Assembly: GCA_947034895.1 (NCBI GenBank)
Contig: OX344764.1
Location: forward strand, 37,946,935-38,010,934
Source: Rhytidiadelphus loreus
Lineage: Eukaryota > Streptophyta > Bryopsida > Hypnales > Hylocomiaceae
Direction: 5' to 3'
Length of the DNA: 64,000 nt
Below, piece by piece: positions 1 to 64,000 of the stretch (positions within the stretch are counted from its first letter, which is position 1; each line of letters begins with the position of its first letter). The position numbers and the translations under genes are program-made. The notes under the pieces were generated by a model. It did no database searches, had not been told where the DNA came from, and saw only the letters and a list, made by a program, of their open reading frames with translations.

Positions 1-3000
1 CACGTCCAAAATGACAAAAATTTCAAATTTTCTACTAGTGAAAGTTTATTTTAGAATAGAGATTCCATAACTCCCAGCAAACTAAAACTCCTCATAACTT
101 TTGACTCATTGATCAAAATGGAATGATTCAAAGCTTTCCTCATACATATAACTCTAGGAAACCAATTTCAAATTTTTATTTCTAAAAAAAGTGATTTTTT
201 TTATCTGCCCAAATTGCCCGCCTAGGGAAAAAAATAACATATTAGGCCATAACTTTTGATTCATATTTTCAAATGTCATGAAATTTAGTGCATATGAAAA
301 CTTATTCCTTGTCCCCCACCTATTAAAATTTCAACCTAAAATATGCAAATCTCTTGGCACATGTACTTGCCCAAAATTTCTATATTGCCAAAAAACACAT
401 GTTGGTCCTTTAGGGGTTAAACATCTATACAGTTAGATTTTGAAAAAAAAATTGCTTCATCAGGGATAACTATAAGTCTATGCTCTTTTTTCAAAGAAAA
501 TACACACTTGAATAGGATTGGCACTTAGGGGTTAAGCTTAGAAACATTTAAAATCAAGAGCTATATAAAAGTTTAGATTTTGACTTTCAAAATGCCCATG
601 GGGCTTGCAATGTCTTTTAAGGAGGTAGAATTTGTTCATTCGAGGTCCCATAATACTTTTAGATAGAAGTAATGAGCGACTGTAGGACTACCAATCCATT
701 AGAGGAGATTTGAGGGGTCCGGGAGACCACGAGTTCCCGGAGAGTTCTCGGACTGTGAACTATATTCTAATGGGGCTGAGAGCCGGCTATGTCAGATATT
801 AATATTTTTTTCAAAAAAAATTTATTATTATTATTTTAATTTTTTTTTAAATCGATTGTACTTTGCTGTTCACAGCAAGGGGAACAATCCTGAAATAGGC
901 TTCCATACCCCTTAGATGTCCCCTAATGCCTTGTTTGATGGGAGATTCTTTATAACAATATGAAACAATAAATGTTCTAATTTGGAAGATGTTGAATGAA
1001 AGTGTAAATATTAATGTTAATGTTAGGATTGAAGTGGGAGAAATTGGTTAAGAGGGTTTGGTTGTTTTCAAATTGAGTTTTCTATTGTGAAGGAGAATGT
1101 ACGTTGAGTTTTTTGTGGCAATTTGTTGTTGTTTAGAGATTTTTAATGGTTGATTGTGGGAGTTTGAAGTCTCCTAGCAATTTTGTAATGGACAGAATAT
1201 GTATTGTTCACCATATGCCGGTGGTGAGGACGATTAGTATTTGTATTGTCCATTTTAGATTTGTTATATTTTGTAGTAGTGGTTGGTATTTGTTGAGTTT
1301 TAGAAATAGTCATGAGAGAAGCAATCATCAATGTAGTAAGTGAATTTGATGTTTGGATGGGGTAGATGGGGTGTAATTTGGTGTGGTGTAGTCTTTACAT
1401 TAAGAATGTTTAGGCATAGTTTTGCTCTACATACGGAGTGGGATTTGGGTAGGTGCAAGGGTGTAAACAATTTGGAATTGTTTGTTCTTGTGGGTGACCA
1501 TTTGTTATACCAACATTAATAGTGAGTATAAAACATCTTGAGGTTGTACAAAAAAGAAGGAATTTATGTATTTCATGTACTACATTGATGTTTTTCTAAA
1601 TCCATAGGGGTTTCAAAGTGTTCAAAACATTGTTGTATTAAAAGAAAGCATTGTTTTTTTTCAACATTTGATCTTTTGTCTTTCTTCATCAATCAATGTA
1701 TGTAAAATGATTAGCCAATGGACATTTGGAGTGCAAGAAGATGAATTGGAGAATTTTTTTTTTTAATCTTATAAGCAATATCTAATTATAACATTTAACA
1801 TCTTTTCTCTTGGAGGAAACTTTAAAAAGTAGTGGAAAAATACATGTATTAACCCTTTACTTCCTAAGAATTAATGATTTTAAGTTGTAGACTTTGATTG
1901 ATCATATTGTAGAAAGTATAATCTAAATGGAAAATTTTATTATATCATTAGCTTGAGTAAAGAACATTGCATGCATTGGTTTAAAAGAAATAGTTATTAA
2001 AATAAATCAAGATTCCCATATAAACTCTTCAAAATTGCCAAAAATATAAGAAGCCCAATATGGGCTTTTTAGGAAGTAAAGGATTAATTAAGATTTAATG
2101 AGTATGTAAAAGTTATATTTATGGCACATTTAATTTTAGATCCTTGTATTGAGTACATCATATTTTTAACTTAAGCATCTTTACTTTCAATAAAAAAAAA
2201 TTATATTACATTTTTTATATTAGTATTTTATTTTAAAATTTTTGTAGGTTCATCTTAAACTTGCAACAAAATCTTTGACCAACTGAAGGAACAAAAGAAA
2301 TAATACATTGGCGAGTACATTGGGCTTCAGTTGAGACAGAAGCATGAGATGAACAAGTTTGGATTTTTGATATTTTGAAATATTGAATATGTCAATGGAA
2401 ATGAAATTATTTCTACCATTATATTTTTAAAATTTGAAACACTTGTTATATATGTAGTTTCAAAAGGAGTTTGGTTGTCTTGATTAGTCTTAGATTAAAA
2501 ATACATATGTTTATATATAAAAATCAAGAAAATTAATGTCCTATTCTAACCAAATTGTCAATGATGCAGTTTAAACTCTAACTCAATATAAATTTCACAA
2601 ATATGCATATAAATTTTTGTACAACTTGAAGATCTTTTTTTGAGCTTTTAGCTTTAAATTTTTTTCAAAAAGAAAAATCTGCATTAAATAATAAATAGCT
2701 CATATGAAAGTCACGTTTAGAGCAATATTGAATTTCATAGTTACATGAATAATCCTATGAACTTTATATGACAATGACAATGGGCTTTATTCTTGATGCA
2801 TACATAATCTCAAAAATAAATAAATGATAGACATTGTTACAAGTTTAGTAGTAGGAAATCTCCACCATTTATTGCCTTTACCTTCGAAATACCAACAAGG
2901 GTAAGAAAAGTGGTATAGTATAAATACATCATTGAATTAATTTCTAGTCAAATTGGTTATTTTATGATTTGAAAGTAGGTTTTGAAATTTTTTAATGAAA

Positions 3001-3462
3001 AACCCATGTAAAGTATTTAGCACTTTTGATTTCTTGTTCTTAGATATTCATTTTGAAAATATTTTTGTTTTGCACCAAACAATCCATCTCAAGCTTCCCA
3101 AATTTGATTCTACTCCACTTGCAAAATCTTAAAAGTGTTTATTTTATTGTACTTCAAAGCATAGAGTCTATAAAAATCATTCTAAATATAGAATGGTATA
3201 GAAAGTTGGTTTCTACTATGATCTTCAGACCCATAAAATACACTATGTAGACAAATTTTCAGATTTTCTAAGCGTATTTTGTATTTGATATGAATTATCT
3301 TTAAAATAAAATCATGACAATTTTCAATTGTCACAAAAAAGTCTGAAATTTTTATAACTTGAAGTGCTTGTTCTAATGCATGCATTTTTTGTCATCTTCT
3401 AAATCCTTCCTCAAGATCTAAACTTCACTCACGAAATGATTGTTTTGGAACTTCACCCCAAA
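1..3462. other. AT-rich region without recognisable gene
   Basis: Open frames here are at most about 67 codons, lack splice context and resemble no family I know. The sequence is AT-rich with homopolymer runs. No transposase or RNA gene was recognised. Confidence 0.7.
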
Positions 3463-3879
3463 TAAGGTAGAACTGCCCAATTCCGTTAGTGATTCAAATT
3501 CAATTCTGTGGTCTATAGCTTTGTCCCAATTCCGTCAGAAAAACATGCAAATTCGCTTCAGATTCTAACAAGAGTAGCTTATTAATGCTATTAAAAGACA
3601 ACGTGTCAATTAATGATTGGTGGATCTTCAAGTGCTATTAGATACATTGGAAAGTGGTATTGAGTTGTAAGAGGACGTTTATGAATCCAATCTAGTGGTG
3701 GTTTTGCAATTTCACTTCAGAAATTTACAGAAATTACAATTTTTATTGGAAAATTATAATTCCACTTGGGTTTGACTCCCGAAACAAAAGCACACCTCTA
3801 AAAAATATGTATCTTTCCTACAGTTGGCTCCAATATAGTCAGATTGCGAATCAGGGTGGTAATGGGTAGTTCTACCTTA
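3463..3879. repeat. MITE-like element with GGTAGAA-type inverted ends
   Basis: The left end reads TAAGGTAGAACTGCCCA and the right end is its inverse with one change (TGGGTAGTTCTACCTTA), enclosing 417 bp without coding capacity. Weaker inverted similarity continues for about 15 bp inward. The interior resembles, in inverse orientation, a stretch at about 44020-44380, so this is a dispersed family. TA or TTA target duplication is possible but not clear. Confidence 0.6.
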
Positions 3880-4439
3880 ATTACATGAAATCAATCAAGT
3901 TTAGTTCTACTCCAATTTGAAGATTCCTAAAATTGAACATTGTATTGTAATTTGAACTTTCAGCCAATCACTACTCTTTTGGTTTTCTATTAATAAATAT
4001 AAAATATTATTTACATGATGGTGAAATTTATTAATATACACCTAAGTATAGTGAAAGTTTTTTTATCAATAAATTTATTAAATTATTAAAAAACAAAAAA
4101 TTATTTAAAATATAAAAAAAAATAATAATTTTATACAATTGTCCACACAGTGTATTTGTCCAAAATAGTACTTCAACATGTCCAAAATTTGTTGAAAAAA
4201 AATTTGAATTTCTCAATTAATTATGACAATTTTTGAAGTCTGAATACTTATGAAAGCCACTATTGAAGACATGCAATTTCATATCTGAAAAATAAAAATA
4301 AAATATTTCATTCATATGGAGTATATATAATAGAACTTCTATAGTAGTGGCAAAAGGAAGTATAAAATGTGAACAATTTTGATGCTTTATAGTTTATTCA
4401 TTAGCTGTCTTTATAATATAGGATGCTCTCTAGACACAG

Positions 4440-4814
4440 TATGGTAGAACCATCCATTCCCAACCAAGGATCCATACCCAACTTGTAGTGTGGAGCTATT
4501 TCCAACCAAGGATCAAATAGATTTCCAACCAAAGCTTGGAATGTTTTCTTCTCTCCTTATCAAGATTGGGACGAATAAGGTCATGACACATATCCCAAAG
4601 TAGTGAGCAAGAAAGTAGTTCTTAAATGATCAGAATTGGAAGAGTCTATACATTGGGTATGGGTTCAGACCAACTTTTGGCTTTCAAAACTCATAGTAAT
4701 TTCAGTGCAAGGCATAAAATTGCGAAAAAATTTACAATCTCCATGGTTTCTATCTTCCTACATGGTAGAAAATTTACATTGCTTAAGTGGTCAACTATAG
4801 GTGGTTCTACCATA
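4440..4814. repeat. MITE-like element, related ends
   Basis: The ends TATGGTAGAACCATCC and GGTGGTTCTACCATA are inverted copies of each other, enclosing 375 bp of non-coding DNA. The GGTAGAAC core is shared with the elements at 3463-3879 and 50158-50416, suggesting one family with diverged ends. Confidence 0.5.
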
Positions 4815-4997
4815 ACTGAGGACCCCTAAACAGGGCTTATTTGCAGAAAATGTACATGGAGAATACTAAAAATGCAAGGATTTTTGGTAATTTTCAATGG
4901 ATTATGTACAGCAATGGAAGTAGTACATTACAACAAAGACAATTCAGGCACAAATATCAAACTAAAAGACCTGGTACACAATTCTACTCTTCTGAAG

Positions 4998-7900
4998 CTA
5001 GAACTGACGATCAAGCTTGAGTAGAGAGGATTCCAAAACTGAAAGGCTTTGAGGACATTCATAGCGCATGTAGAAGACGGGACAATCAGAGTTTGTACAA
5101 AGAACAGACTGAAAATGCCCTCCCGATTGGCACCTGTTACATTCCGCGTGAGCTCCAGCCAGCTTTCTCTCCTGCTCAGCCATGTCATAAAATATAGCGG
5201 TTGCTGCTCTCTGCGCTCGACCTGCCAGAGTACAGTCTTGACATAGAGCTCCTTGCTCGTTTTCCAGCGGTTTTCTGTAATAAAAATAAAAGCACAAGTC
5301 AAGATTTGTTCCACTTCCTGGTTCACTTTGGCAATTGTGCACTTGTTACGAACATCAGTGGACATCAGGACATCAGCGGATAAAGGCCTCGATAAGAAGA
5401 AGCTTGTGGGTGGGCTAGTCACTACCTGCCATACAGGTGGAAAAAAGGACTGAAAGTGGATGTGAATTTGAGTCCAGATGTTATGAATAATAATCTCTTG
5501 AACTTTTATCATCATACCTGCAAACGAGACAAAGTGCCTTGGGTCGGAAGAAGTTGCTAACTAAGCCCTGTGTCCGGTTCGGTGCACCCACGTATGCATT
5601 TGGGGGAGGGACAGTATGGCTACCAGTAAATAACTCCCTCAATGTTGAAGGATCCGTAACAAACTCCAGAATCTGATTCATCAGAAGATTGCAGTATCAC
5701 AATTTGAGGCGATGTACGCAGTTCTGAACCTTCTGGAAATAAACTATACGTTCAAAGTACGCGCTAATAGAAATTGAGATATATCTAACAAGAATTAGAT
5801 CAATGATAAATGCAGGCACAGTAAACTGCAGCTCACACGGAACGATAGCCAACTAAGGCAACTCCGCTCATCCCATGTAAGCATACGTCAGATTGAGAAA
5901 GAGTTGGAAGTATAAAAGACAGAAAATGCAGGTTCAATAGTCTTACAGATTCCAGAGGCTTGCGAAGCTTGTTCTCAAGATACACATGTGTATTCACCGG
6001 AATGCCTCCAAGGAGTGCATCAATTGGATCTTCCGCCATGTCATCCTGCCACAGTAAGAGTGAGAGAAAACTCTAGATCTAGCAGTTTCTTTCTTCCCTA
6101 ATTCATTGAAGTTAACAGAAATGCCTACAACTTGAGCATTGACAATTACAATAACTTCGAATGTTAGAGACTTGAGTAAAAAAGATGTGATCATTGGCCA
6201 GTCCATCCCGCCTTCCGAATCTGTGCATTGATTAAAATGGAAGTTCTTGTAAGCTTAAATGGTGAGCATCAGCCGATTTACCTGAAGCTTGTTTGAGTTA
6301 GCCATGAGAATATAAGGCACCCTTTCCCCAATATGAAACTGCCGATCCGGATCCTTGCGTTTCAACCTCACAGAAAGAGCCACATGGGGACCTCGCCCTT
6401 CTTCAGCAGTTGAAGCCCCCACATGCTTGTTGGAACCTTTCGTAACTGCAGCTAGCTTTGTAATATCATGATCATCCACGCGCCAGAGACCCTGCATTCA
6501 ACCAATCAATAACTTAGTAAATGACCTGAAAGACATCAACGCGGAGTAGACCTTGTTTGAAATCATGAAATGATAATTGACTTCTCACTTCCCTATTCTC
6601 TCAAACGATCCAGTGATTAAGCGAGAATCCTCATAATAAGAGATCAAATTGAGCATGCAACATTACAAAAAACCATCCTGCAATGAAAACGAAAAACAAG
6701 AGTAAACTGCCCCTCCACGCCTGAAGATAAAAAGTGCCACCAAGGAGGAATTTCACTACGAATGACCAGAGCCTTACCCCAGTCATGACATACTCATATA
6801 AGCTCAACTTGGCTGACACCACTTGTCGTATGGAGTTCTTGCAATTTTCCAAAGCTCGTGATACGTCGTTTTCCACAAGTATGTCGCTCAGAGCCTGCTT
6901 GCAAATTTGTCGGACAAATCTAGGCACATCTCTCCTTTCAGCTTCAATACCTTTCACAAATAATGTACCCTGCCCTTTGTTTGCTTGGCTGCTCGTGTAC
7001 TGCTTGCCGGCGTACCTATTCACCTGCTCGTACGCCAATTGTTAAGTGTCAACAAAGGCGATGTGAACAAACTCAGATACCTTCTCAGAAATAAATGAAT
7101 TTTAGAATCGTAAAGCATATGCACAAATATTGAAGGGTGAAAAATGACCTGAAGGAGAAGAAAAGGACAGAGAACCTGCAAAATGAAATTTGTTCTGGCG
7201 TCAGTAAGAGCAAAGGGAACCCAAAACCACACGTCCAACAGAAGCTAGATTAAATATTCATGATATTTATTTCATGATTGAACATGGGGATTGCTGAAAT
7301 GTCAGACTTTTGAAATTTTGAAATCACCCTTTCGAACTTGAGAACAATGGGAGAGGGAAAGGCTTGAGAAACGATTTCAGCAGCTTGTGTGCCCATTTTG
7401 ATAGCGTCATCAATGCTGGCATCTTGGAAGCGAACAAAAACACTGTCGGTTTGTGCATAAATGACCTGAAACTTTTCAGAGACACCGCCAACAAGCTGCA
7501 CAGCCTGCTTACATGTGGCCGCCCCCATGCTGCAGTAATCAAATACACCATTAGAACAATCACGAATCTACATTAGACACAGTATCAAACCTCAGTGAAG
7601 CTCTCATGTTTACAAAATTGCAACCCCTAAGAATGTCATTGTTTGGAATTTGTCTAGCCGAACGGTCAGATTTTTGGTTCCTTTACTAAGAGTACCGATC
7701 CCAAGCACACACCAACTACCACAACGTAAAATCCAATAGCATGGGAGAAGAAAGACTCTCTCTAGAAAGTGGCTTGAACCCGCAAATCTTTGTCTAATTA
7801 CCACAATCCCTACATATCTTGAGATGATGTGAGATAAATCAAGATCAATCTTTGATGGGCACAGATGATCTCAACTGTTTGTACGTTACCTCAGGCAAGT

Positions 7901-10900
7901 GTCCGCTAATGGAAGTGCCTGCTGAGGTGATGCACTCGCACCTGTGAATCCATATAAAGCATTTGAGCAAAGCTGCAGCCAGTCATAACAATACAGATTT
8001 CAGTTAGTGCATACTGAACGGCAGATGCTACGGTAGTGGAGAATCAGGGCACAGAAGGCAATTTTATAAAAAATTAATTCCCATCACAAGTCACTTTGAA
8101 CTTAGACACCAAAAGAAGATGATTGCACCTTCAGTGCCTTCTGCCTCCCATCCAATACAGCATGCTCTTCAGGACTAATATTCTCCGTGGCCATGCGGTC
8201 TCTAGCTTGCTTTCGTGCTGTAATCAAAGCACCTGCGAGGAACTAAACGTTGAGAAAGTACATAAACCCATAATTTCCAGGCAGTAAAGAAAGTGTTGCT
8301 ACGTAGGAATGCTACGTAAGTGTGAATAAACGACAATCTTCAGAGTTTATTTAGATCAGAAAAATGTGCAATTTTATCATGAATAAGCAAAGAAGATTCA
8401 CAGTAGAAACGAAAGCTGATGACATCTGACCCACAGCACGCTTTAAAAAATTTGTCCTTTGGAGATTGGAAAGTTAATATATATCACAGAATATGAGACC
8501 TCGGAAAAAGAATTTGGATTGGAGGTTGATGGTTCAGTGAGTTGAAACTCATACCACATATGCGGGGTAAGACACCTCGTCGTACCGATGCCACTACAAA
8601 TTGAGCACCAGTTGGGCTGAGAACATCCACCCGATTAAGAAATGAACATTAGGTGAAGCATCAAACAATTGAGCATCACAAACTATACCGAACGTGCAGG
8701 TTGATGTTTAGTCCCCACTCAACTTAACTGACTAAAAACAGTTCTCCATGTATAGACAGATTTCAGGTAGGAAGACAGACTTGTTCGAAGAGCCCAACGT
8801 GCAGAGATAATGAGAACAGAATAAAAAGAGCACGAGACTAGTGGAGAGAGTTCTTATCAGCAAAAAATCCAATAGACAGACCAAACAGAATTCAATGGCC
8901 TACCTGGTTGTTAACAAATGAGCAGGCATTGTTTTAGCGTCCTCTGGATGTACCAATGTTGTGTAGCACCTATATAACAAAGAGAATCTTAAGGAACTTC
9001 TATCCTTGGAGAAAACTGAATCAACCAGTGTTCAACACAACACCGAAACCAGAAACGATAAAGCAACATAAAAAACACCTTCAAAAAACAAGTTCGTTCC
9101 AGTTCAAGCTGTGAGTTACAATTAAAATCCACGTCTTTAAAAATAATGCTCATGACTTACAAATTATGAGCCATAAATAATGATGGGTAAAGCGAAGCAA
9201 AATCCAAGATTCCGATGGGATCCTGCATGCAAAAAATCTCAGCTCAAAAGTAAGGAAGTATCCTCCACCTTTCATGATTAATCGACCAATTATATCACTC
9301 ATCTGCTTCAACAACTTGATGTGATGCTAATAGCAAAAGCTCATTACTAGCGTTGCCATTGACACCTGAGATGATCTACCCTACGCCGGGTACCTGATAA
9401 AACCCAGCAGTGTGACTGTCTTTTGGATGTATCAGAAAAGGACTCTCTGATAGTTGCCCTGTGTCAAAGAAGCCAACAGTCACAGATTTCTGAAAAGGAA
9501 AATAGTACTCAAATTGTGCAACAACATCAAAATCAGGATCAGCATCAGCATCCATTGGCTAGGCATCGATCCGAATCCAATGGCTGGGCATCAGCATCAG
9601 CATCCGCATCATCATAATGCCAGCATAATGCATAACCCAAGTTATCAAAACTTCGCTCTTTCACATTTATTGTGGTATTCCAGAAAAGTTAGACTGTTTC
9701 TAGACATGTATGTAGTTTTATGTCCATCTTCAAATACTTTGGGCTTCATAAATACTCAAATTTTCTTCGCAGGATACAGTAATTAAGAAGGTTGAATGCG
9801 TGTGCAGGACTTCTTTTCTTTTCTATTAATGCTCATGATTTCCTACACTAAATCTAATTCGAATAACATCAAAAAATACAGAACTCACCGTTCAAAGTTG
9901 TCCCGCCTAGAAGCCAACCTTCTCTGCGTGCACTTCGTAGGAGCAAGCTCTGTGACCAGTGCAATAATAAAGTCAGGCATACTAAAAATCAATTTCCTGC
10001 ATCATTATTAAATCGGAATAACAGAGTAGAAGGATTCCAAAATGCAAGGCCCATGACTTGATGAATCAATCCACTTACTTGAACTCGCACCATTTGAGCT
10101 TTGTAGAGGACATCAGAAAGCGTCAATCCCGTAACTCTTGCCATCTCCACTGTCTCTGGAAGTGTTTGCAACTTCTCCATAAGGTTAAGAGAAACCTGTC
10201 GGACGACATGCGTCAAATATGAATCAACACATGCCATCACTCGCACAAGATTTGCCAGGGAGACAAATGGCTTGCGCAAACACCATGGAACACACGACTC
10301 GGACGCGAAGACAGCCTTCACAAGGTATTGAAGTAATGCCTTCAGTAGATATATGCTCAAATGTTCAAATGCCCACCTCAGCTTCATGGAGAGAATATGC
10401 TAAAAGTCGGGAAAGACCGCCATACTTGCCTTGCCAAAGCTCCGACACTGCAGCAGTTGAAAGAACCTCTTTGGGAGATCCTAAAAACAACTGTCCCCAC
10501 CTAATGCAACGCTATTCAATTACTGTGTTTTGGAAGGTAACCAGCAAGCAACTACATAAGAGTGTGTAGAGGATCTGAAGTCTGAAATCAAAGAAGTACA
10601 ATTCCACTCACATCTCCAACAACCAAGGCTCGGTAGCATGAGGAACAAAATTCCGTGGCGATACAAAGTCCGTACACTGGACCGCAAGGGCTTGGGTAAG
10701 GTAAACTTAAACATTTTTAATTCTCTTACTGAGGAAAAGAAATGAAAAAGAAGTACTCTTAAGATAATGGGGGCATCGATTTTGAGATGCAGGCCAAAAG
10801 ACACTTAACTCTAGCCACTGGCAAAAGACAAGCTCACCTGAGAACACTCTCCCAGAGTGAAGGTAGAGAGGTTAAATGACACCAGCACAACTCGAAGCAT

Positions 10901-13900
10901 GTCAATAACCAGTCGTCCCTCTACGTAGGCCCGAAAGACTTCTTGATTAGAAGTTGAAGTCATACGCGCTTGCTGTCTCACCCAATGCTTTCCATAAGTC
11001 ACAACTGATTTCACCTGTAAAATTCACAGATATCAACTTTAAAATCTATTATATGATCAACCACACCACACGCTCGATCAAGTCTAACCCCACCAGCACT
11101 CACCCTTATAAAAGCATCATGAACGTAATGAATGGGCATGAAGACAGACGATACCTCAGTTGTTTGGCCCTTCCGTCGACCAATATCAAAAGCTCCCAGC
11201 TTTAGGACCTTGAAACGTTCTGCTATATACCGCAAGCTCTCCTTCATTTGATAAACACATACTACATCCGGATCGATCTCCCAAAAAAAGAACTCGCGCC
11301 ACGCTGTTAGCATAGCTGGTTCAGAGTCAAACTTGCGAACCTCAACTCCTGGTAGTGCCCCTTGGTGAGGACTCTTGCCATAGGTGAAAACAACCTTTCT
11401 TGTCCTATCTTGATGCCCCGGAAAGCGAAGAATGTGAGATATCACAAGCACCGGGTCCCGTGATGGAATTGCCGAGCCCCCACCTACTAGGCTGGTGAGG
11501 CCCTCAATGTCTGTGACACTGGCTTCCACATCTCCAGGGGACCCTGATCCGATTCCCCCACTGACCACTGTCGTGCTCGGCTTCACAGGAGGTTCAGATC
11601 GTCCTCTTCCTTTACCCCTACCCCTGCCTCTTCCTGATTTGACTGGAGAAGAGATGCTGATTTCCTTAGTTTCCGGCAGCAGTCCTCCACCAGAACACTG
11701 TACATGCAAGGAAAGTATTCGTAATGGAGCAATCAGATTCCAAGTAGTCTTGTCAGAAATTGAAGGCTGAGAAGGATCGCTACTGCTTGAATCCCTTGAT
11801 TTCGGCTGCTCCCATACGCTCATTTTACTTTTAATCTGTGTGAAGTCCGGGAGATCCTCTTCGTCTGGAAGAGATGTATCACTTCGGTCATCCACGTCCA
11901 GAATAATATCTCTACTCTGTAACATGCCGAAATCCTGGCCATTACAAGGTACGCTTGGTACGCTTGGTACGCTTGGTACGCTTGCAGCTGATTCCGTGAA
12001 CTCCATGTGATTTGTCGCATCTGCGGTCAATCCAATAAGATTTCGCCAGGATGCAACTAGCTCCTTGGAGCATCTCGTCTTCTGCTGATCATGTAGAATT
12101 GGCTTAGCCTGCTTGATTTCCACCCAAGAGCCTCCTGCAATAGCTGTATCACAAAAGAATCGCATGCCCAACTGCGAAAACAAGTTAACTATCATGTGGG
12201 AAAGATGTTCAGAGAAATGTAAACAGAGGATAGAAAACACATAGGCATTAAAATAACAAGATTATCTTTAAAATTCACAAAATAACGACTGCCGGTTTCA
12301 TATTGTTAATTCCGAGGTCTCGTTCAGGTATTTAAGTACATAAAAACACAAGATGTTCCAGTTATGCAAATAATACTAACTTTGATTCCCTCTTCATGAG
12401 AAGTCCAATCCTTCCAAACGAGACCTTCGGATCGCATCTCGTTCTCCTCAGCGAGTACAGTCAGCTCCTTTGCAACTATACCAATGTCTTTACCTCTCCA
12501 GACTTCCACCTACATCAGATAGTTAGATGTGGGAATGAGTTTACAAGCAGACCACGTCCACAAAGGACATGTCTTTGCTTCTTGTCCTTAAAAACCCCAA
12601 AATTCTGTAACCTGTACGAATATAACATTAAGGCGAAAGGGTCATACCTTCAGAAACAAAAATGGTCCCCCATGACGGTAATACATAAGCGGTGTCCTGT
12701 ATTCTACAGTAATTGCAGTGATCTGCAAAACCACAACACCAATGCGTAAGAACATAAGTGACTCAGATACAAACTGATACTGAGGGCAGAAAACCCGCAT
12801 ACGCCAGAGACTTTACGCTAAGTGAATGCAAGTTCTGTTTTTTGTCAAAAAATTAAAATTTCTGCAAAAAGAACTCAATCTGATTCAGAATTTGGATTCG
12901 ACTTCCTTCCTTCAGTTGTTGCTTAGAAAAAGTGCCAAATTCCATCATCACTTGATCCACAATACAGCAAAAATGAGCGACTCCTCTCAGAAGTCAAAAT
13001 GACTTACAAATTGATCACAGGAGACACCCGTTTTCTTCCGGCTGGCTAACACTTTACGATTGAGATGTTCTTTGACAGTGTCCAGAAGGCCTTCGTTTAA
13101 GGGCACAACATTCCCATCAATGTTGCACACGGGAGCTGGAAACCAGAAATAGGGCACGAAATCTGCTCCACAAACCAACTTAACTCTTCAGTTCCAAAAA
13201 TTTGATACAACTTAAAACTTCTGAAGATCATACTCACTCTTAACAGTATACGCGTATTTGTGTGGGATATCGTCAACGTTTGTCTGGATACTCGACATCA
13301 CAAACAACGAACACTGTAGAAGACGTTTGAGGGTCACTTAACGAACATTGAATTCAAACACGAAATATAGTGCACCCGAGCTGAATCCCAACACATTACT
13401 GCATCGATGAGCAGCTCAGCACAAAGTCATGTCACTGATGACAACTCAAGATTCTGCTTGGAAAGATTGCACCCACTCCATTGATCAAGACAGAAAGGAT
13501 GCTAGTATGTCCAAAAAGAAAACAAAACGCACTCACCATTTACGTGAACTGCAATGCTCACCCCTTCCGAATTCAGCCCATACAGTAGCACCTGCTCACA
13601 ACAAAACGGTAGAATAAAGTTTTCATCTTGCTTATTTCAATTGTGTCTCTCAAGAGAGCATATTGCCAGGAGTACATCAATAAATATGATCTGTAAGCAT
13701 ACTTCCTTACACGCAGTTCACTGTACTACGGTCTAGTGATCAGAAATTGCATATGAACGTCACGCTCCTGTTCTAGCTGCTAATTTATATTTTACCCTTT
13801 CAAATAGAATCTAGCGATCCAGGACAACGTCATCGCAGAATTCTATAAGGTAGGCATTCGGCCAAGTGAAAGAATGTTAAAAGGAAAGGAAATGTCGACG

Positions 13901-13984
13901 TACAGAAGGCGGAGTGGCGGGTGAAGAAACCGGAGCATCTGTGAAGATGGCGTCCAGCAACATCATACGCACGGGTTCTTCCAT
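4998..13984 (-). CDS. DNA polymerase delta catalytic-subunit homologue, predicted catalytically impaired
   Basis: Family B polymerase matching POLD1 throughout. Exons (minus): 13984-13904, 13591-13537, 13162-13008, 12722-12648, 12509-12381, 12171-11155, 11014-10838, 10490-10377, 10195-10079, 9949-9889, 9419-9394, 9222-9161, 8969-8904, 8616-8555, 8232-8129, 7972-7884, 7626-7591, 7529-7328, 7175-7149, 7023-6778, 6491-6282, 6045-5947, 5672-5518, 5274-4998. All phases join without a stop, giving about 1213 residues (human POLD1 has 1107). Motif A (LDFASLYPS, near residue 676), most of motif B (K-LCS-N-A-LYG) and both C-terminal cysteine motifs (CLVC..CQDC and CNRC..CTNSDC) are kept. Lost: ExoI FDIEC is LHVQC (about 320-324), ExoII lacks its Asp, ExoIII YxxxD is YSLHE, and motif C YGDTDS is YAQTDS. 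A Gly/Arg/Pro/Ser-rich insert follows ExoI. By inference it is a structural or regulatory paralogue that could bind the delta B-subunit. The 5' end is uncertain: an in-frame stretch runs upstream of the chosen ATG and more N-terminal exon may exist. The junction 7884/7626 is the least certain. Confidence 0.87.
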
Positions 13985-16036
13985 GGCCCCGGTGACAAGA
14001 CCACCACTTCCAAACTGCTGCTCCTGTAGTGCTTCACGTCTCCTTCATTTCGGTCTCATCGAACTTCAGACGCCAATCCTACATCCAAGAAAAAGGATAT
14101 TGGTTCCCGTTGCTATTGGAGGACACAGATTCTGTGGTTTATCATTCCGCAAGTGCATGCGGTTCCTCAACCAGGGAAACAGTAGAAAATCACTGAGTTC
14201 GTTGAAAGAAAAACCCATGAAGCATCTACTGAAGCTCGTGAAACTCTCACAATCGGCTTACTCTGTACAAGTTGCACCAACATGAAAATGATCACACAAT
14301 GCCCTAACACCTGAGCATCAACAACAATGCACACATTCTACGAATTTGCACAACTAAACCCCTGATGCGTCCCTCCGCCATGCACCATTACGCTACAGCA
14401 AAGAAAGATTCGTAAAATCTGATCTTCATGAATTATACATGCTGTTCGCTAGGGATTTTTTCGACGCCTTACCTCAACACGACGCACGATCCGCTTCAAT
14501 TCGCAATTCTCCGAAAAAGCATGCCGACGAAATAGAAAACTCAATCGCAGCCAAAGAATGGTCAAATTTCTTAACTTAAGATTTTTCTTGTCCTTCCTCG
14601 CCGATATAATTTAAAACCGGGAAATTCCAGTGCAGATATTGACGTGCTCTCACTGATCCACCAAGAATGCGAAGCTCATGCTGTCGGAGAAGCGTGAAAC
14701 AACTTCGTGACGAAGCTGCTCGTCGAGGCTGGAACCTGCTCGGCATTGGGAACAAGTTTGAGAACACTGGGCACGCGTCCGAAAACACACAGACTACAAC
14801 CAGGTCTGATTCGGGAACAAACCTAGCCTAGAAGGACGGTCCTATTACCACTTTTTCAAACAATAAACTATGTCATTTTGTATGCTCCCATTTGGAAACC
14901 ATATATGAGGGGAAATTTTTATTTTTATTTTTCATACATCGAATCATATGTCTTTTATAAATCACAAAATTTTCAGGGTTTTTTTGTGAAAATTTAAAAT
15001 TACTGTGATTTTTTTTTTAAAGGTGAATAAAATTCATATCAAATACAAAATTATCTAGCTAAAAGAGTCTAAAAATTCACCACATGTGTTTATTACTCTA
15101 CAAAACAAAAAAATCATAGTGTAAACCAAATTTCTATGCCAAGTTATAATTAAAAATTTGGCATTCCATGATTATAGGTTCAAATTACAAACTACAATAA
15201 CATTTCAAATTAGAATAGAAACTAGACTTCATTAACTTTTTTTTCAATAGTTGGTCTCATATTCAAAAAACAACATTTTTAGAAATGAAACTCAATCAGG
15301 AATAAGGAGCTCGAAGTTGCTATAATAAACTATAAGGTGTTTTGAAGATCTGTATTTGTCTATCAACATTGCAATCATCACAAAAGAATTTTGGAGAGTC
15401 CTACTTGCATTTGAATATCCTTAATATGTCACCACATAGTTTTGGATGAAAAATTGCTTTTATGTGTCTCTTGCAAGTGATTCACATTTGTTGATCGAAC
15501 CATAATGGTCTTCATTGTCCTTCTAGGGTTAGAGCATTTGCACCCTTGCATAATAATGTTGAAATTGACATTTCATAACTTACAAATCTATATTTGTCAT
15601 GTCCTCCAACTTTTTTGTTTTCCACCATAGATTTTTTTTGAGGCATAGACCTAAGACATTAAGTCCATGACTGCGTTCCTACGTATAGATACAATTATAG
15701 CTTCCCATTGTAGAACCTTGGAGGGGATTATCAATCTTGTCCTTTTCAAGATTTTAATGCGGCTCTCTTACTTCCCTACGTGGTTTAAAAGGAAATCTAA
15801 AAGCACCCCTTTGTACAATGGAACAATGAATGAAGTTTTTGCTATGTGTAAAGTTGCATGAGTGTACTCATTGAATTCATTAATTGATGACTTTCCAACC
15901 CAATTCCAACCTTTTCATCCCCAATCCCCAATCTTTGAACCTCAATTGCACATTCAATGCAATAACAATTACATTAGAACCCAATAAAACTAAATTGGAT
16001 CCAAAAGTAGAACTCTAAAATGAACTACATACTATA
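13985..16036. other. 5' flank of the polymerase gene, then AT-rich intergenic DNA
   Basis: 13985-14820 has genic base composition and probably holds the untranslated leader or a first exon of the minus-strand polymerase gene. I could not fix its boundaries. From about 14830 the sequence turns AT-rich and no gene is visible. Confidence 0.5.
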
Positions 16037-16290
16037 CAGTGGTTAGCAAAAGTGTTTGGACAGTAATGAAGATCCTTAATTAGTAGTGGTAGTTGTTGAT
16101 TTTTGCAAATGGCGTTGATTTTTTAAGCTAATTATAATATTAGAGATAGGTGGAAGTCAAGAGAGTGCATGAGTGTTAAAATTGAGCCACTTACAAGTGA
16201 AGCAAAGGGAAATGTATCATCCAAGGGTGTCCGATTCAATATGCACAGAAGTTGTGCATTCGGGTAAATGCAAGAAACACTTAAAGCCCA

Positions 16291-17314
16291 TTGTCACACC
16301 CTAGTTTTTTATTTTATTTTTTATTATAACTTTTGTATTTTAGCTCCAAATGATTCAAAAATTATAGGAAAGAACCTCATAACTAATATGTACCTTCACT
16401 AATTTTTGAGTATTTTTCAAAAATATTTTACTATTTTTAAACAGCCCCGATATTTTCTCACAATGGCCAATTTAGGGGGGTTTTGCAATCTTTTTCATTT
16501 AAAAAAACTAACTTTTTGCTAAAACTTAGAGAAGTTAGTCTCCTAGTACATTTTTAGCTACAGTCCAAAGGAAATTTAAAAGTACTTATTTTTAAGTCGT
16601 GTAGGAGTCCACAAAAAGAGCATCTTTGTGCATTTATTTTGAAGCAATGAAACACTTTTTTGGTGATTTTGTTTCTTACATATCATCAACAAAAAGTTAT
16701 CTCAACATGGGATATTTTATTTGTTTTAAAAATAAAAAATCCTATTTTTTACAAATTAAAATGTCAGAAGTGGTATTTTCTTCACCCGTTTTAGGATAAA
16801 AAGCATGTCCAAAATTCTAGTGAAGAAAATACCACTTCTGATATTTTAATTTGTAAAAAATAGGACTTTTTTTTTTAAAAACAAATAAAATAGCCCATGT
16901 TGAGATAACTCTTTGTTGATGATATGTAAGCAAAAAAATCACCAAAAAAGTGTTTCATCGCTTCAAAATAAATGCACAAAGATGCTCTTTTTGTGGACTC
17001 CTACACGACTTAAAAATAAGTATTTTTAAATATCCTTTGGACAGTAGATAAAAGTGTACTAGGAGACTATCCTCTCCAAATTTTAGCTCAAAATTCGTTT
17101 ATTAAGATAAAACTGAGTGCAAAAAACCCCTAAATTGGCCATTGTGAGAAAATATCGGGGCTGTTTAAAAATAATAAAATATTTTTGAAAAATCCTTAAA
17201 AATCAGAAAAGGTACATCTTGGTTATGAGCTTCTCTCCTAAAAATTTTGAGTCATTTGAAGCTAAAACACAAAAGTTATGGCAAAAAAACAAATGAAAAA
17301 GTAGGGTGTGACAA
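16291..17314. repeat. Long foldback (inverted repeat), arms about 495 bp, 34-nt loop
   Basis: The sequence from TTGTCACACCCTA (16291) to 16785 returns as its inverse from 16820 to TAGGGTGTGACAA (17314), with scattered mismatches. The spacer is only 34 nt. It lies between the left TIR and the transposase remnant of the Tc1-like element, so it inserted there. Outside the arms, a shorter inverted match (TGCAAGAAACACTT at 16269 and AAGTGTTTCTTGCA near 17332) continues the symmetry. A transcript would form a near-perfect hairpin, a possible source of small RNA. Confidence 0.85.
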
Positions 17315-17444
17315 AACGCAACAAATAGGACAAGTGTTTCTTGCAATCACCCATTCAAAGAATCTTACTAATGAACATATATATACAAAGACTTCTTGCA
17401 TTTTCGAATTCAAAGTGGTTGCTACAGATTACAGTCGATTAGCT

Positions 17445-17824
17445 ATGGCTCCCAGAAGGTCTCTTGATGAACGCTAGTTAGTTCTTGAGATGCACGAGAG
17501 AGGGTATTCTTACTTTGAGATTTCAATAGTTTTAGGAATTTCTAAAAGCACTTGTTATGATATAGTTCGAAGGTTTACTGTGAGAGGTGATCTAAGAAAT
17601 GCGCATTCACCAGGAAGACCTCAAATTCTTGATAAACGTGCTAATCGTGAGGTTGTAAAGTTGTTACAACGTCCATCTAATGGTACAGTTGCAGTAGTGG
17701 GGAGAGAGTTGCGATCTCAAGGATTGGATTTGAGCGATGACATGGTTCGAAGGAGTCTTCAAAGGCAAGTATGAAAGCCCGTGTGAAGACTAAGAACTCA
17801 AATGCAACTAAGTGTCCTATATAA
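17445..17824 (+). pseudogene. Tc1-like transposase, N-terminal fragment
   Basis: The translation MAPRRSLDER, stop, LVLEMHERGYSYFEISIVLG and onward matches the paired helix-turn-helix DNA-binding region of Tc1/mariner transposases (typical features: SKSTCYDIVRRF, then GRPQILDKRANREV). Near 17770 the reading frame shifts and continues as MKARVKTKN, the usual Tc1 segment LKARVK. One in-frame stop (17475-17477), one frameshift and complete loss of the DDE domain make it a pseudogene. Confidence 0.8.
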
Positions 17825-20039
17825 CTATCTTGCAAGTGCAATCCTCTATAATTGCACCAACTTTGATGTGTATGTTGTTGTAGTTGCATGCATAGTAGTT
17901 GTTGTAGTTGCAGAGTAGTTGTAGAAAAAAATGTAGGAAAATGGAATCGTAACAGAGTGAGTATTTTACATCCTATATTTGTTAGAAGTGTCGATGTGGA
18001 CAACTTTGCGTTATGTGGAATCCACAACTATAGTGCAACTAAAAATCAATTCAAAGACAACTAGAAAACAACTATAGAACAACTAAAATACAACTAGTTT
18101 ACAACTACAAAACAACTACAAAACAACTACAAAAAGACAAGTTATGCAACTAGGAAATGACTACATTTCGAGTAGAAAAAAACTATAGAAAAAACAAAAT
18201 ACAACTAGTTTACAACTACAAGAAGACAAATTATGCAATTAAGAAACGACTACATTTCGAGTAGAAAACAACTAAGAAATCATTGGAAGATTAATATATA
18301 ATAACTGTAGACAACCAGAAGACTACAAAACAATTATAATCAGATTTGTTATTTGAAATGCTATGGAACTTGCTTCAAGTTTACAATTTGTTCTTTTGTT
18401 ACATGAGTTAAATGAATCATTGCCCTATATAAAGCTCATATTGGTTGAAAACAACACTTTCAAAATATAGCTCATAATGGCTTCTACAACTTTAAGATAA
18501 ACTTGGCTGGCTTCCATGGAACAGAGGATTTCTAGTTGACTCTTTCTTTCACAAAATATAATACATTTGTATATGAAGTCTCTTTGAACTAAAGAATAGT
18601 ACAAAGATAGTTTCAAACTTGAGAATAACAAAATGGATTACAAAAATTTCAATATTTTGCAAATGTTAAAAGATTGTCTTCTTTGGATAACTCTATGGCT
18701 CCAACCAAAAATGGAATAGGAGGAAGAGGTGGCACATCCATTGGAGTAGTCAAACTAGAAGCTTAAATAATAATGTTGACAAACACATTTGATGTGTTTA
18801 CAAATCTCTATCAAGCACAAGTTTCTTCAAGTAATACTACTTTTCAACCTTCTTTCCTTGCATCATCTAGAAAATAATATTTTTATAACATATTTTCATA
18901 TTCGCCATGTACAATGATGATAGACAAATTTAAAGAAGATGTAAGAAAAATGTCAAAGAATTTCTTTTTTCTAATTTGTCTTTGAAAATTTGTTTATAAA
19001 TTTTTATTAAAGACTTGAAATATTAAATGGATTTTTGAAGATAAAAGGTTGTTTGTTTTCCAACTTTTAAAAGCTTGAAGTTTTTAAAAGAAAAATAGTC
19101 TACTATGTTTAAATGCGGTCTGAAATTTTACTTTAATATAATTCCTGCATTTTATATATCCCATATCATTTGTCATACCTCCTACCACCCCACTTGTATA
19201 AATAACTCATCTTCTTAACACCCTAAAATCACAATAAGTGGCCTTTGGAGCTACCTAACATAATTGTTTAGTATGGTGAGTATTGTATGATATATGGTGT
19301 ATATTGTATGGTTACTATATGTGCTATATTATGTATGGTATATTATATGTGTTGTATTATGTATGTTATATTGTGTATAATATGTTGTATATTGTATTAT
19401 GAGTATACTAGTTGACCATCAATTGCAAATGAGTTGTAAAACACTTGTATGCAGTCGATTACAAATTGTACAAATGTATCATCAAGATGCATAGTTGTTG
19501 CAAATAAATTGTACTCATGATTCATGAGTTAGAAAAAAGTTACAAAAAAGTTGTACATATCCTATAAAGTAATCACAGTAGTCATAGAAAAGTCATAACC
19601 TAGTTACAAACCAGTTGGTAAGAAGTGGCAAACATGTTGTAAATGAGTTGCAAACTGCTTACATTGTCCCATAATCATTGTCCCATAAACATTGTCCCAT
19701 AATCAAATATATACTTAAAGCAGTTGCGAAGTAGTTGAAATGAAGTAGCAGACTAATCGCATCAAAGTTGCAATGAAGTGACGAACAAGTTGCAACTTAG
19801 TTACCGACTTCAAACAACACTGAATACCACGAAGGCAACCACGTCATAAAGCGCATCGATGAAGTTCCACATAAGCTACAGAATGCGGGACTAAAACGTT
19901 TTGCCTTGCAACTACAGTGCAACTAGAAATTTGTCCATAGCAATTGGGGCCCTCCAAATTCTCACCAGTTGCAAATGTTCGGTACAACTAACAACTAGTT
20001 GCTCTTTGTAGTTGCAAAAACCCTCATTTTCTTCTAGTG
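17812..20039. mobile_element. CACTA-like non-autonomous insertion with CAACTAC subterminal repeats
   Basis: It interrupts the Tc1-like transposase. The right end reads, inverted, CACTAGAAGAAAATGAGGG, a CACTA-type terminus. Many copies of CAACTACAA or its inverse lie near both ends (17870-18290 and 19390-20010), as expected of CACTA subterminal repeats, and a unit of about 100 bp is duplicated at 18090-18280. I could not find the matching CACTA start on the left, so that boundary is approximate. No transposase is present. Confidence 0.55.
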
Positions 20040-20108
20040 TTGATTATGTCTATGCCTGAAAGAGCTGCTGACGTTTATCAGGCAAAGAGTGGCTATATAC
20101 GATGGTAG
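20040..20108 (+). pseudogene. Tc1-like transposase, C-terminal remnant
   Basis: The codons read MSMPERAADVYQAKSGYIRW and then a stop, matching the usual Tc1 transposase C-terminus (SMP-R---V--A-GG-T-Y pattern). It lies just after the CACTA-like end and 298 bp before the right Tc1 TIR, which confirms that the two transposase pieces were once one gene. Confidence 0.75.
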
Positions 20109-20432
20109 TCATTCTGAGTGGTTGAGGGTTGTGCCTCCAATCTCTTGAATTGATTTTGTAGCTCATGGTTCAATTTTTTTAGTAAATAAACAAAAATATA
20201 TATTTTTGCATACACCCATTTCATGTGTTTCTTTTTTGGTTAATCGTCTGAGTGACTTTTTTTATTATGAATGTTGTGCTACATGTTCATAGCATCTATG
20301 TACTCTTGTGTTAAAGTTCTTGCAATTTTATAATAACCTCTTAAGGATTGCTAGTTCATTTTGTAGAAAAACGTATCATGTTCGAACACTTTCGCTGATT
20401 CCACTGTATATAATGGATCTACTTACCTTAGG

Positions 20433-20509
20433 GGAAAGACCACTTATACTCCTTGATTTTGGAGGGAGTGCCACTCCCTCCAAAATCAAGGAGTATAAGT
20501 GGTCTTTCC
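20433..20509. repeat. Perfect 38-bp inverted repeat with a one-base centre
   Basis: The arm 20433-20470 (starting GGAAAGACCACTTATACTCC) is repeated exactly in inverse at 20472-20509, separated by one C. With one mismatch the symmetry extends a few bases further. It lies 26 bp beyond the Tc1 right end and could be a miniature element, a cruciform or a hairpin-RNA source. It is not a bacterial-type terminator in this context. Confidence 0.9.
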
Positions 20510-22900
20510 ACTAAGAGTATCTTTCTAAAAGAAATTCCTTGTTTTCCACCCTTACACAATAAATATGTTCCATAAATAATAAATTGATCACTCACAAGTT
20601 GAATGTAGAAAAAATTGGTTGAACTTGGATTTGGTAGACCTAGATATTATAAATTATGTAGAAAAAATTAAAAAGAATATGGAGCACACTACATTCAATT
20701 TCAATTGGCCATATGCTAGGCCTTTTTAGCACAAAGGTAAACATGCTCCTAATTGCAACTAAAACAAGAGTTCCTCAATCTCTTTTGATATGTTTCAATT
20801 ATGTGATGACAAATGGAAATGTGGGTAAGATTTGTAATGAATTTATAAAAATTGAACTTTGATATAGTATTATTACATTGTTCAAGAAGGCAAAAAGTTA
20901 TCATTATTTTTAAAAATGAAAAATATTCTACAAGGTTGGTGATTCAACAAACTTGTGAAGTGGAAAAGGGACACTAATTTCATGCAATGAATGAACATTT
21001 TAGACAAGCCTTTACGATAAAAGAGATTAAACACTAATGCAAGTGATTTTATTTATTAGTAGTTTGTGCTATAAAGGTGAATAGAATATATTCTTTTGAA
21101 TGAACCTCAAAGCCCCCCATTGTGGAATAAGTCACTATGATTTGATTAAATTTAAAGTCACACCAAAATTTCAAAAATTTATCATCTATATCCATAGAGT
21201 GTTGACTTGAAAGAATGATTTTTTTATTTATTTCACTTTGAGATAGAAATGACAATTTTGAATGATTTTTGCTGAAAAATGGCATTGGAACTTGAAGGAG
21301 TAAGTGAATTATCTTTCAAAAGTAAAATGTGAAAATTTGAGAGGTTATTTGGCAAAAAAATGCTCCAAAATCTCAATAATATCACTACATTTTGCATGAA
21401 TAAATGTATTTTCTCCATATTCTACATCCAAAATCCACATTCATGGATTTCAGAAGTTTCATTTTTAGGGGGGTGTCTTATAAAATAAAAAAATAAAAAA
21501 AATCATTGGAGGTTAAAGAGTTGGACTTCCAACTTTATAACATGATTGATTACTAGTAGCACAAGACTTAAGGTAAGGATACTAGCACAATTACTATTAT
21601 TAGACTACAAGTAGTTGTGCAACATTTGGATGACACATAGGTCAACATAATAAATTTCATACCTTCAAACTTGAATTACATGAAGTATCCAAATAGAACA
21701 TCTAGTACTAAAATCAATTTTGCACCTAATTATGTTCTAAAATTGTTTCTTCAACATAGGTGCATATTGATTTTGGAGATGTACACAAAGTGATGACGGT
21801 GGTTTAAATTAGGGTGCAATTTGGGTGCACCCACCTTATATTGATCAGTATAGGGATGGCCATTAAAAAAAAGGTAGTAAGATGCATTGATTGTAAGGCA
21901 AAGAATATAGTTCCATCTTTCAACTTTATCTCATGGATGAAGAACAAAATACTTTACAGCAACGATTAGTTCAAATAACTTCTCATTTATCCAAAGTAAT
22001 AACTAGAATCTTTAAAAGGTGGTAACCAAATTGATGAAATTGAGGCAAGTTATACATATGTACAAAGTATAAGCAAAAATGCGCAAAAGAGGATTCAGGC
22101 GTTAAGCATTGAACAATATCTACAAAATAATACCGAAGGACTAACTCTTGAAACAACTACAGCACAAAAAGTCTGCAGGCTTTAACCACCGGTTGCTGAC
22201 TTCAACTTGCCTGATGCATGCTGGCAGAATCATATTCCAACTTTGAGTGCCGCTTCGATTGAGTTGAACTTCAGCAAATACAACATTACTGTCATCACAA
22301 CTCAAACATTGCATGACGCAGATCCACCGTTTCTGATCCTTCTCGCTTGAAACCAAAGCAACATAACGCAGTGCCATATTCCTCTCGAAAGAAAAGAAAG
22401 CTAAGACAAACTAAGATTCTCATTCAAGGAGTGCAAAAACAGAAAGTCTGCAATTTAGTAAGCACATCATCACATTCTAAAGCCAGTTGGGACCGAGCAT
22501 GAACCCTTCTCTTGTAGACTCAAATATTTCAATCACTGTGGAGTGCTCTCACATGGAGCTAGCTAGGAAAATACTAAACGATTGAGACCGTGCAAGGACT
22601 GTCATGCTCAAGATTGTGTCCAAAAGAATTTAGATTCTTTTCCACGACGGATCAGTTCCAAGGGTGTTGAGGCAGCTCCTGAAGAACAAAATTTCGAGGC
22701 GCGTTCTGTGCAAGGGGCCAATTTATCTGAGGGGCGGGTTCAGAGAACCCCCAAGTTGACAGAGGCAAAGATGCAACACATGAACCGACAGCAAGCTAGC
22801 TGAAGGGATGGTTCTCCTAACCAGTAGTACCGCTCGAGGAACCACAATGTAAATACTGTAATTATTCAACATATTGAAGGAGCCCTGCATAATTCCGAGG
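20510..22900. other. Intergenic, 3' flank of the Ca2+-ATPase gene
   Basis: 20510-21900 is AT-rich with no recognisable gene. From about 22000 composition is more genic and probably includes the 3' untranslated region of the minus-strand Ca2+-ATPase. A 78-codon minus-strand open frame (22141-22377) resembles nothing I know. Confidence 0.5.
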
Positions 22901-25900
22901 TCATAACCAGGCAATGTCGGGCTTGGGAAGGGCTGGTGCGGGCGCCACTGTGGGCTTGCTATCATGAGCGTTTGGAAAAAAGGCATACCTAAGCCTGGAG
23001 AAAAAGGGCTCAGTCGAAGGGGGATAGTAAGACGGAGGGAATGGAGGCATAGGCACCCGAACGGTTTCCCCACCAATGACAGCCTCTAAAAACTTCGTTC
23101 CTTCCGGATAACGCGTTCCATCTAATTCGCCTTTCTGTCCCACCAGCACCGCCGTGATTGCTCCTGCGGTTCATTACAATCACTTTCAGAAGTTCCTAGC
23201 TAATGCTCGCACAAATGAACTACTGTATTTACTCAACTGCATGATCCTTTCACGTCATGTCAAGTACAAGCACAGCTTTCAGCTTCAAACAAGTTCAGTG
23301 AAGATCAAGCTCTAGTGCAATGCTTCACTGTTAGTAGAACATGTATCGAAGCAACAATATATAGGATTTTCGTAAAATAATGAGCCAGTTGAAGTTGAGA
23401 ATGTACCCCCTTCACTGATAACAATCTGGGGTGCCTGCCTCCAAGGTGTCAGATATGTGTAGAATGGTGCATCTGGTACAGGGATAAATTTTATCGCAGC
23501 AGCTAACGGCATACTGCCGGCGGTATCCACAAGGTCATTCACAACGCTTCAGACTAGTGTTGGTGAATGAGTATAACTGGCTAAGTTCAATAAATACACG
23601 AACTGAGAAATATTAATCGTCGAGAGAGTGGCCGTAACATTGGCGTAGTGACATACCTGATTGAACCCAAGATTATACACAAAATCCACATTTTCCAATT
23701 TAATCCTACTGTAGAAGCAAAATCACCTGCAAACTCCACTATAAAAGCCTGCTACCTCATGGCCCCAAAATGAGAGTCACTGTCAGTATATATGCAAATA
23801 TTACGTAAGCCGGATCCTTCCATACGTATCTGCGTCCTTAATTATATATATATATAATTTCAATTTTTTTTTCCTTCAAAGTGAGCCTTGAGTATGACTG
23901 AGAGTGTACCTGCATAATACAAGTGAATGCCATGACGTTCAGGAAGAGCTTGTTGGATAACAGGCCTTCATAGACATTGAGAGAATCAGGCTTCCTTGCA
24001 TTTATCTCATTGAATACCTGATCATTCCGTTCATTACACCATGATTGATTCAGCAGAAGATCAACTGGGATGAGTTTGATCGTGACACAATCCTTTCAAG
24101 GAGAGCATACAAGTTTAGAATATTACCCGCAGTGACTTTCTAAAACAAACCATTTGCACCTGACAGAATACGAAGGCGTTGAATATAATCGTCTGAAGCT
24201 CCTCTTCTCTTTTGGTCTTCCCTGTGGCTGAATTCACCTGTGACACTGGCCCCCAGAATTAGTTTATGCAAAGATAGGACCAAGGATGATTTCTAAGCTT
24301 GCTAGATTGCCATCTCAAGTCGAGGGCAGAGCCTCTATGAAGCAACCGTCAGTTCAAATCTTACCAAACTTCACATCCTCAAACAATATATTTTAACAGT
24401 ATCTTCTTAAAATTAGGCGCAAGATCAGAGAATTACAGTCTCATCTTTAAGACCCAGAATATCGTAGCCTTTAAAATGCAGCACAAGCAACATGGCCAGC
24501 TGGTACAGAGACTGCATGTGAAAGTCAATTATAGGCTGAGTTGCGTATGAAGCAGAATTACAGTTTTGAACATTCAAATGCGTGCTAAAGGGACCTGAAG
24601 GTTACTCTCAAAAAAAATCGGTCTCATATAGCTAGTTCTTCATATAAAGTTTTTGAGTAGGCGAAAGAGATTAAGACATCTTCAAATTTGCAAGCATGAG
24701 AATCAAATAACGCAACGCTTTAGAATAATAACTAAACAAAGATTAGGGTATTACTTACCTGGCCTACAATGTTGCGCCACATGATGTTTGTAATCAACGG
24801 AGTCCTACAATTTTAGACCCCATCACAGAATTCAGCGCTTTCGAATGGAGACGGACAACTTTGCAGGCTTTAAAGTCTACATGTCTTGAGAATTCAGTAT
24901 TATACGCACTTGACACATGCTAGCTTAATTTTTGCATTGATTAGAGACTGAAGCAGTGTACTGCTGCTAGCAAACAGAAATGTACCGTAAACAAGGACAC
25001 ATGTGATAAGAATACTTCAATTCAGGGCAAAGTTGGCTTATAAAGGACACCTAACTTTTGAGCATGCTCGCGAATTTTTGCTTACGTGGATGGTATAGGT
25101 GGCCTTTGCATAAGAATCTCGGTCGGAGGCTCCGTAGCTAAGGCCAACGCACCCAAAGTATCCATAATCAAATTCACCCACAGCAACTGTTCATTTCAAA
25201 GTCAGCATAGTGAGCAGTGCGGTAAAGGTCTCGGTAACCTTCCTAAAGCCATCCCATGCAGACCTCTTCTTTTATAATATTGTAAATTAATAGAGGAACT
25301 TTTGGTTCACCACAGAATATCCAGAATGAACTGAACAAAACTATAAGCCAAATTAAAGTTCAAATACACCTGCACAGCTGTAAGAGGAGCCTCGCCACTG
25401 GCTACAGCAGTTACAAAATTGAGCAGTAGGGCCACCCCGTTCACTGTAGTCTGAAATTGTATAAATTTCTGGATGTTCACGTATATTGACCTTCCCCACC
25501 GTACTACCTGCAGCCAGGACCAAAATTAAGCCCCCGTTTGAAATATCGAATCCAATACACTACTTCAATCTATTGTGCTTGTCAAGTCGACATTCATTTA
25601 TCTGATGAAGTTCTTGCAGTTGAAACCACTGACATCAAGTTGGATTGGGTGCAATATGTTTCATACCTTAACAATAGAAGAAAAATTATCGTCCAATATT
25701 ATGATATCAGAGCTCTCCTTTGCCACCTCGGTACCGGCAATACCCATGGCAAGTCCAATCGACGCCTTGACAAACAAAAACGGAAGTTCAGAAAAAACCC
25801 AAGAGAACTTTCATCTGTGAGGACGTGCAGGTCAGCATGCCGTTACTTAAACGGAAACGTAAAATGGTCATATTCCTTAAAATGACGTGTTTGAAAGCAC

Positions 25901-28900
25901 CGAAAATACGAAATTCAAGTGCACAGACTTCCTGGAACTGTTAAAGATCTGAGGTTCCGGATGAGCGCCTGGAAAAGTGAATATTAACGAATATGACAAT
26001 TAACGGATACAAAGAGATGAAAACTACATTGATAGCTAATCAAGTAATTGATAGCATAATCGCCTCTCGTTTGTAGGTTAATAACGTGGCTAGTCAAAGA
26101 GTGCAAAGATCTGCGCCCAGTATGCAGGCACCTCATGAAGAGCTGGGGCATCATTTGTACCATCCCCAGTCACGGCAACAATTTCTCCCATCTCTAACAA
26201 CCTTTTCACAAGCATGTGCTTGTCAGTCGGAGAGGACCTTGCCATGACCTGCAGCAGATCGAGGTGACACAAAGATTTACTAAAGTCTGGTTGCATAGAC
26301 ACTGTGAAGGTGCTTATACCATGTGGACATGAGACCAGGTGGCATTTTTCAACGATAAAAGTTCAAAAGTGCTAGTGGGCAAAAGCTTAGCATGTTAACT
26401 ATAGAATTCTTCTCATGTGAATCAGTCGAATTAAAAAAGGAAAAATAAAATCATACGTCTAATTTTGGCAGCAATTCATACTGCTCATCAGCAGTCATGA
26501 TCCGAAAGTCCTTTCCTTCTATGGCTACACCGTTGGGAGTCAATATTCCGCATTCTGCTGCAATAGCTTTCGCTGTCTGAACGTTGTCTCCCGTTACCAT
26601 CCGGACCTGTCGAATAAGGAAAACGACCGGCAAAGTAATATGATTTTGCTTCAAGTCGTAACTCCCACCAATATTTGAAAAGAAGGGGTTGAAAGACTGT
26701 TATGATAAACATAAAGTGTATCTAAGCATGGCTATTGACACTAGAGCAATTTGGAGAGGGAAAAAGACTGTTTCATACTTTGATTCCTGCCGCCTGACAT
26801 CTCGCTACAGCTTCGGGGACACCAGGCCTGCAGGGGTCTTTTATGCCCACAATAGCTATGCAGATAAGATTGGAGTCAGGTAAGCCGTTCGCTTTGATGT
26901 TTTCAGGGGTCAGCACCTCTACCTCCTCAGCTGAAAGCTCCCGATAAGCAAAGCACAAGGTTCGCAACGCAGAATTTGCAAAACTGCTGATGATCCGCTT
27001 CAACTCATCCATCTGTTCCATGCCCGCACCGTCGACAGACTCTAGCCCATTCAATAAATCAGCAATTTTTACACTTATGCGATGTGTCGAAATTATGTAA
27101 AGACATCTTAATTGTATGAAATATACTGTACCTTACAGAATTAATAAGAAATTTGAGTAAGAACCTCCAATATGATACTGTACAGGCTGACAAAGTTAAG
27201 CCCTGTGTGCCTAAAAGGCCACTTCCATATCCAAGGGAGTTGAGACAAATCATTTAGAAAGCTTCAGGTAACGAATAAAAATAAGAAATCATGCCCTACA
27301 TTTTCGAATGGTAGAATAGGTTTTGAAAGCTACTAATATCATTGGTTCTAAGCGTCCAAAATGAACTGTTACGCACCTACGGGTTAATGAGAACTGTTAA
27401 ATATAATTGTCCAAAACTCGAAAAATGAAACAGATCTACAAATGTATCATGAGTGTGAAGGGTTTACCACTGCTGCGTCAAGTGGGACCACTGTGCCATC
27501 AGGTGCAAGCGTATGAGTACAAAAGTCAAGTACGATCTCAGCTGCACCTTTCCAATGTACGTACGTCTTCCCGTCTGGTGCCTGCACCAAGAGGACACTA
27601 TCAAGCAAGTGAATGGTCTTACTCGCGAACAGATCATATCAATTGGTTGATAGAGAATTCAAAATTTGCAGAATCTACCATATGAAAGATGATATACTAG
27701 TAGCCACAATTGTTTCTCTTAAAAGGGGGTGCAAACAAAGTATAAGAAAAACAAAAATTACTATCCTAATTTTACACCTATTGCTCACATTGAAACTGAT
27801 TCCCATTTTCTTCTTGGTAGAATTGAAAGTCTCCACACCTCTCACGGGACAGTATTTCTTAACTTCGTCGAACCTTGCTCCCAACTGATCACATACATTA
27901 AATTGAGTGAGGACAAAATTACATTAAACCTTGTCATTGGAGGAATTTCATGTCGACATATTCATTTTCTGATATAGCCAGAGTTGCGGACTACCACGCA
28001 TCAGCTCACACATAGCTTCAAGTAATGCTCAGGAGAATAAAGTGTAAGGTAGAAGGGTTCATTACGGACACAAGTTTGGGTAAGCCCATTGCTGGAAAAC
28101 TATTCTTGTGATGAATATTCGACACTGCACATGTACTGTACATCACAAGAAGAAATTTGCCCATAATGATCTTGCCCAAACCTGTGACTGGAAGATGGGT
28201 CTCGCTACCTAGGATCTATATTGAATGTAAGAAGTTTGAATCGAAATATGATCAGTCCAAGAAAATGCACCGCTCTCGATATTAACCCAAACCAACAATA
28301 TCGTGGACAATATTTTCAAGTATAGAGCTCACAAAAAGACAGCTCCCCCTTGTATAGGAAATGGGGGAGGGTATCAGTCTTTTTGCGAGGGCGCTGTAAA
28401 GCGTAATCGCATATATTGCACCTTAATTCCCCAAGACAGGACGGCTTGTTCGGTAGGGCTCCCGGTCACTTCCGGAGATCCAAACTGCATTAGAATATTG
28501 ACAAGAAAATAAGTATCAATAGCATACACCTGAACAGCTTCGCATTAAACGAAGCAATGCTTATTAAGTCAATGAACGCATGATAGAGCACAACTACAGA
28601 CAGACAGACGATCGTTCCTCGCGAATAGCAGGCGCAAGCGCTCGTCAATTATTTTTACCTTAGGAAAGTGAATGTTCCCGTTGCTGTTCATGCAGATACT
28701 CTGAAAGATTAACTGCAAGATATAAATAATGAGTTAGACGAGTGGCTCCACTAATGGCGAAGCAATTCATGCATTTCCGGAAATTCGATTGGCAAGGCCT
28801 TTGTCCAATGCAAATTAATCGATGATACCTGAATAACATGCGGTTGAAAATCTTCATCAAATTCAATGTTTTCGCGTAGTCGTCCACAAACCCAATTTGT

Positions 28901-31900
28901 CACAACCGTCATCTGGAAATGTACGAGCGCATCAGACATTAATAAGCATACAAGACTTAGAATTGCCAGGGTTCGTGTTAGTGAGACCATCTCAGAGGAG
29001 GAAATTGAGGCCTCACACAGGACGATGCAACACTCCACGCAGGCCCGAGAGGTCTACAATATCTCAAGAACTGAGACTATATCCTTATTGCTTCAACAAC
29101 GCTAGAAAAGGTTAAAGAGGTAAAATATAAAGAAAAGTCTCTGTCTGAGCCATTGCACCTCAACGTAACCAAATTGACAACCACATATATTTTAGGAAAA
29201 ATCATGCACATAAAAGGTGACGTGCTGAAAATGCAGGATTCATCAGTGAGCGAAACAATATTGATATCGACAAACTTTCACTAACAGAACGTGAACTAAC
29301 CATGTTCATTGTAAGGGTTCCTGTCTTGTCACTACAGATAGCCGTGGCAGAACCCATAGTCTCACATGCCGACAAGTGCCTGACCTGAACATCATCCATC
29401 CAATTTTCAGGGTGAAGCAATTTCAGGACTGCTTACACTAGGGTGCCACTTGAGCATAATAGAGCTTTAGAGAATCCGCGATAGAACTTACTAAGGCACG
29501 GTCGTCCATCATCTTCGCCATAGAGTATGCCAACCTGTTTAGAAGCAGAGCACTATTACTTACATACATGCCTGTAACTCATAAAAAATGAAACTCTCAC
29601 AGGAAGGTACAGAATAAGTACTCAGTACAGTAGAATAGCTTCAGCTTGAAACCAAAGAAACTGATTAATCCTTAGACGTCACGGCTGGCCCGAGGGGCTA
29701 GCTTTTCAGTGTAATTTCAAAAACTGTGACGTTTAAGGGCTAAGAGATCAACATTGAATATTTCTATTGTCAAAGATTCTCACGTCAAAGTAACTGCAAG
29801 AGGCAATCCTTCGGGCACAGCCACCACCACAATGGTCACCTGAGCTTTACTCCACACTTCACTCCGTGAGTTCAGGAGAAGTAGTTCTCATCCTTACATT
29901 AGAATTACAGAACTACCATCATGAAAGAATTTTTTTTAAATGAAAGTATAAGCAGACATGAACACTTTAAGTTTGAGCACACGAGAAAGTAGAGAAGGCC
30001 AGAAGAGAGATAGGCATTTACTGCGATAGCAAAATAGTCGACCAGCATTTTGCCATCAGCTCCACTGAAATTCTTGAAATCAACGGTCGCCAAAAACCTT
30101 CAAGCAGAGGCAGTAATTAGTGTGGTAAAAAACACGACCCAAAACCTACCAGTCACTAGTAGAGAACCCCCTCCAGAGATATTCTAGACAATCTGGCCTT
30201 ATTAATCGTAAGGCCATTTTAGGCGGTTTCTAACGTAAACCCTGCCAAATAGGTTATCTTTAGACCTCCTCGGGGGAGGGGGTCGCGAAGGGTTTCTACA
30301 ATCTTGGGACCGGATATTTGAAGTAGAAAATCTATGTCACCGGACAGAATAGCCCCGGCTGTTTACCCAGCCTTAGGGTCACAGGTGGCAATATTATTTC
30401 CGAGGACAGGTTCAGGGTCACTGAATAAACAAATCAAGTTGTGGAGCACATATAGCATTTATACCTCTGGTTTCCATGTGGAACATGGGCACAATTGCAC
30501 CATGGATATGCATAGTTATGTATAAGAACATGAATTTGCAGACGATTTTACAACATCTTCAAAGAAGTAAACTACGACCTTACCGGCAGACGAGGATAAT
30601 GAAAACGACAACAGCAAATCCCACACCAACTTTGCCAATGGTAGTTGCTAGGCTATTAAGACGCTCCTGCAAAACAAAACAAAATGTAAAGCAAGCACAA
30701 CAGGAAATAATCACGTTGTATATTTCATAGCATTGTCGTTAGTTATCAAAACCATGCATGGGTGACCTAAAACAAAAACGCGGGATTTTGGATGTTGCAC
30801 GACTAAGCGTTGAAAGAAAACATAACCAACCTGCAACGGAGTTAACTCATCATTATCCTCACTAATGGTCGCCATCAATTTTCCCCACTCTGTTGCCATC
30901 CCCACGGCTGTTACCTGCACAAGCCCTACATGACTATTGTCCATGCTAAATGGTTCCCTTTCACTCAATCACTTGTGTTACAAGACTAGCATATCATTCA
31001 AAGTAATGCACCATTAGATTCCTATCTTATTCTACAAAATAAGATCATTTGTTCATTTCCAGCAATATTACATGCAATTATACACCATTTAATAGATAAA
31101 TCGTATTTGGCAGGTGGAAAGCATTTTTCGAGAGCACCATGATTTTCCATAGTCATTTGAGCAAGTTAGAGGAAATCCTTAAATCTTCTTTATAATTACA
31201 AAAGCTTTGATAAAAAAACAAACCATCATATCTCCAAAACCATCCATAACTTTACACCCTGAAAGCATGAAGGGGTGCTCCATTTCATCCTTGGGCAACT
31301 GCACACATCGTCATCCTATTATTTTCTGCAAAGGGACCCTCACAACTATATGTACGTGCAAACCATTTCGCCTCCATGCATCGACACAATTTACACACAT
31401 TCCTCTAGTCTATAAATTCAAGCATCACTGAAGTCCACGATTATGTTCCAGCTCATCAGCACTCTACACAATTGTGACTTAAGTTGTATTGAGAGACGAC
31501 AGCGTAGATATCAGCGCAACAGTACCTAGAAACTCGATCGGGTTTCATTTTTAAATTAAAATTTAATAATAAATGAGGAGATGAAGGGATATACAGACAG
31601 GTTCACTTTCACCCGTCATACTCGACTCGTCCACAAGCATCGAATGGCCTTCTATCAGCAATCCATCTGCTGGAATCTGCTCTCAGTTCAAAATCACAAC
31701 AGAACCATATAACCTATCATAGCAGTTGTTTTAAAATTTGTACCTATTGACTTGAAAGTCATCACGCATTTCCATATTCTCTAAGTCAGTAATAATGATA
31801 TTTGTACTTGTAATTGTTTCCCACTTTATATAATGTTTACAACCTTCAGCCATTGCACGTTTTAGTTTCACATGACCAGCAATACAGAAGAAAAGAGTTG

Positions 31901-33591
31901 CATCGCTTGACAAGCAGCAAGAAAAATCTCTAGATTCTGTATTAATAGGCTATAAGAAAGACGACGGCAATGCTCACTTGATCACCAATATTGAGCTGCA
32001 CAATATCGCCCACCACGACATCAAAAATCGAGACTTTCATCCTTCTTGAACCCCTTGTCACCTGTTCCCATAATACATCAATATTTAAGTAGCCAAGGGT
32101 CGTTGCCACGAATTTAGGATCGAACTTAATCAAGCATATCCCATTAAAGCCCAGGAAATTGATTATCCAAGATGGCATCCATTCCCATCCCCACACCAAC
32201 ATAATATTCATCAAACGACCCATCAATTAAAGTATCTTCAGAAGTCTCTACATTGATTAAGATCTTTCGCTTCTGATCACTAAGCTGCTGAAACTGTTGG
32301 GCTTGTCTGTAGTCACTGACAGCTGCACTTCACATTACAACACAAGAAAAACATCAGAGGAGGTTGGTTCAAAATCATAACTACAAATGACGCTCAACCC
32401 TAGGCCTATTCTCAACTTGGGAATAATATATAGAGGTTGTTCAGGACTTAACATGAAACCATGATCACCACGACAACTGCAAAGCTTATACCACCTCCAT
32501 CATACCAGCCAACACTAACACCCTGCACCCAACATCTTCTGAAATTAAGCACCAAGCGAACAGTAGCACCTCAGCGTACTAGCACCATCGTGATGTAGTT
32601 GTTATATTGACTCTGAAAGTGAACTAATAAACTGCGATCAAGTAGAAAAGAAAAACGAGAGCATGTGTGAAAACACTTCTCTAACCCAACCATCATAAAG
32701 TACCCACTTCAAAAGTGGACGTACCTCAGTAGTCATCCCCACAACGAGAGACACGATGGCGCAACATATCAATATCAGCAGTGTCTCATCTTGAAGCGCT
32801 TCCCACACATAAGCCTTCACAGATTTTCACTAATAGCTTCACTTATTCAATAAAGTACACAACGATGTTCCGCGATCTTTTTGTACCCCTCACATACCAA
32901 ATTATTTATTTTTCTTGGATACTGTTGAAAAACTCACTAAAGATTGAGATTGACAGAATTCAGAAAACTTACAAGAAATATTTTAGATTTCTTGACTGGA
33001 TATGTGTTTGGCCCAAATGCCTCTGTTCGCAAGGCAATGTCATTGGGAGAGCCTTCAATCCCTTTGGCTGGATCAACTCTCAAGCAAACAGCGACACCTC
33101 TGATACCTCCAAAGCTTTTCATTGAATCAGGATTAGCCTCAAATTTGGCTATGTCTTCGGGTGAGATTGTGAACCCTGCTAAACTCCATGGTGGCGGCGG
33201 GCGGTCTGTAAAGATTTTCCAGTGTACATTGACAATCAATAGCCATTCTTCACGACATGTCCAAACCTTTGAAAGTGAAAGACTGCGGTGAAAACAAAAG
33301 ACTCTGTCGTTGCCCTAAACTATTTCAAACAATCGAGTGTGCACCTTCTGTTCCAGGTTTCTTCTTCGGTTTGCCATCAGGATGTTTAGGCCTTTTGGTG
33401 TCCTTTTTCGAGTCCCTTTTCTTGTTCTTCTTGGGGTCATATGCTGTCTCCAAAACACGATTCTTCTCCGGAGGGGGCGCCTGCAGAGAGAGCTGGACAT
33501 TTTGCTGAAGAGCGCTGTGTATACGAACCTCGGACGGATCTCTTTTTGAGGGTGGCTTGTATACGGGACCCTCAGCCCTCTGCAGCGGCAT
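22901..33591 (-). CDS. Autoinhibited-type (P2B) plasma-membrane-like Ca2+-ATPase
   Basis: Pumps Ca2+ out of the cytosol at the cost of ATP. I resolved 33 exons (33591-33345, 33205-32973, 32814-32725, 32522-32453, 32322-32252, 32061-31978 ... 24237-24160, 24017-23910, 23829-23805, 23708-23657, 23513-23407, 23163-22901). Their lengths sum to 3405 nt, 1134 residues, in one open frame. Landmarks in order: M1 ([15 protein letters not shown]), actuator TGES, M4 PEGL, phosphorylated Asp in CSDKTGTLT (29384-29301), KGA nucleotide site, [15 protein letters not shown] hinge, and M5-M10 ending in [13 protein letters not shown]. Segment order and sequence match plant ACA proteins better than ER-type pumps. 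Oddities: a Lys-rich N-terminus of about 85 residues without the calmodulin-binding pattern I expect of plant ACAs, and a Pro-rich C-terminal tail. How it is autoinhibited is therefore unclear. One exon is only 25 nt. Confidence 0.93.
30158..30300. repeat. Short inverted-repeat element inside a Ca2+-ATPase intron
   Basis: The left part (ACCCCCTCCAGAGATATTCT) and the right part (CTTTAGACCTCCTCGGGGGA onward) are imperfect inverses. Related fragments occur at 47405-47490 in a sulfite-reductase intron, for example TTCTAACATAAACC against TTCTAACGTAAACC. It looks like a small dispersed non-coding element carried in introns. Confidence 0.45.
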
Positions 33592-35652
33592 GATTATATC
33601 CCTCTATAGCTCGAGGAACCTGATTCCAAAACGTCACAAATCATTTTGACGGAATCCATCTGTTTAAAGAAAAAATTAGTGAATGATAGGAGCATATCAC
33701 TAACCTCATACGATCCACGTTTATTTTTTCACACGGCGCTCTGATTTCGTGGTATTGAAATACACTCACGTCTTCGGTCGTGTGCCTCACCATGAGCAAT
33801 TGCCCCAAGCATCAGCGCGCTAAACGCTAATTTGAGGTGATCGGCAATCTATGGTCCCCCCCTCTTAAGTGATCAACCCTAAAGCCACTCCAAATGTGGC
33901 GAGCCGGCTTGATCTTCCTGCAAGCTTGAGAAAAGACACCCACAAAAATCCCTTCTCCACTTGACTGGAAATCACTCCCCTGCCCACAGGCTCCAAACCC
34001 CCTGTTACAACTCGGTCAAAAACCCAAAGGCCCTGCATTATGTCCGTCAGTTAGACCTCCCCATGCGTTTCGGCGTCGCTCCGTTGCTCAGAGCGCAGGA
34101 AAAGTTGTCCAAGCTGCTGAAATCATGATCCCTGCTAAACTCCAGATTCAGTCCGAATCACTTGCGCAAAGTCCTGAGAAACGTGGGCTATGAAAGAATG
34201 TCCGTTTGAGGTGATGAGGAGAAGGGCAACAAAGGGCAAAGACAAAAGGAAATAGGAAGACAGGAAGCGTTGCATGTGGCAGAGAGTACTGCGAGCTCAT
34301 GAAGAGAAAAGAGAAGCTGCTCCGAAGTTCTTGGTTGTTTGGACCTCCAGCATTAACCGCCTCGCCCTGATGCACGTTCATGTGAAGCCAACCGACGCGA
34401 GCCAAAGCGACTACTCATGCTGGATACTCACTTTCCAATCTACGACTACTCTAACCTCTACTCGTATACTGATTCAAAAATGGACACCCGAGCTAACCCT
34501 AAGATGTACGGAGTAACTACGTGCCTAAAATGTACACAATCTGAACATGAGAGACCAGGATTGCTTTTGCATAATAAGTCCATCAGAAAGTGAGAGTTTA
34601 CTTACAAGGTGTCCAAAAAAGACATGTCTACGATCCATTAAAATTCAATTGTCAAAAGGACCCCAACAAAAATTAAGACAGCTTAATAATAAGAACAAAT
34701 GCTTATTTGGACACTTTTAGATGTCGTCAACTTCATCATCATGCTTACGAATATTCAATGGGAAATTGTTTACCCGAGAATCGAAGCAATCAAACTCGTG
34801 ATTAGCAGTCCACCACGCCCTCAAGTGCATTCGGCACTCACAGCCATCTGTAGCACGCACTCTCCAATACCTTCATCACGTTACACTCAGAAATGCAAAT
34901 GAGAACATGCAGTACTAAAGCACTGGCTTGCTTGGGCGTACTCAACCTTCCTCACATCCACTTTAACAGAACATGTAGCTTGTGTCAATGCAAAGCCTCC
35001 TCCCCTCTGCTCCAGAGACAATGAAACCCCGATCACCAAGACCTTTCAGTCGAGGTTCAGTGGACATTATTCACCTAAAAATGGCGATCTCTAAAGTGTG
35101 ATCAGGTGGGACTCAGAAATAGCGTAGGCACTGCACGAGTTTAAAGAAAAATAAAAACACCTTCAATACGTCAAATAGAAATGCACCCAATGAAACATCT
35201 ACAATGAAATATCTCAAGCAAATAGATAGAGCACCGTTTCTTGTTAAGAGTTGGGTGGATACTCTACCAAAATGTAGAGATTGAACTCATCGATATTAAG
35301 AAGGGTCCCGCAGGAACATTCACAAAGTAAGACGGTACACAGCTACTAGCTGGACCTTGAACAGCAAGAGCTTTGCTCGATGGAAGTAACTGTGTCCCAG
35401 AGTAGGCTGGGTTGTAACCAAGCGACCCAGTCACACGATTCTAATCTAATGAGAAAATTCACCGTGGATAACTATTGACGAGCACTTCAGCAGTACAGGA
35501 TAGTGCAGATTCAACTATGTGCAAGAGCAGACGCAGATGCGAATATTGACTATTTCAATCAAGTTAAAAGAACGGCAACTAAAAGAAAGGCTACTGGTGC
35601 AAAAAGAAGGGGTTCAACGTGGGGCACACTTAAAGCCACTAGAAACAAATGC
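33592..35652. other. Intergenic: Ca2+-ATPase 5' flank and IPMI 3' flank
   Basis: The minus-strand Ca2+-ATPase starts at 33591, so its promoter and leader should lie in 33592-34500. The 3' untranslated region of the next minus-strand gene ends somewhere above 35000. Open frames here are below 86 codons and unsupported. No repeat or RNA gene was recognised. Confidence 0.5.
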
Positions 35653-37262
35653 CTACTGTGCTGGCGCTGAAATCATGCCAGTACTCCTTGCATAAGCGAA
35701 GATGCCACCGGCATCAATGACCGGTCCTGCCTCACCAATGGGTTTCAAGTTGTATTGTTTCCCGGTGGTGTGATTCACTAATACATCCTTCTCCATGTCT
35801 AGTGTCACGTAATCGCCAGTGTGATTCTCCTCCCAGATTCTTCCCTGCGTTTCGACTGGATACAGCTCTCCTGTTGCTACTGAATTCCGGAAGAAAATTC
35901 TTGCATAGGTTTCAGCCACCACGGCACGTGCACCGGCAGCACCCAAGGCCACTGGGGCATGCTCCCTGCAAAATTTAGACAAAGTACACCACCATCCTTA
36001 GGAATGCTACCAGAGTTTGAGATTCTCCACGATGCTGACTTCCAATAGCAAGAAAACATATGCTGTTCTTGAAATCTAACCAGCTTGCTTGAACTCGAAA
36101 TGAATAACCATGTACATACCATACACTCCTATCTAAGCGTACTGTCTTTCAAGTAAGCAGATATGGTACTGTCGGTTGAGCACGCGGTGATGATCTGGAC
36201 TTTTTTCAAGCTTTTCAAATTTCCAAAAATTTACTTACGTAGTCTACAAGGGAACGATAGAAAGAACTACGTTGTTGAGTACATAACCGAGTATTATGCC
36301 TATTCTGTACCCTTCCTTCCATAAGCATTGGTAGGCTTGCTTGTCATGAAAAAAACGAGAATTCATAGATACAATTGCATTAAACCTTACACTGAAATTA
36401 TTCAACAGGCCTATCCAACTACGTCATGGATTTTCTGGACATCCTAAACAGTGGACTTCATAATCCATCCAACGTGATAGCCTCTTAGACAAGGAGATAA
36501 TATCATACATATACTTCGTTCCGCTTAATGAAAACGCCACTTACTCAAGGGTTCCAATTTTGAGCGTACGGAACATGTGTCTACGGTATGAGACTCGAAA
36601 CACCTCCAAACATTGCAAAAGTACGATTCTAGATTTCAACACTCCCAGAGAAGGGCGGGACTCCAAGCCAGGTACCAGAACCCGAAGTCTCCAATTGAGA
36701 TTGAAGTCACTCGATTGAGATTGAAAAGCGCATCAAAGTTTGGAGTGAGAATAAAGATGAGAGAATCAAACCTGGAGGATCCACAGCCAAAGTTGTCACC
36801 ACCAATGATGACCTTGTATTCCGTTTTCGTCTCCCCTTCTTCGATAAACTTGCCCCAGTGCGCGGGGAGTCCAATCATGGCGTAGCTTCCAAGCTTCTCA
36901 TACTCCTCGGGCTTCGAAGGGACGAGAGTAAGGTACTCAGCGGGGATGATCTGGTCCGTGTCAATGTTGTCACCAACAACAAAACAGCGCCCGTGAATTA
37001 TCCGACAGCCGCGAGCATTCTCTCCCTCGACAGCCGAAGCTGCAGCCTCAGCGCGCACTCCGTCACTATAAGCAATGGGATCCTGGCTTCTCCTCTGCGC
37101 TTCGGTTTCAAACCGCGCCACAGAACCCCACATTGCACTCCTCCTGCTGGCGAAACAGGACACTGAAATGCAGCCAGACGAAGCGCGGCGGGAGCAGGAC
37201 GAGGAGGTGGTAGCTGAGGCCGCCGCAGGCACCACCCGCAGTCCTAGTGCTGCGGCAGCCAT
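35653..37262 (-). CDS. 3-isopropylmalate dehydratase small subunit, plastid
   Basis: Small subunit of isopropylmalate isomerase, which converts 2- to 3-isopropylmalate in leucine synthesis together with the Fe-S large subunit. There are two exons, 37262-36772 and 35965-35653, joined inside the codon for Arg of CGSSRE, giving 267 residues. An N-terminal Ala/Ser/Arg-rich stretch of about 60 residues has the look of a plastid transit peptide. The swivel domain follows: GRCFVVGDNIDTDQIIPAEY, then GDNFGCGSSREHAPVALGAAG, then RIFFRNSVATGELYPVE. An in-frame ATG lies 27 codons upstream, but the chosen start gives a normal transit peptide. All residues I expect in this family are present. Confidence 0.95.
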
Positions 37263-40200
37263 GGCGAAGGTGATGATACTAAACCCTAATTTGCAGAGGG
37301 AGAGACACTCCAATTCCACCAACAACTCTACCAAAAACAACACCAGCTCAATTTCGAAAGCCCCTCTTCCAGACGCAACCCGCCAAGGCGCTTTCTACAC
37401 TTTCTATCCTATCACCGTGGGGTCTTGTCGAGCTGGTAATTAGTACGGAGTATATATCTATCATTGGCACATGGCATAGGCCGATTGGAAAGAGCCAGGG
37501 TGGTATATACTCATAATCCCATCTTTTGTTCACTCTTACACTTGTTTACTCTTTTAGAGGAGGAGAGGATTATGTTTGATAAGTGACTCATTGCTCTACA
37601 ACTTGACTAGTTATCAAGAATATAATTTATTTAGCTACATCCAAGTAAATTTTTAATGACAACAGAGTCTCTATTAGTAAGGTAGATATAGATTTTGAGG
37701 TGGATATATATGAGTCTAGTATTTCAAAATCAATATCCACCTCAAAATATATATGAGTCAATTTGAAATATCTTCAAAAAAAAATATTCCATTGTTCCTT
37801 TCATTGGGACCATATCCGAAAAATTTGCCCGCTTCCCTCTTATACATGCAAGACTACATTTCCTAAATAAAATTTTCAATACTTTTCACATTGAAATTTT
37901 GAAAATAAAAAAAACGTAACAAGTATGTCAACTTGCTACTCTACAAGCCTAAACTTGCAAAATATTGAAATTTGTTTAACCCTGCCAAGAAATTGCCATT
38001 GAAATTTTGAAGAAGATATAATCTATCTACTTAGGCATCACACAAAATCTAAGGCCTTCAAAGGGCTTCCAGTCAATGCCACATTAGATTGGCAACTTTT
38101 TAAAAATATAAATATAAATATAATATTAAAATAATAATAATAATTCTTTTTGTACTTGCACTACGAGACTACCAAAAATAAAAAACTAACAGCCCTTTAG
38201 AGGCCTCACATTTCCTATAAAGGCTTTGAGGGGTTAAAGGGTTAAATAACCAATTCACAATATTAAAAATCCAATTTGAAAGCCAATAGTCAATTTGAAT
38301 AACTTTCTACAAAATACTTTGAGTTGTTCACGAAGGTAGGATAAAATTTCTTCTCTATAATGATAAATTTTATTACCTTACTTTAAATCTATTTAAATCA
38401 CTTATTTTAACCCTTGAACACCAAGCCAATCATCATGGAAATCATCTATTTTTTCACCCACGTAACTTGTTGGCTTAAAAAAAAAAAAAAAAACTCATTG
38501 GAAGTCAAACTATTATAGAACACATTCCCTTTCCACACAAATTTGGGAGGATGAATAGTTGCACTTCTATCCCACATGGAGAGATTCTTTGTCATTCATC
38601 AGCCAACAAACATCCTCTTCATCGTTTATGGGTTAAATATCTTGTAGATGTGGAAGTGGTCACATTTGAAAAATGATGTTGTGAATGTAGAAGGTAATGG
38701 TTCACAACTTTTGCGTTCAAGTTGCCAACAGTGTAAGAAGTACTGCATTCGCTTGTGCCACAGACTACATTCAAATTGGCAACATAAGAGGTAAATACAA
38801 ATTCCAAGCTGCCTAACTGAAATTGCTCCAATTTCGTAGAGCCTAATTTTGCTTAGCACGTTTGCAGCTCAATCCAATAGGTAAATTGTGACAATTGAAA
38901 TTGTTGAGAGTTGTCATGTTCTCTCCTTTTTTTTAGTGTATTATCAAAGTTTGTACATGAGGTTTTGATCTATGAGTCTTTTGATTTTGTGGTTTGGAGG
39001 TCAACATGGGAAACAAGCGACAACAATTTGTAAAGGAACGACTTGTTGCAGAGGTGACCATTGTAGATTCTATGTTGTTGTTGGCCTAGTTTAGGATTTT
39101 AGTTTTGACCTAAATTTGCAGAAGATGTCTCTGGTCTGAGTTTTTAGGAGTTCTCCGGTTCACTTGTTAAATGGAGTGTGTGGATGATAAGTTGGGCGCT
39201 TCAAGTTCTTGTTTTTATTTACAATTTTGGAGCTCACTATATTTTAGGGTTTGAATACCAATGGAGATCTTCTAAGTAGATTGTTTCCATTTATGGTCAT
39301 TTTGTCATTTTGATACGAAACATGATTTAAGGTATTAGAGTTTAGTGTCGTACATATAAGAGCATTGATTTGATTATCGTGAACTTTTGTTGGTATGTTT
39401 GTTCCAAGTGATAATTAAGTCTCTTCTTTCTTGGATCAAGGATAACCTAATTAAAGAAAGGCCAAAGATGTTTTAGAAAAAAAAATTGTGTAAATACTCT
39501 TTTCAGATTTCCATAATTATATTTTGTTAGGAATGCAATCAGCAACATAAGAAATTTATACATTGATGTAGATTTGATTTCAATAGAGTTGATTCTTTTA
39601 CCCATAGGTCTCTCTATAGCTTTATACATCTCCAATAAATCATTTATGCTTGTGTTTTAATGAAAGTGATGCAAATAATATCATGTACCTCTAATATTTC
39701 TAGAATTTGGTGGACTTTATGCAGGTGTCCAAAACTCTATATGTACGTGCTTATAATTGAACTTTGTTAGAAAAGTTGTTATGAGTAGAAACTTGATTAG
39801 AAGGATTGGATTTAGGGATTCTATATGTCCACAACAATTTGCAAAGATTTTAGGTTTAGGAATTCTATATGTCTACAACAATTTGTGAAGATTTTAGAGT
39901 TGTTGTTGTCTCAATTGCACTAGGCTTCAAAAATTAAGCTATGAATTGAACTATAAGCTGAGTTTATAATGACTATGGGATTCTTTTTAACACTTGTGGA
40001 ATATTCTTTTTAATAAAAAAATTTGAAGTTCTTTTTGAAAAGGACCAATGCACCTTTTCAAGAATTTTTGAAAAGTTTTACAACCAATAGAAAAAAGACT
40101 ATTAAATCCCACTTCTCTAAAAGTTTTACAACCAATTGGAAAAAGACTATTAAATCCCACTTCTCTAAAAGTTTTACAACCAATTGGAAAATGACATGTG

Positions 40201-40665
40201 TACCTCTTTTGTAATTTATGTGAAGTGTTTACAAAATGTGACTATTTATCACACACTACATTCAAAATGTGCACTTGGATGTTTACGTGTACCATAATAT
40301 CATGTCAAGTGTGTGAAGAAAGTGTGTCATTGCCTCATTGGATAGTTAAAGAATGTTATGTTATAACCCATACTAAATTACTAAACCTTTAATCCATCTC
40401 CTATTTCTAAACCCTTTGATCAACCTATACTTTCAAAGTACAAAAATGAATGCTTGTAATCAAGTCTTTCACTTGACACTATGCCCTTCAATGTTCTTGA
40501 GTTTTTTCTACTTCTTAATGTTCTTATAACTAATGCATTGAATTCTTGAAGATTTAAAAATTAAAAATTAAAAATTAATCTTATTAATTCTTAAAGCAAT
40601 TGCCAAACTACTTTTTCCAACTTTAATTAATTATTTGGAATTTCATATTAACCTTGATAATGAGG
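37263..40665. other. AT-rich intergenic DNA
   Basis: Contains the upstream region of the IPMI gene (37263-37560) and then AT-rich sequence without a gene. Local direct repeats are visible at 39819-39895 (TTCTATATGTCYACAACAAT twice) and 40071-40195. Confidence 0.6.
40071..40195. repeat. 48-bp tandem repeat, about 2.6 copies
   Basis: The unit beginning AAAAGTTTTACAACCAATWG recurs at 40071, 40119 and 40167, exactly 48 bp apart and nearly identical. Because 48 is a multiple of three, the region shows a short open frame, but nothing else suggests coding. Confidence 0.9.
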
Positions 40666-40913
40666 TAAGAGCATCCATAGTGCACAACCTAAAACATAGA
40701 TAATACTAAAATTTTCAAGTGAAGGGGCGAGGATCTCATTTTATTCAGGCCTCCACCGACAAAAGAAAAAATCACATGTGTGGAACACTTAAAGTTTAAC
40801 TATAGCAACAAAAATTTAATGTGGCCTACATTGAAAAACAAATCTCATTCCAACCGGCCTCAATAAAACCTCTTGCCGGGGCAGTATTTTGTGCCTTGGT
40901 GGAGATGCTCTTA
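40666..40913. repeat. MITE-like element with AGAGCATC ends
   Basis: TAAGAGCATCCATAGTGCAC at the left is matched inversely by GGAGATGCTCTTA at the right, enclosing 248 bp. AGAGCATC-ended non-autonomous elements are common in plant genomes. It lies just upstream of the eIF(iso)4G-like gene and could carry part of its promoter. Confidence 0.5.
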
Positions 40914-41124
40914 TGCCATTACTGTCCTGGAAGCCGGTTGCCCGGTACAGTGTCATGAATAAAATCACAATGGCGGCAGGTGCATTTGAGCCGCCGCCAA
41001 GGTGGGTTGTACATACGTACTGTAAGTGAAGCATTCCGACGTCTCTACCGCATCTCCGATCGATTCACCAAAACTTGTGGCCTGAGGTGCTGCGATCAGA
41101 TCCGCAACTTTCGCATTGCAAGCG

Positions 41125-42528
41125 ATGGTGAGGTTGCCTCGGATGTTGACAAATATGCTTCGATACGCACGGAACCGCTTGTTGGAGTTTTGCGATGCGC
41201 CAACCGAAGTGCCCGAGGAGCTCTTGAACTCGGGGATCGGAGTCTTGACGAGGGAGTACAAATGCATTCACAATCCTGAGAGTCTACGCAACCGATCCGA
41301 TTCTACTCAGCAACTGCAGAAGGATAAGTGCACCGCAGAGCTTTCTCCCGCTATTGCGGAGAAAGATGATTTGGGAATGAATCACTGCTTGGGCGGTCAG
41401 TCGGAGAAGGAGAAGGAGGAGATTTACGGCAGAAAGGATGTGAACATCGAGCTACAAGGCATTCTGAGCAAACTAGAGGTCTCGCAGGATTACGCCTTGT
41501 TGGCGAGGCAGGTGAGGCAGGAAGGAATTCCCAGTGTGGAGACTCTGCGGGGCGTGACGTCGCTCATCTTCCAAAATGCGGCGATACATCCGACTCAGTG
41601 CGCCATGTACGCGCAGCTGTGCGTGCTCTTGAGCAAGCTCGAGCTGCAGGACTTTCCCGGAGACAAGAAGATTACGTTCCAGAGTGTGCTGCTGACTACG
41701 TGCCAGGAGGAGTTCGAGAAGTTGACGAAGCCGGAGCAGGCGGAGGAGCGCGACGACGACGACAAGAAGGAGAAGCGAGTGAAATTGCGGTCGCTGGGTT
41801 GCGTCCAGCTGATCGGGGAGCTGTTCAACAAGAAATTGCTTCCAGAGAAGATCGTGCACGCGTGCATTCAGGAGCTGCTGGGTCAGGACGACCCAAAGGC
41901 CACCCCGGCGCAGGAGAACGTGGAGGTGCTGTGCCACTTGTTCAGGACGGCGGGAAAGAAGCTTCAGGAGAGCACCGAGTCGAAGATGGCGTTCGACACG
42001 TACTTCGCCCGGCTGAAGGTGATCGGGAAGAGCACGGCGCTACCATCGCGAATTCAGAACATGGTGCGCAGCGTTTTCGACTTGAGGTCGAAGAAGTGGG
42101 TGTCTCCGCAGGAGGAGATGAAGGCGAAGAAAATCAACAAGATCCGTGCGAAGGCGAGATTAGGGCTGCGACCGGAGACGACAGCACTTCGGAAAGGGAG
42201 ACCAGCGGCTACTCCAAAGCTCTTGCCTGGGGGCGGAGGGATGGTACCTGGCATGTCGGTAGTACCATCGATTCTTGGGAAGCCTGGAATGTCCGGAGGT
42301 CGAGTGCCGGTGCAGCTGATCGACGTGTGTCGGAAGCCTTCGGTGCACAAGGAATCTCTCTTGAGCGTGCCCATGTCCAGTGACCTTGTGAAGGTGATGG
42401 AATTTGGGGCCAGCAGAGAAGCGGCCATGCCGAAGCCCAGGGTGCCTGACCACTTTGGCGTGAGGGCGAACAAGGATAAATTCAACCTGAGAGACCTTTC
42501 GCAGAGAGTGAAAATGTTTGACAAGTAA
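41125..42528 (+). CDS. Compact eIF(iso)4G-like translation factor (eIF4E-binding motif plus MIF4G)
   Basis: Intronless gene, 467 residues, starting at the ATG 41125 (MVRLPRMLTNMLRYARNRLL). Near residue 14 is YARNRLL, a canonical YxxxxL-hydrophobic eIF4E-binding motif, followed by the VPEEL segment seen in plant eIF(iso)4G. The MIF4G domain (about residues 105-340) aligns with eIF(iso)4G: NIELQGILSKL, then MYAQLCVLLSKLE, LGCVQLIGELFNKKLLPEKI, ENVEVLCHLFRTAGKKL, RIQNMVRSVFDLRSKKWV. It should scaffold the cap-binding protein and eIF4A. The C-terminal MA3 domain of full-length eIF(iso)4G is absent; the protein ends after a Gly/Pro/Met-rich linker and a short basic tail. The lack of introns in this intron-rich neighbourhood and a GC-rich coding sequence suggest a retrocopy. 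No poly(A) tract or duplication was checked. Confidence 0.85.
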   Translation: MVRLPRMLTNMLRYARNRLLEFCDAPTEVPEELLNSGIGVLTREYKCIHNPESLRNRSDSTQQLQKDKCTAELSPAIAEKDDLGMNHCLGGQSEKEKEEIYGRKDVNIELQGILSKLEVSQDYALLARQVRQEGIPSVETLRGVTSLIFQNAAIHPTQCAMYAQLCVLLSKLELQDFPGDKKITFQSVLLTTCQEEFEKLTKPEQAEERDDDDKKEKRVKLRSLGCVQLIGELFNKKLLPEKIVHACIQELLGQDDPKATPAQENVEVLCHLFRTAGKKLQESTESKMAFDTYFARLKVIGKSTALPSRIQNMVRSVFDLRSKKWVSPQEEMKAKKINKIRAKARLGLRPETTALRKGRPAATPKLLPGGGGMVPGMSVVPSILGKPGMSGGRVPVQLIDVCRKPSVHKESLLSVPMSSDLVKVMEFGASREAAMPKPRVPDHFGVRANKDKFNLRDLSQRVKMFDK

Positions 42529-45020
42529 GCAAGTTCCACAATTTCCACAATATGCCAGGAACGACGCTCTTCACAGGTTTGAGACGCAACAGTTTTCACA
42601 AGTTCTGCTAGTCTGACTAGCTATTCGGTACTAGTGCCTTCTCTATTCTATATTACAGACTGTGTCAATATATGTACATAGTGATCGATGGAAGTTTGTG
42701 TTTGTGATGGACTTCCTCCTCAGTTTCGCTACCGTGCATGCCGAGTTTAGTTTGTACTAAATCTCAATGCATGACTATTTGTTGATGATTGTAAATAATA
42801 TATTTCGGCAATTTGGAGTAACTCTTACGACCTCACACCAACCTTGCTTCACGCCGTGAGTGAAGAAAGTGAAGTTTGTATCTTTGTATCTTCTGGATTC
42901 ATGTGACTACCAAAATGAGGTCTGCTGAGTGAGAAACTGCCGTCAAGGCTCTTCGCACACAAATTACAGTCACTGTCGGATCGATACCTGAATGATGGCG
43001 TTCCAAACAATTTCGAAGATGAATGAAACGTAAATGTGTCGCAGTCTGAGGGAAATGCACTTGAAAATTGCCTGAAAAAGAAATTTAAGTTTGGTTCCCA
43101 TTATTAAGCTATCTAAATTATTGGTGGATCTTGGTGTAGGTCAAAAGAAGATTCTTGATTCTCTTTGCATGTATATTTTGAATAATGTATCAATAAAGTT
43201 TTATGAATTTTTAGAGTCTTCTAAAATGCTAGATGAATTGAATTGTATTGTGAGCTTCATTTGTGTACTCTACTACTTGTTGGCTATGATAAAAACGGCT
43301 ATAAATTATAGTAGGCAGTTATTGCCTCTTTTGAGTGCATAGTGACACTATGTGCGCACAACCCAAAAGAGGCAGTAATTCACCCCTCTAAAAAAAAAAA
43401 ACCCCTCCCTTTTCCCTAGGTTTCTAAAATTTTAAAATTAAATTTTTTTTGTTAAAATTTTAATATTAAATTTTTATTAAGCTTGATTTTTCAAACACAC
43501 ACCACCCCTTTTATAATTTTGAGAGGGTGGGGGTTTCATACAATCAATATGGGACATATTGATTGTATCTTGATTGATCTGTATTATGTATCTTGTACAT
43601 GTATACAATATATAGTATAGAATGTTTGTATCTGATATCAACGGGGGACAATTTTTCACAACAACCCTCATCAACGGCAAAGAGAGGGCCCCAAGTTTTT
43701 TTTCCAAAAACAATCAACGGTTGGGGTGACCGGGAGAGAATCAATAGTTGAGGTGGGCTTGGGGAAGAAAAAGGGAGTGACTGCCTCTTTTGAGTGCATA
43801 GTGAGCTTCATTTGTGTACTCTACTACTTGTTGGCTATGATAAAAACGGCTTAGAGAGAGCAAAAAGGATGAACATGATTGAGACATAAAAGCTCTTTGG
43901 TAGAAATCAAGAAATGTGGCATCTTTATTGATAGTCATTTTGATCTTAAGATTCCTAGTTATTCATAAGGCAGACAAGCCTATTATCTCCTAAATAATTT
44001 GCAATTTGAATATCTTGGGGTCAATTCTAGAAGGGATACATATTTTTTTAGAGGTTTGCGTTGGTTTTACAAATCAAACCCAAGTAGAACTAAAAAAATT
44101 CTATGAAAATTATAATTTCTATGAATTTCTAAAGTGGTTTGCCCTGAAATTACAAAACTGCTCATAGAGTGAAATTATAAATGTCTCATTAACAACCCAT
44201 AACCGCCTTTCCATGTATCTATTGGCACTTAAATATTCACCGATAAAGGATTGATATGTTACCCCTTGTTGGCATTAATGCCTTGATTTTCTTAGAAAAG
44301 AAACGAATTTAAATGAGATTTGTGGTGGAATTGGGGCCAAAAGTAGGATGGCTAAAATGAGCTGGTCTACCTTACATAACATAACATTCTTGACATTTTT
44401 TTTCGCACATCCTTTTGGATAAACTGCTTAGTCACCATTCGAAAGGCAGAGGCTAATGGCAGTCAGGTTCATCCAAACGCAGTCAGGCCACTTGACAGTA
44501 ACTGTTCCAAAAAGAAACGCTGTTTATGGCAGTCTCAAATCCTGACAAGTTCATGACTTTTTCGACACAACGATGGTCACCTAAATCGTGAAAATTGAAT
44601 GGAATTCGGGGTCCGAATCTGCAAAGTTTTCTTCCAATGCCAACAAGCACTCTAGACTAGTCATAGAAGAAGCTTACGGAAATTTTGAATCAAATAAGTG
44701 CAACAAGTTGTGTGAAACCAGTCAAAGCTTGTACAGACTTTATTAGCTTTCCAGCAAGTTTTGATAATGTACAACAGCTCAGATACATATGGAGTCACGG
44801 ACATGGTTCTCCGAACGCAACACACTTTCATATCCAGATGCTCTTCCCTGAATGCTTCGCACAGGAAAAGACTTCGCAAGGGTTTTCAGTGTCAAAACTT
44901 GAAACAATATCATAACAAAACCAGCACTAGTCAAACTTTGCAACACCAAGCAAGGCCCTGCATGCCGCAGGATCGTCTCTGTATGTCATCTTCAAATGAG
45001 AACGAATTGAAGATTTCCTA
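42529..45020. other. Intergenic DNA between convergent genes, repeat-bearing
   Basis: Holds the 3' regions of the eIF(iso)4G-like gene (plus) and of sulfite reductase (minus). No gene is seen. A segment at about 44020-44380 resembles the inverse of the MITE at 3463-3879, ending in a degenerate CTACCTTA. Confidence 0.55.
43250..43851. repeat. Direct duplication flanking an inverted-end segment
   Basis: About 50 bp beginning TGAGCTTCATTTGTGTACTC occurs at 43251 and again at 43802. Between them, AAAAGAGGCAGT (43365) is matched by ACTGCCTCTTTT (43780), and GCCTCTTTTGAGTGCATAGT occurs at both 43324 and 43783. This looks like a small TIR element inserted with, or mobilising, local sequence. Confidence 0.65.
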
Positions 45021-48000
45021 CTATTTTGCCTTCTCTAAATACTCTCCCAGCACCTTGGATGCTAACTTTCCAATTGTCAATCCTTGCTCCGCCGCATGTT
45101 TTGATAGACTTGCATGCACGTCTGCGTCCACAAACAAGCCACCTCTTCGAACTGCTTTGCGAGGCCCTTGATAGTTCTCAATGTAACTTTTACATGCGCT
45201 AAAGCCCTGTATAAAACGAGCAGTTCTCAAATGTGAAAAACTTAGAGCAACATCACAAACATTGATGACATTGCTAAATACGAGGTATTCAGTCTAAGTT
45301 TACTGAAAACCCTACATACGAAATTTTCTGCTGAAGCAGATATGACTATTCTTCGAAATAATGTATGGATTGGACCCCCTGCATGACATTCCACCTCTTT
45401 ACCCAGCCAAAAACAGATATGAGAGACTGGTACCTGTCTAAAAACAAAGTCGCCAAAACCCTCTTTCTCGAGCCTTTCTGTCCTCCACATGTAGAAAAGC
45501 GGCTCCAGTACTGACTCCATCTTATCTAACTTCACTCTGTCCATAAAAGTCTCTGCTATTCGCGTCTGGTTCGGAGCTCCACCCAGCCATATCTGCAAAG
45601 TCAGCCAGACACTAAGCATGAATACTCCCAGCAATATGATGAACCCCAATTTAGCTGGAAAAGGTGCTAGTAAAACAATCATTGGATTCAGAACGCCATA
45701 AAGGTTCAATTCAATTTGGTGATGGCAAATATGCACAAGACATACCTGATAGCTGTTAGGTCCATCACCCACCAACCCAAGCTCAGCCATGTACGGGCGA
45801 GCACAGCCATTGGGACACCCTGTAATTCGTACTACCATCGACTCCGAAGCTTTCAATCCTACCTGCAAGGGAGAAAGGATTTATGAACTCAACAGCAGAA
45901 AAGAAACCAGTTTGCTCCCAGTCCTAGACTCAATCTACAGCACTGGCTTGCGAATAGTATACATTGGATGCACGCAAGAATCAACAAGCAGCTCTTTGCA
46001 AGTGTCTCTACCCCAAATAGAAACGTAAGAATTCCACGGCTCTTTCCATAGAATCCTCTGTACGACACGTTTCTTGAAAACCATAATAGTGAAAAACTCA
46101 AAAAACCTACTCAAAAATCTTAAAATGACACTTCCTGTAAGTGATGGGCCCAAACATGCTCAAATTGGTTATTAAAGATGACTCGTTTTCAACATTGGAC
46201 ACCAGAGTTTTCTAAAATTTCAAACAATTGCCGAGTCTCTCCCCTTGAGGTAGATTCAACAAAATTACCTTATCGAACATTGTTCGAATTCTCTTCAGAA
46301 TATCAGGTGCTCCCCGTTCAGCTTCAGCAATTGCAAGCGGGCAGAGTGGCAACGCTGGGCATGCCATGGCTGTGATGTTCAAAGGATCCACGAATCTAGG
46401 AGCCTGACAACAGCCAAAAACAAGAGTTGAAGATCAAACCTACAATTGGATCACATAAAAGTCGGTAGTCCTCACAATTGAGTTGCTCTATCACTCACCA
46501 GAAGTCCAACATTAGCAAGTGCCTTGGTGATGCGAGACCTCCATGAAGGACGAATATTGCACAGGATCATGTTTTGGTTGGGAGTGATGTGAACATCGAG
46601 TCTATACTTCTCAATCACCTCCCTCAGAGTCTTCTTCGCTTCGCCTTTGATCCGACCATTTTCAACGTGCAAGCCAAAAAACAAATTGCCATCTCCCTGC
46701 AATAATCACCCATTCCAATCAGATCTCCAGGTATAACAAGGAATTACAGAACAATAAAAGAGTAAAACGTACAACATCATTCACCTGCTCATGCCAGCCC
46801 AAGTAGCTTTGAAACTTGAAGGGAGGAAGCTCTTTGAAGGGCTGAATGGACTTTCCGAAATACTGCTCCACAACTGTTTTGAATTTGTGAATACCCCACT
46901 CCTCAACCACATATTTCATTCTTGACATTCGCCGATCGTCCCTGCGGCCATAGTCGCGCTGCGTGGCCACTATTGCTTTCACGACATACAATATGTCATC
47001 TTTGGCCACATAGCCCAGCTGATCAGCCAGTCGAGGAAACGTTTGTTCCATTCGGTGCGTCCGCCCCATTCCTCCTCCAACCTGAGGATCCAAGCACATA
47101 ATTAGTGAGCCTCTCAAATTCAGATCAAGAAAAATAGCTGAAGAAATAAATCGCTCTCATCATTCGACCTACAAGGAACGTCAGTTTCAGATGCTCAGTT
47201 GGAAATAACACATCCAACCTGACGCAGAAACTGTTCCACAACTTGATTCTAGAGCTCATAGAATAAGGGAGAGTTAGAGCTCCTAGCAAATAAGCACGGC
47301 TCTATCATCAAAACAAATAAAATTGAGAAAGAACGTGTAATATCAAAGACTTTGTAATAACACCATAAACCTAGTCACATTAAACCCTACCAAACCCTAC
47401 CAAACTAAACACCATTTAACGCAGCTTCTAACATAAACCTTGTCGATAAAAACATTCTAGAACATCTCTGGGAGTAGATTCTCTACAAGCGGTGTGAGAA
47501 ACAAGGAAGTAGCATCCCATGCAACTAAAGAACTGCATCGGTAAAGACACAATTTGCAGCAAAAGACGATCAGATCATCAAGTCTTGTCAATTGCAGCAT
47601 TGCCAGATTTTCTAGGACACCTCAGAGAGTAGATTCTCTACGAGTGGCGTGAGAAGCTCAAGGAAGTAGCATCCTACGAAACTAAAGAACTGCATTGGTA
47701 AATACACAATTCTGCGACCAAAGTCGATCAAACCATCAAGTCTTACATAGAGATTGTAGCCTTGGACGTCGCCATGTTCATCACTCATAACCACAATGCC
47801 GATGTCGTTTGTCAAAACATCCACCGAGTTGTCCCCAGGCACCGTCACCGCAATCTTGAACTTCCGTGGCAAGAACTGCACTCCATAAATCGGCTCCGGT
47901 GAGTTTTCGAAGTTAGTCCCATGCGAGTTGTCTTTCCTCGCAATAGTGACATCCTCCGTCTCCTCGTGCGTGATCTTCTCCCCATCCACCCAGACGTCGA

Positions 48001-49642
48001 AGTAAGCCCCTGCTTGGGGCGCCAAGAGCGCGGCCATCTTCCCCGCAAGCTCCTGCGCGTGCAGGTAGTCCTTGCTCTTATACGGCGCAGCAGGGGCAAG
48101 AACATTCCTGTTCACGTCTCCACAAGCGCCAAGAGTGGAGCCCAGATTCTTAATGATGCTGCTCATGACAGTTTTCAGATTCGTCTTCAACACGCCGTGC
48201 AGCTGGAACGTCTGGCGCGTGGTGAGACGTAGTGTGCCGATGCCGTACTTGTCTGCGAGCTCGTCCATCACGAGGTAGAGACGGTTGGGGACAATGCCGG
48301 AAGGGTTCTTCGTCCGAAGCATGAACTGGTAAGCCTTGTGGCCTGGACCGCGCTGCTCACGGTTGTCCTGTTGGTAGCTACCGTGGAACTTGATCAGCTG
48401 GACGGCGTCCTCGTTCACGTTGGGAGCCTCAGTCTCAAGCTCGTCCATCAGAGGGTAACGCAAAAAGCCACTGTTTTGCTTAATAATCTCCACCTTGCTA
48501 CGCTTGGGAGGCATCGTTGTGGGAGGTCTCACAGGCTGCACAGAAGCCATCACAGCTCGCTCACATCAGTGCTGAGTGTGCATCAACCTTTCGCAATACG
48601 TGTATTGCTTTGTAGAATCGAAATCAAAATCAGTCGGTTCACGGTAACGAAGCAACCCTCAAAATTATGTACACTGATAAGATACACGTCCAGAACAGAC
48701 ACGAAAGCGCCACTTGATCAAATGCTCAACAAGTGTTCATCACCGTAGTCAATATGCCCCTATAGTGGAAGAAAGTGATTGTAGAACATCTATCAAAAAA
48801 ATTTGACCCATAATAACTCTCGCATACAGTATCCAAATAACACATTTTTTGGTGCATTGGAATCCACACGATAACCTCGTTCGTTTGCCCACAAGAACAT
48901 ATAAAAATTGGACTGGTTCCATAATAGGTGACTCTATTGGCTGACCGTAAATTGACCAAGTATTCCCATCCATCAATACCAGCTCGTACTTTGACCCATC
49001 ATACCTTTTGCAGATAGAATCCAAACAACACATTCTTTGGTGCATTGGAAAGCTCACGAGAATTCTCGTTCGTTTGCCCAGAAGAAAACATAAAGGTTTG
49101 ACTGGTTTACTAGTAAGTGACGCTGTTACCTGGCCCTAAATTGACCAAGTATTTCCATCAGCCAATTCCGTCAGGTGCCCTTTGTCAAAACCAGAACCAG
49201 GACCAATGTATATCCCACACTTGCGTTTCTACATACGCCCATCACTAAGTTCACGACGACGTAAAACCAAGAATCCAATTCTCATTCAAAACCGACTCAA
49301 AAACGCAGATGAATTCGATTGCGACGATCACCAAATTCACCCATAAGGGTCACATACCGTAGCCACAGCGCGAATACCAAGCGACGAGGCCCCTCCACTC
49401 GCCATGGCGGCTTGCGCTCCTACCGAGGGCTCCCCATGCTTCCCGACTCGCAACCCCACGAAAGTGGCGAACGGCGCCGCGGGCGACTGGGCCACGGCGG
49501 ACAACCCCCCGCCCAAGCCCATGTTCGACGAGAGCGGCGGTTCCAGTCGCGCAATCTCCCACGCTCTCAACCTAATGGTTCTGCGCCTGGTCTGATTGCG
49601 GATGCGCCTGGCGTGCACGGTGACTAAATTCGTGGAGGCCAC
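45021..49642 (-). CDS. SIR: Assimilatory sulfite reductase (ferredoxin), plastid
   Basis: Reduces sulfite to sulfide with electrons from ferredoxin; carries siroheme and a [4Fe-4S] cluster. Eight exons: 49642-49358, 48535-47747, 47081-46785, 46696-46499, 46403-46269, 45862-45746, 45592-45434, 45206-45021, all in phase, giving 721 residues. The first exon (95 residues, Arg/Ala/Ser-rich) looks like a plastid transit peptide. Then come [56 protein letters not shown] and the cluster/siroheme cysteines in ACPALPLC and [19 protein letters not shown]. The last exon is the short extension typical of plant enzymes ([13 protein letters not shown]). Two ATGs just before the exon 2 acceptor (48553, 48550) are in frame, so a transcript starting in intron 1 would give a form without transit peptide. 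A downstream ATG in exon 1 (residue 41) could also be the start. Confidence 0.95.
47453..47745. repeat. Tandem duplication (156-bp unit) in sulfite reductase intron 2
   Basis: AGATTCTCTACAAGCGG at 47475 and AGATTCTCTACGAGTGG at 47631 start two similar copies that run to the exon 2 donor. The copy next to the exon includes the functional GTAAGACTTGATG donor; the other carries only a broken equivalent (ACAAGACTTGATG). Confidence 0.75.
48790..49165. repeat. Tandem duplication (187-bp unit) in sulfite reductase intron 1
   Basis: TTTGACCCATAATAACTCTC at 48803 and TTTGACCCATCATACCTTTT at 48990 begin two diverged copies. Both contain the TTTGGTGCATTGGAA and TCGTTCGTTTGCCCA segments at the same spacing. 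No coding sense. Confidence 0.8.
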
Positions 49643-49843
49643 GTCCGGATGGGAAGAGCGCAGAAGGCGAAATGGTGATGAGAATGGACGAGGGGACAGG
49701 CGTCAGCAGTGCGAGAAGCAGAGGAGCCCGGCGCCGGCGCCGCCGCGGACGTCACAGTCAAGACGCAAGGCAGCGGCATCTTCCGTTTTTGTGCTTTTCT
49801 CAGTTCTGTTGTCGCTTCGAATGCTGAAGGAGTGAAGGCGTGA

Positions 49844-50157
49844 GAGCATCTGCACCGGCACTCACCAAATTTGTCGCGATAAAAATTTGCATCTATTTTT
49901 GAGGAGCCCTCTAAATTCTTGCCCCCCACACCCATGCTCACCAAACGTGCCCCACAAACAATTCATTGATCAAATCACCAAGTGAAATATACCGGTATGA
50001 TAGACCTCACTAAACTTAGAATAAAGATTGATTTCGAGAGCCATTACTTGACTTGCAAGGATTGTATGTCATAAGAATATTTTAGGGGTCCGGAAGATTT
50101 GTCATTCAAGTTTGGCATATGGTGTCAACTGCTAAGTGAGTGCCGGTATGGATGCTC
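49844..50157. repeat. MITE-like element with GAGCATC ends
   Basis: GAGCATCTGCACCGGCACTC at the left and its diverged inverse GAGTGCCGGTATGGATGCTC at the right enclose 314 bp of non-coding DNA. It sits about 200 bp upstream of the sulfite reductase start and so may overlap the promoter. Confidence 0.65.
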
Positions 50158-50416
50158 TAAGGTAGAAGCACCTATCCTATAAGCCTAAGAATGTATCTCC
50201 TAATAACACAGGCTAAAAACAATCGGAAATGGTTTCAAATGAAAAAGTGAATTTTCAAGAGAAAATATAAATTATAAAAGTGAGATTCCAAAGACCATTC
50301 CAAACCATTTTTTTCATCCATATGCATGATCCAAACATTTTGAAAATTCTAAATGTATGTATATATTTCTAAGATTGATTAAGGATGCAATGTTGGAAAT
50401 GGGTGCTTCTACCTTA
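50158..50416. repeat. MITE-like element with TAAGGTAGAAG ends
   Basis: TAAGGTAGAAGCACC at the left is matched by GGGTGCTTCTACCTTA at the right, 259 bp in all. It directly abuts the previous element and belongs to the GGTAGAA family seen at 3463 and 4440. Confidence 0.65.
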
Positions 50417-51660
50417 ACCACACTAGATAAATTCTAGACCAAATTGGTGCTTGCAATAAAGAATTGGAAAAAAAGAAGTAAAAAATAGTTGCACGTAAAA
50501 GTTTACCACCAAGTTGATTATTTGGTAGAATTTGATAATACCCAAACTCTATAAACTAGGATCTCAAAATGTTTGTGAATTGGAATGGGTTTTTAATTTA
50601 GACAAGAATAAAGATAATTTTTTTGTGTAGTGAGTATGTTCCTTCAATTTGCCCCACAATTTGCAACTTTAATTTTATCTTCATCGGATCTCCATCAATA
50701 ACAATTTTAAAATTGTTCATTTTTAGAAAGTGCACCTATAATTGACACTTATAGCAATTCAACATATCATATTTTAAATATAAATATTTCTATTTTTGAA
50801 TCATTTTTTGGTCCAAACATTGAATTATTATTACATTGGTTTATTGGTTTATTCTATGCTTCAAGGAAATTTAACCCCTAAAGTCCCAAGGCCTTTCTTC
50901 ATCAAAACATACTCAAACCACAACATTTCTATTGCAAAGAAAAAAAAAATTTAATTGTCTTTTCTGCATATTTAACCATGGAATCTTGCACTAGACTACT
51001 AGTATAATTATGTATGGAAGAAATTTCAAAAACTTTGACCATATAGATTGCAAATTATTATTGTTTAAAATAAATAAAACACGTTTGTTTGCACCTTATG
51101 TGACTAGATTATAAAACTTTGAATCTTCATAGCTTAAAATTTTTTCACTACAGATTTTGAACAAAATAATTTTATGTTGAAGAATTGGGTTGAAAGCCTA
51201 CAAAAGAAATTCATAAAAACACACCTTGATTATCATTTGTTAAAAAATTATTAAGTAGCATTGGGCATGTGATAGAAAGAAAAATAAATTATTGATAGCT
51301 CTAATTAAAGATGGAATTCAAATACAATAAATAAATCCCAATACAAAGATCATTCTAGCAAGTATACTAAACCTTGTGGTACTTTTTTTTTCCAGAAATT
51401 GTTAAAATTGACTTCAAAAGCAAATTCAATACTTTCAATTTTCTCAAGAAGATGTTGTGCTCAATGCTATAATTGCCTACAAAACAAGAAGATCCATAAC
51501 TTTCACATCATAAATACAAATAGAATGAATCAAAGCTTGCCATGTAATCTATGATAAACCAATTTTTAAAGTTTGTATTTATTTCAATTTTTTGTCGATA
51601 TTGTTTGTTGTCCAATAAGTTCAAGTTTGTGTTTAGAATGGCATAATTTTTGCCACGATT

Positions 51661-52088
51661 GCTAGTATGTGAGCTTAGGATCTTGAGCCCATGAGCCTAT
51701 GAGCCTAGGCTCCTATGTTATAAGTACCTATATTATAGGCACCTTCTATAGTTATAGGATATTTATATTATAAATGCTTTTATTATAAGCACCTTCTATA
51801 GTTATAGGATATTTATATCATAGGTGTTTATGTTATAGGCACCTTCCATGGTTATAGGATGTTATATTATAGGTGCCTAATTATATTATAGGTACCTATG
51901 TTACAGGCACCTTCCATGATTATAGGATATTTATGTTATAGGTACCTATATTATAAGCACCTTCTATGGTTATAGAGTACTTATATTATAAGAATGTATG
52001 TTATAGATACCTTCAATAGTTGTAGAACACCTACTTACACCTAGGCTCAAGGCTTGTAGGCTCACATTTCTAGGCTTACATGCTAGCG
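51661..52088. repeat. Inverted-end segment enclosing a roughly 50-bp minisatellite
   Basis: CACCTTCTATAGTTATAGGA-like units recur at 51740, 51790, 51840, 51909, 51959 and 52009, mostly 50 bp apart. The array is bracketed by imperfect inverted repeats rich in GAGCCTAGG/CCTAGGCTC (51661-51712 and 52033-52088). Possibly an element whose interior expanded. Confidence 0.75.
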
Positions 52089-53284
52089 TCGTTGCCAATT
52101 GCACCATTTCAAAATAAATCTCTTACTTTTCAATAAGTAAAAGTACTCTTTTTTTCACCAATTTTTTTTCATTTCTAATTAAAATATGGATGAAGTTGCC
52201 AAATTTGAATAAAAAAGTGCATGAATATAATTGAAAAGTGTATTTCGGTCCAAAAGATAGATGAATGTAGAAACTCAGTGAATCACCAAATTCTAAGTGA
52301 TTGCCATCTAGGCACTTTCTCTGTTTTTCAAAAAAGTAAAAATAACTTGTGGTAGAATCCCTTATATATTAGAACTCCTTAACCCCTAAGCACTTGAGCA
52401 ACCATTTTTGGGTCATTGCCCAACTTTAGGCAGCATTTTTAGGTAGAAAAAAAGTTTTTTTTAATTTAAAAAAATACTAGATTGTCTTTCAATATTTTTA
52501 TTCAAAACTAAGATTGCTATAGTGAAACAAAAATTATAAGAAAAATAGCACAAAGAATTTAGAATTAGCCTAGTGTTGAAAAACTTACTATTTAGGAAAA
52601 GTGCTAATGTTTTTATTAATAAATCTTATACATTATTTCACAAATCAATAAAAAAACAATTTTGACCAATAAAAAAAATTCAAGTGCTGAAGATAGAAAT
52701 TATATTTTTGGTGAATTATTGAAGTTATATCTTCAAAATTCATTTGAAGAGAATCTAAAAATATTTTTTTATAATTTTGACCGTACAGATACTTTCTAAT
52801 TTTCATTCTCCACATTATCTTCTTTGATGCAAACTTCAAAAAAGTTATAGAACTTATTTGTCTAAACCCCTTAGGCTTTTAGGGGTTAGTCCCTAATAGC
52901 TCAAGCAACCATTGTGGAATTTTTCACGGTGAAGTTGTGTGGTGGAGGTGGGGGTGGAGGGCATGAATTAAAAAGTCAGCCAACCTATGTGATTTTTGTC
53001 CACCTCAAAAAAGGTAGATCCAAGGGGTTCAAGGAGAAGACAAGTGTTCCATTTTTATTTATTACAAACACTACTCTCATTTCAATGACTACTATGTACT
53101 GCAAGCTCCACTATGAATTGAAAAATATTTAGAATGTTGTGAAATTTTACATGTACATTTTGAACTCTCTTATCTTTCACTAAGCACAAAAAGGCATCAC
53201 TTCAAGTAGGGGAATGCTGGTACATGAGCGTGGAGCGTGGAGCTTGGAGCGGGGATTGGTGAGCGGGAAGGAATAGTTTTGGAA

Positions 53285-53690
53285 TATTTGATAAAATAAA
53301 TTGGAAAAAATGGATGAAAATATAGAAGAAAGTTTAGAAAAAAATGGATGAAAGTTAAAAGAGAATTACATGAAAAGGTCGTAAAAATGGATGAGAATTT
53401 AGGTTAAAATTTGGAAAATTGGGTTAAGATAAATGGATGAAGGTAGTTGAAGGAAATGGATGAAGGAAGTTCAAATAAATGGATAAAAGTGGATGAAAAA
53501 AGTGGATGAAAAAAGTGGGGAGAAAAACCGATGAAGGCAGTTGAAATACATGGATGAAACTCGTGAAAGTGGATTAAAAAAATGGATGAATGTAATATAG
53601 ATACTTGGATGAAACTCATAAAAGTGGATGAAGAAAATGGATGACAGTGGATGCATGAAAGGGATGTATAAAATGGATGATAATAGATTA
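53285..53690. repeat. Degenerate GGATGAA-type simple repeat array
   Basis: GTGGATGAA or ATGGATGAA recurs about every 15-30 bp over 400 bp in a purine-rich strand (A/G with few C). Likely a decayed minisatellite. Confidence 0.8.
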
Positions 53691-54374
53691 AAGTGGCTTG
53701 ATCAATTCTTCATTAGATTTGCTTTCTTCTTCATCCACATAAATTTGACATGCAACATATGGTGCAACATGATTCTCTTTATTATAATCGATTAAGAACT
53801 TTAGCAAAATAGAAACATTTGTTCACCCACACCCTCCCTCTTGGTACCAAGAGGGAGGTCTCAACTTCATTTGACTTGTATATTGCAAGCGAGATTACTA
53901 ACAATTGAATGGAATTTTGTAAACAAACTATTGAACTCACGGAGTGTGCATATAAAACCATCATGTGATTGGTCATTCGATAAAAACTTTGAAGGCTAAT
54001 TAATTTTTCCTATCTCTAATAGATTCCTGGATGAATACTTATGAATTGATGGATAGCCTATCAGGCCTAGGAAAGTGTCAATTAGATAACTATTTTGGAT
54101 ATAGACTTTCTATTTACATTATGGCATCAACACTAATAAACAAGGAAGTCATTCAAGAAGGTTGAAGAGGCATTGGGATGAATAGATATATGGACAAGGT
54201 AGTCAATCAAGATAGATTGTCACAATAGATCATAAACCTAGAACAACAAATAGTTCATGTCATTTCGAACACCAACAATATAGTACTATCGAATAATACC
54301 ATGATACAATATGAATGCTGAATATAATAGAAGAAATGTGAATCCATCACATGAAAAAAGAATACATTTCATTG

Positions 54375-57300
54375 TCAATCGGATGACATAGAAATACCCT
54401 CACTCTCTGATGTCTGCCTATTTGACTCGATAGCATAATCATCTATGAACTTTAGAACACGAGGATCAACTAGATGAGCCCTAGAACTAGGCCTAGGGTC
54501 AGTGGATACATACTCTCTGCATAGCAACTCAACATATTCGGGAAGTTCGTACATATTTGGTGGGCTTGGGAAGAAATTGGGATTTCCAAAAAATGGAACA
54601 TGTGAGATGGTTCTCACTTTTGCCACTTGCCTATACATACAAGTGAAGCAACATTAGTCTTTTTAGTCAACAAAAGTTTGATTTCAAATATGTGCATCAC
54701 TAAATAAGCTAGAAAGAAGACTTACTTACTGAAGAAAGATGTTTTCATTATAGGTTGGGCCGGCACATCATCCTCGTCAAGATCCTGAGTGTCAACTACA
54801 TGGCGTGTCATTGTGGTTTGAGGAACTACAGTTGGCCGAATGACAGGTTTGATAAGTGCATCAAAGATCGCCTTATCTTCCTCAAATGCCAAAATATGAC
54901 GCCGAGTGGCTCGGCATGCTTGAATGCTTGTTCCTGTATCCATTTCCAACATATGCCAAACCACGAGAGGATGTCAATCAAAACTAAAGGGTGTAAGAAA
55001 ATTTCCAGGAATTAACAAAATGTTGGGAAAAACACCTGTTCCTGCTGTGCAGTCAACTACAACAGATTCAGGTTCACAGCATCCCTCCACGAGCATGGCC
55101 ATGAATCCCGATGCCTTTTCCCGAGGTCCCCGCCATGGTTTGGCACCATTCATGGTGACGTCTTCTGCAAAACAGAAGTTTCGTAGGCAATCGTCTTTGC
55201 CTACAGTAACACCCACCTTTGCATGCGATGGAACATACTGAAAATGATAGTCGTCCTCAGTTTTAGGGCCAATGTTCTTTACCACGAGCGAGATGGCGAA
55301 GCGTTGAGTCTGCACAAAATTAAAAGTGAGATTTGAATGTTCATAATCTTAGATAGAAAAGAAATTATGATTGGATGGAAAAGGGCTAGTACCGTCTTCT
55401 TTGGATGAATAGGCGATGTCAAGTGAAGATGGTTCATGCCGCACCAGTCAAGAAGAATCTTGAACCCGTATTCCTTGCAACACCCAAGAAGTTGGCTTCT
55501 ATGTGGTTTAGAAGGAGATGGATACATTAGAAGAAGACCTCCGTTGTCTTGAAGGTAACCTTGAGCAAAGTCGAAGATTGGGACCAACCAATCTTCTGAA
55601 AACTGGTTCCAAGTAGGAATAGGACCAGGAGGAGCCGAGACGGTAGGTACATGAAGTCCTTCAGGAACGTCGACAATTATCAAATCCACCATAGGTTTTG
55701 TACTGAATACACCATCGAAATACCTTTGTTTGTCAGTGGCATGCTGCACCAAAACATTTGAATGACAAGAGGATAGTGAGAAAATGAAAAAAGTTCATTG
55801 GAGGGAGATGTTAAATTTGAACTGTTAGAAATCAAGTAATACAAGTTTCATTACCTTGTGTTACAAGGAAGACAAAATATGCCAAACAGAATCATGCAAA
55901 TACCATTGTTATGAAGGCTTCGACGTTGTCCATCGCCTTTTCGTCCGCAGGAAGAGCTCGCAATGAAATGTTCAAGATGCACTCGTTGATGTCATGGGCA
56001 TGATCCAAATTCAGAACAGTGGGCCTCAGGCCATGCACCAAGCGGTCCTGTGTGAGAGAAAAACTCGAGGAGGTGTCCTTCAAGTCAGCTGCACTTGTAG
56101 CTGGCATGGCAGTCTCAGCCTTCCTTTTTTTGCTTTTTTTGTTGGCCTTCTCTTCCTCCTTCTCAGCCTTCAAGGCCAACCTCTTCACCTTGATGTCTTC
56201 TGTCTTCTTTTTTGCCTCTTCTAGTCTCTCCAATTTCTTTTTGTCAGCTGCATCTCGTTTTGTGATAGCCTTAGCACGGGCCTCAACATCAAGTCCGGCG
56301 AATTCATCAAAATCTGCCTCCACAGGAGCATTCTCCTTCAATGACTTGAAAAGATTAGCCTCCTCAAGTGGAATGGATCCAATATTGCATTCAAGATACC
56401 AAGGGCAGGCTTGGAGATGTGGAGTCATCCAATTCCGTAGTTGCCAAGCTGAGAACATGCAGTCGTCTTTAGATCTATCCAACCAAGTCGTCATAAAAGG
56501 CGGCAAATCTTGTTTGGCAATGGCCTTCTTGGTATACAACTCATACATGAAATACCTGTTCAATTAAACCCGGAAAAGAATAAGTCATCTAATAATTATT
56601 CTAAGTAAATATGGAATCGTTTTCGTACTCACAATAGAAATCCAATGTTGCAGACTCTAGGACACATGAAAGGTCCTCTCGGTCCCGAGAGGAACCCAAA
56701 TAGGGTGATCATCTTGCACAAAGAGACATGACCTGTGAATGAAAAATAGTCTCGATATTAATGAATAAGAAGATATCACCTTATATTAATGAACATTGCA
56801 CAAAGTAATATGAGGAAAAAATAGACTTATGACTCCTGCAATTTGATGTTGGTATCATTATAACATATCAATCAATCCAATAATGGAGTGAGTGAAACCT
56901 GAAAATTAGCCGATGAACTGCAAGCATTGCCCCCTTGTAATCCTTGAAGGTGTCTGACTTCTTGAATGCGTCCTCCCCTCTGAACATGCCCGTGAACGCC
57001 ATATCCCAAACCTTCATTCTCCAACCCTCTAAATATTCTTTTAGAGTTACCGGCTCAGTGGGAATTGCCATATTTATTGGAATATTATCCGAACGAATAA
57101 TTGTGTCATACAACTCAGTAGCAGCATCCTCCAACTGCAAGCATACATGATCAAAAGTGAATTTTCATATGAAGTAGTATTGATTGGAAATGAAGTAAAG
57201 TGATGGAAAACGCAAAGAGCAGTCTAAATTTTAAAAAACTGTGATGTCTTGGAAAAATGTTAGAATGATAACAAGATGTCCTTACCCCTGAGTACCAGCA

Positions 57301-58809
57301 TGCCCTCGCTAAAAATAGCGCTAATTTTTCTTCATTCACCGGACGTGGTGGAAAACGGCGGGCCTCTCTAGTAGGTCCAGATGAGTTCAGCCACTTCAGC
57401 CACTTTACCTTTGACTCTGATGTAGCATTTGAAGTTGATATCATTTGCAACTTCTCAAGACTCAACTCGGAAGTAGCAAACAGATTCCAATGCCTTTCGA
57501 TCTGTGAGATGCAATGCCAAACTAGTTAGTGCATTTGAATTCCAATTAATATTCATGATGAATATGGTTTGATGAATTCCAACAAACCTCTTTTAGCCAT
57601 TCGGGTCCAAGAGCTGGGTTGGCGACTGAAACAATCTTGGATAGCTTCTTGTAGTACTTGTCAGTGGAATCTTTTATCGATGCCCTCATCGCCTTTGCAA
57701 CACCTTTTTTTGTCACTTCATCAGAAGGGGTATCTTCCTTGTACTTTCAAATAGCAATCTCCGCCGCCGCCGAGATTTCTTGCTGAGACACACATTTCAT
57801 GCAATTGGAAATGTTAATAGAATGAAGCAATATACTTAGACGACTCCTAGAAATGATTCAAGTACTTGAATTAATCTTACCTTGAATATGAAAGACGTGA
57901 AAACCTCAAGTGCCATGTTGTACCACTTTACACGTGTATTATTCTGGCATGTCTTCACTTCATCGGTTGTTAGAAGATCTTTAAACTTCTCAAGGTCCAT
58001 AACTCCGTACTTTTGAACACGGTATAGGGTATGCATGAAATTTGTCTTCACGTGATAACTCTCCGTTTGCCTGTATAAACAATCATGAAGTCAATTGTGG
58101 GAATACAAAATTTCCATAGTATTCACAAGATTGAAACATGTATACAATGTAAAAATAAAGATTATAAGCATTACTTGTTTATGTTATGCATTGCTTGCAT
58201 TGCCAATCCAGTTCGGTTTGCCATATCCAGCACAATGGAGTCCACCGAGATATGCCACCCCTTCTCTGTTGAGTGCAACCGTTTGATGTGGTTCATCCAT
58301 GCGATCCTCCTGTGATTTCCATCACACATGTAGAATTTATAGTCCACAAGATGTTTCACAACAGGTTGGGACCTCAGAAATGAATTGAATTCGTCATTGA
58401 CAGAATTCCAAATTGGCCCCCACGCTTCTTTTTCTTTAGTAGAAAACACCCCGGTATGCCCTTCCTCATTTGAGATTGACACGTAGAAGACTCTAGCCCC
58501 CTCTTCGTATCCACCACTGAACTGGTGTTCGAGTAGTGTCAAATCGCAAGATAGAGTCGGGCAGACCATGGGCATAGGAATCATTCGGCACAATGGGATC
58601 TTCATTCGAGACGCGTCCGTGGATGTCAATCTCAATCCATGTAGAATAGACACAGTGTCAATCTTTTGGGTCTTACGGATGTCATCTTCCAAGGCGTCCT
58701 TCAACACTCCAAGGGTCCCATTGTCATCTGAATTAAACTCTGAAATATTTTCAGGTTCGTCATCAACCTCCACTACTGATGAAATAGTGGCAGGATGTGG
58801 CTTGGCCAT
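54375..58809 (-). CDS. ParB-like domain fused to a beta-class DNA methyltransferase-like domain, possibly decaying
   Basis: Exons as read: 58809-58175, 58070-57881, 57782-57588, 57501-57286, 57134-56899, 56732-56633, 56555-55904, 55743-55393, 55309-55036, 54933-54726, 54630-54375. The first exon carries FYMCDGNHRRIAW, matching the ParB/sulfiredoxin-fold signature (DGxHR). The middle part holds a Lys/Glu-rich coiled stretch (about 56150-56280). The last exons give methyltransferase motifs in beta-class order: motif IV-like DLIIVDVPEGL, later KPW, then motif I-like VVVDCTAGTGTSIQA and HILAFEED. In this family motif IV is normally DPPY/W, here DVPE, so activity is doubtful. Two trouble spots: an in-frame TGA at 57747-57749 (avoidable only with a poor acceptor) and a phase mismatch between the exons ending at 56899 and starting at 56732. 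It may be a decaying copy. A further upstream exon (59215-58971) is possible. Confidence 0.62.
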
Positions 58810-59368
58810 GGACTGTGCCTATGTAGTCTCCTGTGATATTCAAAATACAATACACGACCATCGATTAGATACACAAATGACAGTTGTAAATCTATAGGAG
58901 TCATATTCTAAAATAAAAAATTATGTAACAATTGAACAAAAAATATATGTAAAATTACAGGGAAGCCTCGTCACAAATCAGGAATGCACTGGAAACTTAA
59001 TGACCTGTACTGTCTGCAACACAAAATATGAATGTCTGGATCAACAATTGAATACGATGAGACCTCATCTATGTCCCTAATTACATTATCTATACTCACA
59101 AATTGTCGCTCAGATTGCATGAAGATGACATTAACTTCTTTGCCACCGTCTATGGGCATCTCTAATATATTATCAACTTGACGTTCGTGGGTCTGCACTT
59201 CTGCTGATGCCATGCCCACCTGGTTCGGTATACAAATCATGTCAAATGTTAGTATTACTTCAAATCAACAAGAGATCAATTGTTTAGCTAGAACCGAAAC
59301 TAAGTATCTCCACGAGTAGGCAAAGCAAACCACAATTACGGAGCAGGCCTTTCCATTTGCCCTGGTCG

Positions 59369-60042
59369 GTCTCGGGACCGAGAAAGGGCCTCCGTGCCAC
59401 AACGCCCTGCTCACCGAACAGCCCCAATAAAGGCCTTATTCGTTATATTTGGACAAATGGTAGTCTCAATTTTATCCTCGACTCGAGGATAAATAGTCAT
59501 AACTATTCAATTTTGAGACTATTTGGAAATTTGAGACTCTAAAATATTACTATGTAAAAAAACCTTTCATTGCCAAAAGGTTGCAGTCTCAATTTATCCT
59601 CGACTCGAGGATAAACAGTCATAACTATTCAATTTTGAGACTATCTGGAAATTTGAGACTTTAAAATATTACTATGTAAAAAAAACTTTCATTGCCAAAA
59701 GGTTGCAGTCTCAATTTATCCTCGAATCGAGGATAAATCTATACAATTGTTTTAGGGAAAAAGTCTCAAAATCTGTCGATTGTCCAATTATAATGAATAA
59801 GGCCTTAATACAAAAATCACACACAACCCCGACACACAACAATTCACGTGTCACAATAATATAATGATATGGGGCAAGCCCATGCCTCCCTCACTGTCAG
59901 TCTCGGGACCGAGATGGGGCCTGATAGCCACAACGCCCTGCTCAACTTGACAACCCCGACACACAAATACACACGCCCTACATTGAATAAATAATTTGGG
60001 GCAAGCCCATCCCTTCCTCCCTGTCGGTCTCGGGACCGAGAC
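59369..60042. repeat. Left block of the GTCTCGGGACCGAGAC tandem array
   Basis: Cores lie at 59369-59384, 59900-59915 and 60027-60042. The last two are 127 bp apart, embedded in the same unit text as the right block (GGGGCAAGCCCATGCCTCCC before; CACAACGCCCTGCTCAA after). The first and second are split by an inserted 380-bp element. Confidence 0.85.
59428..59807. repeat. MITE-like insertion carrying 122-bp palindrome-bearing repeats
   Basis: TAAAGGCCTTATTCGTTATA (left) and its inverse TATAATGAATAAGGCCTTA (right) form 28-bp TIRs extending to TTGGACAA. Inside, a unit of about 122 bp repeats 2.7 times (AGTCTC at 59462, 59585, 59707), each with the palindrome TTATCCTCGACTCGAGGATA (the third copy differs by one base). 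It is inserted in the left array block. Confidence 0.8.
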
Positions 60043-60646
60043 AAGGCTTGAGAGCCACAATGCCCTACTCAACTATAATGCACTTGGAAAGATTTCTCTT
60101 CATTAATATTTGCTCCTCCCATAGCGGAATCTCATCATTCACAAGGGAGGGCATTAATACCGGTAGAATGCATTGTTCAACATGGTGGAATGCACCATAG
60201 AAATTTCTTTATCTTTTCGTCCTCAATGTATCTTTTTCATTGTGGTCCACTGCCATGGCAATTCCACTCTCATGTTTCATTGTCATAAATGTTCTCAAAA
60301 CCCTAGGAGTTACAAACAGGGATATCATACTACGCATATAAGATCCACAAAAATCAATCCAAGGCAGAATTCAAACTAATACCTAATTCACAGCAAAGAG
60401 AAGTTTGTAGGAAAATAAAGACCTCAATTCAAAGAACTTCAACACTGAGAATGAATAGCTTGGTCCATTTGAACCACAAATTGAATATAGAACAATGAAA
60501 CATACTTAGCAATCATTGAAATGGATCATTTATTGAAGACCTGGATATAGCCAGATTCAAGAATCTATATGACAATGCTAACAACTCTAATGAAAGCTTC
60601 AAGGAAACCTAAACTACTTGGTTACATGTTTGCTCAATGAAAACCT
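60043..60646. other. 3' flank of the recombinase gene
   Basis: Single-copy-looking AT-rich DNA between the left array and the recombinase stop codon. No gene or repeat recognised. Confidence 0.6.
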
Positions 60647-62614
60647 CTAATTATTTGAGGTAGAGTCAGACAATTTTTTTGAAGATATAGCAGCCTTCAA
60701 CAATCCTGCAGCATCAACATTAGAACCAATTTGAAGTATAATACAATTGTATAGATTGCTGAATGAATGGCCAGCCATGTTGTTTGTGGAACCGTGAACT
60801 TGGTAGTTGATTGGGCAATTCTTTTGCATCATCATCTGTTCTGCTTCGAGGAATACTGAATCCGGAAGATCAAAATAATCTGTGAAAACTTTAGGTCTCT
60901 CTATCTCTTGTTGAAGTGTTGCAGGCACCTTTTCCAAAGTGGAAAGTAGAAACGTTGCAGGTACTGTAGCTACAACATTCATCGAATGTGGAACTGATAC
61001 AGTATTTGGAGGAATATCACCAAGAATAGTACGGTCAATAATGGAGGCACTGGCCACCTGATGCTCTTGCAATTTTGCATAGGCATCGAGCTCATGTCTG
61101 TGAGCATCTTGGAATGTTAGAGGGCGACCAAACAATTGCTCACCACTAATAATCCTTTGAATAGCACGATCTCTGAGCATTTTATCCACAAGATTGTATT
61201 TCTCGTAACTTTCTGCATCCCTGTGGCCAGTGATGTCCATTCCATACCTCGTAGGCACAGAACCTTCCTGCATCCGAGTAATTCCTGTGGTCCTACCACT
61301 CTTGTTCGTAAGAGTCTTCTCAGCCAAGCCAGGTATACTTGTTGTCATTTTTTTTGTAACCGTTGCAAGAGTATTTCTACCTATAGGACCTTTCGAATAC
61401 CACACAGCATCTGTGACCTTCCACTTTGATAGTGCTGTCAAGAATAGTGGATGAGGACCGGATTCTCCAGGTGGCCAAGAAGGCCTATGAGAAGTCATTT
61501 TTTCGTAAGTCTCGATGACGTCTGCAACTTGACAATCAACGGCTTTCCGAATGTTGTTTACACCGCATCTTGTAACATCAGCCTTCACAGTCTTTGAAAG
61601 GCTAGGGCTATATCTCAAAACCTTTCCCATGACAGTGTGCTCAATGGAAAAATCTTCAACAATCGTTGCTCTCATTTCAGAAGGTGCTCTAATGAAGAAA
61701 TTTCTCGTACAATACCAGACAAATCTGTATGTCAAACCTGAAGGCGAATTAGGTTGACACATAGCTTGAGCCAATACACGAGTTTCTTCTTCAAACGTAA
61801 GACAATCAGATTTCTTCACTTTTTTTCCAAGGCCAGCCTTAAACGATCTTGCCACAGCTTCATCACCAGCCAATTTAGCTCGTTGATATCTCACATCAGT
61901 GAATATAAAGAATTTTTCACAAGGTTTGCTAGATTCAATAGCACGCTTGTTGCAACGTGCACGAATAATTCTACCAATACCACGTAAGAGTGAATTGATA
62001 CTCCCTGGAGGATATAGGGAGCCGTCACGCTTCCTGGCATCAAGTATAAAGTGAGCCAAAAGATCAACAAAAGGATTGAGGTCCTCCTGTTCAGAAAAAT
62101 CCTCAATCGACAATGAGATGTCAATCTTTTGTTCCACACGCCATTCGTCAAAAGTGTTCCGTGACCAATTCTCGCCATGTTTGCTTCTACGACGTCCTCC
62201 TTCATTTACAATCCGCATTTCATCGTGAGAATGAGGTACAAAACGGCGTTGAGAAGCTTCCGCTGTGTTACAATCTTTGTCATGATCACTGTCACTTTCT
62301 GTTGAAGATTGAAAAGAACCTATGGAGAGGGAGCAATTTGGAAGCACAACTTCCGGAACTACAACTGCTTGAGCAGATTGATTCGCTTTTGATGCACCAA
62401 AATCAGTAACGCAATCATCGTGCAAGGCCGCTTGTCTCTCATCTCGAAGCTCAATTCTAGGAACAATGCAAGAAACTTGAGGAAAATTCAAAATAGAAGG
62501 AGATTCAAACTCAGAATCAGACAATGAATCATGTGGAACGACAATATCTGCAACACGCAAGCGCTTCGTGACAACATCGTCATCCTCTCCACTCCGAACC
62601 CTAAGAAAAGCCAT
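60647..62614 (-). CDS. Tyrosine recombinase, Crypton/DUF3504 type
   Basis: Single uninterrupted frame, 655 residues from the ATG at 62614 (MAFLRVRSGEDDD). The frame opens 51 codons earlier, but that part is low-complexity repeat. An acidic N-terminal region of about 150 residues is followed by the core-binding part (WSRNTFDEWRVEQKI, then YPPGSINSLLRGIGRIIRAR), which resembles the N-terminal fold of Crypton and animal DUF3504 proteins. The catalytic part shows Arg candidates 304/309 (TRNFFIRAPSEM), then KSGRTTGITRM with Arg 441 (Lys 438 replaces the usual His), TGHRDAESYEKYN with His 464, and Tyr 473 nine residues later, the correct spacing for the nucleophile. Such enzymes cut and rejoin DNA through a covalent phosphotyrosine. 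It lies inside a tandem array and beside the ParB-methyltransferase gene on the same strand. The intact frame suggests recent activity or selection. It is not a phage integrase by sequence. Confidence 0.85.
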   Translation of the reverse strand: MAFLRVRSGEDDDVVTKRLRVADIVVPHDSLSDSEFESPSILNFPQVSCIVPRIELRDERQAALHDDCVTDFGASKANQSAQAVVVPEVVLPNCSLSIGSFQSSTESDSDHDKDCNTAEASQRRFVPHSHDEMRIVNEGGRRRSKHGENWSRNTFDEWRVEQKIDISLSIEDFSEQEDLNPFVDLLAHFILDARKRDGSLYPPGSINSLLRGIGRIIRARCNKRAIESSKPCEKFFIFTDVRYQRAKLAGDEAVARSFKAGLGKKVKKSDCLTFEEETRVLAQAMCQPNSPSGLTYRFVWYCTRNFFIRAPSEMRATIVEDFSIEHTVMGKVLRYSPSLSKTVKADVTRCGVNNIRKAVDCQVADVIETYEKMTSHRPSWPPGESGPHPLFLTALSKWKVTDAVWYSKGPIGRNTLATVTKKMTTSIPGLAEKTLTNKSGRTTGITRMQEGSVPTRYGMDITGHRDAESYEKYNLVDKMLRDRAIQRIISGEQLFGRPLTFQDAHRHELDAYAKLQEHQVASASIIDRTILGDIPPNTVSVPHSMNVVATVPATFLLSTLEKVPATLQQEIERPKVFTDYFDLPDSVFLEAEQMMMQKNCPINYQVHGSTNNMAGHSFSNLYNCIILQIGSNVDAAGLLKAAISSKKLSDSTSNN

Positions 62615-62628
62615 TGCGACGCTCTGAC

Positions 62629-62735
62629 GGAAGCGGAAAGCGCCGTCGCACAAAAGCGGAAAGCACCGTAGCACAAAAGCGGAAAGCACCCTCACAAAGC
62701 ACCCTCGCACAGAAGCGGCACAGAAGCAGAAAGAA
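62629..62735. repeat. Short tandem repeat upstream of the recombinase start
   Basis: AAGCGGAAAGC followed by GCCGTCGCACA or CACCCTCGCACA recurs about every 20-22 bp, four to five times, immediately upstream of the ATG on the minus strand. It probably lies in the leader or promoter. Confidence 0.75.
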
Positions 62736-62991
62736 ATCAAACTTGGAAAGAAATCTTTTACGTGCATTATGCAGAGGAAGCCCTCTCAGGTCGGGGGTCC
62801 CTGCATTTTCGGGCACGCCCTCGGGCTAACGCCCTCGATCTAGTGCCCTTAAATGTAGAAACCCCCTCCCCTCGAGGCCTTCCCCTATACTGATAGCCCC
62901 CACATACAAATACACACACCCCAACACACATCAATACACGCCCCACAATCAAATAATGATATAGGGCAAGGCGCAGCCTCCCTCCCGGTCG

Positions 62992-63962
62992 GTCTCGGTA
63001 CCGAGACGGGCCCTCAGTGCCATAACGCCCTACTCAACACGACAACCCCGATGTACAAACACACTCATCTCCGACACACAAATACACACACACCGCATTG
63101 ATAAAATAATATGGGGCAAGCCCATGCCTTCCTCACTGTTGGTCTCGGGACCGAGATGGGGCCTGATAGCCGCAACATCCTGCTCAAGTAGACAACCCCG
63201 ACACACACATACATAAGCCCTACATTGAAAAAATAATATGGGGCAAGCCCATCCCTTCCTCCTTATCAATCTCGGGACCGAGACAAGGCTTGAGAGCCAT
63301 AACGCCCTGTTCATTCACGACAGCCCAGACCAACAACAACACACGCCATGTACTCCAAAAATAATATGGTGCAAGGTCGTCCTGCCAACCCGACCTTCCC
63401 CGGGACCGAGATGGGCATGAATGCCACAACTCCCTACTCACTGTGACAATCCAGACACACAAGTACACACAACCCCGACACAAATCAACACACGCCTCAA
63501 ACTGAAAAAATAATATGGGCAAGCCAATGCCTTCCTCCATGTCGGTCTCGGGACCGAGACGAGGCCTGAGAGCCATAACGCCCTACTCACCACGACAGCC
63601 CTATACACAAACACACACGCCCTGCTACACAAATACACACGCCCAACAATAAAATAATGATATGGGGAAAGGCAATGCCTCCCTCCCGGTCGGTCTCGGG
63701 ACCGAGACAAGGCTTGAGTGCCAGAGTACCTTGCTCACCACGACAGACCCGACACACATCAACACACGCCCCGAATTGCAAAAATAAAATGGGGCAAGCC
63801 ATGCCTCCCTCGAGTCGGTCTCTGGACCGAGATGGGCCGTGAGTATCACAACGCCCTGCTCATTCACGACAATCCCGATAGACAAATACACATGCCCCAC
63901 ACTCTAAAAAGAATATGGGGCAAGATCGTCTTGCAGGCTTGACCTTCCCTAGGACTGAGACC
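62992..63962. repeat. Right block of the GTCTCGGGACCGAGAC tandem array (runs off the window)
   Basis: Cores begin at about 62992, 63142, 63269, 63397, 63545, 63693, 63818 and 63946. Spacing is 150, 127, 128, 148, 148, 125 and 128, so two unit lengths (about 127 and 148) alternate irregularly. Each unit repeats GGGGCAAGCC, the core, CACAACGCCCTACTCA and ACACACGCCC. Orientation is the same as in the left block. Open frames here are translations of the repeat. Confidence 0.92.
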
Positions 63963-64000
63963 GGGACAAAATTCCTCAACGCCCTACTCAACCACATCAT

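Follow-up and report, generated by a model that had tools for sequence, protein, structure and literature searches.

Within a 64,000-nucleotide stretch of the genome of the moss Rhytidiadelphus loreus, referred to here as the window, lies a gene resembling that of the catalytic subunit of DNA polymerase delta (POLD1), with replacements in both its exonuclease and its polymerase active site. The question raised by this locus is whether the gene is decaying, encodes an inactive protein, or encodes a polymerase that has become specialised. The explanation favoured here, with modest confidence and on comparison of sequences, is that it is an old paralogue of POLD1 whose product would be an exonuclease-less, PCNA-bound, specialised B-family polymerase catalytic subunit. 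Four B-family polymerases have been described in eukaryotes, according to the available text of PMC2669801. A further conserved member in mosses, ferns and algae would alter the inventory of plant DNA repair.

Gene structure

The limits of the gene (Table 1) and the joining of its exons in phase without a stop are as given in the initial annotation, which had counted 24 exons; the gene model and the spliced alignment of three homologous proteins, from Physcomitrium (P0002), Adiantum (P0003) and Diphasiastrum (P0004), give 23 instead. All introns are GT-AG and the joined exons are free of internal stops. Exon starts shared with the gene model number 22 for P0003, 22 for P0004 and 19 for P0002. 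The three homologues agree on 11155 as the end of exon 6; with that end the gene encodes 1212 aa, its frame open throughout and its donors GT. A first model, in which exon 6 ran to 11104, was of 1229 aa and is the basis of the residue counts, the Pfam run and the intron comparison; residue numbers taken from it are to be lowered by 17 beyond exon 6. The residual differences in the spliced alignment are at the gene ends, in an extra intron inside exon 6 (P0003), and in one shifted end each for exon 19 (P0004) and exon 20 (P0002). On the reverse strand, the frame at 14047–13985, above the ATG at 13984, resembles the P. patens N-terminus (ALQEQQF) and is closed by an in-frame TGA at 14047–14045. 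The two mosses may begin translation at different places, or the model may lack an exon further upstream.

Pfam domains DNA_pol_B, DNA_pol_B_exo1 and zf-C4pol were found in the 1229-aa model. By sequence, the best-matching chain of known structure is that of human Pol delta (POLD1) at 414 bits, with Pol zeta at 151 bits. A single copy of the paralogue was found in the R. loreus genome. A perfect 9-bp tandem repeat of 4.1 copies at 11948–11984 encodes SVP repeats in exon 6.

Table 1. Features of the paralogue gene (positions in the window) and location of the canonical POLD1 (positions on contig C4)
Feature	Position	Strand	Basis or remark
Pol delta-like paralogue gene	4998..13984	-	23 coding exons, 1212 aa; model and spliced alignment
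Exons 1-6	13984-13904, 13591-13537, 13162-13008, 12722-12648, 12509-12381, 12171-11155	-	
Exons 7-12	11014-10838, 10490-10377, 10195-10079, 9949-9889, 9458-9394, 9222-9161	-	
Exons 13-18	8969-8904, 8616-8555, 8232-8129, 7972-7890, 7529-7328, 7175-7149	-	
Exons 19-23	7023-6778, 6491-6282, 6045-5947, 5672-5518, 5274-4998	-	
ExoI position, LHVQC replacing FDIEC	11695..11709	-	motif read and clade counts
ExoII position, YQMKES, without Asn and Asp	11236..11253	-	Asn 0/51, Asp 0/51 rows
ExoIII position, YSLHE, catalytic Asp to Glu	10383..10397	-	Asp in 3/57 rows
Motif A, DFASLYPS, metal-binding Asp and sugar-stacking Tyr kept	9181..9204	-	Asp 72/72 rows
Fingers Arg, triphosphate contact by homology	8213..8215	-	72/72; role inferred from Pol zeta R1057 (PMC8881453, available text)
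Motif B, first part, RQKALK, end of exon 15	8129..8146	-	Lys 72/72
Motif B, second part, LCSNALYG, start of exon 16	7949..7972	-	Asn, Tyr and Gly each 72/72
Motif C, YAQTDS, first Asp to Gln, second Asp kept	7442..7459	-	motif read and clade counts
VNRYAG replacing KKRYAG (DNA-binding motif), second Lys to Asn	7006..7023	-	Asn 71/71 rows
PCNA-interacting (PIP) box, QGLVSNFF, adjoining CysA on its N-terminal side	5547..5570	-	strict Qxxhxxaa pattern
CysA, CX2C...CX2C, across exons 22 and 23	5232..5531	-	Pfam and pattern
CysB, CNRCQSGGHFQSVLCTNSDC, B-subunit / Fe-S region by homology	5082..5141	-	Pfam and pattern
Canonical POLD1	C4:3124529-3134555		30 exons, 1088 aa, no stop

The canonical POLD1 of the same genome

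The window and a canonical POLD1 are both on contig C4 of the 407 Mb R. loreus assembly. The latter is identical to P. patens P0187 in 994 of its 1088 residues, and its translation holds FDIEC, KFDLPYL, YCLKDA, DFASLYPS, YGDTDS and KKRYAG. A separate, normal POLD1 is therefore intact on C4, which rules out the paralogue being the sole POLD1 of the genome. Judged by record names, both genes are also present in P. patens (P0002 and P0187), Diphasiastrum (P0004 and P0185) and Tetradesmus (P0034 and P0145).

Only 2 of 22 intron positions are exactly the same in the paralogue (1229-aa model) and the canonical POLD1, where chance gives a mean of 0.22 and a maximum of 3 in 5000 draws. Together with the 33% identity of the paralogue to P. 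patens canonical POLD1 over 823 columns, this rules out a recent duplication of POLD1.

Partial copies of POLD1 lie downstream of the canonical gene in twelve stretches over 0.5 Mb (C4:3176001-3690000, L010-L021). These mostly carry the exons for approximately residues 611–740 or 713–1088, and the last is on the opposite strand. Neighbouring stretches may be parts of one copy.

Relatives and conservation

A search with the polymerase half of the protein (best 120 of 453 proteins examined) and a profile search (best 120 of 1349) were made. The best matches among those listed form a non-canonical family with, where motif C is present, the sequence Y-A/G/C-Q/H/N-TDS. Its streptophyte members are from Physcomitrium patens, Adiantum, Ceratopteris, Diphasiastrum, Klebsormidium and Closterium, with one row bearing a Chlorokybus-type identifier (Chlat1). 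Chlorophyte members are many and include Coccomyxa, Bryopsis, Chlorella, Volvox, Tetradesmus and Cymbomonas. The family motif C is also carried by Chrysophaeum and Aureoumbra, which are presumably pelagophytes, and Pelagomonas P0058, whose gene model lacks motif C, is a member by the tree and its other motifs. Relatives with the same kind of substitutions, which the initial annotation had proposed looking for, are thus found in P. patens, ferns, a lycophyte, streptophyte algae, chlorophytes and pelagophyte-type rows, and the substitutions are neither due to chance nor confined to R. loreus. Among the matches listed (best 120 of 453 and best 120 of 1349), none of the paralogues came from a named seed plant, liverwort, hornwort or Selaginella. 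In the databases the members are mostly named 'DNA polymerase delta catalytic subunit', given another polymerase name, or left hypothetical or unnamed. No report of the paralogue was found in the literature covered, including the available text of PMC7544198, PMC2669801, PMC6801657 and PMC6794406; bioRxiv and most subscription papers were outside this scope. The branch is apparently undescribed.

The window protein and its P. patens orthologue are 77% identical over 1047 columns by BLASTP, against 91% for the canonical POLD1 of the same pair (93% by another method). The P. patens record (P0002) lacks the C-terminal part. Identity of the window protein to the Diphasiastrum paralogue is 54% and to that of Tetradesmus 40% over 769 columns, where P. 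patens canonical POLD1 is 80% and 58% identical to their canonical proteins. The paralogue evolves faster than POLD1; its identities are lower yet substantial, indicating a constraint that is looser than that on POLD1 and far from absent.

Residue counts were made on the window protein (1229-aa model) together with 71 selected database rows. Excluded were two halves (P0024 and P0045), a duplicate (P0044), and the partial, short or distant rows P0048, P0051, P0138, P0140-P0142, P0170 and P0199-P0203. Two of the rows, P0037 and P0058, are blank at motif C, so counts there are out of 70 rather than 72.

Exonuclease motifs

The replacements at ExoI, ExoII and ExoIII in the initial annotation are confirmed at their positions. 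The proofreading acids of canonical POLD1 (ExoI Asp and Glu, ExoII Asp, ExoIII Asp) are not retained as a set in the paralogue clade: of the 44 rows in which each of them can be aligned, not one has the complete set and 12 have lost every member of it. The ExoI Asp is kept in 27 of these rows and the ExoI Glu in 5, never together in one row. The ExoII Asn and Asp are absent from all 51 rows aligned there and the ExoIII Asp from 54 of 57. By motif, the clade shares an inactive exonuclease with REV3, and proofreading appears from these residues to have been lost across it.

Polymerase active site

The earlier reading of YAQTDS in place of YGDTDS, beside a perfect motif A, holds. The first Asp of motif C is replaced in every paralogue row (Q in 46, H in 16, N in 8, D in none; n = 70), whereas all 55 canonical rows have Asp; it is therefore a fixed trait of the clade and not decay. 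The Asn type, YANTDS, is that of eight metagenome rows (P0130, P0134, P0193-P0198). The second lysine of KKRY is likewise Asn in 71 of 71 paralogue rows and Lys in 55 of 55 canonical ones, with (V/H/I)NRY at this position in nearly all paralogue rows. The canonical combination of YGDTDS, with both aspartates, and KKRYAG is thus not that of the paralogues. The metal-binding aspartates, which would be lost or drifting in a dead pseudo-polymerase, are kept, that of motif A in 72 of 72 rows and the second of motif C in 70 of 70.

The polymerase domain has 34 invariant columns out of 427 in the paralogue rows. Eleven metal, dNTP or nearby-contact positions, picked in the light of Pol zeta and RB69 work, are all invariant (hypergeometric 1.5e-13), a value that is a description rather than a clean test because the positions were picked after the residue counts and phylogeny is ignored. 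The glutamate corresponding to yeast E802 is not invariant: 65 of the 72 rows have E there and 7 have Q. In Pol zeta the active-site acids are D975 and D1144, and K1086, R1057, Y980, Y1093 and G1094 are placed at the dNTP or base pair (PMC8881453). The counterparts of these seven residues would, by alignment, be kept in the paralogue.

Published work bears both ways on the loss of the first motif C aspartate. In B-family structures metal is bound by the second aspartate while the first faces elsewhere; against activity, Pol alpha and two viral enzymes work poorly when the first is mutated (PMC8764526), and work on RB69 places the first aspartate within the catalytic triad and describes KKRY, which is altered here, as strongly conserved and responsible for B-form DNA binding (PMC3792054). 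The paralogue offers a natural test of how much change motif C can take before catalysis is lost, and a relative is carried by P. patens, a tractable model that is routinely gene-targeted.

C-terminal region

Both C-terminal cysteine motifs are kept, as initially annotated, so that the window protein has the CysA and CysB of POLD1. A CysA-like pattern is present in 59 and a CysB pattern in 48 of 72 paralogue rows, fragments included. Klebsormidium is without three of the four CysB cysteines and Diphasiastrum without one.

Of 59 paralogues, 47 have a strict PIP box ahead of CysA and 12 are without it; none of 55 canonical proteins has one, and the chance expectation is approximately 0.0016 per stretch. 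For this count 63 paralogue rows were entered, the CysA pattern being found in 59, and in P0038 the pattern fell on a zinc finger. Upstream of this region Qxxhxxaa occurs twice in 51,735 paralogue residues. Human p125 contacts PCNA at the corresponding place via a divergent sequence, GLLAFA, the mutation of which severely cuts activity (PMC7048817, available text). The consensus box suggests that the paralogue docks on PCNA, and CysB that it may pair with POLD2 or a like B subunit.

Six pelagophyte-type rows (P0054, P0056, P0057, P0058, P0121 and P0122) gave no Pfam match to zf-C4pol; P0058 retains a CysA-like pair. An NZF-like pattern, W-x-C-x2-C...C-x2-C, which these six carry, is near the C-terminus in seven rows: Cymbomonas P0038, Chrysophaeum P0056, Pelagomonas P0058, P0054, P0057, P0121 and P0122. 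Of these seven, only P0038 matched Zn_ribbon_RanBP in Pfam, at 23.6 bits, below the curated cut-off of 27. NZF-like fingers can bind ubiquitin, and other ubiquitin-binding modules are present in some lesion-bypass polymerases. The pattern is suggestive, and no more, of zinc fingers that might act as ubiquitin readers in some members. Residues 1–463 of P0038 are an ExoIII/AP-endonuclease domain (TIGR00633, 124.8 bits, cut-off 99); P0038 and P0044 are of the same gene, therefore this fusion may be a fused gene model.

Phylogenetic placement

Rows were first labelled paralogue or canonical by motif, and the tree was then built without the motif C and KKRY columns from 33 paralogue, 20 canonical and 6 outgroup rows. 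The paralogue rows all fall within a single clade (SH-aLRT 100) that has a long stem (1.51). Within it streptophytes are split from chlorophytes (94, 98), and Chlorokybus, Klebsormidium, mosses, the lycophyte and ferns branch in species order, which agrees with descent by inheritance. With viral-type rooting the clade nests among canonical rows, adjoining P0186 and P0052 (91, 85). The clade may be a sister of POLD1 or an offshoot of it.

The predicted structure of the Adiantum relative (pLDDT 85.7, pTM 0.85) has Pol delta as its top PDB matches. Taking the fold from this model, the protein has the B-family polymerase fold with motifs A, B and C that is seen in POLD1.

That the clade is instead an early branch on the Pol zeta side, and its members REV3-like extenders, is improbable. 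When REV3 pieces of the R. loreus genome were added the paralogue clade was kept (99/97) and REV3 joined it (80/98), with the canonical rows held together by only 22/48. A constraint uniting the paralogue with canonical delta is disfavoured at a p-AU of 0.032, calculated with one REV3 row that covers 36% of columns on a branch of 3.54. The REV3 identity of the gene is supported by a piece whose best PDB match is Pol zeta (128 bits, with delta at 61), and a working exonuclease is absent from both REV3 and the paralogue. A row this crude and long-branched makes long-branch attraction likely, and on this tree the clade may lie on either the delta or the zeta side; the paralogue is closer to Pol delta than to Pol zeta both in its PDB bit scores and in structure-aligned identity (30% against 22%).

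Function

The case for a conserved paralogue without proofreading, as initially proposed, is supported by the clade with its common substitutions and by the normal POLD1 alongside. A young pseudogene or an assembly artefact could be suspected from the TGA that lies in frame above the ATG and from an N-terminus that is not settled, an extremely unlikely reading given 23 open exons and relatives with the same motifs in many lineages and sources. The names of rows P0040 and P0055 suggest transcriptomes, and the P. patens record, which lacks the C-terminal part, can be aligned over 1047 columns. A young pseudogene is rejected on the open frame and the conserved clade of relatives.

More weight attaches to a dead structural or regulatory subunit, which would bind the primer-template, PCNA and POLD2 and either modulate Pol delta or block ends without synthesis. 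The replaced first aspartate, the altered KKRY and the missing exonuclease acids are as such a subunit would have them, the poor activity of Pol alpha and viral enzymes mutated at that aspartate agrees with it (PMC8764526), and in yeast the inactivated C-terminal module of Pol epsilon is essential (PMC7544198). The module is, like the paralogue, a B-family sequence kept by selection after loss of catalytic residues; it differs in that its polymerase and exonuclease are both inactivated (PMC2669801, available text), while the polymerase site of the paralogue is nearly whole. Invariance of the motif A aspartate, the second motif C aspartate and the listed dNTP-contact positions argues against a dead subunit, as does the precedent of PolB2 (PMC8764526), leaving this reading unlikely, with appreciable weight. 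A purely structural partner of POLD2 is possible.

The nearest precedent is archaeal PolB2 (Sulfolobus Dpo2), which also lacks the exonuclease motifs and first motif C aspartate and keeps the second. According to PMC8764526, it was formerly called inactivated and later proven active, matching the replicase in activity and extending mismatches and lesion ends. The likeness considered here is one of motif features; PolB2 is archaeal and small and has His in its motif C (HxxxD). Primer-independent PolBs are also active without the first aspartate (PMC7544198). By analogy, catalytic activity of the paralogue is likely. The initial annotation's 'probably without synthesis' sits poorly with this precedent and with the invariant motif A Asp, second motif C Asp, fingers Arg, motif B residues and Tyr of SLYPS, and its 'pseudoenzyme' is not favoured, as the replaced aspartate is the first of motif C in an otherwise conserved polymerase site.

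The specialised polymerase favoured here resembles POLD1/Pol3 in fold, domain order, motif A, motif B, second motif C aspartate, CysA, CysB and the site of PCNA contact before CysA. Unlike POLD1/Pol3, it has YAQTDS, VNRYAG, a consensus PIP box and no exonuclease acids, and few introns are common to the two. REV3 is also a eukaryotic B-family protein with an inactive exonuclease and is a candidate for similar function; the REV3 of R. loreus differs in keeping YGDTD and KKRYVG. The PIP box would anchor the paralogue to PCNA and CysB would join it to POLD2 or a similar B subunit, and primers would be extended unproofread. With the exonuclease and the KKRY lysines gone, mismatched or damaged primer ends would be better tolerated, so that the most likely use is as an extender, comparable to Pol zeta and PolB2, during lesion bypass or gap filling. 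The clamp-binding box before CysA argues for work at primer ends.

More tentatively, and somewhat short of even probability, the clade may be a fifth eukaryotic B-family lineage beside alpha, delta, epsilon and zeta. It would be older than the split of green algae and land plants, and its members would be exonuclease-less, PCNA-anchored extenders or gap fillers with Gln, His or Asn in motif C, some algae having ubiquitin-reader-like fingers and one gene model an AP endonuclease. Many land plants would have lost it, seed plants among them on the matches listed. Confidence in this is slightly reduced because the viral-type-rooted tree can nest the clade inside canonical delta.

Other features of the window

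An ORF with a MIF4G domain is present at 41086–42525 on the forward strand. On the reverse strand, two open frames at 45245–48565 match nitrite/sulfite reductase domains and are perhaps a single gene, and a 712-aa open frame at 60650–62785 matches DUF3504 with an E value of 2.7e-6 (28 bits, curated cut-off 29.7).
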